Assembly: GCF_015169395.1 (NCBI RefSeq)
Contig: NZ_CP063458.1
Coordinates: 5,890,001 to 5,954,000, forward strand
From: Humisphaera borealis
GTDB lineage: Bacteria > Planctomycetota > Phycisphaerae > Tepidisphaerales > Tepidisphaeraceae
Length of the DNA: 64,000 nucleotides
Reading direction: 5' to 3'
Part shown: in pieces, positions 1 to 64,000 of the stretch
Numbering within the stretch: position 1 is the stretch's first letter
Layout of the letters: each line of letters opens with the position of its first letter
Position numbers and translations under genes: made by a program
The notes under the pieces: model-generated
Database searches by the model: none
What the model was told of the DNA's origin: nothing
The model's input: the letters and a program-made list of their open reading frames with translations, nothing else

Positions 1-359
1 GGACGCGCGTCATCGCCGCGATGTCGCGTTCCAACACGTCGAACTCGTTGAACCGGTGAACGCCTTGAACGCAGTGAACGCGGTGAACATGATGAAAACG
101 GTGAACCCGGTTAGCCACGACGCGGAGCGGAGCGCGTCCCCGCGCAGAAAACGTTCCACGTAACAACCGTCCACGTGAGGCGCGTCCGACGACGGGGAAA
201 CACGCAGACGAACGTCCACGACCGCGACCATCACGCCCGGGATTGTCGCTCCTCTACGTTCGCATCGCCCGGATTTTTTGTTTGGTTTTTGTTCGCATAT
301 CCGTACACTTATAGAACATTCTTTTTGCCCGGCGTACGCCGCCGGGATGGGAGGTTTCT
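1..359. other. Intergenic DNA with GAAC-word repeat and a lone R18 arm
   Basis: No gene is supported. Bases 45-106 are built from near-repeats of ttGAACgc / gtGAACgc. Bases 109-136 match one arm of the R18 palindrome (ggttagccrcgac core) that is paired at 17786-17843 and 36359-36466. The last bases hold the Shine-Dalgarno GGGAGG (349-354) of the next gene. Confidence 0.6.
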
Positions 360-1439
360 ATGCGCAAGTCGAGTGATGTCACGCCGTCGCAGCAGCAGCC
401 TGCGGTGTCGAACGAGCGCCGCGGTCCCAAGGGGTCCAGGGATTCCGGGGAGTCCAACGCGTCCACATTCTCCGCCGCCCAGCGGGATGCGATTCTTGCC
501 GGGGTGCCGCCGGTCGCGATGTTTCAGCCGTTTGTGTCGCCGGCGCCGGAGGTGTGCGGGGGGTTTGGGTCGGATCGGGGTGCCGTGCCGGTGATGGACG
601 GTTCACCGACGTCCAACCCTTGCGACGACGCGCAGCAGCGTCGGTCGCGGGCGGAGCAGGCGAGGATCAACGGCGCGCGGTCACGCGGGCCGGTGACACC
701 GGCGGGCAAAGCCGCCTCTTCGCAGAACGCGCTCAAGCACGGTTTGTGCGCCCGAGGCGTGCTGATTCCGGGAGAAGATCCGGCGATTTACCAAGCGTTT
801 GTGGATGATTTTGTCGAGGAGTTGAACGCCGTCGGATCGCTACAGGTGACGCTGGCCGAGCGGGCGGCGGAGCTGGCGTGGAAGCTCAAGCGGGTGCCGG
901 TGCTGGAGTCGTCCATCTTCGCCGGCCGACGCGAAGGGCGCAAGCTCGACGACCTTGCGCTCGGCGGTTTGGGCGATCTGATCCAGGAGATGCTGAGCGA
1001 CGACGACACGATGCTCGTCCGTCTGCAGCGGTACGAGCTGCGGCTGGAGCGGTCGATGCGGGGTTGTCTGCGCGAATTGCGCGAGGTGCAGCGGCATGCG
1101 GTGTTGTACGGCGCGAGAGGGCGGGGAGATCCACCGGCGGATGAGTTCACGGGGGATGGTGCGATGGATGCCTTCGCGATGGATGGTGTCGCAATGGGTG
1201 ACGTCACGACTGATGGGGCGCTGACGCCGGTGTCTGAGGTACTCCGAAGACCCGGATGCCCCGCGCCGATCGCACCAGGAATCCGGGTCTTCGGAGTACC
1301 TCAGACACCGGCGTGCATCGGGATGGACGCGTCGTCGCTAGCCGCCCTGGGTTCGTTTAGCGCGTGGGGTTCGTTCGACGAGTTGGGTTCGTTCGGCAAT
1401 TTCACGAGCGGCGGATTCCTGGGTTCGTTCGGCCAATGA
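360..1439 (+). CDS. Hypothetical protein of the planctomycete SRGPxTPxGKA..NALKHG family
   Basis: This 359-residue protein has no known function. Residues 107-128 carry the segment RSRGPVTPAGKA followed by SSQNALKHG, which I recognise from a widespread uncharacterised planctomycete and acidobacterial family. Residues 135-250 are predicted helical and charged, which fits the family's conserved part. The N-terminus is low complexity. The C-terminus looks non-conserved: an MDG/MGD stretch, then residues about 289-318 encoded by a perfect 33-bp inverted repeat, then repeated GSF units (LGSF, WGSF, LGSF) to the end. The start is supported by GGGAGG five bases upstream. No signal peptide or catalytic motif is visible. 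It could act on nucleic acids, as its basic conserved segment suggests, but that is a guess. Confidence 0.75.
   Translation: MRKSSDVTPSQQQPAVSNERRGPKGSRDSGESNASTFSAAQRDAILAGVPPVAMFQPFVSPAPEVCGGFGSDRGAVPVMDGSPTSNPCDDAQQRRSRAEQARINGARSRGPVTPAGKAASSQNALKHGLCARGVLIPGEDPAIYQAFVDDFVEELNAVGSLQVTLAERAAELAWKLKRVPVLESSIFAGRREGRKLDDLALGGLGDLIQEMLSDDDTMLVRLQRYELRLERSMRGCLRELREVQRHAVLYGARGRGDPPADEFTGDGAMDAFAMDGVAMGDVTTDGALTPVSEVLRRPGCPAPIAPGIRVFGVPQTPACIGMDASSLAALGSFSAWGSFDELGSFGNFTSGGFLGSFGQ
1225..1313. repeat. R11 palindrome inside a coding sequence
   Basis: Bases 1225-1257 and 1281-1313 are a perfect 33-bp inverted repeat around a 23-bp loop, containing ggtactccgaagac. It lies in frame in the C-terminal part of the 360-1439 gene. 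Related words occur at 15640, 26150 and 60810. Confidence 0.95.
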
Positions 1440-1523
1440 CCACAATCTGTTTGAAGAATGCCCATCGTGCCCAACGCCGGTAACGATTGCGAAGGTGTCG
1501 GTGGGATACCCCCTGATGTTCGA

Positions 1524-1651
1524 TTTCAACACGAAGGGCACGAAGTCACGAAGGACACGAAGAAGACAATCAATGCGCTGTTTCCGACCGCTGATCAAGG
1601 GACCAGAGGCATCTTCGTGGCCTTCGTGACTTCGTGCCCTTCGTGTTGAAA
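1524..1651. repeat. R2 paired inverted repeat (CACGAAGG words)
   Basis: Arms 1524-1562 and 1613-1651 are 39 bp each and match at 38 positions as reverse complements. Each arm is itself a chain of near-repeats of CACGAAGg. Other R2 pairs lie at 12901-13186 and 42778-42894. Confidence 0.95.
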
Positions 1652-1854
1652 TCGACTTTCGGAGCGATTCGATTCGCGCATCAATCTGCGCGACCGTTTC
1701 AGCGACTACTTTCGGTGGAGGGTCAGTTGCGACTGGGGTCGCAGGCAAGCGATCTTCGGACATTGAACGCTGAGACTTGCCGTGGATGTAGTCCCTGGCA
1801 ACTCGGCGTCTTGGAGTTCGTTATTACTCGCCTCTGGCTCAAAGTGGAACTTCG

Positions 1855-2005
1855 TGTGCCATGCCCACGCTGCCGTCCGGCATTCGAGATCCGAGGCCGT
1901 CTCCCGCGTGGGCATGCAAAGTGCCGAAATCACGTCGCTCGCTCATGCCCACGCGGGATGTATTTGCCACATCCGAAAGCGAACGACGGGCGTGGGCATG
2001 GCACA
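1855..2005. repeat. R22 nested palindrome (ATGCCCACGC blocks)
   Basis: The outer arms tgtgccatgcccacgc (1855-1870) and 1990-2005 are perfect 16-bp reverse complements. An inner pair (1906-1916 and 1943-1953) repeats the same core, giving four copies arranged symmetrically. Confidence 0.85.
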
Positions 2006-2269
2006 CAGACATGGTTTCGAGACATTGCCTGGTTTCGGAATCGACCCTGGGTTCGTTCGGCCGGGGACGGCGGGGTGGCACGGCCGGGTGGCAAACTGGG
2101 TGACAGGAAAGGTTTGTAGACCCGCCCATCCGCCAGACTTGTTGCGTAATTGGCTCGCCCGCCAATCGCAAATATCTTACCCATCGATATACTCGGCCTT
2201 GTTCAGACCGTGTGAAGGGTAGAGGTTCATGAGGCGGGTTTTGCCGCCGATTCGCATTTGAGGAGGCTC

Positions 2270-4267
<1,998 letters not shown>

Positions 4268-4640
4268 GGCATCGCGTGTCAGCTTCCTCACGGCAGAAAA
4301 GCCACCACGGAGGCACGGAGACACGGAGGAACCTTCGGCGACCGGACCCTCTCAGCATGACGGAAAGCCGCGTCTAAGTCTTTCAGGTGCAGCGATTCCT
4401 GGTCGCCCTGCGCCGAATCGTTGTGCCTTGCTTCAGACGCGGAAGATTCAAGTTGCCCTCCGTGCCTCCGTGGTGCGTTCTTCGTCGGTGTGCCGAGGAT
4501 GTGTTGGGCCCGCTGAGGAACTGCAGTCGTTTGTAGATTGTGGGATGCTGGTTTAAAACTGCGGCCGAGCCGCTCCCGCTGCCTGACGATCTAGCATCGA
4601 CCACCGACAGAGCCGCCATCGACCATCGACAGTCAAAACA
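4268..4640. repeat. Intergenic region with R3 paired repeat (CACGGAGG words)
   Basis: Arms 4302-4326 (ccaccacggaggcacggag start) and 4456-4475 (ccctccgtgcctccgtggtg) are inverted copies. A second R3 pair lies at 44692-44873. The rest of the gap shows no gene. Confidence 0.85.
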
Positions 4641-5276
4641 ATGCGTTACCGCACCATCCTACTTTTCGGCGCTCCGGGCAGCGGCAAGGGCACCCAGGGC
4701 CAGATCATCGGGAGCATTCCCGGCTTTCAGCACAGCTCCACCGGCGACATCTTCCGGTCGCTGGACTTGCACACCGAGATGGGTCGCAAGTTCTGGGAGT
4801 ACTCCAGCCGGGGGCAGCTCGTGCCCGATGAGCTGACGATCCAGCTCTGGAAGCAGTACATCAAGGGCCTGGAATACATCAACCAGTTTCACCCGGAGTC
4901 TGAGTTCCTGGTGCTCGACGGCCTGCCGCGGAACGTGCATCAGAAGGTGCTTTTGGAAGACGTCATCGATGTGCAGGCGATCGTGTACCTGCGAGCCGAG
5001 CGCGACAAGATGGTCGAACGGCTCCGCCGCCGGGCACTAAAGGAAAACCGCTTCGACGACGCCAGCGATGAGGTGATCAACAAGCGGATGGACGTCTTCG
5101 GCCGGGAAACGCGGCCGGTGCTGGACCTCTACCCGCAGGAGCTGATCCACCGGATCGATGCGACGATGTCGCAGATCCGGATTCTGAGCGAGATCGTGAC
5201 GCGCGTGCTGGTGCCGTTGAAGGAAGCGGTGGAACGACCGGCGGACGAATCGCTGGCGAGCCTGCAGGGACCGTGA
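4641..5276 (+). CDS. adk: Adenylate kinase family nucleoside monophosphate kinase
   Basis: It probably converts AMP plus ATP to two ADP. The Walker A loop GAPGSGKGT is at residues 10-18. The NMP-binding region HSSTGDIFRS and RGQLVPDELT follows, and then LDGLPRN (canonical LDGFPRT). The LID segment is short and zinc-free, ending in the Adk-like block RFDD..EVINKRMDVF..ETRPVLDLY. At 211 residues it is near the short-LID form. The departures DGLPRN and GRETRPV leave open a different nucleotide preference, so the symbol is by family. It converges on the EF-P gene, and the R1/R8 repeat complex fills the gap between them, beginning 2 bases after the stop codon. Confidence 0.85.
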   Translation: MRYRTILLFGAPGSGKGTQGQIIGSIPGFQHSSTGDIFRSLDLHTEMGRKFWEYSSRGQLVPDELTIQLWKQYIKGLEYINQFHPESEFLVLDGLPRNVHQKVLLEDVIDVQAIVYLRAERDKMVERLRRRALKENRFDDASDEVINKRMDVFGRETRPVLDLYPQELIHRIDATMSQIRILSEIVTRVLVPLKEAVERPADESLASLQGP

Positions 5277-5277
5277 A

Positions 5278-5465
5278 GTAGGGTCCGCCTTGGCGGACGC
5301 GGCGGGGCTCGATTCCCCCCAAGGGTTCTATGCAATGCAGAATGCAAAACATGCAATGAAAATTGCAAAACGGCAGGGCAACAAAGTCCCTTCCGTTTTG
5401 CAATCGTCATTGCATGTTTTGCGTTTTTCGTTCGTCGCGTCAGCGTCCGCCAAGGCGGACCCTAC
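5278..5465. repeat. R1 pair (copy 1) with nested R8 pair
   Basis: Arms 5278-5300 and 5443-5465 are perfect 23-bp reverse complements (gtagggtccgccttggc start). Each contains the small palindrome TCCGCC-TT-GGCGGA. Inside the pair sits an R8 pair (5331-5376 and 5395-5431) made of ATGCAAAA words. The complex separates two convergent genes. Confidence 0.95.
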
Positions 5466-5468
5466 GGA

Positions 5469-6023
5469 TCAGGCCCGGCTCAGGTAGTTGCCGTTGTCCG
5501 TGCCGATGCGGATGACCTCGCCGATTTCGATGAAGGGAGGAACCTTGACCTTCAGGCCGGTTTCCATCTCGGCGTCCTTGGTCTGGTTGGTGGCGGTCGC
5601 GCCCTTGATGCCCGGGGGGCAGTCGGTGACCTTCAGCTCGACCGTCTTGGGCAGTTCGTAGCTGGTGACCTTGCCTTCGAAGAACTCAGCCGTGATCTGC
5701 GTGTTGGGCTTGAGATACAGGATGTCGGTCCCGAAGACTTCCTTGGGGATCGGCTGCTGGTCGTAGGTTTCCAGGTCCATGACCCAGTGGCCGTCGTTGT
5801 CGGAGTAGAGGTATTCCACCTGTCGGCGGTCGAGGTTGATGAGCTCCATGTCGTCGGTCGCGCCGACGCGCTTGTCCATGATCGTGCCCTTGACGACGTC
5901 GCGGAGCTTGAACTGCACCTTGGCCCGCAGGTTGCCGGGGGTGTTGTGGTCGGCGTTGGTGACGACGAACAGCTTGCCGTCCATACGAATGGCCTGGCCT
6001 TTACGGATATCGCTGGCGCGCAT
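5469..6023 (-). CDS. efp: Elongation factor P family protein
   Basis: EF-P relieves ribosome stalling at proline stretches. The 184-residue protein has the KOW-like N-terminal domain (residues 1-64), the central OB domain, and the C-terminal OB domain with the EF-P signature PGIKGATATNQTKDAEMETG. The domain I loop reads HNTPGNLRAK: position 31, where a modified Lys or Arg is expected after PG, is Asn, with Arg at 33. In this respect it is closer to YeiP-like or atypical planctomycete EF-P proteins. No modification gene (epmA, epmB, earP) lies in this window. The gene is convergent with adk. It could be an EF-P-like paralog rather than the housekeeping EF-P. Confidence 0.92.
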   Translation of the reverse strand: MRASDIRKGQAIRMDGKLFVVTNADHNTPGNLRAKVQFKLRDVVKGTIMDKRVGATDDMELINLDRRQVEYLYSDNDGHWVMDLETYDQQPIPKEVFGTDILYLKPNTQITAEFFEGKVTSYELPKTVELKVTDCPPGIKGATATNQTKDAEMETGLKVKVPPFIEIGEVIRIGTDNGNYLSRA

Positions 6024-6413
6024 GATGGTTCCTCAATCGACTGACAACAGGATCAACCCGCCGGCCCCGCACAATGTCGGGACGGCCGCTTTCAGCCTTA
6101 AAAACAGGCGTGCGGCTCTTTCCAATCCCTACGCTAGGGGGGCGGGAAAAGGACCGAAGAATGTATCGGGGCAGGGGCGATCCGTCAAACTTCGCTGGTC
6201 AAACCGTTCGGGCGGCTTCACTTGCGGCGACGGAAAGTCGGGGCCGGGCGACCGGCGAACAGGGTGCTGACTGGCAAAGATTTTTGCATCGCCATGGCAC
6301 CACACCATGACTATCCTTTTCGTCCGACTGTTACGGTGACGTTTGTTCCGCGATAGTGTCGTGTTTGGATTCGGCGGCGGTGGGCAGCGATCGAGGTCAA
6401 GGAGCGTTCAGAG
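6024..6413. other. 390-bp divergent intergenic region
   Basis: This region lies between two divergently transcribed genes and should hold both promoters. I see no repeat pair, hairpin or consensus promoter that I can defend. Confidence 0.4.
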
Positions 6414-7112
6414 ATGTCATACCAGCCAGCCGTCCTCCTTCAGCCCGCACCCGTCGTGTCGGTCCGCCGTACACGAGCCTGGTTACTCGCCGAGTTGTTC
6501 CTGCTGTTCGGGCTTATCCCGCTGGCGCTGATGCAGAAGTTGATCCCGCTGCACCCGCTTGCCGTGGGCGGGCTGATCGCCGCGACGTGTCTGTTCATTC
6601 TCGTGCGTGATCCGTCGTTCGACGTGAAGCAACTTTGGAACACGGACGACCTTGCACGCCGGCTGATTGCGGTGATTCCGTTGTGGCTGGCAGCGGTCGC
6701 GCTGTTCGTTGCGTTGCTGGCAGTCTTCTCCCCGGACCGACTGCTTTCGCTGCCGCTCCAGCATCCGTGGGCTTGGCTGGCGATCATGTTGGGCTACCCG
6801 CTGATCAGCGTGTACCCGCAGGAAGTGATCTACCGCGCGTTCTTCTTCCACCGCTACAAGCCGATCGCCGGCGACGGCTGGGGGATGATCGTCCTCAGCG
6901 CCGCGGCGTTCGCGTGGATGCACATCCTGTTCGGCAACTGGATCGCCGTCACGATGTGCATCGCCGGCGGGTTGATCTTCAGCTACCGCTACTGGAAGAC
7001 GCGGTCGCTTCTGGTGACAAGCTTGGAGCATGTCATCTACGGGCAGTTGGTGTTTACGGTGGGGCTGGGGGAGTTCATTCGGAGCGGGACGATGACGGCG
7101 GTGGGCGGGTGA
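6414..7112 (+). CDS. CPBP-family intramembrane metalloprotease
   Basis: This 232-residue polytopic membrane protein has about six hydrophobic segments. The three CPBP/Abi motifs are present: QEVIYRAFF (Glu137 and Arg141, though the usual first Glu of the EE pair is Gln136), FAWMH (His170) and SLEHVIYGQ (His206). CPBP proteins are glutamic/zinc-type intramembrane peptidases involved in CAAX processing, bacteriocin maturation or protein sorting. The substrate here is unknown. A TPxxY-like N-terminus precedes the first membrane segment. It appears monocistronic and is convergent with the next gene only 28 bases away. Confidence 0.82.
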   Translation: MSYQPAVLLQPAPVVSVRRTRAWLLAELFLLFGLIPLALMQKLIPLHPLAVGGLIAATCLFILVRDPSFDVKQLWNTDDLARRLIAVIPLWLAAVALFVALLAVFSPDRLLSLPLQHPWAWLAIMLGYPLISVYPQEVIYRAFFFHRYKPIAGDGWGMIVLSAAAFAWMHILFGNWIAVTMCIAGGLIFSYRYWKTRSLLVTSLEHVIYGQLVFTVGLGEFIRSGTMTAVGG

Positions 7113-7140
7113 CGGCGGTGGGAGACCTCGCGCTGTCCCG

Positions 7141-8052
7141 CTATTCAACGATATTCGCAAGTTCTGCGGCCTGACCGGAAGTCTCGTCCGCGAAAAGTGG
7201 GCCCCCGCTATCCGCTGCAGCAACCGTGGCCGCGACTAAGCCGGCGTAGCTCGCGTTTCGGAATCGAAGCTTGGCGATCAAGCGTTTGGCGTCAAGCATT
7301 GTGAAGCCGTAGGGCGGCACCAACACGTTCGGTAGAACAATGTTGAAGACCAGGCCGGTTACAAGCGTGACCGCGATAACGGCGGCCCATTGCTCACCGC
7401 GCCGAGGCTCTTCCGTCGCGAACAAATAGACGCACGCACCCAGAGCTATGGCCAGCAGCCATCCTATGGCCGCGACAATAAATGCCCGCGAAGATAGCGC
7501 CGATCGGCAGCTTTCACATACGTTCAACCCGAGATTTTCCGGGGTGTCGCCAATCTGAAACGGCGTCTTAAGTAGCCCGTCTCCCTGCTTGCCACAATTA
7601 CAACATTCGGCGGGAAGCTGGACGCGGGGAAGTTGAAAGACAATCGAGGTCCCTGTTTGAGCATGCTGCGGCGTAGCCGTCGCCAGATGTCCGCCGTCAC
7701 TGCCGTCAGGACGTGGTCGCGAAACCCAGACCAGCGATGGCGGCATGCCGGGTGCCGGACGGGCCGTCCCGGATGGGACGCTCCGGGGCATCTTCGATTG
7801 CACATGGCCACACGTCGGGCATGGAATCGGATCTTGCTCGCGCATCAGAGTCTGTGCGAGCTTCAGGTTTGCCGCCCTGGCGGAGCGATCGGCTGCACCC
7901 GACATGTCAATGTTGTAGATCGCTGCGGCTTTCCCCTGCGCGGCGCGGATCATCTCGTAATAGTAGTATCCGCCGCACTTCTCGCAGCAGACCTGCTTCA
8001 GCCGCACACCCCGTGCTGTGGCGGTATATGACGTCCAGAAGATGAGCGACAT
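7141..8052 (-). CDS. Zinc-ribbon membrane protein of unknown function
   Basis: This 303-residue protein has two cytoplasmic cysteine clusters. The first pairs CCEKCGGYY (about 22-30) with CPTCGHVQ (about 78-85). The second pairs CCNCGKQGDG with CESCRSAL. Two hydrophobic segments follow (around FIVAAIGWLLAIALGAC and WAAVIAVTLVTGLVF). The paired CxxC motifs suggest two zinc ribbons in front of a membrane anchor. I recognise no enzyme motif. It lies just downstream of the fabF gene of the acyl cluster (32-bp gap), so it may be co-transcribed with that cluster. A functional link is not shown. Confidence 0.7.
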   Translation of the reverse strand: MSLIFWTSYTATARGVRLKQVCCEKCGGYYYYEMIRAAQGKAAAIYNIDMSGAADRSARAANLKLAQTLMREQDPIPCPTCGHVQSKMPRSVPSGTARPAPGMPPSLVWVSRPRPDGSDGGHLATATPQHAQTGTSIVFQLPRVQLPAECCNCGKQGDGLLKTPFQIGDTPENLGLNVCESCRSALSSRAFIVAAIGWLLAIALGACVYLFATEEPRRGEQWAAVIAVTLVTGLVFNIVLPNVLVPPYGFTMLDAKRLIAKLRFRNASYAGLVAATVAAADSGGPLFADETSGQAAELANIVE

Positions 8053-8083
8053 TCAGTACCCCGGTCTGACGGCCTAAGGATGA

Positions 8084-9394
8084 TCAACCCCAACGCTTCA
8101 CAATGATCGTATCGTTCTGCCCGCCGAAGCCAAAACTGTTGCTCATCGCAACATCCACCTTGGCCTGCCGCGCTTTGTTCGGCACATAGTCCAGGTCGCA
8201 ATCGGGGTCGGGCGTGTCGAGGTTCATCGTCGGCGGCAGCACCTGGTCGCGGATCGCCAGCACGCACGTGATCAACTCCACCGCGCCGGCTGCGGCGATG
8301 AGGTGGCCCATCATGCTCTTGATGCTGCTGACCGGGCAGGCCCTGGCCTTTTCTTCGAAGACGGTCTTGATCGCCTGCGTCTCGTTGCCGTCGTTCTCTC
8401 GCGTGCCGGTGCCGTGGGCGTTGACGTAATGCACGTCGCTCGGCGACAGGCCTGAATCGGCGAGCGCCTCGCGCATCGCCATCACGGCACCCATCCCATT
8501 GGGGTCCTGATCGGTAATGCGGTAGGCGTCGGCGGTGCTGCCGTAGCCGACGACCTCGGCCAGGATCTTTGCCCCACGCTTCTGGGCATGTTCGAGCGTC
8601 TCGAGGATCACCATGCCCGCGCCTTCGCCGAGCACGAAGCCCTTGCGATTTAAGTCGAACGGTCGGCTGGCGGCGGGGGGGTTGTCGTTCTGGTCGCTCA
8701 GCGCCGTCAGGCGGTTGAAGCCGGTGACGCCGAACGGATGGATCATCGAGTGCGCGCCGCCGCCGATCATGATGTCGGCGTCGCCGCGGCGGAGGATCTC
8801 CGTCGCCTCGCCGATCGCCTGCGTGCTGGCGGCGCACGCCGTCAGGCAGTTCATCGCCGGGCCGCGAGCGCCGGTGAACAGCGCCAGGTGCGAGAGGGGC
8901 ATGTTCGGCTCCTGCTCCAGCTCGCGGGTGACGTCCATCAGCTGCATCGCCAGCTCGGCAAACTTGACGGCGTCGTGCGACTGTGACTCGGCTTTCCACG
9001 ACGCGAGATTGGCCTGCGTAAAGGCTCCGAAATCGAGCGAGCCTTCGCCGGAACCGAGGTAGATGCCCACGCGGTCGAGATCAAGCGAGTTCGTAATCTG
9101 GGATTTGAGATCGCCCAACTCAGGCAGGCCAGCCGACTTCCAGGCCTTGGCGACGGCGGCGAGGGCGAACTGCGTGTTGCGGCCGGCAGACTCGTGGCCG
9201 CTCAGGTCCGACAGGTGGTCGGACAGCTTGAAGTTCTTGACCTCGGCGCTGATGCGGGTGGGAAACGTCTCGGCGTCGAAGAGGGTCGTGCGGTCGATCC
9301 CGGACTCCCCGCGCAGCAGACGCTGCCAGACGGCCTCGATGTCGTGGCCCATGGGGGTGATCCAGCCGATTCCGGTGATGACGACACGGTTCAT
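8084..9394 (-). CDS. Beta-ketoacyl-ACP synthase, FabF type, catalytically intact
   Basis: It condenses malonyl-ACP with an acyl-ACP. The 436 residues span a full thiolase-fold ketosynthase. The catalytic triad is complete: Cys187 in LTACAASTQAIGEA, His327 in VNAHGTGT and His364 in SIKSMMGHL, with Lys359. The start ATG 9394 begins MNRVVITGIG and follows GGAAGACC. The open frame extends further upstream only through the R1 repeat. It is the last gene of the FabZ-ACP-FabZ-KS-KS cluster and follows a paralog of the same length that lacks all three catalytic residues, so it is probably the active partner of a heterodimer. The R1 arm ends 9 bases before the start. Confidence 0.93.
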   Translation of the reverse strand: MNRVVITGIGWITPMGHDIEAVWQRLLRGESGIDRTTLFDAETFPTRISAEVKNFKLSDHLSDLSGHESAGRNTQFALAAVAKAWKSAGLPELGDLKSQITNSLDLDRVGIYLGSGEGSLDFGAFTQANLASWKAESQSHDAVKFAELAMQLMDVTRELEQEPNMPLSHLALFTGARGPAMNCLTACAASTQAIGEATEILRRGDADIMIGGGAHSMIHPFGVTGFNRLTALSDQNDNPPAASRPFDLNRKGFVLGEGAGMVILETLEHAQKRGAKILAEVVGYGSTADAYRITDQDPNGMGAVMAMREALADSGLSPSDVHYVNAHGTGTRENDGNETQAIKTVFEEKARACPVSSIKSMMGHLIAAAGAVELITCVLAIRDQVLPPTMNLDTPDPDCDLDYVPNKARQAKVDVAMSNSFGFGGQNDTIIVKRWG

Positions 9395-9403
9395 AGGTCT
9401 TCC

Positions 9404-9465
9404 GTAGGGTCCGCCTTGGCGGACGCGATTCTGGGAACGAGAGCGTCCGCCAAGGCGGACCCTAC
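9404..9465. repeat. R1 pair (copy 2), compact hairpin
   Basis: Arms 9404-9426 and 9443-9465 are perfect 23-bp reverse complements with a 16-bp loop. The pair lies in the gap between the two ketosynthase genes, and its arm ends 9 bases before the downstream start codon. Confidence 0.95.
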
Positions 9466-9479
9466 ATCTCCCGATTGCC

Positions 9480-10784
9480 TCACACCTTCCTAAACACCAG
9501 CGCCGCGTTCTGCCCGCCCAGGCTGTAGACGCTGCTGACCGCGACATCCACCTTCGCCTGGCGCGACTCGGGGACGGCGTTCAGTTTCAATCCTTCGATC
9601 GGCTTGCTGGTGTTCCGCGCCGGCGGGATGACGCCATAGTGTACGCCCAGCGCCGCTGTCGCCGCGTCGACGCCGCTGCCGGCGGCCATGTTGCCGATCT
9701 GGGCTTTGATGGTCGTCAGCGGCACGCGCTCCAGCCCGCCGCCGAAGACCGTGTGCAGGCCGGCCAGTTCCGCGCGGTCGTGGCTCGCGATGCCCAATCC
9801 GCACGGCACCATCAGGTCAACCGCCGTCGGCGGAAGGTTGGCCTCGGCGAGCGCCTTCTGGATCGCCCGGCCGTAGCTGTGACCCTTGGGGTCGGGCTCG
9901 GTCACGCTATAGGTGTCCTGGCTGGCGCCGAAGCCGACCAGTTCGCAATAGATCTTCGCGTCTCGCGCCTTGGCGTGTTCGTAGTCTTCGAGGATCAGCA
10001 GGCCGCCGCCCTCAGCCGCCGCGGTGCCGGTCGCGCCTTCGTCGAACGGGCGGACGGCCTGATCGGGGGTGTCGTTGTGCTGCGTGGTGACGCGTTTGAG
10101 CAGTACCTGCCGCAGCAGGTTCATCGGGACGACCTTGGTCTCGGCGCCGCCGCAGATCGCCAGGTCGGCGTCGCCGCGCTGGATGGTGCGGAACGCTTCG
10201 CCGATTGCCAGGTGGCTGCTGGCGTCGGCGCAGGTGATCGTGTTCGACGGGCCCTTGAGCTCATGGATGATCGTCACATGGCAGGCCAGCATGTTCGGCA
10301 GGTACTTCAGCAGCCAGAGCGGCGTGAGCTGCTGCATGCCGACGTTGCCCCACTTTTTCAAGTCGATTTTCGAGAGGTCGTCCGCCGACCGCGCCGCCGC
10401 CATTGCCTGTGTCAGCTCGGCCAGATCGACGCTGATCAGCCCTGCGCCGATATTGCACCCGAACCGGTCGGATTTAATCGTCGGCGTATCGGTGTAGGCC
10501 TTGGACTTGAGCCCCGAATCCTTGAACGCGTCGTCGGCGGCGATGACGGCGAGCTCAATATCCCGCGCCATCACCTTGGTGGCCTTGCGGTAGCTCTTGG
10601 GGACGAAGTCGTTGATCTTGTACCCCGGCACTTCGCCGGCGATCTGGGTCGGAAAGCCCGACGGATCGTACATCGCGATCCGCCTGACCCCGCACTGCCC
10701 GGCGGTGAGGTTCTCCCAGAAGGCCTTCGTGCCGATGCCGATGGGAGAGATAATGCCGATGCCGGTGACGACGACTCTTCGCAT
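9480..10784 (-). CDS. Ketosynthase-like protein lacking the catalytic triad (chain-length-factor-like)
   Basis: This 434-residue FabF-fold protein aligns over its whole length with the neighbouring intact ketosynthase. An ungapped comparison puts Asp187 at the nucleophile (TCADASSHLAIGEA, with a Cys displaced two residues upstream), Cys328 at the first His (VPCGLGI instead of NAHGTGT) and Asn365 at the second His (TIKAQIGN instead of MMGH). Lys360 is kept. In type II polyketide synthases, an inactive KS paralog (chain length factor) pairs with the active KS and sets chain length. By analogy this could be the non-catalytic half of a KS heterodimer, though the substitutions differ from the classical Gln. 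The reading frame is intact, so the protein is probably maintained rather than decaying. Confidence 0.9.
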   Translation of the reverse strand: MRRVVVTGIGIISPIGIGTKAFWENLTAGQCGVRRIAMYDPSGFPTQIAGEVPGYKINDFVPKSYRKATKVMARDIELAVIAADDAFKDSGLKSKAYTDTPTIKSDRFGCNIGAGLISVDLAELTQAMAAARSADDLSKIDLKKWGNVGMQQLTPLWLLKYLPNMLACHVTIIHELKGPSNTITCADASSHLAIGEAFRTIQRGDADLAICGGAETKVVPMNLLRQVLLKRVTTQHNDTPDQAVRPFDEGATGTAAAEGGGLLILEDYEHAKARDAKIYCELVGFGASQDTYSVTEPDPKGHSYGRAIQKALAEANLPPTAVDLMVPCGLGIASHDRAELAGLHTVFGGGLERVPLTTIKAQIGNMAAGSGVDAATAALGVHYGVIPPARNTSKPIEGLKLNAVPESRQAKVDVAVSSVYSLGGQNAALVFRKV

Positions 10785-10831
10785 GAATGCTCAGACTAAC
10801 GAGTAGAACGTAGAACGTAAGGGGGAGGAGA

Positions 10832-10880
10832 CGCCCACGGACAGTGTCCGTGGGACCCACCGACGCCGTCGGTGGGCGTT
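10832..10880. repeat. R24 twin hairpins
   Basis: Two short perfect palindromes sit side by side: cccacggacagtgtccgtgg (10834-10854 region) and cccaccgacgccgtcggtgg (10856-10876 region). An outer acgcccac/gtgggcgt pair encloses both. They lie between the FabZ-like and KS-like genes. Confidence 0.85.
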
Positions 10881-10891
10881 CCACTCTGTTG

Positions 10892-11386
10892 TCAGATCGT
10901 CACCGCTGACCCCGTCCGGTAGTTCTTCAGCAATTCCGTGAACTGCTCCGTGAACACAAAGTTGTGCTCCGGGAACTCCATGCCGGACATGTTCTGGTCG
11001 ATGTGGCTGAACATCAGCTCGATGTCCGCCACCTTCTCCGATGCACCCGAACCCTGCGCTGTGACAACGCCGGCGATCGATGCCCCTTGTTCGCTGAGCT
11101 GTTCGATCTTTGCCGAATAGGTGATCGTCTCGCCCGGCCGGACCAAGCGGTGGAAGGTCGCCTTGCCGATCTTGGCCAGGATCACCTTCTCGGCGAAGTT
11201 CCGGGCCTCGCCGACGAGGATGCCAGCGGTCTGGGCCATCCCCTCGACGATCAGCGAATGCGGCACGATCGGAAACGCCGGGTAGAGGTCGTGCAGGTGC
11301 TCTTCGGCCAGCGAGACGTTCTTGATCGCCGTCGCGGACGTTCGAGTGGTGAACTCGGTGAATTTGTCGATCCAGATCCAGCGCAT
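10892..11386 (-). CDS. FabZ-like hotdog protein lacking the catalytic histidine
   Basis: This 164-residue hotdog-fold protein aligns without gaps to FabZ in its active-site region. FabZ has GHFPxxPxxPG..EAMAQ. Here the segment reads DLYPAFPIVPHSLIVEGMAQ, so the catalytic His is Leu34 while the Glu (Glu48) is kept at the correct spacing of 14. A His at 32 is two positions off. It may be a non-catalytic dehydratase partner, a thioesterase-like hotdog, or a binding subunit for the intact paralog at 12224-12739. It lies in the middle of the acyl cluster between the ACP gene and the KS-like gene. No Shine-Dalgarno is obvious: the bases upstream of ATG 11386 read CCTCC, its complement. Confidence 0.85.
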   Translation of the reverse strand: MRWIWIDKFTEFTTRTSATAIKNVSLAEEHLHDLYPAFPIVPHSLIVEGMAQTAGILVGEARNFAEKVILAKIGKATFHRLVRPGETITYSAKIEQLSEQGASIAGVVTAQGSGASEKVADIELMFSHIDQNMSGMEFPEHNFVFTEQFTELLKNYRTGSAVTI

Positions 11387-11390
11387 AGGA

Positions 11391-11488
11391 GGTCATTTGT
11401 CACTTGTTACTTGTCATTCGCAGCAACTGGTTCGTCACGCGAATCGCTTTGACGACGAGTTGCGGCAAATGACCAATGACAAGTGACC
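11391..11488. repeat. R6 pair (CACTTGT words)
   Basis: Arms 11391-11420 (ggtcatttgtcacttgttac start) and 11466-11488 (caaatgaccaatgacaagtg) are inverted copies. They lie between the ACP and FabZ-like genes. A second R6 pair is at 50988-51110. Confidence 0.85.
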
Positions 11489-11507
11489 AGGGACAGGCCG
11501 CGAGGCC

Positions 11508-11921
11508 TTACTTCAGTTTGGCCTCGATGTAATTGACGATCGTGTTGACCGTCATCAGGTCGTTCGCCGCTTCGAGCGTGGGGTTCGCTTCGAAGTCGGA
11601 ATAGTCGGCGTAGGGCAGACGCTTCTTCAGCTCGGCGATGCCCTTGGGGGTCAGCTTGTCGCCGGAGATGAGGCTGGGGTCGCCGCGAAGGCTTTCGAAG
11701 TCTTCGGGGAAGAGTTCGCCACGCGGAATCTTGAAGGGGTTAGCGGTGTCGGTGGTGAAGGCCTTCTCCAGGCGGAAGACGATGTCGAGGTAATCGATGC
11801 TCTCGGCGCCCAGGTCGCCGGAGAGCGTGGCCTTGGGGGTCACTTCGTCGGCGTCAACGCCGAGGGCGTCTTCGAGCACGCTCTGCACTTTGGAGTAGAT
11901 CTCGTCGCGGGAAAGAGCCAT
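11508..11921 (-). CDS. Acyl carrier protein, elongated form
   Basis: It carries acyl chains on phosphopantetheine for the adjacent enzymes. The attachment site is Ser41 in GDLGAESIDYLD (canonical GADSLD), followed by the recognition helix IVFRLEKAF. At 137 residues it is far longer than the usual 77-80. The extra sequence sits between helix II and the C-terminal helix (about residues 53-115, with GELFPEDFESLRGDPSLI and LTPKGIAELKKRLPYAD). Insert-bearing ACPs of this kind occur in planctomycete acyl clusters. The start follows a weak purine run. It is flanked by repeat pairs R12 and R6 but belongs to the same strand and cluster as the FabZ and KS genes. Confidence 0.92.
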   Translation of the reverse strand: MALSRDEIYSKVQSVLEDALGVDADEVTPKATLSGDLGAESIDYLDIVFRLEKAFTTDTANPFKIPRGELFPEDFESLRGDPSLISGDKLTPKGIAELKKRLPYADYSDFEANPTLEAANDLMTVNTIVNYIEAKLK

Positions 11922-12034
11922 AGCAGTAGTCCTTCGTCCTTTTGGTCGTGTTCGTTTGTCAGAGCGCCAAGCCCGACATTATCGGGCCTTGATGCTGTAT
12001 CGGCTAGAGCACCGCGATAAATCGAGTCTTCCGG

Positions 12035-12219
12035 TCCCCTCTCCCCTGTACGCGGGGGAGAGGGATAGGGTGAGGGGCCGAACGTCGAGCGTCGTGACCC
12101 GCCGAACCCGGCTCGAATTCGTCTTCTCGTCCATTCACACGACCGAATCGGCGAGTGACGACGCCTCACGTTCGGCCTCTCACCCCAGCCCTCTCCGTGC
12201 GAGTACGGTGGAGAGGGAG
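12035..12219. repeat. R12 paired repeat with CCCTCTCCCC hairpin
   Basis: A local hairpin (tcccctctcccc / gggggagaggga) at 12035-12065 is followed by outward words at 12056-12098 that recur inverted at 12154-12196 (gaggggccgaacgt core). A third copy, at 48016-48079, has the same order of words. It fills the 302-bp gap between the ACP and FabZ genes. Confidence 0.9.
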
Positions 12220-12223
12220 CGAA

Positions 12224-12739
12224 TCACACACCGACCGCAGCGCCCTTCCCCATCGACTGCTCCAAGACCTTCCACCGCAGTCGGTTATGCTCCTGCAGCC
12301 GGGCATCCAACTCGCCTAGTTCGGGCTGTTTGTCGGCGAGATTGAACAGCGAGATTTCGATCCGGCCGGTGATGGCGGGGTTGTCGGAGGGCTTGCCGGC
12401 GCTGTTGACGACCGAGCCGGTCACCTTGAAGTTCCCGCCGGTCTCGGTCGCCTTGATGAGCTCCGCTTCGATCCGCAGGAAGTTGCCAGGCGCGACAAAG
12501 TTGCCGTAGCGGATGTTCTTCGATTCCTTCAGGACCGCCATCGACTTGGAGAACCCCGTCCGGCGATGCAGGATCCACCCGGCGGCCTGCGTGGCGGCTT
12601 CCAGCATCATGACGCCGGGCAAGACGGGAAACGACGGGAAATGGTCGCCCAGATACTCCTCGGCGAGCGACACGAACTTGCTCGCGACGATCTTGTCGTC
12701 GGTGAGGAGGTCGACCTTATCGATGAGGTTGAACTTCAA
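12224..12739 (-). CDS. 3-hydroxyacyl-ACP dehydratase, FabZ type, catalytically intact
   Basis: It dehydrates 3-hydroxyacyl-ACP. The active-site segment GDHFPSFPVLPGVMMLEAATQ holds the catalytic His33 and Glu47 at FabZ spacing. About 171 residues are encoded if translation starts at TTG 12739 (MKFNLIDKV), where family similarity begins and a weak AGGGA lies upstream. The open frame continues to 12841 with non-conserved sequence. The C-terminus extends beyond a minimal FabZ with a charged helix (ELGELDARLQEHNRL). It is the first gene of the cluster and is the intact counterpart of the FabZ-like protein at 10892-11386. Confidence 0.88.
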   Translation of the reverse strand: MKFNLIDKVDLLTDDKIVASKFVSLAEEYLGDHFPSFPVLPGVMMLEAATQAAGWILHRRTGFSKSMAVLKESKNIRYGNFVAPGNFLRIEAELIKATETGGNFKVTGSVVNSAGKPSDNPAITGRIEISLFNLADKQPELGELDARLQEHNRLRWKVLEQSMGKGAAVGV

Positions 12740-13272
12740 GCGGCTTGCGTCCCTGCAAGAGAGCCTCGGGTTGGTCGGTGCGTCCGATAACCTGCAGCCC
12801 GTTGTTCGCAGATTTTTAGCGGTGAACGTGGGGGATTGCAAGGGAAGCGGTGCCGTGGCGCGACGGACGTCTGCGCCGGGGACGTCTCTGGTCTACCGCT
12901 TTTAACACGAAGGCACGAAGCCACGAAGGGGACGAAGGGGACGAAGGGGACGAAGGGGACGAAGGGGACGAAGGGGACGAAGGTCACGAAGCTTGTTGCC
13001 TTCGGTACTCAGTCGGTCCCGCCGGGATTTGAAATCGGATCATCGACAATCGGACTCATGAACGCCAAAACGCCATGACCAAGAGGTCGAGATCGTCATG
13101 ACGCATCCTCAACTACGCATCGTGTCTGTGTGTCTTCGTGTCTTCGTGTCTTCGTGCCTTCGTGCCTTCGTGCCCTTCGTGTTGAAGAGGGAACTCTGAA
13201 CGACCAGCCCAGACGGATGACCGCCTCTTCGGTCCCCAGGATCGCAAGCGGGTCCTTACGACGAATGCCAAT
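12740..13272. repeat. R2 pair (copy 2) with a 9-bp tandem array
   Basis: Arms 12901-12988 and 13125-13186 are inverted runs of CACGAAGG words. Within the left arm, bases 12923-12976 are six exact head-to-tail copies of acgaagggg, plus a partial seventh. No gene is supported in the 533-bp gap, which should contain the promoter of the acyl cluster. Confidence 0.9.
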
Positions 13273-15576
13273 CTAATCCCGCCGCGCCGTGGGTGGTTGC
13301 GCCCCTTCACCCACCGTCGTGTCATACCAAACCCCATCCGGCACAGGCACCGGGACCGGCGTGCTGATGCCGACCTTGCCTTCCGTCCGGCGCGACGAAT
13401 CCACCGCGACGAAGCTCGTGAAGCTCGACATCAAACTGTACTCCAACGCCACCTGCTTGATCTGCTGCGGCAGGTCGAAACTCGGCCGCCAGGTCGCTTC
13501 ATCCGCCAGGTCGGCGATCTTGCCTCGTGCCCAGATCGGCGGGAGCGCACGGGCCGTCAGCCCTGTCGCCGCCGTCACCGGCACGCTGACAGACTGCGTC
13601 CGGCCGTTCATCCGGCCGCTCACCAGCACCTTGGCCGGCAGCGCGCCATCGAACTTCCCGGTCAGGATGATCGGCCGGCCGACGAGCAGGTCGCCGGGCT
13701 GGCGCGGGTAGATCTCCCGCGCATTCATCGTGCCGAAATCGACGGCGATATCGGTCATCGCCGGGTGACGCACGCGGTCGAAGAACGCCGCCATCGCGGT
13801 GTCGGCGTTGTCGTTCAGGCTGATGTACGCCGCCGCGCCACGCCCCATCTTGGCCATGTGATCGAGCAGGTAGCGGTTGGTGCTCTGGCCGACGCCGAAG
13901 CTGAAGACGCGTGCGTCGCCGATCCACTGGTGCATCGCACCCAGGATCTCGCCCTCGTTGCCGATGAAGCCGTCGGTCAGGAAGCAGACGACGCGGGTGC
14001 GCTCCAGATCTCGGGGGAAGTCCAGGCTCTTGCGCATGCCTTCGAGCATCATCGTGCCGCCGCCAGCCGACATGCGATTCACGTAGGCCATCGCGGCGTT
14101 GATATTGTCCGGCGTGGCCGGCACCGGCTGCGGCGCCATCTGCTCGGCCTCGTTAAAGAACTTGACGACCTGGAACCGGTCGTTCGGCCCGAGGCGTTTC
14201 AGGGCGTGCAGCATCGCCGACCGCGCCTGCTCCATCGGCCGGCCGGACATGCTGCCGGAGACGTCGATCGTGAAGACGAACTCCAGCGGCTGGACCGGCA
14301 GGTCCTTCAGCGTGGCGGGCGGGACGATCATCATCGCGAAGTGCCCACTTGGGAGGCGACCAACGCCATCGCTGCGCGTAAGGTTCCCAGCAATCGCGGC
14401 ATCATCGCCGATCGCCGCGATCAAACCCGTCTTCACCTTGTCGCCGGCCACGCGCCAGCGGAGCACGAAGTCCTTGTTCGGCAGCGTGTCGTGCGGCGAC
14501 AGCGCGATCGTTGCCCGCCGGCCGTCGTGGCGCTGCACCTGGACCGCGTGGTTCACCGACGCCAGTTCCTCGTAATTTACGCCCGCGTCGAGATCGACCG
14601 CGATCGCGATATCGTGCCCTGTGCGCGTCTCCGGCCGCAGGTAGGTCACTTCGGAATTCTGCCCCGAAGTGCCCCGCGCGCCGGGGCCGACCGCGCCGAT
14701 GCCGTCACGAATGTGCGGCGGATTGAACCGTGGCCCGACCACCGTCGGGAACGCCAGCTCGTACCAGCCGTCGGCATAGGTCAGCGTGTTGAAGTACCGG
14801 ATGTTGATGTCGATCTGCCTACCCGGCTCGATGTTCGCGACCGACTGGGTGAAGACATTCGGCCGATCCTGCACCATGAGCGCCGCGGTGAAGCCCTGCG
14901 CCCTGGCGTTTTCGTAGATCTGCCGGGCCTGCTCCTTCTCTCGGATGACGCCGCGAATCTTGCGGTCGCCAACGGTCATCACAAACTCGTTGACGGCCGC
15001 GTTCGCCGGCAGCGGGAAGACGTAAACCGCTTCGATCTTGACGCCGAACGGGTTGTGGAACTGCTGGGTGACGTCCACCGCGGCGATGTAGCCGGCGATC
15101 TGGGCTTTGACGTCGGTGTGCTTAAGTGGGCAGGGCCGGAACTCCTGCGGCGGGGCGTCCGGTGCGAGCTTCGCCATCAGCGCGCCCGAGCGCGGCAACA
15201 GGTCGTCGCCCGCGGCGGCGGGGACGATGTCGCGTTTCTCGATCACCCAAAGCTCTTCGCCGGGCGCGGGGAGGGACGACGGGGGGACGAGGTCGGAGAT
15301 GGCGCGAGACCGGTCATCGTTCGGGAGAAGGATCGAGTCCGAGCGCCTGGGAGACGGCCCCGTCGGCTGTCCCGCAGTGGGAACCGACATGTTCGGCGCC
15401 ATGGCCTGCAAGCGCGCCTCTCGGCTCTGCTCGGCGTGCAGTCGCTGGCCGGTATAGGACTCGCTGTTGCCGCAGCCCGACATCGCCACCGCCACTCCCA
15501 GGAGTGGAACGACGATCAGGCAAAGCGTGACGACCGACCAGCGCGTCCATCGCGATTGTTTCATTCGAAGCTTCAT
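13273..15576 (-). CDS. VIT and von Willebrand A domain lipoprotein
   Basis: This 767-residue exported protein is probably lipid-anchored. A hydrophobic segment leads into the lipobox AMSGC (Cys35). Residues about 145-275 form a vault/inter-alpha-trypsin (VIT) domain (PLKHTDVKAQIAGYIAAVDV, then PLPANAAVNEF and IREKEQARQIYE). A vWA domain follows with an intact MIDAS motif DVSGSMS (about 438-444) and LTDGFIGNEG (about 535). The C-terminus keeps the family block SSFTSFVAVD. VIT-vWA proteins mediate metal-dependent protein binding at the surface. Start ATG 15576 has AAGGAG six bases upstream. It lies downstream of the cohesin-like and dockerin genes, separated by a 540-bp nested palindrome, and is likely part of the same locus. 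Confidence 0.9.
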   Translation of the reverse strand: MKLRMKQSRWTRWSVVTLCLIVVPLLGVAVAMSGCGNSESYTGQRLHAEQSREARLQAMAPNMSVPTAGQPTGPSPRRSDSILLPNDDRSRAISDLVPPSSLPAPGEELWVIEKRDIVPAAAGDDLLPRSGALMAKLAPDAPPQEFRPCPLKHTDVKAQIAGYIAAVDVTQQFHNPFGVKIEAVYVFPLPANAAVNEFVMTVGDRKIRGVIREKEQARQIYENARAQGFTAALMVQDRPNVFTQSVANIEPGRQIDINIRYFNTLTYADGWYELAFPTVVGPRFNPPHIRDGIGAVGPGARGTSGQNSEVTYLRPETRTGHDIAIAVDLDAGVNYEELASVNHAVQVQRHDGRRATIALSPHDTLPNKDFVLRWRVAGDKVKTGLIAAIGDDAAIAGNLTRSDGVGRLPSGHFAMMIVPPATLKDLPVQPLEFVFTIDVSGSMSGRPMEQARSAMLHALKRLGPNDRFQVVKFFNEAEQMAPQPVPATPDNINAAMAYVNRMSAGGGTMMLEGMRKSLDFPRDLERTRVVCFLTDGFIGNEGEILGAMHQWIGDARVFSFGVGQSTNRYLLDHMAKMGRGAAAYISLNDNADTAMAAFFDRVRHPAMTDIAVDFGTMNAREIYPRQPGDLLVGRPIILTGKFDGALPAKVLVSGRMNGRTQSVSVPVTAATGLTARALPPIWARGKIADLADEATWRPSFDLPQQIKQVALEYSLMSSFTSFVAVDSSRRTEGKVGISTPVPVPVPDGVWYDTTVGEGAQPPTARRD

Positions 15577-16116
15577 TGCGTACTCCTTCTGATCGGCCCC
15601 ATACTCACTGCGCACTTCGCTTCACGCCGGCGTCTGAGCGTACTCGCGAAGACCCGGATTCTTCCCGCGTCCGGTGCCAATCGCACCGTGAGTCCGGCAT
15701 CCGGCATCAACAGGACCCCCGAGGGGTCCACGACGCTTGCCACGGGTGGAGCAAGTCCGGCGAAGCCGGAATTGCGGAACCCGTGGTTCGCCGCACCACA
15801 CTCAACAATTGCCCCGGAGGGGCAGAGGAGCCGTCGTCATCGTTACGACTGACTGACGCCGGCCGACTTCTCACGGCTCCTCCGCCCCTCCCGGGGCGGG
15901 TGTCTCATTGGATCGTTTCCACGGGTTCCGCGGTCCGGCTTCGCCGACCTGCTCCACCCGTGGCAAGCGTCGTTGACCCCTCCGGGGTCATTCTGAGGCA
16001 TCGCCGGCATCCCTGTAACGGCATGCCTGTAACGCCTCGCGTGGATCCACGGACTCACTTGTGGTGCAGGCTTTCCAGCCTGCATGTGCAGCCTGGAAAG
16101 ACCGCACTAAAAACAA
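15577..16116. repeat. R20 large nested inverted repeat region
   Basis: Between about 15714 and 15990 two long arms mirror each other in several blocks: ccccgaggggtcc / gacccctccgggg, cgcttgccacgggtgga / tccacccgtggcaagcg, and an inner gccccggaggggcagaggag / ctcctccgcccctcccgggg. A further hairpin (gtgcaggctttccagcctgc) is at 16063-16083. No gene is supported. Confidence 0.85.
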
Positions 16117-16761
16117 TCAACGCACTGCAGTCTCCACCGTCAGTTTCGCCGGGATGATTGACCCGTCCGCGCCGGCGGCGGTTTGCAGCGTCGCGACGTA
16201 TTCGGCGTTCTTGTCGCCGGTCACCTGAACGTGCAGCCGGGCGACGCGGGTTCGGCCTTGTGGCAATTCTTCGGCCGTGCTGTACGCGGCGACAATCACC
16301 CTCTCGTCGATCAACGCCCTGGGGTCGTAGTAGGGGGGCTGGGCGAAGGCGGGGTGCTCGCCGCCTTCAAGCCCGGCGAGCAGCGCGGTCTTCGTCGCCG
16401 AGTGGAGCGTGAACTGATAAGCCGCCAGCGGCTTGTCGCCGGCGTCGATGTAGACGTCGACGGTTTCGAAGCGGACAGGGACGGCAACCGGGACTTCTGC
16501 GATCAGAGTAGGGCGGGCATTGCCCGCCGGAATGGGCGTTGGATTGTCGGGTTGCGCCGCCTGAAAAGCTGAACATTGAACACCGAACACCGAACACCGA
16601 ACACCGAAGTTCGCATCAGATGACATTTCGATGTTCGATGTTCGATGTTCGGTGTTCGATGTTCGCCTCTCCACGCCCTTTCCCGCGCGCGCCGTCGCAT
16701 AAGCCGCCAGAAGCGTCATCGCGATTCCAAAGCATCCGAATGTCATTCGAAAAACGTTCAT
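16117..16761 (-). CDS. Secreted cohesin-like domain protein with in-frame palindrome
   Basis: This 214-residue protein has a signal peptide at residues 1-26 (cleavage near YATARA). Residues about 33-63 are encoded by the R5 palindrome and read as a mirrored string (RRTSNTEHRTSN ... FGVRCSVFGVQCSAF), so they are probably a neutral insertion. Residues about 85-212 resemble a cohesin-type beta-sandwich: VDVYIDAGDKPLAAYQFTLH, then LPQGRTRVARLHVQVTG. The cohesin assignment is by pattern only. Its start codon overlaps the stop of the upstream dockerin gene (ATGA), which suggests translational coupling. A cohesin-like and a dockerin-bearing protein made from coupled genes may bind one another. Confidence 0.75.
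   Translation of the reverse strand: MNVFRMTFGCFGIAMTLLAAYATARAGKGVERRTSNTEHRTSNIEMSSDANFGVRCSVFGVQCSAFQAAQPDNPTPIPAGNARPTLIAEVPVAVPVRFETVDVYIDAGDKPLAAYQFTLHSATKTALLAGLEGGEHPAFAQPPYYDPRALIDERVIVAAYSTAEELPQGRTRVARLHVQVTGDKNAEYVATLQTAAGADGSIIPAKLTVETAVR
16571..16664. repeat. R5 palindrome inside a coding sequence
   Basis: Arm 16571-16608 consists of gaacaccgaacacc words. Arm 16630-16664 consists of the inverted ggtgttcgatgttc words. The element lies in frame just after the signal peptide of the cohesin-like gene. Confidence 0.9.
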
Positions 16762-17339
16762 TGCACGCCTCCCTTCACGCGGACGGCGATCGCCGCGATC
16801 TGGTCCACGTCGCGCTGGTCGATCACGCCGTCGCCGTTGGCGTCCCAGCTGGCGGCGGTTTTGCCCGTTTTCACGCCGCGGGCGACGGTGAAGGCATCGA
16901 GGATGTCCACCCGGCCGCTGCGGTCGATGTCCTGGCGCAGGAAGCTGGCATCGACGACCGTCGGCCGGGTGGCGGGGGAGGCAGGCGAACCGGGGGCGGC
17001 ATCCCCCTGCGTGTCCCCGGCGGCAGCGCCGCCGGCACCGGCCGACATCGCAGGTTCGGCGCTGTTCATCGCCACCGGCGAACGGCTGGGCGACAGGTCT
17101 CCCGTCGGCGATGTCGCCAATCGCACGCCGACCACCACCAGCACCGCCGCCGCGATGCTGCCGCCGACCCGCAGCCAGACCCGGGCCCGCCTCTGCCGGG
17201 CGAAATAGGCGCGAGCTTCGTTCCGCACGCGGGCGTCGACGGCGGCCGGCACGACCGGCGTCCGCTGGGCCGACCGCAAACCCGCCAGCAAAGCCGGCGG
17301 AAGGGCGTCGTCGGAGAATGTTTCGGGGTTGGGGTTCAT
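16758..17339 (-). CDS. Bitopic membrane protein with C-terminal dockerin type I repeats
   Basis: This 193-residue protein has a cytoplasmic N-terminus (1-55), one membrane helix (about 56-75) and a Ser/Ala/Pro linker. It ends in two EF-hand-like dockerin repeats: DIDRSGRVDILD (137-148) and DANGDGVIDQRD (166-177), each followed by a hydrophobic helix. The layout matches an anti-sigma factor-like or sensor protein with an exported calcium-binding dockerin. It follows an ECF sigma factor gene on the same strand and overlaps the cohesin-like gene by four bases. No zinc anti-sigma motif is visible in the cytoplasmic part, so sigma binding is only inferred from position. Confidence 0.8.
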   Translation of the reverse strand: MNPNPETFSDDALPPALLAGLRSAQRTPVVPAAVDARVRNEARAYFARQRRARVWLRVGGSIAAAVLVVVGVRLATSPTGDLSPSRSPVAMNSAEPAMSAGAGGAAAGDTQGDAAPGSPASPATRPTVVDASFLRQDIDRSGRVDILDAFTVARGVKTGKTAASWDANGDGVIDQRDVDQIAAIAVRVKGGVQ

Positions 17340-17884
17340 CGTCGATCCAACTGGTAAGGCAACAAGCGGGTCCGAAGGTTCACAGAAATCTCAGCTACGA
17401 CGGACAAGCGGTCAAAAAGCCGATTGAACGACGCGCAAGGACCGTTCCGAATGGCTTTGATTTGGGGAATTCGTGCTTTTTGCGCGCCACAACCTTGGGT
17501 TTGGACGCAACACCCGGTTGCCGGGAGGACGAACCAGGCTCATCCACGAGAACCGGACTTATCCAGCACTGCGACCGATGAAACGTCGATCTACACGGTG
17601 TCGTTCCATCTGCTTTGATTTCCACTCGATTTACCACTCGTCAGGTCGCTTTCCCATGGTCATGGGGCGGCACGTCTCCACGCGGAGAGCATCTCGCACA
17701 ATTATACCGCGCGTGGCGGATTTTGTAAGTATAATGTTTGGTTCCTCTTTCTACTTTCGGTGACCCTCTCAAATCCGCGTACCCGCGCTCCGCTTCGCGT
17801 CGCGGCTAACCGGGTGGGGTTAGCCGCGACGCGAAGCGGAGCGTGTTCCCGATGCGGGGAGTTCCCATCACGAACGAGCGCCCC
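17340..17884. other. Intergenic region with R18 hairpin and TATAAT elements
   Basis: No gene is supported. Bases 17786-17810 and 17819-17843 (R18) are a perfect 25-bp inverted repeat with an 8-bp loop. A TATAAT lies on the minus strand at 17701-17706 and another on the plus strand at 17730-17735, forming a small inverted pair. The first could be the -10 of the dockerin/cohesin genes, but no -35 is clear. Confidence 0.6.
17786..17843. repeat. R18 perfect 25-bp hairpin
   Basis: The arms start cgctccgcttcgcgtcgcgg and its reverse complement, with loop cgggtggg. Its position 41 bases after the sigma factor stop codon (minus strand) would let it act as a transcription terminator. Further copies are at 36359-36466 and a lone arm at 109-136. 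Confidence 0.95.
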
Positions 17885-18445
17885 TCACCGGGGATCGAAG
17901 TAATCCTTCGCCCGGGGATCCTCCCGCAGCAGATTAAGAGCGTTGTGCAATCGCGACTTCACCGTCCCCAGGGGGATCTGCAGTGCCACGCCAATCTCCG
18001 CCAGCGACAGGCCGTCAACGAACCGCATGAGCAGCACCTCGCGATGGGTCTCGGGAAGCGACGCCAGCACCTCGGCCAGCTCGGGCCGGCTGTCGGACGG
18101 GTCGGCGGAGTCGCGGTCGGGCGCGGCGTCGAGCGCGATGTCGTCAGACACCAGGCGCAGGGTCTTCTTCTTCGCCGCCAGCGCCAGGTGTTTGACGACG
18201 GGGTAGAGAAAGGTCGTCATCGACGCCGTCAGCCGAAACCCGGGGAACTTGCGGTGCAGGTAGCTGAACGTTTCCTGGAGGACATCCAGCGCGTCGGCGT
18301 CGTTCCCGGCAAAGCGGGCGGCGAGGCGGACGACCCAGTCGCGATGGCGGAAGTAAAGCGCGTCAAACGCCGACGCATCTCCGGCGTTCAACGCCGCGAC
18401 CAGCTCCAGGTCGGATCGAGGATCGGCGGGCGGGGGAAGCGTCAC
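17885..18445 (-). CDS. ECF-type RNA polymerase sigma factor
   Basis: About 186 residues contain region 2 (DLELVAALNAGDASAFDALY ... DVLQETF) and region 4 (LPETHREVLLMRFVDGLSLAEIG and the recognition helix LGTVKSRLHNALNLLRE). It should direct transcription of envelope genes, and the dockerin/cohesin/VIT genes immediately downstream are the obvious candidates. I chose GTG 18445 because upstream codons of the open frame (to TTG 18502) come from the R8 palindrome and are not sigma-like. Neither start has a good Shine-Dalgarno. Regulation through the adjacent bitopic dockerin protein is plausible but not demonstrated. Confidence 0.92.
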   Translation of the reverse strand: MTLPPPADPRSDLELVAALNAGDASAFDALYFRHRDWVVRLAARFAGNDADALDVLQETFSYLHRKFPGFRLTASMTTFLYPVVKHLALAAKKKTLRLVSDDIALDAAPDRDSADPSDSRPELAEVLASLPETHREVLLMRFVDGLSLAEIGVALQIPLGTVKSRLHNALNLLREDPRAKDYFDPR

Positions 18446-18465
18446 GGCGGGGAGGATGGACGCGA

Positions 18466-18565
18466 TGAATGCAAAATGCAAAACAGGCGATGCAAAATGC
18501 AAAGTCGAAGTACGATGGCTTCCTTCATTTTGCAGTTTTCATTGCGTGTTTTGCATTTTGCATGC
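18466..18565. repeat. R8 pair (copy 2, ATGCAAAA words)
   Basis: Arm 18466-18504 (gcaaaatgcaaaac words) and arm 18523-18565 (ttttgcattttgcatg words) are inverted copies. They lie directly upstream of the sigma factor and contribute its spurious N-terminal codons. Confidence 0.9.
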
Positions 18566-18579
18566 TCGTCCCCTTACCC

Positions 18580-19251
18580 TCACCACCCCATCGCCCGCCC
18601 CGCAATGTGAAACACCTCCACATATGCATTGCCCCACGCGCCTTGCCGGAAAAACCGCGTGGGCGCGTCGGGGCTGCCGACGAACGGGCGGAGCACCCAG
18701 CCCATCTGGATGCCGACGAACGCGTAGATCAGCAGCCAGCCACGCATCATCAGCCGGTGCCGCGGGTCGCGGGCGATCAGCGGCTTGTACGACCGTTTGA
18801 GGGTGAACTGGCCGGCAATGCTGGCGATCGCGAACATCAGCGCGTTGAACATGAGCGCGGCGTTGTAGTCTTCGACCGACGCGTACCAGAACGCCGTGAA
18901 CGGCGCGAGCGACGCCAGGATGACGGTGATGCCCGCCTGCATCGCGACAAGTGATCGCAGGACGTACGCGAAATCCGCCCGCAGGCCGAGAATGGTATTC
19001 AGCACGAAGAAACTCGGAAGGCTGAGGACGAACGTGACCAGCAGCAGCAGGGGCACCTTCAGGCCGGAATAAACCGGCTGGAGCCATCGCTCGGCGGTGA
19101 GGCCGCCGAAGGTGCCCATGGTGGCGCCGTAGAGCACGCCGAACAGGCCGATCGTCAGCAGCAGACGCGGCAGCGCCGAGCGCGGCGATTCGTCGCCGGC
19201 GACGTCGCGGCCGCGGAGAAGGCGATCGGTCTGGCGGAGGAAGGAACGCAT
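18580..19251 (-). CDS. Polytopic membrane protein, QMGWVLRPF family (paralog 2)
   Basis: This protein of about 223 residues has five to six hydrophobic segments and unknown function. It shares with the upstream gene the layout of N-terminal RxLRG, a LYGATMGxF segment, and the near-identical C-terminal motif GIQMGWVLRPFVGSPDAP..FFR (VGAQMGWVLRPFIGNPNAP in the paralog). Start ATG 19251 (MRSFLRQTDRLL) is chosen because upstream codons run through the R4 repeat. The tandem pair probably arose by duplication. The conserved motif after the third helix suggests a substrate or partner site, perhaps of a transporter-like or YIP1-like protein. Confidence 0.78.
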   Translation of the reverse strand: MRSFLRQTDRLLRGRDVAGDESPRSALPRLLLTIGLFGVLYGATMGTFGGLTAERWLQPVYSGLKVPLLLLVTFVLSLPSFFVLNTILGLRADFAYVLRSLVAMQAGITVILASLAPFTAFWYASVEDYNAALMFNALMFAIASIAGQFTLKRSYKPLIARDPRHRLMMRGWLLIYAFVGIQMGWVLRPFVGSPDAPTRFFRQGAWGNAYVEVFHIAGRAMGW

Positions 19252-19298
19252 GAGCTCAGCACTGGACTGATTGGCTCGACGCCACTGGAAGAAGATTG

Positions 19299-19440
19299 AG
19301 CCACAGATGCACACGGATGGACACAGATAAGAGAAACGCAGGCAGTCGCTGATCGTCGGACGCCCCCCCCATCGGTCCGCCGAAGTCAGCCGACGGTTTG
19401 TCGCCTTCCTATCGGTGCTCATCTGCGTCCATCTGTGGCT
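19299..19440. repeat. R4 pair (CACAGATG words, copy 1)
   Basis: Arm 19299-19329 (ccacagatgcacacggatgg core) and arm 19415-19440 (atctgcgtccatctgtggct) are inverted copies. They lie between the two paralogous membrane protein genes. The same family brackets the ISL3 element at 41263-43030. Confidence 0.9.
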
Positions 19441-19451
19441 GACCTCTTCCC

Positions 19452-20411
19452 TCAGTCGCCGGTGTAGGTCTTCGTCGTCGCCGGCGGCAGCGGCATGCCG
19501 GCGCGGTCGTCGTGCCGCTGCCTTGCTGGCTTGGCCTTTTTGGTGTCCCATGTGGCGACTTCGCCGATCTTGTTCACGACGGCCTCGAAGAAGTTGCTTT
19601 CGCGTTCGCGGAAGAAGGTGAATGGCGCGTTGGGATTGCCGATGAAAGGCCGAAGCACCCAGCCCATCTGCGCGCCGACCAGGCCGAACACCAGGATCCA
19701 GATCTTGAAGATCGATCTGACGTGCGGGCCGAAGGCGTGACCCTCGATGCGGTCCAGCGCGCCCGGCGGCTTTGAGACCGACGCCGGCAACTCAGACGAA
19801 TACGCCTGCGGGGCGATAGACTCGGCCGGCACCTCGGTCGGCGCCGTGACGGCGATTGGCGTCGGAACGATCGCGGCCGCATCATCCAGTTCCCGCGCCA
19901 CCGCGAGCCGATGCAGCGTCTGCAGCAGAAACCGCATCCCCAGCACGCCGGCGATCGCGAACATCACCACGTTCAGCAGCACGATGAACGGGTAGCTGGT
20001 CGTGCAGAGGGAGAAGAACACCAGGATCGTGCCGAACGAGGCGAGCACCGCCATCGTGACGGCCAGTGCCGCGACCATCAGCCGGCCGACGGATGCGAAG
20101 CCCAGCCGCGAGCCGACCAAAGCGTTGAAGACGTAGAGCGAAGGGAAGGTGACCAGCAGCGTGAGGCTGAAGAGCATCGGCACCTTCGACGCGCTGGCGA
20201 GCATCTGCAGGTAGCCCGAGGCCTGCGTGTCGGTGCCCCAGCGGCCCATCAGCGCGAACGCGCCCATGCACGCGCCGTAGACCGCGCCGAGGAGGATGAG
20301 GAGGACGGAAAGTCCGCCGAAGGGAAGGGCGATTGACCCACCACGAAGGGAGTCGAGCCGGGTCGCTTCGCCTTTGAGGACGCGGTCGAGAGCTTTGAAC
20401 CAGGTGAGCAT
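19452..20411 (-). CDS. Polytopic membrane protein, QMGWVLRPF family (paralog 1)
   Basis: This 319-residue membrane protein of unknown function has at least five hydrophobic segments. They include LPFGGLSVLLILLGAVYGA and FIVLLNVVMFAIAGVLGM, and the last lies before QMGWVLRPFIGNPNAPFTFF. Unlike its paralog, it has a hydrophilic insertion of about 70 residues (about 175-240, rich in Ala, Pro and Glu) before the conserved C-terminal motif, and a longer basic tail. It is the first gene of the pair and has a plausible sigma70-type promoter at 20442-20469. Confidence 0.8.
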   Translation of the reverse strand: MLTWFKALDRVLKGEATRLDSLRGGSIALPFGGLSVLLILLGAVYGACMGAFALMGRWGTDTQASGYLQMLASASKVPMLFSLTLLVTFPSLYVFNALVGSRLGFASVGRLMVAALAVTMAVLASFGTILVFFSLCTTSYPFIVLLNVVMFAIAGVLGMRFLLQTLHRLAVARELDDAAAIVPTPIAVTAPTEVPAESIAPQAYSSELPASVSKPPGALDRIEGHAFGPHVRSIFKIWILVFGLVGAQMGWVLRPFIGNPNAPFTFFRERESNFFEAVVNKIGEVATWDTKKAKPARQRHDDRAGMPLPPATTKTYTGD

Positions 20412-20441
20412 TGGAAAGTTCCCCGTGTGAGAGTTGGAAAT

Positions 20442-20469
20442 ACTTTACAATGCAAAGTTAATGTGTCAA
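20442..20469 (-). promoter_or_regulatory. Putative sigma70-type promoter
   Basis: On the minus strand TTGACA (20464-20469), a 16-bp spacer and TAAAGT (20442-20447) precede the membrane protein start at 20411 by about 31 bases. The -35 box is a perfect consensus match. Confidence 0.5.
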
Positions 20470-20486
20470 GGCATTTTTGGGGGACG

Positions 20487-20651
20487 GACATTCTTGTCTT
20501 TCACTCGGGCCGGAAGTTCGACATCGAACGTCGATCCGCGGTCTTTCAAGTCATTCAGTCGACGCAATGAGGGCGAACCGGTAGCCGTGAATTAAGAAAC
20601 CGGCTGAGCTTCGAATGGTCCTTGCGGTCCCGAGTGACAGACAAGAATGTC
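20487..20651. repeat. R23 pair
   Basis: Arms 20487-20509 (gacattcttgtctttcactc start) and 20629-20651 are 23-bp reverse complements with one mismatch. They occupy the gap upstream of the membrane protein and downstream of the E3 gene. Confidence 0.9.
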
Positions 20652-20666
20652 TATTCCCCACACGGC

Positions 20667-22577
20667 TCACCCGCCGGCGCCCACGTAGTGAATCGCCCGC
20701 CCGTCGGCGACACCCGCCGCTTCCATAACCGCCTCGCTGAACGTCGGGTGCGGGTGGACGGCTTCGATGATCTCGGCTTCGGTCGCTTCGAGTTTCTTGG
20801 CCAGGACCAGCTCGGCGAGCAGTTCGGTGACGCTCTCGCCGATCATGTGAACGCCGAGCAGTTCGCCGTACTGCTTGTCGAAGATGAGCTTGACGAAGCC
20901 GTCGGTTTCACCGGCGGCCTTGGCGCGGCCGCTGACGTTGAAGGGGAACTTGCCGACCTTGATCTCCTTGCCGGCGGCGCGGGCCTTGGCCTCGGTGTAG
21001 CCCATGCTCGCGACCTGCGGGTGCGTGTAGGTGCAGCCGGGCGTGAACTTGTAGTCCATCGTGTGCAGCGGTTTGCCGGCGATCGCCTCGACGACGCTCA
21101 CCGCCTCGTGGTGGGCAATGTGCGCCAGGTCCGGGTGGCGCTGGCCGGCGTTGGGCGAGTTGGCGGGCCAGTTGAAGATCACACAGTCGCCGACCGCCCA
21201 GACGTTCTCCACATTGGTCTGGAAGTGGTCGTTCACCTTCACCCGGCTCCGCTCGACTTCCAGCTTGCAGCCGGGGGCGACCAGGCCGTCGACATTGCCG
21301 GTGACGCCGATCGCCACCAGCACGACGTCGGCTTCGATCACACCGGGCTTGCCGCCGGAAACATGCACCTTCACGCCGGCATCGGTCACTTCGACCTTCT
21401 CGGTCTTGGTCCTGGTGCGGACGTCGATGCCGCGCTTGGCGAAGACGCGCTCGAGCAAAATCGAGACGTCGTTGTCTTCGATCGGCAGCAGGTGGTCCAT
21501 CATCTCGACGATCGCGACTTCGGTGCCGATCGCGTTGTAGAAGTCGGCGAACTCGCAGCCGATCGCGCCGGCGCCGATGATGACGATCTTCTTTGGCTGG
21601 GTTGGCAGGTTCATCGCCTCGCGGCTGCTGATGACCTTCTTGTAATCGAACGGTGCGAACGGCAGCGGCGTGGGCTTCGCGCCGGTCGCGATGATGATGT
21701 GGTCGGCGGTGACTTCTTTTTCGCCGTCCTTGGTCTTGATCTTCACCTTGTGCGGTCCGACGACGATGCCATCGCCGAGCTCGTGCTTGACGTTGGCCTT
21801 GCCCAGCAGGAAGCCGATGCCCTTGGATAGTTCACTGGCGATGCCACGGCTCCGGCCGACGAGCTTGCTGAAGTCGATCTTGAGGTTGTCGAAGGATACG
21901 CCGTGCTTCTCGGGCTCGGTGCGCATCTTGCGGATGAACGCGCCGTCGTCGAGGAGTGCCTTGGTGGGGATACAGCCCCAGTTGAGACAGGTGCCGCCGA
22001 GGTTTTCCTTCTCGACGCAGAGGGTTTTCTTCTTGAGCTGCCCGGCGCGGATCGCGGCGGCGTAGCCGGCGGGTCCGCCGCCGATGACGATGATGTCGTA
22101 GTCGTAGCGGACCTTGGGCTGGGCAGGAGCGGGGGACGGTTTGGTTCCCGTCGGCGCAGCCGCCGCTTGCGGTTTCGCGGATGTAGCAGCGCTGGTTTGC
22201 GATGCCGCAAGCGGCTGCTTCGCAGGGGCAGTCGGAGCAGCCGAAGCTGCCGGGGCAGGGGACGCCGCCTTCGGCGCTGCCGGGCCGCTGCCCGCGCCAC
22301 CAGCGCCCGCCGACTTCTTCACGTCTTCGACCTTTTCCGAACCGGTCGCGAGGACGGCGATCGTCGCGCCGACGGGAACCTTGTCGCCTTCCTTCGCGAG
22401 GATCGCCGCGATCGTGCCGGACTCAGACGATTCCATTTCCATGGTCGCCTTGTCGGTCTCGATCTCGGCGATCACTTCGCCGGCCTTGACCTTGTCCCCT
22501 TCCTTCTTGAGCCATTTCACGAGGGTACCCTCGGTCATGGTGTCGCTCTGCTGGGGCATGTTGATCTTGGCGGGCAT
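20667..22577 (-). CDS. lpdA: Dihydrolipoyl dehydrogenase (E3) with N-terminal lipoyl domain
   Basis: It reoxidises dihydrolipoamide of the pyruvate dehydrogenase complex, passing electrons through FAD to NAD+. Of 636 residues, 1-80 are a lipoyl domain with the acceptor Lys43 in [12 protein letters not shown]. An Ala/Pro-rich linker follows to about 155, then a full E3: FAD loop [11 protein letters not shown], redox disulfide [13 protein letters not shown] (about 195/200), NAD-binding [10 protein letters not shown], and the C-terminal catalytic pair HPHPTFSEA (about 612). Start ATG 22577 has GGAG six bases upstream. Lipoyl-E3 fusions are known in some bacteria. Its lipoyl domain is nearly identical to that of E2 at 23491-24918, which suggests recent duplication or gene conversion. 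Confidence 0.96.
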
Positions 22578-22586
22578 GGAATCTCC

Positions 22587-22721
22587 GTAGGGTCCGCCTT
22601 GGCGGACGCGATGGCGCAAAATGGACGGCGATATCAGATTTCCGTGGAGTTCGATGGGAGAAGCGAATCGCGGCAGGGGATAAACCACGCCACGAATCGC
22701 GTCCGCCAAGGCGGACCCTAC
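22587..22721. repeat. R1 pair (copy 3)
   Basis: Arms 22587-22609 and 22699-22721 are perfect 23-bp reverse complements. The first arm ends 9 bases upstream of the E3 start codon, just before its Shine-Dalgarno GGAG. Confidence 0.95.
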
Positions 22722-22800
22722 GGGACGGGAGATTCTAGGGAGTTGTGGGGCGGGGGCAACGGTAGTTGGTCAGCCAGTCGACGCATGGTAGGTTTCAGAA

Positions 22801-23460
22801 ATGACGATCGAAGATGCCCTTCGACAACTTCACGACACTGCCGAGGCGGCACGGCACGCAGCGTTCGTAAGGTTAAGCAGCCTGGAACGGTCGGATTTGG
22901 ACTCGTTAGACATACTGATTCAGTCGCTAAGGCAAGATGTCGATCGGAACACGAGATTCGCAGTACTCGCGGGGTTGCTCGTTTTGGGACCAGAAGCGGC
23001 GTCTGCAATGCCTTCCGTCGCGTTACAAATTGACGATTCCTGGCCGCCAATTAGGCAACTGGCGATGACGGTATTCGCCCGTTTCGGACGATGCTCGGAT
23101 GAAATGATGGCGAAGCTGATCGGAATCCTTCATCGCGATCCGATTGCGGGAAATCGCGCAGAAGCCGCGCGGACAATCGCAACACTCAACTCGGGCAGTG
23201 AATCAGCGCTCAAGAGTCTAATCCAGGCGTTGAATGACGCCGATCGATCAGTCCGGAGCACTGTTGCCACACAGCTGCGCGTGCTCGGCGGCGGGGCGGC
23301 GGCCGCAATCCCCGCTTTACGACGTCTGGCTGGGGAACCAGAAACGCCAATGCTTCTAAGGTTTGAGTTCAAGCAGGCTGCGGACGTTATCGAATGGCGC
23401 GTGGCAGGTAACGATGGCCCAATGCCTGAGCCACCACGTCGCCGGCGCGGGAAAGCATGA
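22801..23460 (+). CDS. HEAT-repeat protein
   Basis: This 219-residue protein is predicted to consist of helical HEAT/PBS-lyase-like repeats (LIQSLRQDVDRNTRFAVLAG, PSVALQIDDSWPPIRQLAMT, SLIQALNDADRSVRSTVATQ), spaced about 37-40 residues. Such scaffolds bind proteins or phycobilin-type cofactors. No catalytic residue or export signal is seen, and the C-terminus is basic (PRRRRGKA). It sits on the opposite strand between the E2 and E3 genes, so it interrupts the pyruvate dehydrogenase cluster, with 31 bases to the E2 gene end. No strong Shine-Dalgarno is visible. A role with the complex is unproven. Confidence 0.8.
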   Translation: MTIEDALRQLHDTAEAARHAAFVRLSSLERSDLDSLDILIQSLRQDVDRNTRFAVLAGLLVLGPEAASAMPSVALQIDDSWPPIRQLAMTVFARFGRCSDEMMAKLIGILHRDPIAGNRAEAARTIATLNSGSESALKSLIQALNDADRSVRSTVATQLRVLGGGAAAAIPALRRLAGEPETPMLLRFEFKQAADVIEWRVAGNDGPMPEPPRRRRGKA

Positions 23461-23490
23461 TGGATCCGGCGGGCAGTGCCCGACCTAAAC

Positions 23491-24918
23491 CTACACCAAC
23501 ATCAACCCCGGCTCCTCAAGCAACCCCTTCAGCGTCCGCATGAACTCGGCGGCGGTCGCGCCGTCTACCGCGCGGTGATCGCAGCTCAGCGTCAGGCTCA
23601 TCGTCCAGCGAGCGACGATCTGGTCGTTCTTCACCACCGCGCGCTTCTCGGCGGCGGCGACGGCGAGGATCGCGACCTCGGGCGGGTTGATGATCGCGCT
23701 GAACTCTTTCACGCCGAACATCCCCAGGTTGCTGATGGTGAAGGTCGCGCCCTTCATCTCATCGCCCTTGAGCTTCTGGGCCTTGGCCTTCTTGGCCAGT
23801 TCGCCCGTGCGCTGCTGGAGTTCCTTCAGGCCCATCTGATCGGCGTTCTTGATCACTGGCACGATCAGGCCGTCGGGGATCGCGACCGCGACGCCGATGT
23901 GGACGTCGCCGAAACGGGTGATCGAATCGCCGGTCCAGTGGGCGTTGACGGCGGGGTGCTTCATCAGTGCGACGCAGGACGCCTTGGTGACGAAGTCGTT
24001 GACCGACACCTTCACGCCGTCGGCTTCGAGTGCCTTGTTCAGACGGACGCGCATGTTGAAGAGTTCTTCGACGTCGACATCGACCGTGACGTAGAAGTGG
24101 GGGATCTGCTGCTTGGACCGCTGGAGGGCCGTCGCGATCGCGCCGCGCATCTTGGTGAGCGGCTGTACGTCGGTCGTGCCGCGCGAGACACGAGCGGGTG
24201 CAGGCGTCGCTTGCGGTTTGGCGCCATCGGCCTTCTGTTCGACGGGGGCGGCGGGAGCCGGCTTGAAGTTCAGCACGTCCAACTGGACGATCCGGCCGCC
24301 GGGACCGGAACCCTTGACCTGCCGCAGGTCGATGCCCTTGTCGGCGGCGATGCGGCGGGCCAGCGGCGAGGCGAACAAGCGGCCGCCCTGGCCGTTCTCA
24401 GTCTGGTGGACGGCGTAGGCCGCGGCAGCGGCTTTGGCTTCCTGCTCGGCGACGGCGACCGTGGTGTCGCTCGTCGGCGGGTGAAAGCCCTGGCCGCCGG
24501 CGGGTTCTTCGTCTTTCGAGATCGGGGCGCGCTGGGCCTTGGGCGCGGTCCAGCCGGGGGCGGAACTGCCGGCTGGCGATGCAGCAGCAGCCTGCGGCGC
24601 GGGGGCCGATTCGGCCTTGGCTGCCGGTGCCGCGGCGGTCGAAGCACCCGCCGACTTCTTCACGTCTTCGACCTTCTCCGAGCCCGTCGCGAGGATGGCG
24701 ATCGCCGCACCGACCGCAACCTTCTGTCCGTCCTTCGCCAGGATCGCCGCGAGCGTGCCCGCCTCGGACGACTCCATCTCCATGACCGCCTTGTCGGTCT
24801 CGATCTCGGCGATCACTTCGCCGGCTTTCACCTTGTCGCCCTCTTTCTTGAGCCACTTCACAACCGTTCCTTCGGTCATCGTGTCGCTCTGCTGGGGCAT
24901 GTTGATCTTGGATGGCAT
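23491..24918 (-). CDS. pdhC: Pyruvate dehydrogenase E2, dihydrolipoamide acetyltransferase
   Basis: It transfers acetyl from lipoate to CoA and forms the core of the complex. The 475 residues comprise one lipoyl domain (1-80, Lys43 in [12 protein letters not shown]), an Ala/Pro-rich linker, the E1/E3-binding domain ([28 protein letters not shown]; about 190-225), and the catalytic domain ending in [10 protein letters not shown], with His448 and Asp452. Start ATG 24918 is preceded by GGAGAAGAGA, and an R1 repeat arm abuts that purine tract. It follows pdhA and pdhB on the same strand. Confidence 0.96.
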
Positions 24919-24928
24919 TCTCTTCTCC

Positions 24929-25062
24929 GTAGGGTCCGCCTTGGCGGACGCGAGGGCGCAAATATGTCGATGGCTTCAGACTTGTGCAGGGCTTCAGCGG
25001 CGAGGGCGAATCGGTATTACCTTCACCCCGCAAAAGATCGCGTCCGCCAAGGCGGACCCTAC
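24929..25062. repeat. R1 pair (copy 4)
   Basis: Arms 24929-24951 and 25040-25062 are perfect 23-bp reverse complements between pdhB and pdhC. The first arm ends 10 bases upstream of the pdhC start. Confidence 0.95.
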
Positions 25063-25082
25063 GTCTGCTTTTTGCCTGCTCT

Positions 25083-26069
25083 TTATCGGTAGCAGACGTC
25101 CTTCACGGCCGACACGATACGGTCCACGCTCGGCATCATCGCCTCTTCCAGGTAATGATTGAACGGGACCGGGATCTCGTCGGAATGGACGTATTCGATC
25201 GGGGCGTCGAGGTAGTCGAAGCAGGGCTTCTGAATCTTGTACAGGATGCCGCTGCCCATGCCGGCGTAGCCCCAGTCTTCGTCCACGATCACGCAGCGGC
25301 CGGTCTTCTTCACCGACTCCACGATCGTGTGCAAATCCAGCGGACGCAGGGTGCGAAGGTCGATCAGTTCGACGTCGATCTGGTGGTCGTTCACCAGCGC
25401 CTCGACGGCGGGGCGGACGACGCGCTGCAGCGGCCGGCCGTAGCTCAGGATGGTAACGTCTTTGCCCTGGCGTTCGACGTTCGCCACGCCCAGTGGGATG
25501 GTGAAGTTGGTGTCGTCGGGGACTTCGCCCTTTTCGTTCAGCATCTTCTCGGATTCGAGGAAGATGACCGGGTCGTCGCAGCGGATGGCGCTTTTCAGCA
25601 GGCCCTTGGCTTCGGCCGGTGTGCTGGGGCAGACGGTGATCAGGCCGGGGATGCGGGCGTAGACCGATTCCATGCGGTGCGAGTGCGTCGCGCCAAGCTG
25701 GTGGGCGATGCCGTTACCGCCGCGGAAGACGACCGGCACCTTGTACTGTCCGCCGGACATGTAGCGCACGTTGGCGGCGTTGTTCACGATCTGGTCGATG
25801 CAGACCCAGGTGAACGACCAGCTCATGAACTCGACGATCGGCCGCAGGCCCATGGTGGCGGCGCCGACGGCCAGCCCGCTGAAGGCGGCTTCGGAGATCG
25901 GCGTGTCGATGACGCGGCCGGGGCCGTACTTGTCGAGCATTCCCTGCGACACCTTGTAGGCGCCGTTGTATTCGGCGACTTCCTCGCCGAGCAGGAACAC
26001 GTTGGGGTCGCGATCCATCTCTTCGGTCATCGCGGCACGGAGGGCTTCTCGGAGTTGAAGGACGGCCAT
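25083..26069 (-). CDS. pdhB: Pyruvate dehydrogenase E1 component, beta subunit
   Basis: With the alpha subunit it decarboxylates pyruvate on thiamine diphosphate. Its 328 residues match the family length. Typical blocks are LREALRAAMTEEMDRDPNVF, LLGEEVAEYNGAYKVSQG, IDTPISEAAFSGLAVGAA (including the Glu that contacts thiamine) and the C-terminal transketolase domain with DLRTLRPLD. The gene is between pdhA and pdhC on the same strand. Confidence 0.96.
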   Translation of the reverse strand: MAVLQLREALRAAMTEEMDRDPNVFLLGEEVAEYNGAYKVSQGMLDKYGPGRVIDTPISEAAFSGLAVGAATMGLRPIVEFMSWSFTWVCIDQIVNNAANVRYMSGGQYKVPVVFRGGNGIAHQLGATHSHRMESVYARIPGLITVCPSTPAEAKGLLKSAIRCDDPVIFLESEKMLNEKGEVPDDTNFTIPLGVANVERQGKDVTILSYGRPLQRVVRPAVEALVNDHQIDVELIDLRTLRPLDLHTIVESVKKTGRCVIVDEDWGYAGMGSGILYKIQKPCFDYLDAPIEYVHSDEIPVPFNHYLEEAMMPSVDRIVSAVKDVCYR

Positions 26070-26137
26070 AGGTTTGTCAGTTCGTGGTCAGTGGTTCGTC
26101 GTCAATCGTCGCGATCGATGGAAGCAGCAATCCCTCA

Positions 26138-26190
26138 CCTGTCGTCCTGAGGTACCAGGTCCTTCGGAGTACCCCGGGATGACAAGCGGG
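26138..26190. repeat. R11-like imperfect palindrome between pdhA and pdhB
   Basis: The word cctgtcgtcctgaggtac and its imperfect inverse gtaccccgggatgacaag (13 of 18 match) flank ccttcgg. This is related to the R11 element inside the 360-1439 gene and to 60810-60835. Confidence 0.65.
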
Positions 26191-26214
26191 TGCGGGCCAG
26201 GCGTCGGTGTGCCT

Positions 26215-27300
26215 TCACTTCGGCTGGTACGGATAGGTCTCGGCGAGGATGTCGTCGAACCGCTCGTCCAGCCCCGGGTTCGGGTCGGCCTCGGCCTGTT
26301 CGACGGCCTGGTTCACTTCGCTCTGCACTTCGGCTTCCATCGCCTCGATCTGCTCCTGCGTGACGAGCCCGCGGCTCTTGAGCTTTTCGGAGTAGAGCAG
26401 GATCGGGTCGCGGAGCTTTGCCTTCTCGGCTTCTTCCTTCGGGCGGTACTTCATCGCGTCCGACATCGAGTGCCCGCGGAAGCGGTACGTGTTGACCGAG
26501 TAGAACGTCGGCCCTTCGCCACGCATGCCACGCTCGGCGGCCTTGGTCATGGCGGCGATGACGGCGTCGACATCGTTACCGTCGACGTTTTCCGTCGGCA
26601 TGTTGTAGCCGAGCGCCCGCTTGGCCAGATCGCGCTCGGCGCTGTGCCGTTCGACCTGCGTGCCCATGGCGACGCCGTTGTTTTCCACCATAAACACCGC
26701 GGGCACCTTCAACAGCGACGCCATGTTGAGCGCCTCGTTGAACGTGCCCTGGTTGATCGCGCCGTCGCCGAACAGGCAGTACGTTACGCCACCGTTTTTC
26801 TTGTATTTCTGAGCGAAGGCAAAGCCGAGTCCGAGGGGAATATGGCCGCCTACGATGCCGTGCCCGCCGTGGTTGCCCACTTCCTTATCGAAGAAGTGCA
26901 TCGAGCCGCCTTTGCCCTTCGAGCAGCCGGTCGCCCGGCCGAAGAGCTCGGCCATCGCGGCCCGGGGGCTCATCCCCAGCGCCAGCGAGTGACCATGGCA
27001 ACGGTAGCCGTTGACCAGCGCGTCGATGCCTTTCTTGAAGATCGCGGCGATGCCGACGGCGACGGCTTCCTGCCCGCTGTAGAGGTGGCAGAATCCGCCA
27101 ATCTTCATTTCTTTGCTGCCGTCCGGCAGGGTGCGCGGCTCGGTGTATTGGACGTAGGTCTTTTCTTCGAACCGACGGATCAGGAGCATCGTCCGCAGAC
27201 GCTGGCGCTCCACTTCGCCGCCGCCTTGCGGCTGACCATTGCCGTTGGGAATCGGGGCGGAGAGCTTTACTTTCCGTTCAAGTTCGTTGGCTACAGCCAT
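26215..27300 (-). CDS. pdhA: Pyruvate dehydrogenase E1 component, alpha subunit
   Basis: This is the thiamine-diphosphate subunit of the pyruvate decarboxylase heterotetramer. Among the 361 residues are YRCHGHSLALG, the Mg/ThDP motif beginning GDGAINQGTFNEALNMASLL (178-208, ending VENN), and the regulatory-loop-like RHSAERDLAKRA and YRFRGHSMSD. Start ATG 27300 has GGAG eight bases upstream, so the longer open frame to 27363 is not used. It is the first gene of the cluster, and its promoter should lie in 27301-27782. Confidence 0.96.
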   Translation of the reverse strand: MAVANELERKVKLSAPIPNGNGQPQGGGEVERQRLRTMLLIRRFEEKTYVQYTEPRTLPDGSKEMKIGGFCHLYSGQEAVAVGIAAIFKKGIDALVNGYRCHGHSLALGMSPRAAMAELFGRATGCSKGKGGSMHFFDKEVGNHGGHGIVGGHIPLGLGFAFAQKYKKNGGVTYCLFGDGAINQGTFNEALNMASLLKVPAVFMVENNGVAMGTQVERHSAERDLAKRALGYNMPTENVDGNDVDAVIAAMTKAAERGMRGEGPTFYSVNTYRFRGHSMSDAMKYRPKEEAEKAKLRDPILLYSEKLKSRGLVTQEQIEAMEAEVQSEVNQAVEQAEADPNPGLDERFDDILAETYPYQPK

Positions 27301-27782
27301 TCGAATAACTCCAAGGGGCGACTGGGAAACGAAGCCGCGGAAGTGCGGCGATCGGGATTCCATTCAAACCAGCGCGGACAACAATCACGGCGATTCGCGG
27401 AGCGGTCGGTTCGGCGAGCGGACACCAGCCACCGTCCCTAAAGATCGGTCGCCAATGGCAGCCTGACCAGTTTAGGCATTTTCCATCGCCGTTCAACGGG
27501 GATTGCAGCGAGGATCGTGAGGAGTTTTGCCGGATATCCGACCTGCCCGCAACTGACGCGGCGACAGAAGCTTCCGAACCATCGCCGGCTGACGGCCTTT
27601 ACCTTCAGCCGAGCCGCCGGAGGCCGCCAGCCCCAGGTGGCCCCGCCAGCAATACTTATCTTAGGCGGAGCATTATCGGGGTTGAACGGCCGACGGCTCC
27701 CACTTCGTCAGATCGGTGTTGCCAATTCCAGATTCCTGCCCGATCATCCCCAAACCCTCTCTCACAGAAAGACGTTCCAATC
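27301..27782. other. 482-bp divergent intergenic region
   Basis: This is the promoter region of pdhA (minus) and the large secreted protein (plus). A GC-rich stretch at 27603-27645 could fold (ggaggccgccagcc / aggtggccccgcc), but it matches no riboswitch that I can identify. There is no clear repeat pair. Confidence 0.4.
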
Positions 27783-30731
27783 ATGTCGTCGGCCAGATCT
27801 GTCAAGCGTTCTTCCCAGACCCACCGTTCCAACCACCTGAAGACCGCCGCGATCGAGGCGCTCGAAGGCCGCCGGCTGATGACGTTGATTTTCGAGCCGC
27901 TCAGCGCGCTGCAATCGACCGCGGACCTGTTCACCGACTCCACCGGCACCCGCGTCTACGCCCACGACGGTCGCGTCCTGCGGTTTAACACCAGCGATAT
28001 CCCCGCACTGGAAGCTGCCGACGCCGCCAGCGCCGATTTCCTTCTGCAGGATGCCGCCGGCAACCTGTACGGGATCGACAATGAGGCCACCCCTACCGCG
28101 CAGGAAAGGCTGTTCGTCATTTCGGCCGGCAGCACTGCCGTCACGCCGCTGGTGACGTTCGATGGCACCAACGGAACGTTCCCAGAAGACATCGCCATCG
28201 CGCCCAACGGCGCGATTTATGGAACCACACGGAGCGGTGGCACGAACGATAAAGGCACCGTCTACAAGTTCGATCCGGCGACGAACACTTTCACCACGCT
28301 CGTTCACTTCGACGGCACCAACGGCGAGACCCCGCAAAGCGGGCTCTACGTCGATACCGAGGGCAACCTGTTCGGCACGACCCGAGACGGCGGTCAGTTC
28401 AACGCCGGCACCATCTTCAAAATCACCAAGGGAACCGACGCCTTTTCCACCCTCGTGACCTTCGACGATGTGGACGTCGGCGGCTTTCCCCGCGGTGACC
28501 TTGTCCCCGGCCCCGACGGACGCCTTTATGGCACCACCCGGACCGGCGGGGTGGGTAATCTCGGCACGATCTTCACCTTCAACCCCAATGACGAACTCCC
28601 CATAGTTCCCTTTACATTGGCGTCGTTCACGCCGGATACCGCCGACGCGAACATCAAAGCGCTGACCATTGATGCCGTCGGCAACGTGTTCGGCGTTGCC
28701 GAGGAGGGTGGGACCAGCGAAAACAACTCCAATGGCTCGATGTTCACCTACATGCAGGCCGTCGGCGAAATCCAACAGGTCAACCTCTTCTTTCCCAATA
28801 CACCGATCGGGCAGGATCCCATCGCCGCCTTCCATGTGGATGAGGAAGGCAACCTGATCGGTGTCACTGAAGACAGCGGGTTCAAGGTCACTGGCACCGG
28901 CTTCATCACGGCTGCCGATCTTGCAGTCCTCGGCGACAGCAACGTCGTCAACCTGGGCACCTTTAGCGCTCCCGACTTCGTCACCCAGGGGGCCAACCTG
29001 AGCCGCGACGCGGCGGGCAACTTCTACGGCACGACCATATTTGGCGGTGCCAACAATCTGGGTACGGTTTACAAGATCGATGCCGCCACCAACACCAGCA
29101 GCATCATCGCCAGCTTCGACGGTGCTAACGGCCGTGGCCCGGCCGGCGGCGTGATTCTGGACGCGGCGGGAAATCTGTACGGTACCACTCGAAACGGCGG
29201 CACGAACGATGCCGGCACCGTCTTCATGATCGCCGCAGGCACTTCAACGATCACGACGCTCGTCAACTTCAACACCGTCAACGGTCGCGAGCCCTTTGCC
29301 GCGTTGACCCTGGACGCCGCCGGCAATCTGTACGGCACCGCAGCGGCCGGTGGTGCCAACAGCAAGGGCGTGATCTTCAAACTCGACGCCGGGACGCACG
29401 CCTTCTCCGTCCTTGCGGACGGCGACCAAATCACCAACGGTCCCGAAGGTCTGCAAGGCGGTGTCATCGTCGACGCCGCCGGCAACCTCTACGGCACCAG
29501 TAACGCCGGCGGCCTCTCCAACGAGGGCACTCTCTACAAGGTGGAGGCCGGCACCAATGCGCTTAGCGTGTTGCTCGAGTTCGACGGGCAGAACGGCTCG
29601 CTGCCCGACGGCGAGCTGCTGCTCGATGCCGGCAACCTGTATGGCACGACGTCAAACGGTGGCCCGACCGACAATGGAACGGTCTTCCGCTACAGCATCG
29701 CCAACGACACGCTCACAACGCTCGCCTCGTTCGACAGCACCAACGGGCGGGTACCGCTGGGCGGGGTTCTGCTGGACGCGGCCGGCAACCTGTACGGAAC
29801 GACCGTGACGGATGGCCCGAACGGACGGGGCACCATCTTCCGTGTCGCTGCCGGTTCCAACCAGGCAGTAAACCTGGTCGCCTTCAACCAGATCAACGGC
29901 GAGAGCCCGGAAGGAAGCCTCCTGGTGGACGCCGGCGGCAACCTCTTCGGCACCACACGCCGGGGCAACAACCTGGGCTCCGGGCGCGTCTTCAAGGTGA
30001 CCGATACCGGCTTTGTTTTCGGCAAATCCACCGCAACACTGCCGACCACCGCGATCGCCGGCCAGGCCGCCAAGGGCAAGATCACCGTCGATTTCCCCAA
30101 CCCCTCTGCGACGGCCACGTTCAGCGACACCGTCACGATCAAGCTGCTGGCCTCGAGCGACACCGCTTTCGACCCGTCCGATGCCGAGGTCCTGACCGTC
30201 ACCAAGAAGCTCAAGATCAAGCCCGGCGCAACGGCGGCGATCAAACTCGCGACCAAGAGCTTCCCGGCCAGCCTCGACAGCGGTGCCTACTTCCTGATCG
30301 CCCGGGTGACGCCCACCGGCGGCACAGCCCGCACCACCGTCACCGACGCCTTCACCACCATCACGGCGGCAACGCAAAACCTCGCCGGCACGGCGCTCGC
30401 CCCGGCAACGCTCAAGGCCGGCAAGAAGGGCAAGATCACGCTGACACTGACCAACGGCGGCAACGTGGCGATCTCGTCCGCGGTCGCGATCACGATTACC
30501 GGCGCGCCCAACGGCAACCTCCTGGCCCGCGAAGCGATCGACACGGTTACCAAGAAGATTGCCCTCAAGGCCGGCCAGACGAAGAAGTTCACGCTGTCGT
30601 ATCTCGTCCCGGCCAATCTGGCGGCGGGGCAGTACAGCATCGTCGCCGACCTCGACACCGCTGGCGCCATCGCCGAGACCAGCGAAACCGACAACCTGCT
30701 CGACAGCCCAGTGGTGACGACGGTGAGTTGA
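27783..30731 (+). CDS. Giant secreted repeat protein (GloVer-type repeats) with CARDB-like C-terminus
   Basis: The N-terminus of this 982-residue protein has the planctomycete segment AIEALEGRRLM (about 24-34), typical of exported giant proteins in place of a classic signal peptide. Residues about 90-745 hold roughly a dozen repeats of about 52 residues with the consensus GNLYGTTxxGGxNxxGTVFK ... LxxFDGxNGxxP, likely blades of a beta-propeller or solenoid. Residues about 746-980 form two Ig-like CARDB modules (KGKITVDFPNPSATATFSDT; KKGKITLTLTNGGNVAISS). It probably functions at the cell surface in adhesion or matrix formation. No catalytic residues are seen. The paralog at 30980-33916 faces it tail to tail. 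Confidence 0.88.
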   Translation: MSSARSVKRSSQTHRSNHLKTAAIEALEGRRLMTLIFEPLSALQSTADLFTDSTGTRVYAHDGRVLRFNTSDIPALEAADAASADFLLQDAAGNLYGIDNEATPTAQERLFVISAGSTAVTPLVTFDGTNGTFPEDIAIAPNGAIYGTTRSGGTNDKGTVYKFDPATNTFTTLVHFDGTNGETPQSGLYVDTEGNLFGTTRDGGQFNAGTIFKITKGTDAFSTLVTFDDVDVGGFPRGDLVPGPDGRLYGTTRTGGVGNLGTIFTFNPNDELPIVPFTLASFTPDTADANIKALTIDAVGNVFGVAEEGGTSENNSNGSMFTYMQAVGEIQQVNLFFPNTPIGQDPIAAFHVDEEGNLIGVTEDSGFKVTGTGFITAADLAVLGDSNVVNLGTFSAPDFVTQGANLSRDAAGNFYGTTIFGGANNLGTVYKIDAATNTSSIIASFDGANGRGPAGGVILDAAGNLYGTTRNGGTNDAGTVFMIAAGTSTITTLVNFNTVNGREPFAALTLDAAGNLYGTAAAGGANSKGVIFKLDAGTHAFSVLADGDQITNGPEGLQGGVIVDAAGNLYGTSNAGGLSNEGTLYKVEAGTNALSVLLEFDGQNGSLPDGELLLDAGNLYGTTSNGGPTDNGTVFRYSIANDTLTTLASFDSTNGRVPLGGVLLDAAGNLYGTTVTDGPNGRGTIFRVAAGSNQAVNLVAFNQINGESPEGSLLVDAGGNLFGTTRRGNNLGSGRVFKVTDTGFVFGKSTATLPTTAIAGQAAKGKITVDFPNPSATATFSDTVTIKLLASSDTAFDPSDAEVLTVTKKLKIKPGATAAIKLATKSFPASLDSGAYFLIARVTPTGGTARTTVTDAFTTITAATQNLAGTALAPATLKAGKKGKITLTLTNGGNVAISSAVAITITGAPNGNLLAREAIDTVTKKIALKAGQTKKFTLSYLVPANLAAGQYSIVADLDTAGAIAETSETDNLLDSPVVTTVS

Positions 30732-30753
30732 GGGAATGCGCTATGGTGGCAGG

Positions 30754-30847
30754 GTGGCGGCTGGCATGGGCAAGTGTACTCGCTTGCCCGTGACGGACAC
30801 CCATCGACGCTCACCACGGGCAAGCGAGTACGCTTGCCCATGCCACC
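30754..30847. repeat. R14 pair (GGGCAAGCGTACTCGCTTGCCC core)
   Basis: Arms 30754-30792 and 30815-30847 are inverted copies (one mismatch over the shared 30 bases). Each arm is itself palindromic around GTAC. The pair sits between the convergent giant genes. A second pair is at 37447-37554. Confidence 0.95.
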
Positions 30848-30890
30848 CAAGCACGCTCGCGTACGAACGACTTTCCAGTACCAAAGAAGA

Positions 30891-30923
30891 AAGCCGCCGG
30901 CGAATCCTTCGCCGGCGGCTTTT
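30891..30923. terminator. Rho-independent terminator between convergent genes
   Basis: A perfect 14-bp stem aagccgccggcgaa / ttcgccggcggctt (30891-30904 and 30908-30921) with a 3-base loop is followed by TTTT on the plus strand. The A-rich bases before it could serve the minus-strand gene as well, although that gene ends at 30980. Confidence 0.85.
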
Positions 30924-30979
30924 CGTACTTCATTGACACTGCGGCCCGACTACAGGGTCCTGGCGGGCCGCTGCCCATC

Positions 30980-33916
30980 CTACGAGACCGTCGAGACGGC
31001 CGTGCTGAGCAGGACATTGTCCTGCTCGTTGGATTCCACCAGACCGTTGTTCGGATCGAGCGCCACCTGGATGTTGTAGGTGCCCGCGGCGAGGTTCGGC
31101 GGCACGCCGAACGATGCGGTGATCTTCTTGGTCTGCCCGGCGTTGATTTTGAACGTCTTGGTTTGCAACGAGATCGCAACGGCCGTCCCAGGCCCGCCGC
31201 CAACGGGCACGGCATTCACGGCAAACTCCACCACTTCCGAGATTGGTGCGTTGCCGGTGTTGGTGATCGCCAGCACCACCTTCGCGGACTTGGCGGGAAC
31301 CAGTTTCGCCGGGCCCGTCGCGGTGCCGGTCAGGTTACGGGTGGCTGCGGTGACGGAGACGAAATCATCGGACACTGTCGTCCGCGTCGCGCCGCCGGTC
31401 GGCGTCACCTCTGCCAGCAGGAAGTACGTGCCGGTCTCCAGCGTTCCCGGGAGACTCTTGATCGGCAGCTTGATCGTCGCCGTCCCGCCGGCCTTGATCT
31501 TGAGCTTCTTCGTCGCTGTCAGAAGCAGCGCGTCGTCCTGGTTCAAGCCCACATCCTGCGACGTCCGCAGGTTGATCGTGACCGTATTGTTGAATGCCGT
31601 CGTCGCGGACGGATTGGGGAACAGCACCGTGATCTTGCCCTTGATCTTCTGCCCGGCGATCGCGGTCGCGGGGAGTGTTGCATCGGACGTACCGAAGATG
31701 AACCCGGCGTTCGACAGCTTGAAGACCGTCCCGTTGTCAGCATTACCGCCGGCGTTGGCGGCACCGATGAGGCTTCCATCCGCATCGACCGTGAGGTCGC
31801 CGCGGGGGCTCCGACCTTGCGCGCCGGCGATCGATGCGACGACAGCCGTCGCGCCGTTGGTGATGCGGTAGACGACGCCGTTGTCATTCGCGCCGCCGCT
31901 GGATGTCACGCCGTACAGGTTGCCGGCGGCATCTGCGATCAGTCCGGACGAGGGGCCGTCTCCGTTGCTGCCGTCGAAGGAAAGAACGGTGGTCAGCGTG
32001 TCGGAGATCGGCGTGTAGCGGAAGACCGTCCCGTCGTCGGTCGGTCCGCCACGCGAAGTCGTGCCGACGAGGTCTCCGTTGGCCAGCAACAGGAGCTTGG
32101 CGCGGGGCTCGCTACCGGTCGTCGAGTTGCCGTTGGCCCCGTCGAAGGATTTCAACAGCGTAATCGTCGTCGTGCCTGCAGCGACCTTGTAGATCGCACC
32201 GTCGTCGCTGGCTCCGCCGACGCGAGCCGCGCCGAACAGATTGCCGGCGCTATCCAGGATGACGCCGCCGTAGGGCGTGCTGCCGTTGGTACCGTCGAAC
32301 GAGCCGAGGGTGACAATCGTCGAAGTCCCGGCGGCGATCTTGAAGACCGTGCCCTTGGCGTTGGCGCCGCCTTCGAGGGTTGTACCGAATAGGTTGCCGG
32401 CCGAATCAATGGTCAGCCCGGCGAACGGCACACTTCCGTTGGTGCCGTTGAACGACGCGAGCGTGGTCATCGTGGACGTAGCCGGGTTGAACCTGAAGAC
32501 CGTGCCCAGGTCGTTCGCGCCGCCCAGGATCGTGACGCCGTAGATGTTGCCCGCAGAGTCAATGACCAGGTTTTCGCTGGGAGAGTTGCCGTCGGTGCCA
32601 CTGAAGGAGAAGAGCGACGTGATCGCGCCGGTGGTGGCGTCGATCTTGAAGAGGTTGCCTTGCTGCGACGTCCCGCCGCCGGAGGTGGTGCCATAACGGT
32701 TGCCGGCGGCGTCGCGAACCAGGCCGCCATTGGCGCCGTTACCGTTGGCCCCGTCGAACGTCGCGATCGCGCTGATCGAACTGTCGCCGAGCACGGGTAG
32801 GTCCGCACTCTGGATGAACCCAGAGCCGGCAATCTTGAAGATCGACGTGTCGCCGCGGCCAATCAGGTCGCCATTGGCATCGATGAAGAGCTTGGAGTTG
32901 GGGTAGCGGCCGACGGGCGTATTGATGTTGAACAACCGCAATGTGCTGAGTTGGCCGCTGGTGCGATCGAACTTGAACGCCGCCCCGTTGTCGTTGTTGC
33001 CCGAAGTGCCACCCTCTTTCGTGACGCCAAAGATGTTGCCAGCGGCATCGACCGTTAGAGCGGTTTCAGGACCCTGGGTGTCGTCGTTCATCTCGGTCAC
33101 CTGCTCGAACGCGTTGTTCGACGGATTGAACGAGAAGAGGGTGCCGAAGCCGGCCGGCGCTCCGGCGAAGGTCGCTCCGTAGAGGAGCCCGTCGGGGCCG
33201 GCCGTCAATGACGTGGGCCGGCGGCCGGTGACGGCCTCTTCGAAGCTGACGACGGTGGTGAGGGAGGCCGTACTGGCGTCGAACTTGAAAATCGTCCCGT
33301 CGTCTCCAGTACCGGAACCTCCCCGGTCTGTGGTGCCGAAGAGATTGCCGCTGTCGTCGAGGAACAGTCCGCTGTTGGGCGACTGGCCGTTGGTGCCGTT
33401 GAACTCGGCGAGCGTTACGAACGTCGTCGGGTCGCTGGGATCAAACTTGTAAAGGGTTCCCGCGTCGTTGGCGCCGCCATTCGCCGTCGTTCCGTAAATC
33501 GTCCCGTCCGGGCCGAGGATGATATCTTCCGGCTCGCTTCCGTTGGTGCCGTTGAAGGTGATCAACGGGACGATGGTGGTCGTACCCGGTGCGATCTTGA
33601 AGATCGATCCATTGCCGGCGAAGCCGATGCCAAAGATCGTGCCTGTCGAATCCTTGATCAGCCCCGTCGCGCTTGCGGCGTCGGCGGCCTCGATCGCCGG
33701 GATGTCGGCGACCGCGAACTGCCGCACTTCCTGGGCACCGTCGGCCCAGTAGAGGGTGGTGCCGTTGGTGTCGGCGAAGATCTCCGCCGGCGACGACAGC
33801 GGGGTGAGCGGCGTCGTCACGACCGACATCAGCCGACGATCTTCCAGCGGTTCCATTAACGAGCGAACCTGTGCGGCGACAACCGAACGAACCCGCGAGA
33901 AGAACTTTCGACGCAT
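30980..33916 (-). CDS. Giant secreted repeat protein (GloVer-type repeats), paralog
   Basis: This 978-residue paralog of the 27783-30731 protein has the same architecture. It starts at MRRKFFSRVR with a basic N-terminus and LMEPLEDRRLMS (about 20-31). About twelve GNLFGTTxxGG...GTVFK repeats follow to about residue 745, then two Ig-like CARDB modules ending in SNEQDNVLLSTAVSTVS. Start ATG 33916 is preceded by AAAGAGA. The frame extends further upstream only with non-conserved codons. Tail-to-tail paralogs of nearly equal length suggest an inverted duplication, or two components of one surface structure. Confidence 0.88.
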   Translation of the reverse strand: MRRKFFSRVRSVVAAQVRSLMEPLEDRRLMSVVTTPLTPLSSPAEIFADTNGTTLYWADGAQEVRQFAVADIPAIEAADAASATGLIKDSTGTIFGIGFAGNGSIFKIAPGTTTIVPLITFNGTNGSEPEDIILGPDGTIYGTTANGGANDAGTLYKFDPSDPTTFVTLAEFNGTNGQSPNSGLFLDDSGNLFGTTDRGGSGTGDDGTIFKFDASTASLTTVVSFEEAVTGRRPTSLTAGPDGLLYGATFAGAPAGFGTLFSFNPSNNAFEQVTEMNDDTQGPETALTVDAAGNIFGVTKEGGTSGNNDNGAAFKFDRTSGQLSTLRLFNINTPVGRYPNSKLFIDANGDLIGRGDTSIFKIAGSGFIQSADLPVLGDSSISAIATFDGANGNGANGGLVRDAAGNRYGTTSGGGTSQQGNLFKIDATTGAITSLFSFSGTDGNSPSENLVIDSAGNIYGVTILGGANDLGTVFRFNPATSTMTTLASFNGTNGSVPFAGLTIDSAGNLFGTTLEGGANAKGTVFKIAAGTSTIVTLGSFDGTNGSTPYGGVILDSAGNLFGAARVGGASDDGAIYKVAAGTTTITLLKSFDGANGNSTTGSEPRAKLLLLANGDLVGTTSRGGPTDDGTVFRYTPISDTLTTVLSFDGSNGDGPSSGLIADAAGNLYGVTSSGGANDNGVVYRITNGATAVVASIAGAQGRSPRGDLTVDADGSLIGAANAGGNADNGTVFKLSNAGFIFGTSDATLPATAIAGQKIKGKITVLFPNPSATTAFNNTVTINLRTSQDVGLNQDDALLLTATKKLKIKAGGTATIKLPIKSLPGTLETGTYFLLAEVTPTGGATRTTVSDDFVSVTAATRNLTGTATGPAKLVPAKSAKVVLAITNTGNAPISEVVEFAVNAVPVGGGPGTAVAISLQTKTFKINAGQTKKITASFGVPPNLAAGTYNIQVALDPNNGLVESNEQDNVLLSTAVSTVS

Positions 33917-34070
33917 GGCAATCTCTTTCGTGAAGGGCAAGGTGAAGGGAAACGGCTTAACCGAACGCCGGCAGATGTCGGATCGCCTGCCAGGGAAGCA
34001 GATGGGTACGGTGGAATGATGAGGACTTGCCAAGAAAATGCAATAAGCAGGGTGTGGCCGTTACGACAAT

Positions 34071-34178
34071 CGTAGGGTGGGCGTACTCGCCCACGCTCCG
34101 CCGACCTTCGCCCATGGGACCCTCTGGCATCATTAGCGTCTGCGACCCTTCGCCGTGGGCGGGTACGCCCACCCTACG
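34071..34178. repeat. R13 pair flanking the RAYT gene, downstream side
   Basis: Arms 34071-34102 (cgtagggtgggcgtactcgc start) and 34147-34178 are inverted copies, each locally palindromic around GTAC. The second arm ends at the last base before the RAYT stop codon region. Confidence 0.92.
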
Positions 34179-34781
34179 TCACTCGCCAGATGCGTGGGCG
34201 ATCGCCTCGAATGCGGGCGTCTCCGGCAGCAATGGCGGACGACTTTCCCCGTCGCACCGGCAATGCCAATCGACTGGGTATCGACCCTCGCCAATCAGCC
34301 TGTGAAACGACGAGTGGGGCCAGGCGTGCGGGCAGGTGGCCAATCCGTGCTTGACGGGGTTGTAGCAGATGTAGTCGTAGTGGTTGCTCAGGTCATCACG
34401 GTCGCGGATCGCGTGCTCCCAGTACCGCTTAAGCCAGACGCCACGGGTCCGCTGCCGAACGCGCGATGCCGACCTCTCCTGTTCGTCGCCGCCTGCCGCG
34501 AGGTACGCGCGGGTGAAGCCCGATTTGAGATTTGTCAGGCGTTTCGGGTAGTCATCATCGCCGGGCGGGAGCGTGATCAGGAGATGAAGATGGTCGGGAA
34601 GCAGGACGATTGCGTCGAGCGCAAATGGGTGCAGCGTTCGGCACCGGTCGATCGCGTTCCGCAGGAGAGTACGCGACTGTTCGGCGGCAAAGATCGGGGC
34701 ACGTTTTTCGGTCACAAGCGTCAGGAAGAACGTCCCGCCGACGCTGCGCCGACGCCGGTAAGATGGCATGTCCGCAAGCAT
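34179..34781 (-). CDS. REP-associated tyrosine transposase (RAYT, Y1/TnpA_REP family)
   Basis: RAYTs are single-copy HUH nucleases related to IS200/IS605 transposases. They cleave and are thought to mobilise REP palindromes. This 200-residue protein has the HUH motif LLPDHLHLLI (His64, His66) and the tyrosine block HYDYICYNPVKHGLA (Tyr137 or Tyr140 as nucleophile), plus RGVWLKRYWEHAIRD. A second Met (codon at 34769, MPSYRRRRS) may be the true start, since RAYTs often begin that way. GTAC-centred R13 palindromes lie on both sides, matching the known RAYT-REP arrangement. The family is usually domesticated, so activity is not implied. Confidence 0.93.
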   Translation of the reverse strand: MLADMPSYRRRRSVGGTFFLTLVTEKRAPIFAAEQSRTLLRNAIDRCRTLHPFALDAIVLLPDHLHLLITLPPGDDDYPKRLTNLKSGFTRAYLAAGGDEQERSASRVRQRTRGVWLKRYWEHAIRDRDDLSNHYDYICYNPVKHGLATCPHAWPHSSFHRLIGEGRYPVDWHCRCDGESRPPLLPETPAFEAIAHASGE

Positions 34782-34783
34782 AC

Positions 34784-35051
34784 CGTGGGGTGGACGGGTA
34801 CGCCCACGGGTCGCATCTCGTTGGGTGGGCGTACTCGCCCACGCTCCGCCGACTCTCGCACACGCGACCCACCGTCATCTTTGGCGCCTCCGACCCTTCG
34901 CCGTGGGCGGGTACGCCCACCCTGCGAAACTCACTCCCGCAAACGCAATCGCCCACGTCCGTCGCCAAAATGGCGCAGGACGTGGGCGATTTATGCCGGG
35001 ACTCTTGGCGTTGTTTGCGTGGGGCGTGGGCGAGTACGCCCACCCTACGAA
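34784..35051. repeat. R13 cluster flanking the RAYT gene, upstream side
   Basis: A GTAC arm at 34784-34813 is followed by a pair at 34822-34855 and 34892-34925. A perfect 13-bp hairpin (34948-34960 with 34978-34990) comes next, and then another arm at 35018-35051 that ends 5 bases from the GAPDH stop codon. All share gtgggcg(g/a)GTAC-type cores. Confidence 0.9.
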
Positions 35052-35055
35052 ATGC

Positions 35056-36640
<1,585 letters not shown>

Positions 36641-37441
36641 ATGTCAGAACTGTCCACAACCGATTCCCCGTCCGCTGCCGGCCTGGCGTTGGTCGTCGGT
36701 ACGCCAGAGCGCCGTCGGCAGGCGGTGGCGACCCTCGAAGCGAGCGGGGCGATCGCGGTTGAAGTGGACGACCCCTACCTGGCGATGGCCGAGCTCAGCC
36801 GCGAGCCCGCCGGGTTCTCCTCCATCGTCCTCAGCCTGCACGGCGTCTACCGCGAAGAACTCCAGATCATCGCCGCCATCCGAAATCGATTCCCCCATAT
36901 AGATGTCTGGCTGACCGACCTCGACGGCCGATCATCGGCGCTCGCCGAGGCGATGCGCCTCGGTGCCGACGGGCTGCTGGGCGAAGAAGGCATGCACCGA
37001 TTGGCGGTCCGGGCGAAGCGCGAGCCTGACGTTGCGGTGGAACCGGCGATCAGTCGGGTCACCCCGGCCCGGCCGCACGAAGTGAACGGGCACGCGCCGT
37101 CGCGCGTCGAAACGGCGGTGATCGACCGGGCCCGGCACGAAGCCGATCGCGAGTCCCCGGCGTTTGAGCCGCGGCGCATCGCCCCCGATCGCGGTGGGCA
37201 CGAAACCCCGCGGGAGCCCAACGGCTCTGCCGCGGGTTCTGCCGCGCGGGGCGACGGTGCTTCGCTCGCAGGTTCGCCCCTCGGATTTAAGGACGCCGCG
37301 GCGGCGGGAGCCAGCCCGCCGGCGGATGACTTCTACGACCCGTATTCGTTCGCGCCTGGCGAGCCGATCCTGACCGCCGAGGAGCTGCGGGCGTTGCTGC
37401 ACGATCAACCCGACACGGCACCGACCGGCCGGGACGAGTAG
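36641..37441 (+). CDS. Degenerate receiver-like protein next to diguanylate cyclase
   Basis: This protein of about 266 residues starts at MSELSTTDSP. Residues about 13-125 follow a receiver (CheY-like) pattern (LALVVGTPERRRQAVATLEA ... AMRLGADGLLGEE), but the phosphoacceptor position is SIVLSLHG, without Asp, so phosphorylation is unlikely. The remaining half is disordered and rich in Pro, Arg and Gly, ending FAPGEPILTAEELRALLHD. It lies upstream of the GGDEF gene on the same strand, with an R14 palindrome between them. It may be a stand-alone pseudo-receiver partner of that cyclase. The open frame extends upstream to 36497, but ATG 36641 fits the domain start. Confidence 0.65.
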   Translation: MSELSTTDSPSAAGLALVVGTPERRRQAVATLEASGAIAVEVDDPYLAMAELSREPAGFSSIVLSLHGVYREELQIIAAIRNRFPHIDVWLTDLDGRSSALAEAMRLGADGLLGEEGMHRLAVRAKREPDVAVEPAISRVTPARPHEVNGHAPSRVETAVIDRARHEADRESPAFEPRRIAPDRGGHETPREPNGSAAGSAARGDGASLAGSPLGFKDAAAAGASPPADDFYDPYSFAPGEPILTAEELRALLHDQPDTAPTGRDE

Positions 37442-37446
37442 GTTCG

Positions 37447-37554
37447 GGTGGCATGGGCTGCGGTACGCCGCTGCCCGTGGCCCGTGCCGACCGCGAGAGG
37501 TCCATCTGTTCGACTAATGACCACGGGCAGGCGAGTACGCCAGCCCATGGCACC
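37447..37554. repeat. R14 pair (copy 2)
   Basis: Arms 37447-37480 and 37521-37554 are inverted copies (ggtggcatgggctgcggtac start), each centred on GTAC. They begin 6 bases after the receiver-like gene's stop. Confidence 0.92.
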
Positions 37555-37581
37555 CGCAATCAGTCCGTTGTGTTGCATTAC

Positions 37582-39030
37582 ATGCCGTCCGTCCGCGAAA
37601 ACATCCTCCTGATCGGCGACGCCGGCGAACAACTTCGCACGGCGATCGCGGCCGTTCTGCCGGATGCCGACGTCACCAGCGTGCCGACGGTGTTCGACGG
37701 TATCGCCGAGCTGTCGGCGGGACAGACTTCGGGTGGGGCGTTGTCGGGTGGGATATCGTCGGTCGGCCGGTTCACCACAGTACTGGCCGCGGCCGAGCCG
37801 ATCGAACGCCGGCCCGAGGCCGCCGTCGGCACCCTGCGCGACCTGGCCGGTAACGGCCGGCTGGTGCTGTTCGGCCAGCCGACCCTCGAAGGCCTGAGCC
37901 GCAAGATGCTGGCCTTCGGCTGCGACGACTACTTGGTCACGCCGGCGAGCGACCGAGAGATCGAAGAAGTCTTCGCGACGCCCAACCCGCACCTTCCGCC
38001 GGAACCCGCGGCGGCAGCGGTCGCGCCCGATGCGGTGCCCGCCGCGACCGCCCCGGTGCGATCCAACGACCAGGCCGTTGCCGAGAAACTCGTCTCGCAC
38101 GAAGGGCGGATCGACTACGCCGTGCTGGGGTCGGTGCTGCTCGATGCCCTGATTCATCACCCGCACAACCCGATCGACTGGACGCTGAAGCTCATCAGCC
38201 GTCGGCTGTCGCCGCTGGTAGAGCTGACCTACCGCGCCAACAACGAGCCGCCAGCCGCGCGGGCGGAGTTCAGCGAGGTGCTGTCGCGGCAGGTGATGAC
38301 GCCCGACGGCCCCGGCGGCACGCTCTTCGCCGCGATCAACCACAACGCCGACGAGACGGTGGCCCGGGAGATCCTGCAGGACCTGGCGCCCATGATCGGC
38401 CGCGTTGCCGCGCTGCAGATCCGCCATGCGGCGCTTCAGAAGATGGCGATCACCGACGAGCTGACCGGCGTGTACAACGCCCGGTACTTCCGCCACTTCC
38501 TGACGCGCATCCTGGAGAAGGCGCGGCAGATGCACTTCCCGGTGACGCTGCTGCTGTTCGATATCGACGACTTCAAGAACTACAACGACCAGTTCGGCCA
38601 TCAGGTGGGCGACGAGATCCTGAAGCAGACGGCGTCGATGATGCGCAAGAGCGTGCGCGAGCACGACCTGGTGGCGCGCATCGGCGGGGACGAGTTTGCG
38701 GTCGTCTTCTGGGACAAGGAAGGCCCGCGCACCCCGCGAGAGCCGAGGCCCGGCGTCGTCAGTCGTCCGCCGCACAGCCCGGTGCAGGTGTTCGAGCGGT
38801 TCAAGCGATTGATCCAGAGCGACGAGTTCACCGCGCTAGGCCAGCACGGCCGGGGCAAACTGGGCATCAGCGCCGGATTGGCGGTCTACCCGTACGAAGG
38901 CCACGACGTGCCGACGCTGATCGCCGAGGCGGACAAGGCGCTGATGCAGGGGGCAAAGAAGCACGGCAAGAACCGGTTGTCGTTGGTCGGCAACGGCAAC
39001 GGCGGCAATGGTGGGAATGGCGGGCATTGA
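37582..39030 (+). CDS. Diguanylate cyclase with N-terminal pseudo-receiver and GAF-like region
   Basis: It should make c-di-GMP from two GTP. Of 482 residues, 1-130 are a receiver-like domain (ENILLIGDAGEQLRTAI ... CDDYLVTP) that lacks the phosphoacceptor Asp and the switch Lys (Thr here). A GAF-like region follows (about 175-310). The GGDEF domain has LTGVYNARYF, the metal Asp in LLLFDIDDFKNYND, and an intact RIGGDEFAVVF (GGDEF at 369-373). An inhibitory I-site RxxD (REHD) lies five residues before GGDEF, so product inhibition is expected. An insert of about 30 residues follows the active site, and the tail is GNGNGGNGGNGG. Start ATG 37582 is chosen because upstream codons lie in R14. Confidence 0.92.
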   Translation: MPSVRENILLIGDAGEQLRTAIAAVLPDADVTSVPTVFDGIAELSAGQTSGGALSGGISSVGRFTTVLAAAEPIERRPEAAVGTLRDLAGNGRLVLFGQPTLEGLSRKMLAFGCDDYLVTPASDREIEEVFATPNPHLPPEPAAAAVAPDAVPAATAPVRSNDQAVAEKLVSHEGRIDYAVLGSVLLDALIHHPHNPIDWTLKLISRRLSPLVELTYRANNEPPAARAEFSEVLSRQVMTPDGPGGTLFAAINHNADETVAREILQDLAPMIGRVAALQIRHAALQKMAITDELTGVYNARYFRHFLTRILEKARQMHFPVTLLLFDIDDFKNYNDQFGHQVGDEILKQTASMMRKSVREHDLVARIGGDEFAVVFWDKEGPRTPREPRPGVVSRPPHSPVQVFERFKRLIQSDEFTALGQHGRGKLGISAGLAVYPYEGHDVPTLIAEADKALMQGAKKHGKNRLSLVGNGNGGNGGNGGH

Positions 39031-39037
39031 GGTGTCT

Positions 39038-39062
39038 CGTAGGGCGGGCACCGCCCGCCGGA
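39038..39062. repeat. R19 palindrome (GGCGGGCA-TGCCCGCC type)
   Basis: cgtagggcgggcaccgcccg begins a short palindrome whose 3' end supplies the GGAGGG Shine-Dalgarno of the next gene. Inverted copies lie at 40030-40057, with single copies near 16512 and 23465. Confidence 0.8.
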
Positions 39063-39068
39063 GGGAAC

Positions 39069-39377
39069 GTGGACACGCCAAAAACGTCGCCACCGCGTGG
39101 GACGCTCGACTACGAATCGCAGGACGTGGAACGTCTTAATTTAACCCGGCTGCCGCTGGAGGCGTCCGAGCACGCACCGCGATTTCCTTTACTGCGAGCA
39201 GTATTCGTGTTTGTCGTACTGGGAGGTTTCTTCCTCGTTCTGGTGTCGATTGCGGTAGTCGTTTTCAGCCCAACGTTCCCGATGGCTACGATGGTGTTGG
39301 GCTTGGCGGCATACTTTGGTGCTATTGCTGTAGCCTTTCGACTGGCCCGGCAGGAGTATTTGAGCTCAAGGAATTAG
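39069..39377 (+). CDS. Small two-helix membrane protein with N-terminal LDY motif
   Basis: This 102-residue hypothetical protein starts at GTG 39069, three bases after a GGAGGG sequence. The N-terminus contains PRGTLDYES. Two membrane helices follow (LLRAVFVFVVLGGFFLVLV and MATMVLGLAAYFGAIAVAF). The PxxLDY motif recurs in the next two small membrane proteins (VLEYGKP, ILDYARG), so the three may be a related family. Function is unknown. Confidence 0.6.
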   Translation: MDTPKTSPPRGTLDYESQDVERLNLTRLPLEASEHAPRFPLLRAVFVFVVLGGFFLVLVSIAVVVFSPTFPMATMVLGLAAYFGAIAVAFRLARQEYLSSRN

Positions 39378-39416
39378 CCGTTGCTGCGTGAACACGCGCT
39401 ATGGGAGGGAAGGGAA

Positions 39417-39959
39417 ATGGCGGGAATGGGAGAGCCTAAGCCCAGTAGTCCTGACTCGCAGCGCGATTCCAATGCCGAACCGCGCTCGGACGATGTGCCT
39501 GTCAATGAACCCGAAACAAAGCCACCCGTTCTCGAGTACGGCAAACCGATCGACCCCATCGTGGCAGGGCAGGTATGGGGAGCGCTACCGCAGGATGCCG
39601 GCTGGATCGTCCTTTTCGCCATGATCGCGACGTGGGCTGGAACGGCCACTGGAATCAACCTGATCGTTGAACACATCACGCGTACATCGTTGCACCGGGA
39701 TGCCGTTCGTATCAGCACAGCCGCGGTCTTGTTTCTGCTTTGGCTCTGGCAGCGCCAGCGTTTGAAGTCGTACGCGTTTCTAGCGCTAGGACACTGGTTT
39801 ACACGATGGCTTTTCGCATGGGGTGTACTCTCGCTACTCGCGCTTACGCCACTTTTTTTCTTCGCTCAATCAATGCCGGTCGCAATCATCGTCATTGTTG
39901 TCGCATTCACCCTTGCGGCCACTGGATGGTTCAGCTGGCGGACGCGGGAAATGCCATAA
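39417..39959 (+). CDS. Small polytopic membrane protein with LEY motif
   Basis: This 180-residue hypothetical protein starts at ATG 39417, directly behind the purine-rich GGGAGGGAAGGGAA. The first 50 residues are polar and contain PPVLEYGKPIDP. Four hydrophobic segments follow (WIVLFAMIATWAGTATGINL; VLFLLWLWQ; WLFAWGVLSLLALTPLFFF; VAIIVIVVAFTLAATGW). It shares the LDY-type motif with its neighbours and is separated by 39 bases from the upstream gene, so they are probably co-transcribed. Function is unknown. Confidence 0.65.
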   Translation: MAGMGEPKPSSPDSQRDSNAEPRSDDVPVNEPETKPPVLEYGKPIDPIVAGQVWGALPQDAGWIVLFAMIATWAGTATGINLIVEHITRTSLHRDAVRISTAAVLFLLWLWQRQRLKSYAFLALGHWFTRWLFAWGVLSLLALTPLFFFAQSMPVAIIVIVVAFTLAATGWFSWRTREMP

Positions 39960-40029
39960 CTGTTTTGAACGCGGGCGGTAGGAGCCGCGGTCATGGCTAA
40001 CCAGCTACGCTCGCTTCCTGCTTGCTCTC

Positions 40030-40057
40030 TCCGGCGGGCAGTGCCCGCCCTACGGTG
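40030..40057. repeat. R19 palindrome, inverted copy
   Basis: ctctccggcgggcagtgccc begins an inverted near-copy of 39038-39062. The two R19 copies bracket the two small membrane protein genes between them. Confidence 0.75.
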
Positions 40058-40076
40058 CTCGACGCTCGGCGGCATA

Positions 40077-40547
40077 ATGCCTGAACCCGATCCACCCATT
40101 CTCGACTACGCCCGTGGCCCCATCCCGAAACCGGCTCGGCTTCAACGGCGACTCCATCCGGCCGATTTTCTGCTACGGCTGGTCCTTCTGGTGCTGATGA
40201 CCGCGGGCCTATACGGAGTGATCAGTCTCGGAGTGATGCGATTCTCAAACCGGCGCTCCGTATCGACTGAGCTGATGCCCATCGTCCTGGGCGTATGTGC
40301 CATCATTGCCACCTTGATCCTGAACGCCGTGTGGTCGCGGCTGCCCTACAACTGGGTCTGTCGTCTACGGCAGGTTGTCGTTTCGGTCGTCGTGGGGTCA
40401 CTGCTGACCGGCTTCCTACTCGTAGCCGGGGCACTCCTGGGCTCGCAGTTGGGCCTGAGCGGAATCATGAAGGACCTATTGTTCTATATCGCGATCCTTG
40501 TAGGCATCGCGTTGGGGATTAGCATCATTTGGCGAAGCCACGAATAG
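40077..40547 (+). CDS. Small polytopic membrane protein with LDY motif
   Basis: This 156-residue hypothetical protein has an N-terminus PEPDPPILDYARGPIPKPARL, followed by about four hydrophobic segments (LRLVLLVLMTAGLYGVISLG; LMPIVLGVCAIIATLIL; VVVSVVVGSLLTGFLLVAGA; LLFYIAILVGIALGISI). It is similar in layout to the two preceding genes. I chose ATG 40077 because upstream in-frame codons lie in the R19 palindrome. No strong Shine-Dalgarno is visible. Function is unknown. Confidence 0.62.
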   Translation: MPEPDPPILDYARGPIPKPARLQRRLHPADFLLRLVLLVLMTAGLYGVISLGVMRFSNRRSVSTELMPIVLGVCAIIATLILNAVWSRLPYNWVCRLRQVVVSVVVGSLLTGFLLVAGALLGSQLGLSGIMKDLLFYIAILVGIALGISIIWRSHE

Positions 40548-40582
40548 ATTCTCCGGCGGCAACGAAGACGCTTCACGCTCTC

Positions 40583-40673
40583 TTTTAGCGGCGCGGCCGA
40601 AGGCCCGCTCGTGGGCAGTCGTTCGCCGCTTGGGCGCCGCTCGAAACGCGGGCCTTCGGCCGCGCCGCTAAAA
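40583..40673. repeat. R17 perfect 26-bp inverted repeat
   Basis: Arms 40583-40608 (ttttagcggcgcggccgaag start) and 40648-40673 are exact reverse complements. They begin and end with TTTT/AAAA, so the hairpin could terminate transcription in both directions between convergent genes. Confidence 0.95.
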
Positions 40674-40699
40674 GGGGTGTCATCCGATGAGCGCAAGAG

Positions 40700-40736
40700 A
40701 AAACCGCGGCGACCCCTCCGGGACCGCCGCGGTTTT
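40700..40736 (-). terminator. Terminator hairpin downstream of rplU
   Basis: A perfect 12-bp stem aaaaccgcggcg / cgccgcggtttt (40700-40711 and 40725-40736) lies 52 bases beyond the rplU stop on the minus strand and ends in TTTT. Confidence 0.75.
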
Positions 40737-40788
40737 GAATGTCTGCATGCGAAGATGACTTCGCGAAGCGAACGTTGCCGAGCCAGGT

Positions 40789-41100
40789 TCAGGCGCTGAT
40801 CGCCGTGACCTTGACTTCGGTGTAGTTCTGGCGGTGGCCCTTGGTGTTGCGGTAGCCCTTGCGGCGCTTGTAGTCGAAGCTGATCGTTTTCGGGCCCTTC
40901 TTGGCGCCGATGACTTCGACGGAGACCGTCGCGCCGGCGACGGTGGGGGTGCCGACCTTGGTCTCGGCACCGCTGCCGACGAGCAGCACGCGATCGAGCT
41001 TCAGCTCGGTCGTGCCCTCTTCGACCTTGCGGTCGATCAACAGGGTGTCGCCGGTGCTGACCTTAAACTGCTTGCCGCCTTCATCAATGATCGCGTACAT
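40789..41100 (-). CDS. rplU: 50S ribosomal protein bL21
   Basis: The 103-residue ribosomal protein begins MYAIIDEGGKQFKVSTGD and contains the family block KRRKGYRNTKGHRQNYTEVKV. It binds 23S rRNA domain IV. In most bacteria rplU is followed by rpmA (bL27). Here the downstream side holds only a terminator and a long palindrome, so rpmA must be elsewhere. Confidence 0.97.
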   Translation of the reverse strand: MYAIIDEGGKQFKVSTGDTLLIDRKVEEGTTELKLDRVLLVGSGAETKVGTPTVAGATVSVEVIGAKKGPKTISFDYKRRKGYRNTKGHRQNYTEVKVTAISA

Positions 41101-41341
41101 GACTGCTCCGCTCGTGGCTGACGCCTACTGGCTGACGTATGGTCTGATGGAAACGCCCCGGCACGGTGGAAACCGTCGCCGAGGCGAAGTCCCGCATTGT
41201 GCCGGGAAAGACAGGGATGTCAAGGTGCTGACGGGGTGATTTTCCGAAGGGGGGAACGGAGGGAAAGTGAACCACAGATGCACACAGATGTGCACAGATC
41301 AAAGCGGGGTCGTATCTAAGCTATGGATGCGGCATTCTTTA

Positions 41342-42683
41342 GGTTCATCTCCCAACTCCGGGGAACGCCTGGCGGATCTTGAGGAAGAAATAGGCGTCGT
41401 CACGATACCCGTAGGCCATCCGCTTGATCACCTTGATCTTGTTGTTGATCCCCTCCAGCACGCTAGTGTTCAACGGGAATCGGCAGTGACTCAGGATCCC
41501 CGGCAAGTATCCCTTGAGCTTCCCGGCGAACCGCTTCAGCGGATCGATCCGGCTGCGGATCGCTCTGCCGTACCACTCATCCCAGAACTGCTTCGCGTAG
41601 CCCACGTGCCGGTAGAACCACAGCTCTTTCAGGTCGTCCTTCAGCACATAGACCGCCGCCAGCTTGCGGTTGGCCTTGAGCAGTTCCGCCAGCCGGATCC
41701 GGTCCTGCTCCTTCTCGATGTTGTCGGCGTTTCGCAGCAGCAGCCAGCGTGAGCCCTTAATCACCTTCCGCGCCGGCTTGTCGTCTTTCACCTTGTTCGC
41801 CTCGTCCACGCGGACCCGGTCCACCACCTCACGCCCGTACTTGGCGACGACGTGGAACAGGTCGTACACCACCTCGGCGTTGGGACAGTGTTCCCGCACC
41901 TCCAGGTCGTACGCGGCGTTCATGTCCATCGCCACCGCCACGATCCGTTTGCAACGCTCGGGGCCGAGCAGTTCGAAGAACGGCCGGACCTCCTCCCGGC
42001 TGCGGCCGCGGCCCACCCAAAGCACGCGTTTGCAGTTCGGATCGATCACGACCGTCGCATAGCGATGACCCTTCTGGATCGCGAACTCGTCCATCGCCAG
42101 CTTCGTCACGCCGTCGAGGTCGACCGGTCCGAGCGTACGCGTGAGCCAGGCCTTGTCGATCTTCTTGACCGTCTTCCAGTTCAGCCCGAAGTAGTCGGCG
42201 ACATGCTTGATCGGCAGCACCCGGCAGAGCTGCGCGACGCTGCGGGCCATGCGGGTGGTCACGCGGGCGTAGGGCTCCAGCCAGTCGAGCTTCTCGACCT
42301 TCGGCCCGCAGTCCGGACAGGCGACGCGAACGCGATGCACCAGCAGCCGGGTCATGGCGTCGAAAATCGGCAGATCGTCGACCCAGCGTTCAGCGGTATC
42401 ATGAATCGAGCGACAGGTCTTGCCGCAGCCGGAGCAGACGCGGGGGTGGTCGCGGACGGGATGGAGTTCCAGGTGAACTTCCGGAAGGGTCGGTCCGTGC
42501 TGGCCGGGTTCGACGCGTCCGACGGTCCCGAGCGTATAGCCTTTCCAGCCGCCGAGGAGGGCGGTAAGTTCTTCGATCGACAACGGCAGCCTCCTGCGTC
42601 TTGAAGCCTGGTAACTCCAAGATACGCAGCGGCTGCCGTTGCTCTATTCCTATCCTTCACTCCCCGCAGATGGGAGAAGAACC
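41342..42683 (-). mobile_element. Complete ISL3-family insertion sequence with 8-bp target duplication
   Basis: The element is 1342 bp. Its terminal inverted repeats start GGTTCATCTCCCAACTCCGG (left) and GGTTCTTCTCCCATCTGCGG (right, reversed) and match at 21 of 26 positions. The direct repeat ATTCTTTA flanks it at 41334-41341 and 42684-42691, giving an 8-bp target duplication, as expected for ISL3. The single gene is an intact transposase. Confidence 0.95.
41345..42583 (-). CDS. ISL3-family transposase
   Basis: This 412-residue transposase has an N-terminal zinc-binding region with CSGCGKTC and ACPDCG, a helix-turn-helix segment (PIKHVADYFGLNWKTVKKID), and the DDE catalytic domain with Asp in KLAMDEFAIQKGHRY, Asp in AVAMDMNAAYDLEV, the following YDLFHVV, and Glu in TSVLEGINNKIK. 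The frame is complete. Its stop codon lies four bases inside the left end of the element, a compact layout usual for ISL3. Confidence 0.96.
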   Translation of the reverse strand: MSIEELTALLGGWKGYTLGTVGRVEPGQHGPTLPEVHLELHPVRDHPRVCSGCGKTCRSIHDTAERWVDDLPIFDAMTRLLVHRVRVACPDCGPKVEKLDWLEPYARVTTRMARSVAQLCRVLPIKHVADYFGLNWKTVKKIDKAWLTRTLGPVDLDGVTKLAMDEFAIQKGHRYATVVIDPNCKRVLWVGRGRSREEVRPFFELLGPERCKRIVAVAMDMNAAYDLEVREHCPNAEVVYDLFHVVAKYGREVVDRVRVDEANKVKDDKPARKVIKGSRWLLLRNADNIEKEQDRIRLAELLKANRKLAAVYVLKDDLKELWFYRHVGYAKQFWDEWYGRAIRSRIDPLKRFAGKLKGYLPGILSHCRFPLNTSVLEGINNKIKVIKRMAYGYRDDAYFFLKIRQAFPGVGR

Positions 42684-43096
42684 ATTCTTTATCGTTGTGC
42701 CAAACCGCAGGCCACCGGTCCCCTTTGGAACCATTCTTCTTGCCATGCCCGCGCGGGTTGCCGCCTGGAAGTCCGATTTCAACACGAAGGCACGAAGTCA
42801 CGAAGGGCACAAAGAAAAGGCAGAAGCGAAGCGGCTTTTCTCGGTTGGCCGAGTTTCCCAATCTTTCTTCGTGCCTTCGTGCCTTCGTGTTGAAACCCGA
42901 CTTCCGGCGACCCAATTCGCTCGCCGGCAACAGGCTGAAAGGCTCCATTGCGTCTACGCGTTTTCGCATCTTCTCCAGTCGTAGCCTGCCTTGATCTGCG
43001 CAGATCTGTGTGCATCTGTGGTTCCCTTTCTTCCTTCGAAACCCGGTTTGACTTCCCTCAACACGGGGCTACCATCTTCGTGCGGAGCATCGTCCC
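42684..43096. other. Intergenic region with nested R2 and R4 arms
   Basis: It contains the R2 pair 42778-42815 with 42863-42894, the right R4 arm 42993-43030, and the Shine-Dalgarno GGAG (43084-43087) of a possible leader peptide. No larger gene is supported. Confidence 0.6.
42778..42894. repeat. R2 pair (copy 3)
   Basis: Arm 42778-42815 (ttcaacacgaaggcacgaag start) and arm 42863-42894 (inverted TTCGTGCC words ending ttgaaa) form an inverted pair nested inside the split R4 pair. Confidence 0.9.
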
Positions 43097-43162
43097 ATGA
43101 ACCTCATTCGCCCTAAGTTCATCCCGGCAGTGATTGCCGCTGCCATTCGCCGGCGCGATTGA
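43097..43162 (+). CDS. Possible 21-residue leader peptide upstream of MATE gene
   Basis: A short frame encodes MNLIRPKFIPAVIAAAIRRR plus Asp and stop. GGAG lies nine bases before its ATG, and 27 bases after its stop comes a terminator-like hairpin. Position, size and the following hairpin fit a translated leader that controls readthrough into the MATE transporter. There is no comparative support, so it may be chance. Confidence 0.35.
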   Translation: MNLIRPKFIPAVIAAAIRRRD

Positions 43163-43189
43163 GGGTTCTCCTTCGGTTTGATTACCACG

Positions 43190-43221
43190 GACCCCGACGC
43201 CGACCGGCTTCGGGGTCTTTT
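43190..43221 (+). terminator. Terminator-like hairpin in MATE 5' leader
   Basis: The stem gaccccga / tcggggtc (43190-43197 and 43210-43217) encloses an internal CCGACCGG and is followed by TTTT. It lies 39 bases before the MATE start codon. Confidence 0.6.
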
Positions 43222-43259
43222 CGTTCTCGCACAACTTTCGAACACCGAACGGGGAACGC

Positions 43260-44675
43260 ATGCACGCGCCCACTCTCGAACAACCCGCCGAAATCAGCCG
43301 CAGCCCGCTTGGCGAACTGCTCTTTATCGCGCTGCCGACCATCGCCCAGATGGCGTCGTACACCGTCGCGCAGTTCATCGACACCTACATGCTCAGCCAC
43401 GTCGGCGACCTGGAAGCGACGGCGGCGGGGCAGGCGGGGTTGTCGTCATTCACCGTCATCAGCTTCGGCTTCGGCGTGATGATGCTCGTCAACGCGCTCG
43501 TCAGCCAGGCGGCAGGCCGAAAGGATCTGGCCGACTGCGGGCGGTACATGTGGCAGGGCGTCTGGACCGGCGTGCTCATCGGTCTGCTCGCGTTGCCGAT
43601 CTCGTTTTTGGGCAAGCCCCTCTTCACCGCGATGGGACATCCGCCGGAGCTGGTTCGGATGGAAACGCTCTTCTTCCAGACCACCGTCGCGTTCGCCGGC
43701 TTCAAGCTTTGCGGCATGGCGCTGGAACAGTTCATGCTCGCGATCCAGCGGCCCCGCATGGTGCTGCTGGCGGCGGTGTCGGGCGTGTGCTGCATGATCC
43801 CGTTCAACTACGCCTTCATCTACGGCATGTGGGGCGCGCCCCGGCTGGGCATTCTCGGTGCGGCGTGGGGGTTGAACCTCGCCGTCGTCGTGGAAGGGGG
43901 CATCATCGCCGCCATCATCTTCCTGAGCCCGATCGCCAGGCAGTACAACGGCTTCGACTGGCGGCCCCGCTGGAGCAAGATGCGCACGTTGCTCGTCACC
44001 GGCGTGCCTTCGGGCTTCCAGGTAGTGATGGAAGTCGCGGCGTGGTCACTGTTTACCGTCTGGGTCTTCGGCCTGTTCCCGGCGGCGTACATGGCGGCTA
44101 ACACGTACACCTTCCGGTACATGTCGGTGAGCTTCATGCCGGCGTTCGGGCTGAGTTCCGCCGTGACGGCCCTGGTCGGCCGGTACATCGGCATGGGCCG
44201 CCCGGACATCGCCGCCGCCCGGGCGACACTGGGCTTCAAGGTGGCCGCGGTCTACATGGTGATCTGCGGCATCGGCTTCGTCGTCTTCGGCCGGGCGCTG
44301 ATGGACGTCTTCAGCGACGACCCGACGGTCATCAGCGCCGGCGCGACGCTGCTGATGCTGGCCGGCGTGTACCAGTTCTTCGACGCGATGTACCTGATCT
44401 ACAACGGCGGCCTGCGCGGGGCCGGCGACACCTTCGTGCCCGCCATCACAGTCGGCACGCTCTGCTGGACGATCGTCGTCGGCGGCGGGTACCTGATGGC
44501 AAAATACGTGCCCCAGATGGGCGTCGTCGGCCCCTGGCTGGCGGCATCGACGTACGGCGTGATCGTCGGCCTGTTCCTCATGCTCCGCTTCCACCGCGGG
44601 AAGTGGCGAACCATCAAGTTGGAAGACAAAGACCCTTCCGATAAGGTACGGGGCTTGGAAGTGGTTCCGACGTAG
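43260..44675 (+). CDS. MATE family efflux transporter
   Basis: This 471-residue protein has the twelve hydrophobic segments of a multidrug and toxic compound extrusion carrier in two related halves (PTIAQMASYTVAQFIDTYML in the first, VTGVPSGFQVVMEVAAW in the second). It exports cationic or other compounds in exchange for Na+ or H+. The ion and substrate cannot be read from the sequence. GGGGA lies five bases before ATG. Upstream, a possible leader peptide and hairpin may regulate it. Confidence 0.92.
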   Translation: MHAPTLEQPAEISRSPLGELLFIALPTIAQMASYTVAQFIDTYMLSHVGDLEATAAGQAGLSSFTVISFGFGVMMLVNALVSQAAGRKDLADCGRYMWQGVWTGVLIGLLALPISFLGKPLFTAMGHPPELVRMETLFFQTTVAFAGFKLCGMALEQFMLAIQRPRMVLLAAVSGVCCMIPFNYAFIYGMWGAPRLGILGAAWGLNLAVVVEGGIIAAIIFLSPIARQYNGFDWRPRWSKMRTLLVTGVPSGFQVVMEVAAWSLFTVWVFGLFPAAYMAANTYTFRYMSVSFMPAFGLSSAVTALVGRYIGMGRPDIAAARATLGFKVAAVYMVICGIGFVVFGRALMDVFSDDPTVISAGATLLMLAGVYQFFDAMYLIYNGGLRGAGDTFVPAITVGTLCWTIVVGGGYLMAKYVPQMGVVGPWLAASTYGVIVGLFLMLRFHRGKWRTIKLEDKDPSDKVRGLEVVPT

Positions 44676-44691
44676 TTGCAGAAAGAAGTGA

Positions 44692-44873
44692 TCACCACGG
44701 AGGCACGGAGACACGGCGGGCAGGAAATGCGAATGAAGAACGGTGAATGAAGAATGAAGAACGGGACAGATGTCGCCTTCCCAATGTCCCGCAATTCCCC
44801 GTTCTTCATTCTTCGTGCTTCATTCTTCATTCGCGTCCGATCCGCCGGATTGCCCTCCGTGCCTCCGTGGTGA
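44692..44873. repeat. R3 pair with nested R7 pair
   Basis: The outer arms 44692-44718 and 44851-44873 are R3 (caccacggaggcacggag core). Inside lie the R7 arms 44729-44764 and 44798-44834, made of gaatgaagaa words, which are inverted copies. Nesting of two unrelated families resembles 5278-5465. Confidence 0.92.
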
Positions 44874-44912
44874 TCTCCCGGTTTTCCCCAGACGAATAGA
44901 CAGCGAATACCC

Positions 44913-47813
44913 ATGTCCGCCGACGCAACCAAGAAGTCCTACAAAGACACGCTCAACCTGCCCCAGACCGGCTTCCCCATGGAGGCCAAGCTGGTGCAGA
45001 ACGAGCCTGCCCGGCTGAAGAAGTGGCAGGAGCGCAAGCTCTACGACGCCGTCCTCGCCGCCCGGGCCGATGCACCCAAGTGGATCCTTCACGACGGCCC
45101 GCCGTTCGCCAACGGCGACATCCACATCGGCCACCTGATCAACAAGACGCTCAAGGACGTCATCATCCGCTTCCGCACGATGCAGGGCTTCCTGACGCCT
45201 TATGTGCCGGGTTGGGACTGCCACGGTCTGCCGATCGAGCACAAGATCCAGGAGCAGTTCAAGAAGGAAGGCAAGAACTTCCGCGAGGTCGGCACACTGG
45301 AGATGCGGCAGCGCTGCTTCGCCTACGCCCAGAACTACGCGGGCGTGCAGAGCGAGCAGTTCCAGCGGCTGGGCATCCTCGGCGACTGGGCCCACCCGTA
45401 CCTGACAATGGTCCCGCCTTACGAGGCGGCGACGCTGGAAGTCTTTGCGCGTTTCGTCGAGGCCGGGCTGGTCTACAAGAAACTCAAGCCGGTTCCCTGG
45501 AGCGTGGCGAACCAGACGGCGCTCGCCGACGCGGAACTGGAATACGAAGACGTGACCGATCCGTCGGTGTTCGTCGAGTTTCCCGCGCAGGCCAAGCCGC
45601 ATGTGTTCGGCAAGGCCAATCCGTCGGCGTTTCACCTGCTCGTCTGGACGACAACGCCCTGGACGCTGCCGGCGAACCTGGCGATCGCGGTCAATTCTCG
45701 AGTGGACTATGCGCTGGTCCGCTATCGGCGTGGCGAAGTTGAACGCCTGGGCGTCATCGCGGCGGACCTGGTCAAGTCGTTCTTCGAAGGCCGGACCGGC
45801 ATCGAACAGTACGAAGTGATCGATTCGGTCAGCGGCGACGCGCTGCTGGGCCTCGAATACACCCACCCCTTCATCGATCGCAACGGCAGGGTGGTCGAGG
45901 CCGACTATGTCACCACGACCGACGGCACGGGCCTGGTTCACACCGCGCCCGGCCACGGCGAAGAGGACTACGAAACCGGCATCCGCGAGAAGCTCGACAT
46001 CTACAGCCCGGTCCTGGCCAACGGCCGATTCGACGACTCCGTGCCGGAGTTCCTGCGCGGCAAGAGCACCAAGGAAGGCAATCCGCTGATCGTCGCCGAG
46101 TTGAAGGCGCGCGACGTGTTGCTGGCGGAAGTGCCGATCAAGCACAGCTACCCGCACGACTGGCGGAGCAAGACGCCGATCATCTTCCGGGCGACGGAGC
46201 AGTGGTTTGTGGCGATGGATAAGGGGTACACGCCTTCGAAAACGAACGCCGACTTCCCCTCCTCCGGCACTCCGGGGGAGGGGCAAAGCGAGCAATCGCT
46301 TCGCGATCGCGCGCTTGCGGCGAAAGACGCCGTTGCATTCGTCCCCGAATGGGGAAAGCATCGACTGGAAGGCATGCTCAAGTCCCGCCCCGACTGGTGC
46401 GTCAGCCGCCAGCGCGCCTGGGGTCTTCCGATCCCCGTCTTCTATAACGAGCAGGGCGAAGCCCTTCTGACCGGCGACTCCGTCCGCGCGGTCGCCAATC
46501 GCTTCGCCGAGAAGGGCAGCGACGCCTGGTTCACCGACTCGCCAGCCGAACTGCTCGCCGGTTTCGACCCCGGCCCGAAGTTCCCCAAAGACAAGCTCCG
46601 CAAGGAGACCGACATCTTCGACGTCTGGTTCGAGTCCGGCTCTTCCTGGCACTCGTGCCTGCAGGCCCGCCACGATCTGGCGTTCCCGGCGGATCTTTAC
46701 CTTGAAGGCTCCGACCAGCATCGCGGGTGGTTCCAGTTGTCGTTGCTGCCGAGCCTCGGCGCGACGGGGCAGCCGCCTTACAAGCAGGTGCTGACGCACG
46801 GCTTCGTCGTAAAACCCGACGGCCGCAAGGTCAGCAAGAGCGACAAGGAATATGTCACCGCGACGCAGGAGATCGACCGCCACGGCGCCGACCTGCTGCG
46901 GCTCTGGACGTCCAGCGTCGACTACCAGAACGACATCCCCACCAGCCCGAAGGTGCTGCAGGAGTTCGGCGACAAGTACCGCAAGATCCGCAACACGCTG
47001 CGGTATCTACTGAGCAACCTGTACGACTTCAACGCCGACACCGACGCCGTGAAGGTCGCCGACATCCCGCTGTCGAGCCTCGACGGCTGGGCGCTGGCCG
47101 AGCTCGATCAGCTCATCGGCGACGTCGTCGAAGCGTACGACACGTATCAGCTTCACCGCGTCTTCAAGCTGCTGCACGAGTTCTGCACGGTGCAGATCAG
47201 CAGCGTCTACGGCAACGCGATGAAGGACCGGCTTTACTGCGATGCCCCCAACTCGCCGCTACGGCGCCGATCGCAGACGGTGATGCAATTGATGGCCGTC
47301 GCGCTGACGAAGCTGCTGGCGCCGATCTGCGTCTTCACCGCCGACGAGGCGTGGGAGCAGATCACGCACAAGCCCGCTGGCGAGAAGGATGCCTGGTCGG
47401 TTCACCTGACCAAGCTGCCGGAACGGCTGAAGCTCGAGATCTCTGCCGACCAGCGGGAAGAGTGGAAGCAGCTCATGGCTTTGCGGTCCGATGCGCTCGG
47501 CCAGCTCGACAAGCTGACGCGGCAGATCGGCAAGTACAAGGCGCTCGACGCCGAGATCGTCTTCAAGGTGGACGACGACGCGACCCGGCGAAAGCTGCAG
47601 GCGTACGGCGTCGACCTGGAAGACATGGTCGGCTGCGGGCACCACCAGTTCGCCGAGAAGGGCCCCGCCGGCCCGGCGGCGGTGGTGGAAGTGCTCGACC
47701 GGCGCGAGACGTACCAGGCCTGCGCCCGAAGCTGGAAACGCCGGCCGGATGTCGGGACGGACGCACAGTATCCCGATCTGAGCCTTCGCGACGCCGCGGC
47801 GATGCGCGGTTGA
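44913..47813 (+). CDS. ileS: Isoleucyl-tRNA synthetase
   Basis: It charges tRNA-Ile. This 966-residue class I synthetase has HIGH (71-74), a KMSKS variant KVSKS (639-643), the editing domain, and WQTETG-free but typical WFVAMDKG and SRQRAWGLPIPVF blocks. Residues about 448-457 are encoded by a short palindrome (cccctcctccgg / ccgggggagggg), which adds roughly 15 residues (TNADFPSSGTPGEGQ) between WFVAMDKG and the conserved LRDRALAAKD..FVPEWG. The C-terminal zinc domain is degenerate: the region ETYQACARSWKRRPDVG has one Cys (about 937) in place of the CxxC pairs. The residual RDAAAM alignment shows this is the same domain without its metal site. Confidence 0.96.
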   Translation: MSADATKKSYKDTLNLPQTGFPMEAKLVQNEPARLKKWQERKLYDAVLAARADAPKWILHDGPPFANGDIHIGHLINKTLKDVIIRFRTMQGFLTPYVPGWDCHGLPIEHKIQEQFKKEGKNFREVGTLEMRQRCFAYAQNYAGVQSEQFQRLGILGDWAHPYLTMVPPYEAATLEVFARFVEAGLVYKKLKPVPWSVANQTALADAELEYEDVTDPSVFVEFPAQAKPHVFGKANPSAFHLLVWTTTPWTLPANLAIAVNSRVDYALVRYRRGEVERLGVIAADLVKSFFEGRTGIEQYEVIDSVSGDALLGLEYTHPFIDRNGRVVEADYVTTTDGTGLVHTAPGHGEEDYETGIREKLDIYSPVLANGRFDDSVPEFLRGKSTKEGNPLIVAELKARDVLLAEVPIKHSYPHDWRSKTPIIFRATEQWFVAMDKGYTPSKTNADFPSSGTPGEGQSEQSLRDRALAAKDAVAFVPEWGKHRLEGMLKSRPDWCVSRQRAWGLPIPVFYNEQGEALLTGDSVRAVANRFAEKGSDAWFTDSPAELLAGFDPGPKFPKDKLRKETDIFDVWFESGSSWHSCLQARHDLAFPADLYLEGSDQHRGWFQLSLLPSLGATGQPPYKQVLTHGFVVKPDGRKVSKSDKEYVTATQEIDRHGADLLRLWTSSVDYQNDIPTSPKVLQEFGDKYRKIRNTLRYLLSNLYDFNADTDAVKVADIPLSSLDGWALAELDQLIGDVVEAYDTYQLHRVFKLLHEFCTVQISSVYGNAMKDRLYCDAPNSPLRRRSQTVMQLMAVALTKLLAPICVFTADEAWEQITHKPAGEKDAWSVHLTKLPERLKLEISADQREEWKQLMALRSDALGQLDKLTRQIGKYKALDAEIVFKVDDDATRRKLQAYGVDLEDMVGCGHHQFAEKGPAGPAAVVEVLDRRETYQACARSWKRRPDVGTDAQYPDLSLRDAAAMRG
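46256..46283. repeat. Short palindrome inside ileS
   Basis: Arms 46256-46267 and 46272-46283 are 12-bp reverse complements with one mismatch and resemble the CCCTCTCCC hairpin of R12. They are in frame within ileS. Confidence 0.75.
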
Positions 47814-47868
47814 TAAGTAAGTGCTGTCAGCGCTACATGTCGTCTTGATGGCACGTGATCTTTGCAAA

Positions 47869-47964
47869 GAGCCGCGCACGGAGTGTACTCACTGAGTAAG
47901 CGGGAATGAGCCCCGAACCGTAACCGTTCCCGCTTACTCCGTGAGTACACTCCGTGCGCGGCTC
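47869..47964. repeat. R15 long inverted repeat downstream of ileS
   Basis: Arms 47869-47906 and 47927-47964 are 38-bp reverse complements with one mismatch (gagccgcgcacggagtgtac start, with a GTAC core). A 20-bp loop separates them and CTCTTT follows. It may terminate ileS transcription. Confidence 0.95.
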
Positions 47965-48015
47965 CTCTTTAGGTGACATACTCTCAGGATGACAAGTTGC
48001 GGCCCGTTGTGAGAA

Positions 48016-48079
48016 GTCACGACGCCTGACGTTCGGCCCCTCACCCTAACCCTCTCCCCCGAGTACGGGGGAGAGGGGA
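48016..48079. repeat. R12 unit (copy 2) providing the purN Shine-Dalgarno
   Basis: The 64-base unit gtcacgacgcctgacgttcg ... ends in the hairpin ccctctccccc / gggggagaggg. The same order of words forms both arms at 12035-12219. Its last bases GAGAGGGG lie 9 nt before the purN start. Confidence 0.9.
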
Positions 48080-48087
48080 CCAGAACA

Positions 48088-48705
48088 ATGCCCATCAAAC
48101 TCGCAGTCCTCATCTCCGGCGGCGGAACCACGCTGCAGAACCTCCTCGACGTCATTGCCGCCGGGCGGCTTGATGCACAAGTGGGCGTCGTGATTGCCTC
48201 GCGCCCTGGCGTCAAAGGCCTGCAGCGGGCGGCGGATGCGAAGGTGATGAACTTCGTCGTCGAACGCGCCGGCATTCCCGACCTCGCGGACTTCTCGAAG
48301 CAGGTCTTTCAGCTCATTGACGACGCCGGTGTCGATCTGGTCGTGATGGCCGGCTGGATGTCGCTGCTCAAGATCCCGGCGAAGTACGCTGGGAAGATCA
48401 TCAACATCCATCCGGCGCTGCTGCCGAGCTTTGGCGGCAAGGGCATGTACGGCAAGCGGGTCCACCAGGCGGTGATCGACCACGGCTGCAAACTGTCGGG
48501 CTGCACCGTTCACTTCGTCGACGACGCCTACGACAACGGACCGATCATCCTGCAACGCGCCTGCCCGGTGCTCGACGGCGACACCGCCGAGACGCTGGCG
48601 GCAAGAGTGTTCGAAGAGGAAAAGATCGCCTACCCCGAGGCGATCAGGCTGATCCAGGCAGGGCGGGTGAAGGTGGCGGGGCGGCGGGTTGTGGTATCGT
48701 CGTAG
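48088..48705 (+). CDS. purN: Phosphoribosylglycinamide formyltransferase
   Basis: It transfers formyl from 10-formyltetrahydrofolate to GAR in purine synthesis. The 205 residues include the N-terminal LISGGGTTLQNLL, the catalytic NIHPALLPSFGGKGMYG (His108) and the Asp-containing DDAYDNGPIILQ. Length is typical. The Shine-Dalgarno GAGAGGGG is part of the R12 palindrome, so translation initiation may depend on hairpin folding. No other purine gene is nearby. Confidence 0.96.
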   Translation: MPIKLAVLISGGGTTLQNLLDVIAAGRLDAQVGVVIASRPGVKGLQRAADAKVMNFVVERAGIPDLADFSKQVFQLIDDAGVDLVVMAGWMSLLKIPAKYAGKIINIHPALLPSFGGKGMYGKRVHQAVIDHGCKLSGCTVHFVDDAYDNGPIILQRACPVLDGDTAETLAARVFEEEKIAYPEAIRLIQAGRVKVAGRRVVVSS

Positions 48706-48726
48706 AAGGCAGAACGGCGCGTTCCC

Positions 48727-49392
48727 TCACTCGATCGCCGCCCATCCCGCAATCTTCTCTGCCGGCTTCTTCGGCGGCGGGGGAGCCGACGCGGTGGCAG
48801 GCGCGCTCACGCTGAACTTCGACCAGACGACAAGTCCTGATACCTTGCAACCCAGATCCTCCAGGGTTTTGGCGGTCAGATGATTGCAGTTGTTGGCGAT
48901 GCTGTATCGCTTGTCCCGGTCTTCCCTCACCCACGACATGCCGGTTTCGGGATTGACCACCGCCGATCCGTTCTTTGCCGCAAGCTGTTCGAAGTGGACG
49001 TCCAGCTTGTCGATCAAGGTATAGACGTCGGGGCGGTCGCACGTCACGGCTTGCATGGCGACAGGCTTGCGCGGGGGGTTGGGGCCGGAGGTCTCGGCGT
49101 CGATGCCGTGGTACATGCGTCCGAACCCGGCGCCCCACGACGCCGTCAACGCGCCCAGCGCGTCTTGTGGCAGATTGCGGTTCTCGACGGCATAGCCCCA
49201 GTCGCCGAACGCGTATTCGACATAGCGGTTGTCCTGCGTCGGAAGGAAGAGACTGGAATGGATGCCATAGTCGCCGATGTAAACCCGCACCGGATCGGTG
49301 AACTGCCCGGCCGACTGCACCTGCGTGCAGCCTGCAAGCGTGGTGAGGAGCGCTGCGGCGACCAGTCGGATGGCGATGCGGTTTGACATCAT
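48727..49392 (-). CDS. DUF2459-like lipoprotein
   Basis: This protein of 221 residues has a signal peptide with lipobox LAGC (Cys22), then YIGDYGIHSSLFLP, VEYAFGDWGYAVENR, and later NNCNHLTAKTLEDLGC. These blocks fit the DUF2459 family, once noted near urease genes and possibly papain-like (Cys in NCNH, His in GIHSS). The C-terminus is Pro/Lys rich. Enzymatic activity is unproven. A second Met (start 49389) is equally possible. It is convergent with purN. Confidence 0.75.
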   Translation of the reverse strand: MMSNRIAIRLVAAALLTTLAGCTQVQSAGQFTDPVRVYIGDYGIHSSLFLPTQDNRYVEYAFGDWGYAVENRNLPQDALGALTASWGAGFGRMYHGIDAETSGPNPPRKPVAMQAVTCDRPDVYTLIDKLDVHFEQLAAKNGSAVVNPETGMSWVREDRDKRYSIANNCNHLTAKTLEDLGCKVSGLVVWSKFSVSAPATASAPPPPKKPAEKIAGWAAIE

Positions 49393-49436
49393 GGTTCACA
49401 ACCGTGCAGGGGCATCCGCGGCGACACGCCGGGCAT

Positions 49437-49895
49437 TTAATCGATGCTTCGATCCGGCTTTCCGAAAAGCAGGCGATCCACACTGAACATGCCCGGACCG
49501 GCGAAGAACGTCACCAGCGCGAAGCAGAGGTACTTTGTCGGTTCGGTGATCGAGTCCATCGACGGAGTGGGATTGGTGTCGACGAATCCGAGAATCAGTC
49601 CGAACGCCACCGACAGCAACGCCGCCCCGAACGCGCTAACCCGGCTCAGTAATCCCGCCAGCAGCAGGATGCCCAGGCCCAGGTGGGCGTAGGGGACGAC
49701 CATCAGAAACTTTTCAGCCGCGTGGGTCGGTACGTACTGGGGCACGCTGGAGAGGTTCTCGGTGACGTACGCCGAAACACCGCCGGGCATGCGAAACTTG
49801 GCGACACCCGACAGGACGAATGCGACGCCCAGCGGAAGCCGGGCGGCGAGCAGACCGAGACCATTCGAGAGATCCGAGCGGAATGGATTGGCCAT
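49437..49895 (-). CDS. DoxX family membrane protein
   Basis: This 152-residue protein has four membrane helices in DoxX layout: LAARLPLGVAFVLSGVAKF, FLMVVPYAHLGLGILLLAGLL, AFGAALLSVAFGLILGF and YLCFALVTFFAGPGMFSVDRLL. DoxX proteins are linked to thiol or redox complexes at the membrane, but the specific role is unknown. It lies upstream of the DUF2459-like gene on the same strand with a 44-base gap. Confidence 0.85.
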   Translation of the reverse strand: MANPFRSDLSNGLGLLAARLPLGVAFVLSGVAKFRMPGGVSAYVTENLSSVPQYVPTHAAEKFLMVVPYAHLGLGILLLAGLLSRVSAFGAALLSVAFGLILGFVDTNPTPSMDSITEPTKYLCFALVTFFAGPGMFSVDRLLFGKPDRSID

Positions 49896-50057
49896 GACGG
49901 ACGCTCCAGTGAGGGGTGAATCGGCAGAACCGTTGGATTTGCGGTAAGGGTAACCGGTTATGGGACGGAAGAGGAAGAAGTATCGGTGTAGAGGGGTGGA
50001 GGCGTGGTGAGGTCGCTCACGGGCAGGCGACGCCGACCGTCTGGCCGCCTGGTACCG

Positions 50058-50107
50058 GCGAGCGCCTGCTCGGCCCGCCGAAGAGCCGAGCAGGCGCTCG
50101 GCGGTCC
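50058..50107. repeat. R16 hairpin (copy 1)
   Basis: gcgagcgcctgctcggc (50058-50074) and its inverse (50085-50101) flank a short loop containing gaagag, followed by cggtcc. A longer copy is at 55235-55298. Confidence 0.88.
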
Positions 50108-50116
50108 AAGGTCACC

Positions 50117-50986
50117 CTATAGGCGAGAATCGAGGAAGACCGCCAACCGGCCACTACACGACCCCGGCACCGCTTCACACCCCCAATTCCGGCTCCGCCG
50201 GTCGGCGGCTTTGAGGGCTTCGACGACGATCGCAGGCAGGCCCGCCTGCTCCATGTGGGTGATCGCGGCGTGGGTGGTGCCGTTGGGGCTGGTGACCTTG
50301 CGGCGGAGTTCTTCGGGGGAATCGGTGTCAGGGGTCATCATCGCCGCCGCGCCGTAGGCGGTTCGTGTGGCCAGCCGGTAAGCCTGCTCACGCGACAGGC
50401 CGAGTTCGACGCCGGCTTTGATCATCTGCTCGACGAGGAAGAAAAAGTACGCGGGTCCCGAGCCGGAGATGGCGGTGACGGCGTGAAGCTTGTCTTCGTC
50501 GAGTTCGATCACCTCGGCCGCGGCTTCAAACAGCCGCCGGGCGTCGGCGACGTCGTCCGCGGTCGCGTACTGCCCGCGGGCGAGGCCCACCATGCCATGG
50601 CCCATCAGCATCGGCGTATTGGGCATCGTGCGGATGACCCGCCAGTGGATGCCTCGGCCAAGCGACCGCTCGATGAACCCCGAGCTGATACCGGCGGCGA
50701 TGGAGACGAGCAGGGCATCGTGAGGCAGGCCGGGTGCGATCTGCTCCAGCGCAGCCTTCATCATCTGCGGCTTGACCGCCAGCAACACCCGCCGGGCACC
50801 GGCGACGGCTTCGACGTTCGATTCCACCGCGCGAACGCCGACCTTGTCCGCGAACACCGCCCGTCGTTCGGGCGAGATGTCGGCGGCGACGAGTTGATCC
50901 GCGGCAAGGACACCGCCGCGGAGAATACCGCGGACGATCGCCTCGGCCATGTTCCCTGCACCGATGATGGCTAATTCATTTGGCAT
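50117..50986 (-). CDS. proC: Pyrroline-5-carboxylate reductase
   Basis: It reduces pyrroline-5-carboxylate to proline with NAD(P)H. The 289 residues begin with the Rossmann motif IIGAGNMAEAI and contain MPNTPMLMGHG, the signature SGSGPAYFFFLVE and KVTSPNGTTHAAI. The last 20 residues (WGCEAVPGSCSGRLAVFLDS) extend past the usual end and have no family counterpart that I recognise. Confidence 0.96.
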   Translation of the reverse strand: MPNELAIIGAGNMAEAIVRGILRGGVLAADQLVAADISPERRAVFADKVGVRAVESNVEAVAGARRVLLAVKPQMMKAALEQIAPGLPHDALLVSIAAGISSGFIERSLGRGIHWRVIRTMPNTPMLMGHGMVGLARGQYATADDVADARRLFEAAAEVIELDEDKLHAVTAISGSGPAYFFFLVEQMIKAGVELGLSREQAYRLATRTAYGAAAMMTPDTDSPEELRRKVTSPNGTTHAAITHMEQAGLPAIVVEALKAADRRSRNWGCEAVPGSCSGRLAVFLDSRL

Positions 50987-50987
50987 T

Positions 50988-51110
50988 TGGTTACTTGTTG
51001 CTTGTCACTTGTCACTTGTCACTTTTAGCGATTGTCAGGCTGTATACCTGAAGATCGTCCAACCGACGACTTTCCATGGCCAGCCCCGATGACAAGTAAC
51101 AGGCAACCAG
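50988..51110. repeat. R6 pair (copy 2)
   Basis: Arm 50988-51025 (ttgtcacttgtcacttgtca core) and arm 51089-51110 (gatgacaagtaacaggcaac) are inverted copies, between proC and the STN protein gene. Confidence 0.8.
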
Positions 51111-51119
51111 AAACAAAAG

Positions 51120-51150
51120 AACGTGCCGCGCGATACCCGCGCGGCACGTT
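51120..51150 (-). terminator. Terminator of the STN protein gene
   Basis: A perfect 13-bp stem aacgtgccgcgcg / cgcgcggcacgtt with a 5-base loop lies 27 bases beyond the stop at 51177 on the minus strand and is followed by CTTTTGTTTC. Confidence 0.85.
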
Positions 51151-51176
51151 CAGCGTTCCATCCCAGACTGACTCGT

Positions 51177-51926
51177 TTACCCGCCGATCATCTCGTGGAC
51201 GCTCAGCGGGGCGAGGACGATCAGGCTTCCCTGGAAGAAGCGGATGCTCGCGGTGCCGCCGTTGTCGCGCCAGACTTCGGGGCGGATGGTTTCGGTGATG
51301 AGCTTGATGATCTCGTCGGCCTTCTCCTGGCGGGTTTTGACGACTTCCTTTTCCTTCTGGCTGTTGCCGCCGCCAAGCAGGCCGCCGCCACCACCTCCGC
51401 CTCCGCCGCCTTGCCCGCCACCCTGGTTCGACGTCGTTGATTCGAGGCTAAAGTCCGGGACGTTGTCGAAGTTGGGGATCTCCAGCAGCAGGTCTTCGAT
51501 CGGGTAGATGCGCATGTACATCTTCTGATCGGCGATCGCCTGCGTAGTGATCTCGATGACGTCTTCGTCGACGATGTAGGTGAGGCCAGTGCCGGCACCG
51601 GCTTCGTTGAGGACGGTGGCCAGTACCTTCCGCAGGCTCACGCCATTAAGGCGGACGTTGATCGGGGTCTCTTTGGAAACGCCTGCCGCTTCCAACGCGC
51701 GCCAGTTGACGGTGACGTTGGCACCGCTGACATCGCGGATGAACTCGATGGCATCCCCCAGGCTGACGTTCTGCAGCTTGACGTCAGGAAGCCGGCGCGA
51801 CATCGCGCCTTTGGCCACGCCCTGCGTCGGCCGGGCCTGGGCAGAGACGTCGGATGTTGAAGGGGGCAGAACCGTGACCAGACCGGCAACAACGGCAAGG
51901 GCAATCGCTCGGCGGGCGAAACGCAT
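51177..51926 (-). CDS. Exported protein with secretin/TonB short N-terminal (STN) domain
   Basis: This 249-residue protein has a signal peptide (ALAVVAGLVTVLPPSTSDVSA). Residues about 48-120 form an STN-like domain (KLQNVSLGDAIEFIRDVSGA, then INVRLNGVSLRKVLATVL). A beta-rich region follows (RIYPIEDLLLEIPNFDNVPD), then a poly-Gly linker, and a C-terminal domain with ADEIIKLITETIRPEVW and SLIVLAPLSVHEMI. STN domains occur in secretins and TonB receptors, but no secretin pore domain is present. Free-standing proteins of this type are common in planctomycetes with unknown role. Start ATG 51926 has GGGAGG upstream. Confidence 0.82.
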   Translation of the reverse strand: MRFARRAIALAVVAGLVTVLPPSTSDVSAQARPTQGVAKGAMSRRLPDVKLQNVSLGDAIEFIRDVSGANVTVNWRALEAAGVSKETPINVRLNGVSLRKVLATVLNEAGAGTGLTYIVDEDVIEITTQAIADQKMYMRIYPIEDLLLEIPNFDNVPDFSLESTTSNQGGGQGGGGGGGGGGLLGGGNSQKEKEVVKTRQEKADEIIKLITETIRPEVWRDNGGTASIRFFQGSLIVLAPLSVHEMIGG

Positions 51927-52091
51927 GGGAGGCCTCCCTGATGATTGAACGCGATGCCAGGGCTCGGGGGCCCCGGGCGGACGTCGCATCCTAAGGCTGG
52001 AGAACAAAACGCCGGACACCGACACTCATCGGCTCGCGGCGATCCGTTACATCTTACCCATGTCAGCAAATTTGGATCAAGCGCAAAGTTA

Positions 52092-52143
52092 AAAGTGCTG
52101 AGTGCTGTATTGCTTGCTTCTTCGTCTCAGCACTCAGCACTTT
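52092..52143. repeat. R21 perfect 16-bp inverted repeat
   Basis: Arms aaagtgctgagtgctg (52092-52107) and its exact inverse (52128-52143) lie downstream of the first TatA gene and could terminate it. Confidence 0.92.
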
Positions 52144-52161
52144 CGTCTTTCGACTCAAGCA

Positions 52162-52503
52162 TTAGGCCGTCGTCTCTTCCACCGGCTTGCCGGTGTACGG
52201 GTCGAACTTGGGCTTCGGCTTCTCCTCTTCCATCGGCTTGCCGGTGTAGGGGTCGAACTTCGGCTTCTCGGCGACGGTCGCCGCCGGGTCGGGCAGCCGC
52301 TTGGATGCCTGATGGTCGATGTCTTCATCGACCTGCGTCACTTCGTCCTGCACGCCCTTCAGGCCCTTCTTGAACTCGACAATGCCCTTGCCCAGGCTAC
52401 GGCCGACTTCCGGGAGGCGCTTGCCGAAGATCAGCAGGCCCAAGGCCGCGATCACGATCCATTCCGCCCCTTGGGGCATGCCGATGGCGAGTGTGTTCAA
52501 CAT
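52162..52503 (-). CDS. tatA: Twin-arginine translocase TatA/TatE family protein (1)
   Basis: TatA forms the protein-conducting assembly of the Tat pathway. The 113 residues begin with a membrane helix (PQGAEWIVIAALGLLIFGKRLPE) and the amphipathic helix GRSLGKGIVEFKKGLKG, followed by a polar tail. The tail repeats KPKFDPYTGKPMEE and KPKFDPYTGKPVEE. The second TatA gene just upstream ends in ARFDPQTGKPLE. No tatC is in the window. Confidence 0.92.
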   Translation of the reverse strand: MLNTLAIGMPQGAEWIVIAALGLLIFGKRLPEVGRSLGKGIVEFKKGLKGVQDEVTQVDEDIDHQASKRLPDPAATVAEKPKFDPYTGKPMEEEKPKPKFDPYTGKPVEETTA

Positions 52504-52697
52504 GGTTGGTGTCCTTGGTTTGAAGCGATAGCAATTGTACGTCGGCGGGCCGGAAACGGTCGGCCGACCTGCGAGTTTTCGGGGGTGAATGACGTCAGGT
52601 CAAGCGTCGGGCGGTGTGATTTGCGGTCGCAATGAAGATGCACGCTTCGCAGGCGAAACACAGGAGAGTGCATCGGCGATGCGACCGCTAACCGCGC

Positions 52698-52970
52698 CTA
52701 CTCCAGCGGCTTGCCGGTTTGCGGGTCGAACCGGGCCTTGGGGGCGGCGGCATCGTCAATCTGGGCGGGGGTCTCGGCCTCGTTGGCACCGGATTTCATC
52801 CCCTTCTTAAACTCCAGAATGCTCTGGCCAATGCCCTTGGCCGCGCCGGGAAGACGCTTGCCGAAGATCAGCAGACCGATCGCACCGATGATGATCCACT
52901 CGTAGCCGTGGGGCATACCCCAGGCGAGCGGCAGAGAGGGGGAAAGACCGAACAGGAAGGCGAGTTGCAT
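52698..52970 (-). CDS. tatA: Twin-arginine translocase TatA/TatE family protein (2)
   Basis: This 90-residue protein has a leading hydrophobic stretch, the TatA helix GYEWIIIGAIGLLIFGKRLPG and the amphipathic helix AAKGIGQSILEFKKGMK. It ends in the motif ARFDPQTGKPLE shared with the neighbouring TatA. Start ATG 52970 follows AAGGAG by eight bases. The two genes lie in tandem and probably arose by duplication. They may play TatA and TatB roles. Confidence 0.9.
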   Translation of the reverse strand: MQLAFLFGLSPSLPLAWGMPHGYEWIIIGAIGLLIFGKRLPGAAKGIGQSILEFKKGMKSGANEAETPAQIDDAAAPKARFDPQTGKPLE

Positions 52971-53190
52971 GGCCGAGCTCCTTTGCGACTCAAGGCGGAA
53001 CAGTGTCTGGCCAGACCGTTTCGCACGGCAAAAGCCGTCGAACAAGCAGGCTCAGGCCCGATTCCGCGATCTCAATCTCGGCTAGCGGTTCGGACTTACG
53101 CTTCTGATTATACCACAGGGAAGGATGAGTTGTTGGAACGATATCCCGAGTACCTGGCTCGTCCCATAAGCTGCACCTGAGCCCGTCTCC

Positions 53191-53248
53191 GGTGCCACGG
53201 GTCGGCGTGACAGCACGGTTCTCCGGAGTACCAGCGACCCGTGGCACC
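53191..53248. repeat. R10 pair (GTGCCACGGGTC)
   Basis: Arms ggtgccacgggtcg (53191-53204) and its exact inverse (53235-53248) flank cggttctccggagtacc. Related elements are at 56471-56496 and 60680-60770. Confidence 0.9.
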
Positions 53249-53262
53249 AGCTCAACCGCGAC

Positions 53263-54474
53263 TCATGTCGTGCCCGAACCCATCAGTTTCCGCAGAGCCA
53301 CGAAATCCGGCGGCAGCGGAGCCTGCAGCGTGAGGGGATTCAGTGAAATCGGGTGGGTGAACGTGATCTCGTAAGCGTGCAAAGCCTGCCGCGCGAAGCG
53401 GAATGAAGGCAGATCAACGGATGAAGGAGGATGGGTCAAGGATGAACCTGAGGCGGCTTCCGATTCATCCTTCATCCTTCCGCCTTCATCCTTACTCGCT
53501 TCCCCCATCACCACCACCTTCCCGCCGTACATCGTATCGCCGACCATCGGGTAGCCGATCGCCGTCATATGCACGCGAAGCTGGTGGGTGCGGCCGGTCT
53601 TGGGCGTCAGCTTGATGAGCGAAAACGTCGTCCCGACCGGCATCGGCAGCAGCTTGTCGGCGGCGTGGCTGCCGTGCTCCATCATCAGGCCCGGCGGGGC
53701 GGTGTAGGTTTCCTGCACCTCGTACAGCGTCACTGCCTGGCGGCCGCCGTTCTCTTCCTTGCGGACGGCCTGCTTCTCGCGGATGTACTTATCCCGGCCA
53801 ATCGGCATGTCGATGACGTTGCCCTTCAGTTGCGGCACGCCGTGACAGATCGACATGTAGGTCTTCTGGATCGTGCGGTTTTCGAACTGCCGCGCGACAC
53901 GCCAATGGGCCTCATCGCTCTTGGCGACGAGCATGATGCCGGTGGTGTTGCGGTCGAGCCGGTGCAGGATGCCCGGCCGCCAGTCGCCGTTGAGCTTGCT
54001 CCACTTTTTGCCGTAGTAGACCAGCCCGTTGACGAGGGTGCCGGTCCATTTGCCGCGGGCGGGGTGGACGATCAGGTCGGCCTGCTTATTAATCGCGAGA
54101 ATGTGGTCGTCTTCGTAGACGACTTCGAGCGGGATGTTCTCGGGGACCAGTTCGCTGATCGGTTCCGGCGGGGCGACCATCTCGATGACGTCGCCATCCC
54201 GCGGCCGATACGATGCCTTGGCGACGCGGCCGTTGACCTTCACCAACCCTTCGCCGATGACCTTCTGCACGCCGTTACGCGACAGGTAACCGACGCGATC
54301 GACCAGGTATTGGTCGATCCGGCGGGTCAGGTTCTTGGTCACCTTCCACTTGAAATGGCGGAGGTCTTCGGCGTCGTCGGCCTCGACGGCGGACGAGTCG
54401 GCGTCGGCAGGCATGACCGGACCGCCTTCGGGAAGGTCCAGGTCGGGGGCGTCTTTGTCAGGGTCGGCGGACAT
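53263..54474 (-). CDS. RluA/RluD-family pseudouridine synthase with in-frame palindrome
   Basis: It isomerises uridine to pseudouridine in rRNA or tRNA. The 403 residues include an acidic N-terminus, an S4 RNA-binding domain (about 47-105, RRIDQYLVDRVGYLSRNGVQ) and the catalytic domain with GILHRLDRNTTG (Asp174) and TGRTHQLRVHM. Residues about 326-358 (KDEGGRMKDESEAASGSSLT...) derive from the R9 palindrome and interrupt the family sequence between GDTMYGG and FARQALHAYEI. The RNA target cannot be assigned. Start ATG 54474 is by domain content, since the frame continues upstream to 54615. Confidence 0.92.
   Translation of the reverse strand: MSADPDKDAPDLDLPEGGPVMPADADSSAVEADDAEDLRHFKWKVTKNLTRRIDQYLVDRVGYLSRNGVQKVIGEGLVKVNGRVAKASYRPRDGDVIEMVAPPEPISELVPENIPLEVVYEDDHILAINKQADLIVHPARGKWTGTLVNGLVYYGKKWSKLNGDWRPGILHRLDRNTTGIMLVAKSDEAHWRVARQFENRTIQKTYMSICHGVPQLKGNVIDMPIGRDKYIREKQAVRKEENGGRQAVTLYEVQETYTAPPGLMMEHGSHAADKLLPMPVGTTFSLIKLTPKTGRTHQLRVHMTAIGYPMVGDTMYGGKVVVMGEASKDEGGRMKDESEAASGSSLTHPPSSVDLPSFRFARQALHAYEITFTHPISLNPLTLQAPLPPDFVALRKLMGSGTT
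53401..53494. repeat. R9 palindrome inside a coding sequence
   Basis: Arm 53401-53445 (ggatgaaggaggatggg words) and arm 53463-53494 (attcatccttcatccttccg start) are inverted copies, in frame within the pseudouridine synthase gene. Confidence 0.9.
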
Positions 54475-54581
54475 CGACGACAGGGTACGGGACAACGCCC
54501 GGCGGACAAAGCACGCAATGCGCTTGCCGGCCGTCATCCAACGCAGGCACCCTGCAATCGATGCACGCCGCCCACTTCCCT

Positions 54582-55115
54582 CTACGCCTTGCCCAGGCCC
54601 GCGACGCGCTTCCACGCCTGCAGCTGCCCGAGGTGGTTGTTCTCGTGCGCGGCAAGCATGTACGCGACAATATGACCCAGCGTCGCCGCGAACGACCGGA
54701 CGCGTTCCGGGGCGGGCAGGTCGAAATGGCCCGGCGGGGCGGCGCGGACGCCCTCGGCGACCAGCACGTGCTGCTTCTGAAGGGTCTGGAGCAGCGTATC
54801 CTTCGACGGATAGGCCGACCGCTCCGGCTTGGGCTGCGACCCTGGCGCGGCCAGCGCGCCCCAGTCAGGCGGACAAACCGGTGCCCGGGCGACCGACTGC
54901 AGGCAGAAATCATTGCCGACGCACAAATGCATCAGCGTCCAGGCCGGATGATTGCGCAGGCCCGCGGGCTGCTCGGCCAGCCGCTCGTCGGGCACGTCTG
55001 CCATCAGTTTCTCGATCGCGGCCAGGCTGTCTCCGTAATACTTGAGCAGGACTTCGTAATTCATGCCGGTCAGATTCGCGACAGACTGCGGATGTGACAA
55101 GGTAGGGAAATCCAT
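54582..55115 (-). CDS. DinB family protein
   Basis: This protein of about 177 residues has the four-helix DinB/YfiT-like fold. Likely metal-binding His residues are in NHPAWTLMHL (helix 2) and AHENNHLGQLQAW (HxxxH, C-terminal helix). DinB-fold proteins are thiol-dependent transferases or damage-inducible factors of mostly unknown function. Start 55115 (MDFPTLSHPQ) and 55064 (MNYEVLLKYY) are both possible, and neither has a clear Shine-Dalgarno. The upstream gap carries R16. Confidence 0.82.
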   Translation of the reverse strand: MDFPTLSHPQSVANLTGMNYEVLLKYYGDSLAAIEKLMADVPDERLAEQPAGLRNHPAWTLMHLCVGNDFCLQSVARAPVCPPDWGALAAPGSQPKPERSAYPSKDTLLQTLQKQHVLVAEGVRAAPPGHFDLPAPERVRSFAATLGHIVAYMLAAHENNHLGQLQAWKRVAGLGKA

Positions 55116-55234
55116 AACGACCGCGTCACGCGATTGTGCAGGCGTCCCGCCGCGACCGAAATGGCTGCACCACCAAAGAGCTGATTCTCGCACGGTCACT
55201 GAAATGGGTGTCCTCGATTCTCGCCCATTCGCAG

Positions 55235-55298
55235 CCTGGGACCGCCGAGCGCCCGCTCGGCATATGGAAGAGCCGAGCAGGCGCTCGGCGGTCCCAGG
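55235..55298. repeat. R16 pair (copy 2)
   Basis: Arms 55235-55261 (cctgggaccgccgagcgccc start) and 55272-55298 are 27-bp reverse complements with one mismatch and a 10-base loop. The loop gaag and the arms match the 50058 copy. Confidence 0.93.
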
Positions 55299-55435
55299 GC
55301 GCGAATCACGATCGGACATCTAGGGACGACTCCTACGGCACCTCAGCCGCAGTCCCACGTCAGATGCAGCCCGTTGACGCATTCATATTGCGTTTCCCAC
55401 GGCGTAAGGTCTTCGTAGCTGAAAGGATGAATGCT

Positions 55436-55588
55436 ATGGCAAATCGACCTGACAAAGTCCCATCGGGAAAAGCGAGCACCAAGGCCGCCGGTAACAAGAA
55501 GGAGAAGGTGACCACGAACGGCCCGCTGAGCGGGCGATTCTCCCGCAACGAAGGAACGGCCCGCAGCGTCGCCGCAAAGGGCAAGTAG
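55436..55588 (+). CDS. Small basic hypothetical protein
   Basis: A 50-residue protein beginning MANRPDKVPSGKASTKAAGN and ending GRFSRNEGTARSVAAKGK. It is rich in Lys, Gly and Ser, without hydrophobic core, so probably disordered or nucleic-acid binding. GAAAGGA lies about nine bases upstream of ATG 55436. A second in-frame ATG at 55427 overlaps that Shine-Dalgarno. A strong hairpin follows the stop. I do not recognise the family. Confidence 0.55.
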   Translation: MANRPDKVPSGKASTKAAGNKKEKVTTNGPLSGRFSRNEGTARSVAAKGK

Positions 55589-55612
55589 CGCGTTGTCGCT
55601 CGAATCCTTACC

Positions 55613-55658
55613 AACGCAGACGGCGACGGACACCCAGGTGCCCGTCGCCGTCTGCGTT
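55613..55658. terminator. Hairpin between convergent genes
   Basis: A perfect 17-bp stem aacgcagacggcgacgg / ccgtcgccgtctgcgtt (55613-55629 and 55642-55658) lies between the small basic protein gene and the end of the yebC-like gene and could terminate both. Confidence 0.75.
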
Positions 55659-55695
55659 TGAAAACCGATTCTCCTCGTTGCCCGATTGCGATCGC

Positions 55696-56427
55696 TTACG
55701 CCATCGCCGCTTCCGGGATCTCGGCGTTATGGCTGACATTCTGCACGTCGTCGTTGTCTTCCAGCGCATCAACCAGTTTCAGCAGCTTGTGCCCGACTTC
55801 GACATCGACCTGCGCGGTGCTGTTGGCGACATATGCGATCTCCGACCCTTCCAGCGTGTACTTCTCGCCGAGCGTATTGCGGACCTTGTGGAACGCCGTG
55901 GGGGTGGTGACGACCTCGAACACTTCCCCTTCGTTGCGAACGTCTTCGGCTCCGGATTCTAGGGCCAGTTCCATCAGGGTGTCTTCATCAACGCCTTCGG
56001 ACTTGATCGTGATGACCCCCTGCTTGGTAAACTGAAACAGCACCGAGCCGGTGGCGGCGAAGCTGCCGCCGTGCTTTTCGAACATGAAGCGGAGGTCGGC
56101 AACGGTGCGGGCGCGATTGTTGGTCAGGGCCTCGACGATGATCGCCACGCCGCTGCAATAGCCTTCGTAAACCGCATCTTCGTAGTTTTCGGCACCCAGC
56201 TCACCCGTGCCTTTTTTAATGGCATTGGTGATGGTGTCCTTCGTCATGTTGACGCCCTTGGCCTCTTCGATGACGTAGCGCAGCGAGAGGTTGTCGGCAG
56301 GATCGCCGCCGCCGGCCTTGGCGGCGATGATGATCTTGCGGGCGATCTTGCTCCAGACCTTGGCGCGCTTCTTGTCGTTGGCGCCCTTCGCTCGCTTGAT
56401 TTTTGCCCAGTGACTATGACCGGCCAT
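55696..56427 (-). CDS. YebC/PmpR (TACO1) family protein
   Basis: YebC proteins help translation of difficult peptide sequences or act as DNA-binding regulators. The 243 residues begin MAGHSHWAKIKRAKGANDKK, the diagnostic N-terminus, and include NLSLRYVIEEAKGVNMTKD, YEGYCSGVAIIVEALTNNRART and the C-terminal LVDALEDNDDVQNV. Length matches the family. The open frame extends beyond the start into non-conserved codons. Since EF-P in this window lacks the usual modified residue, other stalling-relief factors such as this may be relevant, but that link is speculative. Confidence 0.95.
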   Translation of the reverse strand: MAGHSHWAKIKRAKGANDKKRAKVWSKIARKIIIAAKAGGGDPADNLSLRYVIEEAKGVNMTKDTITNAIKKGTGELGAENYEDAVYEGYCSGVAIIVEALTNNRARTVADLRFMFEKHGGSFAATGSVLFQFTKQGVITIKSEGVDEDTLMELALESGAEDVRNEGEVFEVVTTPTAFHKVRNTLGEKYTLEGSEIAYVANSTAQVDVEVGHKLLKLVDALEDNDDVQNVSHNAEIPEAAMA

Positions 56428-56470
56428 GGTTTGAATGCTCTCTACAAAAGAAGCCGATGACCAACGGATT

Positions 56471-56496
56471 CTGGTACCACGGATCGGTGGTACCAG
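56471..56496. repeat. R10-like hairpin ctggtaccac
   Basis: A perfect 10-bp inverted repeat ctggtaccac / gtggtaccag with loop ggatcg lies between the yebC-like and TPR genes. Confidence 0.85.
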
Positions 56497-56498
56497 GC

Positions 56499-59315
56499 CT
56501 ATCGCGATGCCGACGTTGACACCTGGACCTCCTGCCCCGTGCGATGCTGCTTGAGCTTCCTGGGCAGGCTCTGCCGGAGGGCACGGATGTCGGCGCGGTC
56601 CGCAGTCGCGACGTCGGCGTCGCCGAGCCGGCGTTGGGCCCTTTCCCAAAGCGCCGCCGCCGACGGACGATCGCCCAGACGATACAACACATCGCCGGTG
56701 CGGTCGAGGAGCACCGGATCGACGACAGGTCCCTCGGCAATACCCGGCGGATTGACGCCCGCCGGATTGGTCGCGGGAAGATTGGATTTCGCTCCTGCGG
56801 CTCCAGCCGGGCCTTCGCTCTGTCGGATCGCCGCCAGCAGTTCGTCTCGGGCCTCTGTCAGCCGCCCGGCGCGATACAGCACCCAGCCGACGTTCCCGCG
56901 CAACCCCGGTGCCTGCGGAAAGCGCTCGGCCGCCTGACGGGCGAGCTTCTCGGCGGCTTCCAGATGCTTGCCGGTCGATGCCCAGAGCGACGAAAGTTCT
57001 TCCATCACAGCGGCGTTCTCGGGATCGATCTCCAGCGCCGACTGCAGCCAGGTTTCGGCCGCCCGGTCGTCGCCACAGGCCCGGGCCTGCACGGCCAGTC
57101 GGTACAGCAGGTCGGGCTCGCCGCCGACAAGCGGCCTGGCCGCCGCCAGCGGGCGAGCGGCGTCCGCGGGCCGACCTTCTCTCGCGTAGATTGCCGAGAG
57201 GCGCGCCGCGACTTCCGTCAGGCCCGCGGGACCCAGGTTCTTTCCCTGGTCAATCAGCTTTTCGAGCCTTGCCTTTTGGCGTGGCTGAGCGGACACCTCC
57301 ATGGGCACTGCCGATGCCGAGGCATTGGCCGTGACAAACTCAATCCGGCCGTGCAGGTCGAGCAGCCGGGCGTCGGCGGGGGACTGTCGGTCCAGGTCGG
57401 CCAGCAGAAGTTCGGCTCCCTCCGTGTTACCTCGTTCGATCTGATCCTCGGCCTGCCGCAGCGAAAGCTCCGGACTGACCGGCTCGCCAGCCGGCTGCGA
57501 CAGTTTCCAGTCGGCAAAAACCCGGGGCGGGTCGGCGCGATCGGGGTGTGCATCAAGAAACACAAACGCCGGCTCGTACTCCGGAAACGCTCGCGCGACG
57601 GCCCAGGCCTGCTGCACGGCGGCTGAGACTTCTCCGGCCAACACCCCAGCGGCGGCAAGGCCGAGGCGCGCTTCCGGTACGTTGGGGTTCCGCTGGATGG
57701 CGGCCTGGAAGCATGCCTGCGCGTCGGCACCGTCGCCGCGCACCAGGGCAATCCGCCCGCGAAGAAGATCGGCAAGGCCCGGGTCACCGGCCAGTTCCGC
57801 TGCCGACGCCAGCGCATCAGCCGCCGTAAGCCGTGCGTGCGGCGGAAGACGGGGATCGGTCAATACCTCTTCGAGCTTGTCGGCAAACGCGGGTGCAAAC
57901 GGTGGCCGCGCTGCGAGCGATGCGTCCAGCGACCGCCGGGATAGCGACGCGCGCGGCCAGTCGCGGGCGACGCGATGAATGATGAACGCGTGCGCCGCCT
58001 TTGCGCCGGCGGGCGGCCGCATCGCCAACAGCCGCTCGAGCGGGAACGCCTCGCGACCCTCGACCGAGGTCATCCGCCGCCAGACAGGATCGATCTGCCC
58101 GGCGACACTCGACGATTCGGTCAACAAATCGGCCAGCAGCCTGACGGCCGACTCTGGATCCCGATCGAACCGCAGCCGGAACCAGCGGACCAGCAGCGCC
58201 GGGCTGCCCGGCGTGCGCTGCCACGCGACAGTCAGCTGCTCGTCGGCCGCGTCAAACCGGCGGTCGGCGGCAAGCACTTCGCACAGTGCGAAGAGCAGTT
58301 GTCGGTCGTCCGGAAACTGGCGGTGCAGATCGGCCAGTGCTGAGGTAACCCCCTCGGGCCGGCCCACGGCGGAATAGACATCCCGCAGCAGAGACAGCGC
58401 CGCCGGCGACGCGCCGAACTGCCGGACCACATCGGCCGCCCGCGCCATGCCTTCGTTGACCTGCCCGTCGAGCATCATCGCCCGCACCACCCGCGACTTG
58501 ACGTCGATATCGCGTGAGCCGTCGAGCGTTCCCTCGGCGGTACGGTAGGCACGCAACGCATCAGCCGGCCGATCGCGCTTGATGTAGAGATCGCCGATTT
58601 GCATGAACAGCCGGGTGTTCAGAATGCGGGCGACCTCGTCCGACCGCTCGATGTCACCACGGGACAGGCGGTCGAGCAGCAGTTCGAACCGGTCGAGGGC
58701 GGCGCGGTCGTAGCCCAGCTCACGCATGGAATGGGCGAGCAGGAAATCCGCCTCGGCCGACCGCACATGGCCGGCGGCGTATTGCGAGGTCTGGATCGCC
58801 AGGCGCAGCCGATGGAACGCGGCGGTGTTGTCTCCGTTGGCAAGCAGTTGCCGGGCGACATCAAGCTGGGCATCGATGCGGTCGGGCTCGATTTCAGCGG
58901 CCTTCTCGAACTCGGCCAGTGCCGCCGGCTGAAAGCCGAAGCCTTCGCGGTAGAGCGAACCCAGTTCCGAGTGAAGCTCGTAGCTGTCAGGATCAAGACT
59001 AAGGGCCTGCTTCAGCAGCGCGATCGCGGTGGCGCGGTCGTCGTCCTGGCTGGCGGCACGGGCACGAGCGAACAGCGCAATCGCATCAAGGGACGGCAGG
59101 TCATCGGCGGGGCGGGTGGCAGCGGCTGGCAGACGCGGCGCCGGGCCGATCTGGTCCAGCGTCCAGGTCGCCGGCCCGGTCGTCGCGGCGGCGGGATGCG
59201 GGGTCGAGACCGTTTGCTGGGCGCAGCCGGCCACCGAAACGATCAGCAGAAGGATCGCCAACCAGCCAGAGGCTCGCGACAGGAGCAACATCGCGGCAGA
59301 GTTTACCCGACGCAT
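56499..59315 (-). CDS. Large TPR-repeat lipoprotein
   Basis: This 938-residue exported protein has a hydrophobic segment ending in lipobox SVAGC (Cys about 31), so it is probably membrane-anchored. It is built from tetratricopeptide repeats throughout: AIALLKQALSLDPDSYELHS, QPAALAEFEKAAEIEPDRID, GDDRAAETWLQSALEIDPEN, HLEAAEKLARQAAERFPQAP. The C-terminal part (about 840-938) lists VLLDRTGDVLYRLGDRPSAA. TPR proteins scaffold complexes. No catalytic domain is seen. It is divergent from the methyltransferase gene. An alternative start is Met9. Confidence 0.88.
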   Translation of the reverse strand: MRRVNSAAMLLLSRASGWLAILLLIVSVAGCAQQTVSTPHPAAATTGPATWTLDQIGPAPRLPAAATRPADDLPSLDAIALFARARAASQDDDRATAIALLKQALSLDPDSYELHSELGSLYREGFGFQPAALAEFEKAAEIEPDRIDAQLDVARQLLANGDNTAAFHRLRLAIQTSQYAAGHVRSAEADFLLAHSMRELGYDRAALDRFELLLDRLSRGDIERSDEVARILNTRLFMQIGDLYIKRDRPADALRAYRTAEGTLDGSRDIDVKSRVVRAMMLDGQVNEGMARAADVVRQFGASPAALSLLRDVYSAVGRPEGVTSALADLHRQFPDDRQLLFALCEVLAADRRFDAADEQLTVAWQRTPGSPALLVRWFRLRFDRDPESAVRLLADLLTESSSVAGQIDPVWRRMTSVEGREAFPLERLLAMRPPAGAKAAHAFIIHRVARDWPRASLSRRSLDASLAARPPFAPAFADKLEEVLTDPRLPPHARLTAADALASAAELAGDPGLADLLRGRIALVRGDGADAQACFQAAIQRNPNVPEARLGLAAAGVLAGEVSAAVQQAWAVARAFPEYEPAFVFLDAHPDRADPPRVFADWKLSQPAGEPVSPELSLRQAEDQIERGNTEGAELLLADLDRQSPADARLLDLHGRIEFVTANASASAVPMEVSAQPRQKARLEKLIDQGKNLGPAGLTEVAARLSAIYAREGRPADAARPLAAARPLVGGEPDLLYRLAVQARACGDDRAAETWLQSALEIDPENAAVMEELSSLWASTGKHLEAAEKLARQAAERFPQAPGLRGNVGWVLYRAGRLTEARDELLAAIRQSEGPAGAAGAKSNLPATNPAGVNPPGIAEGPVVDPVLLDRTGDVLYRLGDRPSAAALWERAQRRLGDADVATADRADIRALRQSLPRKLKQHRTGQEVQVSTSASR

Positions 59316-59431
59316 TGACGATCGGCCCGGGGAAGTTGGGCATTTTTGCGGATATGTCGTGCGCGGAAGTCGAGGCTTGCGTAACCGCGCTGGGTGACGG
59401 AACGACCTTCGTGTTTAATGCCCCGGTGACT

Positions 59432-60628
59432 ATGCCAACCACCCACACCTGCCCCTCCTGCCGATCGGCCGACCTGCAGCCGCTTTACGCACTCGACCGC
59501 GTTCCGCTCCAGAGCAACCTGCTGCTGGAGACGCGCGAGGAGGCGTTGGCGATGCCGACCGGCGACCTTCGGCTCGCGGCCTGCCGGGGGTGTGGGTTCA
59601 TCACCAACCTCGCGTTCGACCCGGCCAGCCAGAACCTGTCGGCGAAGTACGAAGCCAGCCAGGGGTTCTCTGGCACGTTTAACGCGTTTGCCAGGTCGCT
59701 CGGCAATCGCTGGGTGGAGCGGTACGACCTGTCCGGCAGGACGATCGCGGAAATCGGTTGCGGCAAGGGAGAGTTCCTCGCGACGATGTGCCGCATCGGC
59801 CCGAGCCGGGGGATCGGGTTCGATCCGACGCTCGACCCGGCCCGGCTGCCCGAGACGCAGGGGCTCGATATCGAATGGGTCGCCGACTTCTTCGACCAGC
59901 GCTCCGCCGTCCGATCGCTCGACTTCATCTGCTGCCGTCACACGTTGGAACATATTCCCGACGTTCGGCGGTTTGTATCGATGGTCCGCAGCGTCGTCGG
60001 CGACCGGCGGCACATCCGCATCGGGTTTGAAGTGCCCGATACGCTCCGTATTCTCCACGAGGGCGCGTTCTGGGATTTGTATTACGAGCACTGCTCGTAC
60101 TTCACGAAAGACACGATTCGCGATCTTTTCGTGCGGTGCGGGTTTGAGGTGCTCGACGTGACGATGGAGTTCGACGGGCAATACATCGTGCTTGAGGCGA
60201 AACCGGCACCGATAGGTGAGTCGTCGGCTGATCCTCGTCGGGAGGCGTGCAGCACGGTGGATCTCTCGTTCGTTAAAGCTGTCGCCGACTTTCCGCAGGT
60301 CTGCAAGAAGCGGATCGAAACTTGGCATGAGGTCGTCGACCGCACCCGCGCCGCCGGCAAACGTTTGGCGCTATGGGGTGCCAGTTCCAAGGCCGTCGGG
60401 TTTCTCAGCACGCTGGGACTGACGCACGAGCAGGTGCCGGCGGTGGTGGACATCAACCCGCATAAGCAGGACACGTATCTGCCGACCTCGGGATCGAAGA
60501 TCGTCGGCCCGCAGGACCTCGCCGCCGATCCGCCGGAGGTCGTCGTGCTGATGAACCCGATTTATCGACAGGAGATCACGGCGGACTTGCGCGGCAGGGG
60601 GATACAGGCGGAAGTGTTGGCACTATGA
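59432..60628 (+). CDS. Class I SAM-dependent methyltransferase, sugar C-methyltransferase type
   Basis: The three-domain layout of NDP-sugar C-methyltransferases (TylC3/NovU-like) is visible in these 398 residues. There is an N-terminal zinc finger (CPSC 7-10 and CRGC 51-54), a central SAM Rossmann domain (IAEIGCGKGEF, 106-115; CRHTLEHIPD), and a C-terminal second Rossmann-like domain (LALWGASSKAVGFLSTLGL ... VDINPHKQDTYLPTSG). Family members methylate a sugar carbon, often for O-antigen or surface glycans. The substrate is unknown, and no other sugar gene is adjacent. ATG 59432 is chosen because it places the zinc finger at the usual distance. Confidence 0.9.
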   Translation: MPTTHTCPSCRSADLQPLYALDRVPLQSNLLLETREEALAMPTGDLRLAACRGCGFITNLAFDPASQNLSAKYEASQGFSGTFNAFARSLGNRWVERYDLSGRTIAEIGCGKGEFLATMCRIGPSRGIGFDPTLDPARLPETQGLDIEWVADFFDQRSAVRSLDFICCRHTLEHIPDVRRFVSMVRSVVGDRRHIRIGFEVPDTLRILHEGAFWDLYYEHCSYFTKDTIRDLFVRCGFEVLDVTMEFDGQYIVLEAKPAPIGESSADPRREACSTVDLSFVKAVADFPQVCKKRIETWHEVVDRTRAAGKRLALWGASSKAVGFLSTLGLTHEQVPAVVDINPHKQDTYLPTSGSKIVGPQDLAADPPEVVVLMNPIYRQEITADLRGRGIQAEVLAL

Positions 60629-60679
60629 GCCGACTGCGAACACCCGGGACAGACGTACGACAGAACGTCTCCCGTCACA

Positions 60680-60770
60680 CGGGTGCCACGGATCGCCGGT
60701 ACTCCGGAGACCCGTGCGCGAGTTGGGCCGACCGCACGGGTCCGCGGAGTACCGCCGACCCGTGGCACCG
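60680..60770. repeat. R10 long pair
   Basis: Arms 60680-60718 and 60733-60770 are imperfect 38-bp reverse complements (about 33 matches), containing gtgccacgg and ggtactccg words. The second word links R10 to R11. A further R11-like word is at 60810-60835. Confidence 0.88.
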
Positions 60771-60908
60771 AGTGCGAACGTTGTCTCACCCCGGTTAACT
60801 GGTCCTTCGAAGTACCCAAGGATGACATCGAGCGCGTCTTTGCTTTAGAAGAGTCGCCCGCTTTTCCGTCTTCCGTGTTGTTCCCTGATCCCTCATACTC
60901 CCCCTCCC

Positions 60909-61814
60909 ATGCCCGGCGAATTCGCATTTATTCACTGGCTCCGCCAGCAACAGACGGCGTCGTCCGCCGTGCCCGTGCCGGCGGGCGATGATTTGGCCGT
61001 CCTTCGCTGGACGGACGCAGATCTGCTACTGGTTGGCGTCGACCAGGTGCTTGACGGCGTTCACTTTGATTCGACCGTCCATTCGCCGGGCGACATCGGA
61101 CGGAAGGTGATGAACCGCAACCTGTCCGATTGCGCCGCGATGGCGTGCCTGCCGGCGGGGGCGGTGGTATCGGTCGCGCTACCGCAGGGCTGCGGCGACG
61201 AATACGCCAAGGAACTTTACCTGGGCATCAAGGCGGCAGGCGAGGTGTTCGATTGTCCGATCGTCGGCGGTGACACCGGATCGTGGGCGGGCAAACTGGC
61301 GGTCACGGTCACCATCTTGGGCCGATCGGCCGGTATTGCGCCGGTGACTCGAAAGGGCGCGAAAGTCGGCGACGGCCTGTACGTCAGCGGTCCGCTCGGC
61401 GGAAGCATCCTCGGCCGACACATGACGTTTACGCCGCGCGTCGAACTGGCACGAAAGCTGGCGACGGGTGAGGACATCCACGCGATGATCGACCTGTCCG
61501 ACGGCCTGTCGCGCGACGCCGGCCATATCGCCGCCGAGAGCGGGGTAGGCCTGGTCATCGAGGCGGCGACCGTGCCGGTTCACGACGACGCCAGGACGCT
61601 ATCGCAGCGGGATGGCGTTGCCCCGATCGACCACGCCCTTCACGATGGGGAGGACCATGAGCTGCTCGCCGTCCTCCCGCCCGAAGCCGAGGCGATGGCG
61701 CTGGACCTGGGAATGATCCGCATCGGCAAAGTGATCGAAGGGCAGGGCGTCTGGCTGGACCACGGGGGCCAGCGCACCGCGATGCCGGTGCGCGGGTGGG
61801 AGCATCGGCTGTAG
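60909..61814 (+). CDS. thiL: Thiamine-monophosphate kinase
   Basis: It phosphorylates thiamine phosphate to thiamine diphosphate, the cofactor of the E1 subunits encoded upstream. The 301 residues include the PurM-fold motifs GDDLAVLRW, the metal/ATP region VDQVLDGVHFDS, NRNLSDCAAMACLP, IVGGDTGSWAG and IDLSDGLSRDAGHIA. Length is typical. No other thiamine gene is adjacent. Confidence 0.95.
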   Translation: MPGEFAFIHWLRQQQTASSAVPVPAGDDLAVLRWTDADLLLVGVDQVLDGVHFDSTVHSPGDIGRKVMNRNLSDCAAMACLPAGAVVSVALPQGCGDEYAKELYLGIKAAGEVFDCPIVGGDTGSWAGKLAVTVTILGRSAGIAPVTRKGAKVGDGLYVSGPLGGSILGRHMTFTPRVELARKLATGEDIHAMIDLSDGLSRDAGHIAAESGVGLVIEAATVPVHDDARTLSQRDGVAPIDHALHDGEDHELLAVLPPEAEAMALDLGMIRIGKVIEGQGVWLDHGGQRTAMPVRGWEHRL

Positions 61815-61919
61815 TCGGACAGGGCTTCGCAACTTCGGGCCGAGCTGGAGCTCGGGGTTCCCGCGTGACATTCAACTTGACCTTGGCCTTAGTCGCACAA
61901 GACAATCCGCACACCAACC

Positions 61920-63320
61920 ATGTCCAGTTCCATCTCACCTGCGTCTGTGGATCCTGCCGGCGGCACCGCCGCCCCGAACGTCGATGCCCCGACCGTTCAG
62001 GCTTCGCCTTCGACCGTTCAGCGCGAGGCGACCCGGCTCAGCGAACTCTCGCCACAGCAGTGGAAGAGCGGCATCGCCGCCTGGCTGGGCTGGCTGTTCG
62101 ACGGCCTGGACATGCACCTGTACACGCTGGTGGCGGCACCCTTCGTTGCGGTGCTGCTGCACTCGGCCAGTCCTTCGTCGGCCGACGTAAAGGAGAAGAG
62201 CGCGTTCATCCAGGCCGCGTTCCTGGTCGGCTGGGCATTGGGCGGCGGGTTCTTCGGACGGCTGGGTGACCTGCTCGGACGCAGCCGGGCATTGTCGCTG
62301 ACGATCCTGACCTACGCCCTGTTCACCGGTTTATCCTTCTTCGCGACCGAGTGGTGGCACCTGCTGATCTGCCGGTTCCTGGCGGCGCTGGGCATCGGCG
62401 GGGAATGGGCCGTCGGGTCGGCGCTGCTGTCGGAGACCTGGCCCGCCCGCTGGCGCGCCTGGATCGCCGCGGTGTTGCAGACGGGCGTGAACCTGGGCGT
62501 GCTGCTGGCGTGCGGGTGCGTGTTCGTCCTGGCCAACCCGGCGACGTACGAGTTTCTCGCCGGCTTCTTCAAGGACCTGCCGCCGAACTTCTACCTTCGG
62601 TCGGTCTTCCTCGTCGGCATCGTCCCCGCGCTGCTGGTCTTCTGGATTCGCCGGCATGTCCCCGAACCGGCCGAGTGGACGGCCGCCCAAGCCCGCGTCT
62701 CCGACGAACGCAAGCCGACGATGATGGATCTGTTCCGCGGCGACGTGCGGCGGACCACGCTGCTGACCATCGGCGTTTGCGCCACCGCCCTCACCGGCTG
62801 GTGGGCGTTCATGTTCTGGTCGCTCCAGCACCTCGGCGGCCTGGCCAAGCAAGCCGGCATGCCCGACGGGGCGCGCGACCAGTTCACCGCCGTCGCGTTC
62901 CTGTGGGTGATCGGGATCTCGATTCTCGGCAATTTTTTCGCATCGGGCATCGCCCGGAAGATCGGCTATCGCAACGCGGTCGCGGTAATGTGCTTCCTCT
63001 TCATCGTGACGCTGGTCGCGACCTACTACAAGCCGCGCGGCCATGAGGAGCTGCGGATGTGGATGCCGATCGTCGGCTTCTGCTCCGGCGTGATGGGACT
63101 GTTTACGATGTATCTGCCGCCGCTGTTCCCGACGCTCCTGCGTACGACCGGCGCGGGCTTCAGCTACAACATCGGCCGCATCGTCGCGGCGGCGGGGACG
63201 GTCATCTTCGCGTTCGTGGTGAAGGACCTGGATCTGCGATTGGCGCTGCTCGGCGTATCGGCGTTGTTCGTGCCGGCGATGCTGATCGCGCTTAAAATGC
63301 CCGATTTGCGCGACAAGTAG
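61920..63320 (+). CDS. MFS transporter, metabolite:H+ symporter type
   Basis: This 466-residue protein has twelve predicted membrane helices. Signature segments are GWLFDGLDMHLYTLVAAPF, the loop 2-3 motif GRLGDLLGRSRAL, and LAALGIGGEWAVGSALLSETWP, which match the sugar-acid/aromatic-acid/sialic-acid symporter branch. The first 45 residues are polar. Its TAG stop codon is supplied by the R1 repeat arm that starts at 63317. The substrate is not predictable. Confidence 0.9.
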   Translation: MSSSISPASVDPAGGTAAPNVDAPTVQASPSTVQREATRLSELSPQQWKSGIAAWLGWLFDGLDMHLYTLVAAPFVAVLLHSASPSSADVKEKSAFIQAAFLVGWALGGGFFGRLGDLLGRSRALSLTILTYALFTGLSFFATEWWHLLICRFLAALGIGGEWAVGSALLSETWPARWRAWIAAVLQTGVNLGVLLACGCVFVLANPATYEFLAGFFKDLPPNFYLRSVFLVGIVPALLVFWIRRHVPEPAEWTAAQARVSDERKPTMMDLFRGDVRRTTLLTIGVCATALTGWWAFMFWSLQHLGGLAKQAGMPDGARDQFTAVAFLWVIGISILGNFFASGIARKIGYRNAVAVMCFLFIVTLVATYYKPRGHEELRMWMPIVGFCSGVMGLFTMYLPPLFPTLLRTTGAGFSYNIGRIVAAAGTVIFAFVVKDLDLRLALLGVSALFVPAMLIALKMPDLRDK

Positions 63321-63416
63321 GGTCCGCCTTGGCGGACGCGTTTCGCGCCGGCATGGCGGGGGTCATGAAAGATGTTGAAGCGTCCCGCCGATCGCGTCCG
63401 CCAAGGCGGACCCTAC
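63317..63416. repeat. R1 pair (copy 5), supplying two stop codons
   Basis: Arms 63317-63339 and 63394-63416 are perfect 23-bp reverse complements. The TAG in the arm start gTAGggtcc is the stop codon of the MFS gene on the plus strand and of the metallo-hydrolase on the minus strand. Confidence 0.95.
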
Positions 63417-64000
63417 ACGGCGTCGGCCGGTGGCGGGCCGGCGTCTTCCATGTCACCGCCGTCGGCGGCGCCTTCGAAATCCATCAGGAAGTGGATGCGG
63501 TCCATCTCGGCAGAGCCGACGAACTTGCGCAGGATACGCTGCGCCCGCCGCACGCCGGTTCGGCGGCTCACGTGCGTCACCACGATGTGCTTGTTCTTCA
63601 GCCCCGGCAGAATCCTCGCGAACTGATCGACGTGCAGGTGCCGGCCGTGCTTGGCCTTGGACTTGTGGTCGGGCTCGAAGAACGTGCACTCGGTGACCAG
63701 CACCTCGGCGTTGACCACATCGGGGTGCTCGAACACGGTGCCGTCGGTGGTATCGCCGAGGAACGCGACCATCGGCACCTCGATGCGGTACTGGATGTCG
63801 ACGCCGGACTTCTTGAGCTCGACCAGTTCCGGCCCGGTCTTGCCGACGAGTTCGGGCTTGAGCTTCTCGCGAATACTGATCAACACATACCCCAGGCTCG
63901 GGCCGCCGTGATGAGTCTGCACGGCACGGATGCCGAAGTCGCGGCGGACTTCGTACATCTGGTTGGCCGCCATGGGGACCAGCGTATACGGCGTCGTCTG
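63413..64000 (-). CDS. Metallo-beta-lactamase fold hydrolase, RNase Z-like (5' partial)
   Basis: The frame is open to the window edge, so the N-terminus (with the HxHxDH motif) is missing. About 196 residues are visible. YTLVPMAANQMYEVRRDFGI, THHGGPSLGYVLIS, FLGDTTDG (metal Asp), VLVTECTFFEP and the late His in KHGRHLHVDQFARI and IVVTHVSRR match the C-terminal half of RNase Z/MBL-fold proteins. It could process tRNA 3' ends or be a related phosphodiesterase. The family usually has about 280-310 residues. The tail (DMEDAGPPPADAV) ends at a TAG within the R1 repeat. Confidence 0.85.
   Translation of the reverse strand, partial: QTTPYTLVPMAANQMYEVRRDFGIRAVQTHHGGPSLGYVLISIREKLKPELVGKTGPELVELKKSGVDIQYRIEVPMVAFLGDTTDGTVFEHPDVVNAEVLVTECTFFEPDHKSKAKHGRHLHVDQFARILPGLKNKHIVVTHVSRRTGVRRAQRILRKFVGSAEMDRIHFLMDFEGAADGGDMEDAGPPPADAV

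Follow-up and report, generated by a model that had tools for sequence, protein, structure and literature searches.

A ketosynthase paralogue with its catalytic triad replaced, beside an intact one in Humisphaera borealis: a probable non-condensing partner within a five-gene planctomycete locus

What role is left to a ketosynthase that has lost all three of its catalytic residues and lies directly beside an intact paralogue? This question is raised by a stretch of 64,000 nucleotides from Humisphaera borealis (contig NZ_CP063458.1, positions 5,890,001 to 5,954,000, hereafter the window), where two ketosynthase genes, KSbeta and KSalpha, are the last two of a minus-strand run of five genes in the order HD2-ACP-HD1-KSbeta-KSalpha (Table 1).

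Table 1. Features of the five-gene locus, in coordinates of the window
Feature	Position	Strand	Description
KSalpha	8084..9394	minus	Intact FabF-like ketosynthase (Cys187, His327, Lys359, His364); without the basic ACP-docking patch
Inverted repeat	9404..9465		Perfect inverted repeat of 23 bp in the KSbeta-KSalpha intergenic gap; one copy of a palindromic repeat found throughout the genome
KSbeta	9480..10784	minus	Asp187, Cys328 and Asn365 for the catalytic Cys, His and His; Lys360 kept; docking patch R66-K67-K70 kept
HD1	10892..11386	minus	FabZ-like hot-dog dehydratase; Leu34 for the catalytic His, Glu48 kept
ACP	11508..11921	minus	Long acyl carrier protein of 137 aa, dedicated to this locus; GAESID with Ser41
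HD2	12224..12841	minus	FabZ-like dehydratase; His and Glu both kept

KSbeta is a FabF paralogue of 434 residues encoded by an open frame, the plus-strand reading of the same interval being a shadow frame only. The first-pass annotation had described the exchange of Cys187 for Asp187, His327 for Cys328 and His364 for Asn365 with respect to the neighbouring ketosynthase, together with a conserved lysine and an intact frame, and the alignment returns exactly this picture, D187, C328, K360 and N365 of KSbeta facing C187, H327, K359 and H364 of KSalpha. That comparison had been called ungapped; small gaps are in fact needed, but the catalytic columns are unambiguous. Both proteins share 36% identity (E 2e-75), so this pairing of residues does not arise by chance, and the catalytic residues are absent from KSbeta rather than shifted. 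Where FabF holds a Cys-His-His triad with a lysine, KSbeta thus holds Asp187, Cys328 and Asn365, and it scores below the NCBIfam cut-off for fabF (319.6 of 493.75 bits). Nevertheless, a single-chain AlphaFold (AF2) model of KSbeta (pLDDT 93.1, pTM 0.93) predicts the complete double-thiolase fold of FabF, matching FabF from T. thermophilus (1j3n) with a Z score of 64.7 and an rmsd of 1.4 over 405 residues. FabF chains came top in this structural comparison and the chain length factor (CLF) entries 1tqy and 6kxd lower; since the list shows each of these entries through its best chain alone, we draw no conclusion as to a fold of KSbeta nearer to FabF than to the CLFs.

The loss of all three catalytic residues in the window genome could be taken as the mark of a decaying FabF duplicate without function. 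However, this reading is refuted in practice by conservation and retains hardly any probability: the frame is open, dN/dS lies well below 1, relatives number in the hundreds, the operon is conserved, and non-catalytic residues are invariant. A pseudogene or frameshift is ruled out on the same grounds of open frames, dN/dS and conservation, and the frame-disrupted homologues in other species that the first-pass annotation had envisaged were not encountered, the frames of the relatives being open. Estimates of dN/dS among the closest relatives range from about 0.08 to 0.30, similar to those of KSalpha and obtained with synonymous sites near saturation, and KSbeta is, by these sequence comparisons, plainly under purifying selection. 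As regards its spread, 294 genomes of the phylum were sampled, and 37 of them, counting the one that holds the window, contain a match with an E value below 1e-78; five of the 37, forming family f20, contribute relatives in which both ketosynthases are intact. Such a match is held by 20 of the 21 further genomes sampled from the class to which the window belongs. A pattern search in named genomes returned at least 583 relatives; the best 80 all lie on contigs labelled as planctomycete, mostly Phycisphaerae, and among the matches listed the closest, with about 70% identity, belong to Tepidisphaeraceae and their kin. Of the more than 100 KSbeta relatives compared across Planctomycetota, nearly all adjoin an intact ketosynthase.

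Each sequence was classed as KSalpha or KSbeta according to which of the two window proteins it matched better, so that the intact f20 proteins were counted as KSalpha. Among 109 KSbeta sequences, the cysteine column held Glu in 86, Asp in 17, Gln in 3, Ala in 2, Asn in 1 and Cys in none; 47 sequences retained the first His, 18 the second and 82 the Lys. All 94 complete KSalpha held Cys-His-Lys-His. Because the sequences are related, and some genomes are perhaps present twice, these counts and those of the dehydratases given below overstate independence and do not stand for independent events. The general trait of KSbeta is therefore an acidic residue in place of the cysteine (Asp or Glu in 103 of 109). 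The full Asp/Cys/Lys/Asn set of the window, by comparison, occurs in only two of the 109 and is common only to the closest relatives of its lineage. Given this rarity and the free variation of the His positions, the proposal that the triad had been replaced by a different set does not extend to a fixed new triad, the loss of the cysteine being the only constant. The broader proposal of a distinct kind of non-catalytic ketosynthase partner fares better, as KSbeta lies beside an intact ketosynthase, is under purifying selection, and bears Asp or Glu where actinomycete CLFs bear Gln.

The prevalence of the acid also suggests that it could be functional in itself, either as a proton relay, through a buried salt bridge to Lys360, or in a cyclising or proofreading role like that of the "cyclization factor" AmcG. 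A base at the position of Lys360 accompanies the acid at 187 in 90 sequences, the three sequences with Gln hold an acid at position 365 instead, and AmcF-AmcG offers a precedent of a ketosynthase partner proposed to share in the chemistry (PMC10698177). However, 13 acid-bearing KSbeta proteins have no base, both His positions drift, two relatives (Ala-Gln-Thr-Thr/Ser) hold no charge at any of these positions, and folding alone may be reason enough to retain a buried charge; together, these points make a functional acid rather unlikely. The three Gln-bearing relatives also bring to mind KSQ-like proteins, that is, malonyl-ACP decarboxylases making starter units. Decarboxylation by KSQ, which has Gln in place of Cys and keeps both His, is held to need both of these His residues. 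They are absent from the window KSbeta, with its Asp, Cys and Asn, as well as from the three relatives with Gln, and a KSQ-like role is accordingly given next to no probability.

Further departures from the FabF triad were observed in the phylum. In other Planctomycetota, of families f31, f72 and f81, several additional FabF paralogues have their cysteine replaced by Glu, Asp or Ser (loci L185-L189, L193, L195-L197, L201, L202 and L209). A single open frame of 804 residues located outside the window (G000:C1:2913768-2915678) matches ketosynthases twice, and possibly represents a fused pair.

A second difference between both ketosynthases concerns the surface where the ACP docks. In FabF from E. 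coli, Lys65, Arg68 and Lys69 contact the ACP, and it is the monomer without the crosslink to the ACP that provides most of the contacts (PMC7138838); the basic patch of one protomer thus serves the active site of the other. Residues R66, K67 and K70 of KSbeta align with positions 64, 65 and 68 of this protein. All three positions are basic in the 32 KSbeta sequences compared, whereas none of 29 KSalpha sequences is basic at all three and 25 of them are basic at none. This asymmetry in sequence points to a CLF-like KSalpha-KSbeta heterodimer. The kept patch would also fit a KSbeta homodimer that binds the ACP without KSalpha, in a sequestering or regulatory role, as would the genomes of family f31, in which a KSbeta-like gene lies away from KSalpha. 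However, the complete patch is gone from every KSalpha checked, so that a KSalpha homodimer would have none, and the genes for KSalpha and KSbeta remain neighbours in most loci, even in those with a divided operon, leaving a free-standing KSbeta homodimer very improbable.

The heterodimer would be part of a larger conserved unit. The gene order of the window is found in most complete loci of relatives; in several families, the ketosynthase pair lies apart from the HD2-ACP-HD1 trio, and ACP and HD1 are kept in all 14 genomes checked. The ACP holds an extra segment of approximately 55 residues between helix II and its C-terminal part, which is conserved in relatives and is a good marker of the five-gene system. 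This long ACP is encoded in 50 of the 294 genomes, and 36 of the 37 genomes with a close KSbeta match are among those 50 (Fisher p about 2e-33, uncorrected for kinship). Homologues suggest that the true start of HD2 is a TTG at about 12739; upstream of this gene, a tandem 9-base repeat, ACGAAGGGG, is located at 12905-13000.

The genes flanking the run encode elongation factor P, adenylate kinase, acetyl-CoA synthetase, a CAAX-protease-like protein and a VIT/VWA protein, with no tie to chain building according to Pfam. A type II PKS cluster would combine an ACP with a ketoreductase or cyclase. Here the ACP is present, and no reductase or cyclase genes were found among the annotated neighbours in the window or, in relatives, among the inspected neighbour families of widest occurrence. 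Conserved neighbours in relatives, including proteins that we take from their sequences, by eye, to be a seryl-tRNA synthetase and ComEC, a membrane-anchored protein of 240 residues and others, are each bound to a lineage and uninformative as clues to the product. The last of those named, a conserved protein of about 240 residues with one hydrophobic N-terminal segment, is encoded 3' of KSalpha in several relatives (L036 11915-12685, L038 5733-6449, L047 4961-5977 and L103 5076-5909) and is absent from that place in the window. No description of the five-gene cluster was found in the literature searched.

The inverted repeat between KSbeta and KSalpha is probably a later insertion that lies outside the system. 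Its palindrome, GTCCGCCTTGGCGGAC, is a REP-like interspersed repeat, which occurs between genes in inverted pairs (9404-9465, 5283-5460, 22592-22716, 24934-25057 and 63322-63411) and reaches 10 copies in the window, where 0.02 would be expected; a 20-base form, TAGGGTCCGCCTTGGCGGAC, has 221 occurrences in the genome.

The dehydratases of the operon exhibit an asymmetry of their own. In FabZ from H. pylori, the active site is built by His58 of one subunit and Glu72' of the other (PMC2692856). HD2 of the window holds both residues, but HD1 has Leu for the His, so that the operon contains two enzyme pairs in which one member of each has lost catalytic residues. Across relatives, the Glu of HD1 is kept in 75 of 75 sequences and the His of HD2 in 68 of 68, whereas the His of HD1 is kept in 60 of 75 (lost in 15) and the Glu of HD2 in 57 of 68 (lost in 11), with at least six changes on the tree of the former and at least seven on that of the latter. 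Such a pattern, with two residues invariant and the other two repeatedly lost, is what would be expected if a heterodimer keeps one composite site, and the window genome, having lost only the HD1 His, fits it. Four genomes have neither the HD1 His nor the HD2 Glu; in these, neither homodimer site would be complete and the composite site would be. Fifteen further loci, at least one of which repeats a genome already counted, agree with the pattern. If the four residues were equally losable, the chance that some 13 losses would all spare one composite site is near 2 in 10,000, by a simple hand estimate (2 x 0.5^13) that ignores uncertainty in the counts. In HD2 proteins with Gln in place of Glu, a Glu is found four residues further on, which might stand in for the lost one. 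As with the docking patch, this asymmetry of residues points to an HD1-HD2 heterodimer.

Considered as a whole, these data make it quite probable that KSbeta is an obligate, non-condensing and CLF-like partner of KSalpha, and that HD1 and HD2 form a second heterodimer next to it. From the sequences, we infer complex formation, the docking partner of the ACP and a division of labour as follows. The KSalpha-KSbeta heterodimer would hold a single working active site, in KSalpha, with the far wall of the acyl pocket formed by KSbeta. The basic patch of KSbeta would be the main docking surface for the dedicated long ACP, which would hand its chain across the dimer to the cysteine of KSalpha. The HD1-HD2 heterodimer would also hold one working site, consisting of the His of HD2 and the Glu of HD1, and both pairs would run cycles of condensation and dehydration on the dedicated ACP, building chains that resemble fatty acids. 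Since the cluster is devoid of a reductase gene, keto-reduction, and enoyl reduction, if any, would be provided by housekeeping fatty acid enzymes. The conservation patterns suggest that each "dead" subunit survives by completing its live partner; the two ketosynthases, or the two dehydratases, could also act separately. As for the product, a lipid of wide conservation is a likelier guess than a secondary metabolite of sporadic occurrence. Planctomycetota are noted for their unusual membranes, and a cluster that is nearly universal in one class of this phylum would mark a conserved lipid pathway.

Among the unsettled matters of polyketide evolution is how a homodimeric ketosynthase gives rise to a ketosynthase with a dead partner, and the relatives of KSbeta bear on it. 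In a quick tree built without bootstraps, KSalpha and KSbeta each make up a group of planctomycete sequences. The f20 genomes encode a tandem pair with Cys-His-Lys-His in both members, the first being sister to KSbeta (SH-aLRT 96) and the second to KSalpha (94), so that descent of KSbeta from an active ketosynthase is the simplest assumption. In all five of these genomes, the KSbeta-side protein is basic at two or three docking positions and the KSalpha-side protein at none, despite both triads being intact. Living sequences seem to preserve the order of events, with a one-sided patch and two intact ketosynthases in f20 and catalytic loss in the sister clade. The simplest reading would be that docking became one-sided first, and that the KSbeta site, once deprived of its supply of ACP, had catalytic residues free to change. 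A second case of a live enzyme with a dead partner would be the dehydratase pair of the same operon. In the best tree, KSbeta groups with planctomycete ketosynthases and apart from Streptomyces CLFs, making a separate origin from actinomycete CLFs likely, but an AU test does not reject their union in one clade (p 0.416), and this origin is consequently not proven. The most extended version of the scheme, namely two obligate heterodimers with each site built from both partners, a functional acid in KSbeta and a CLF-independent origin in which the docking split preceded the loss of the site, all within a planctomycete-wide lipid or polyketide system, is unlikely to be correct in every part.

Several known systems resemble the one described here. 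Like KSbeta, the CLFs of actinomycete type II PKSs are full-length ketosynthase paralogues that adjoin an intact ketosynthase, have the nucleophilic cysteine replaced, and share their cluster with an ACP gene. The Gln attributed by the first-pass annotation to classical CLFs is indeed seen in the two Streptomyces CLFs compared, which hold Gln, Asp, Lys and Arg at the four positions. However, KSbeta proteins have Asp or Glu at the first of these, with Gln in only 3 of 109, and the window protein holds Cys and Asn where these CLFs have Asp and Arg. The window cluster also differs from type II PKS clusters in having no reductase or cyclase genes among the neighbours inspected, and KSbeta in its grouping in the best tree. 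A CLF-like partner function of KSbeta is likely from its sequence, whereas membership of the actinomycete CLF family is not established. In aryl polyene synthesis, ApeO-ApeC is a KS-CLF heterodimer accompanied by a two-protein dehydratase; ApeC has roughly half the usual size and a single thiolase fold (PMC8358021), unlike KSbeta with its 434 residues and complete fold. The full-size partner and the lack of other aryl polyene genes nearby rule out an aryl polyene cluster in the window. In the cispentacin pathway, AmcF is a ketosynthase whose non-catalytic KS-like partner AmcG is insoluble alone and is devoid of some secondary structure elements of CLFs (PMC10698177), while the fold modelled for KSbeta is complete; HD1 weakly matches AmcE.

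Acidic replacements of the cysteine in planctomycete FabF paralogues have been known since 2009. According to a study that sought ladderane enzymes and proposed altered substrates, Rhodopirellula baltica holds paralogues with Asp (NP_865682) or Glu (NP_866153) for Cys163, and Kuenenia has Val, Phe or Ser at this position (PMC2649909). The Glu-His-Lys-Asn pattern given there for NP_866153 was also found in other Planctomycetota searched; the ketosynthase pair, the five-gene cluster and the asymmetries between partners are not described in the parts read of that study (PMC2649909). Finally, in the mycobacterial dehydratase HadAB, two hot-dog proteins pair into a heterodimer that has a single working active site (PMC4491049). 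Both catalytic residues of that site come from HadB, while the HD1-HD2 site is predicted to take its His from HD2 and its Glu from HD1. KS-CLF pairs and one-site heterodimeric dehydratases are kinds of complex already known; the seemingly new elements are the system of five genes, how widely it occurs, and its two matched asymmetries.
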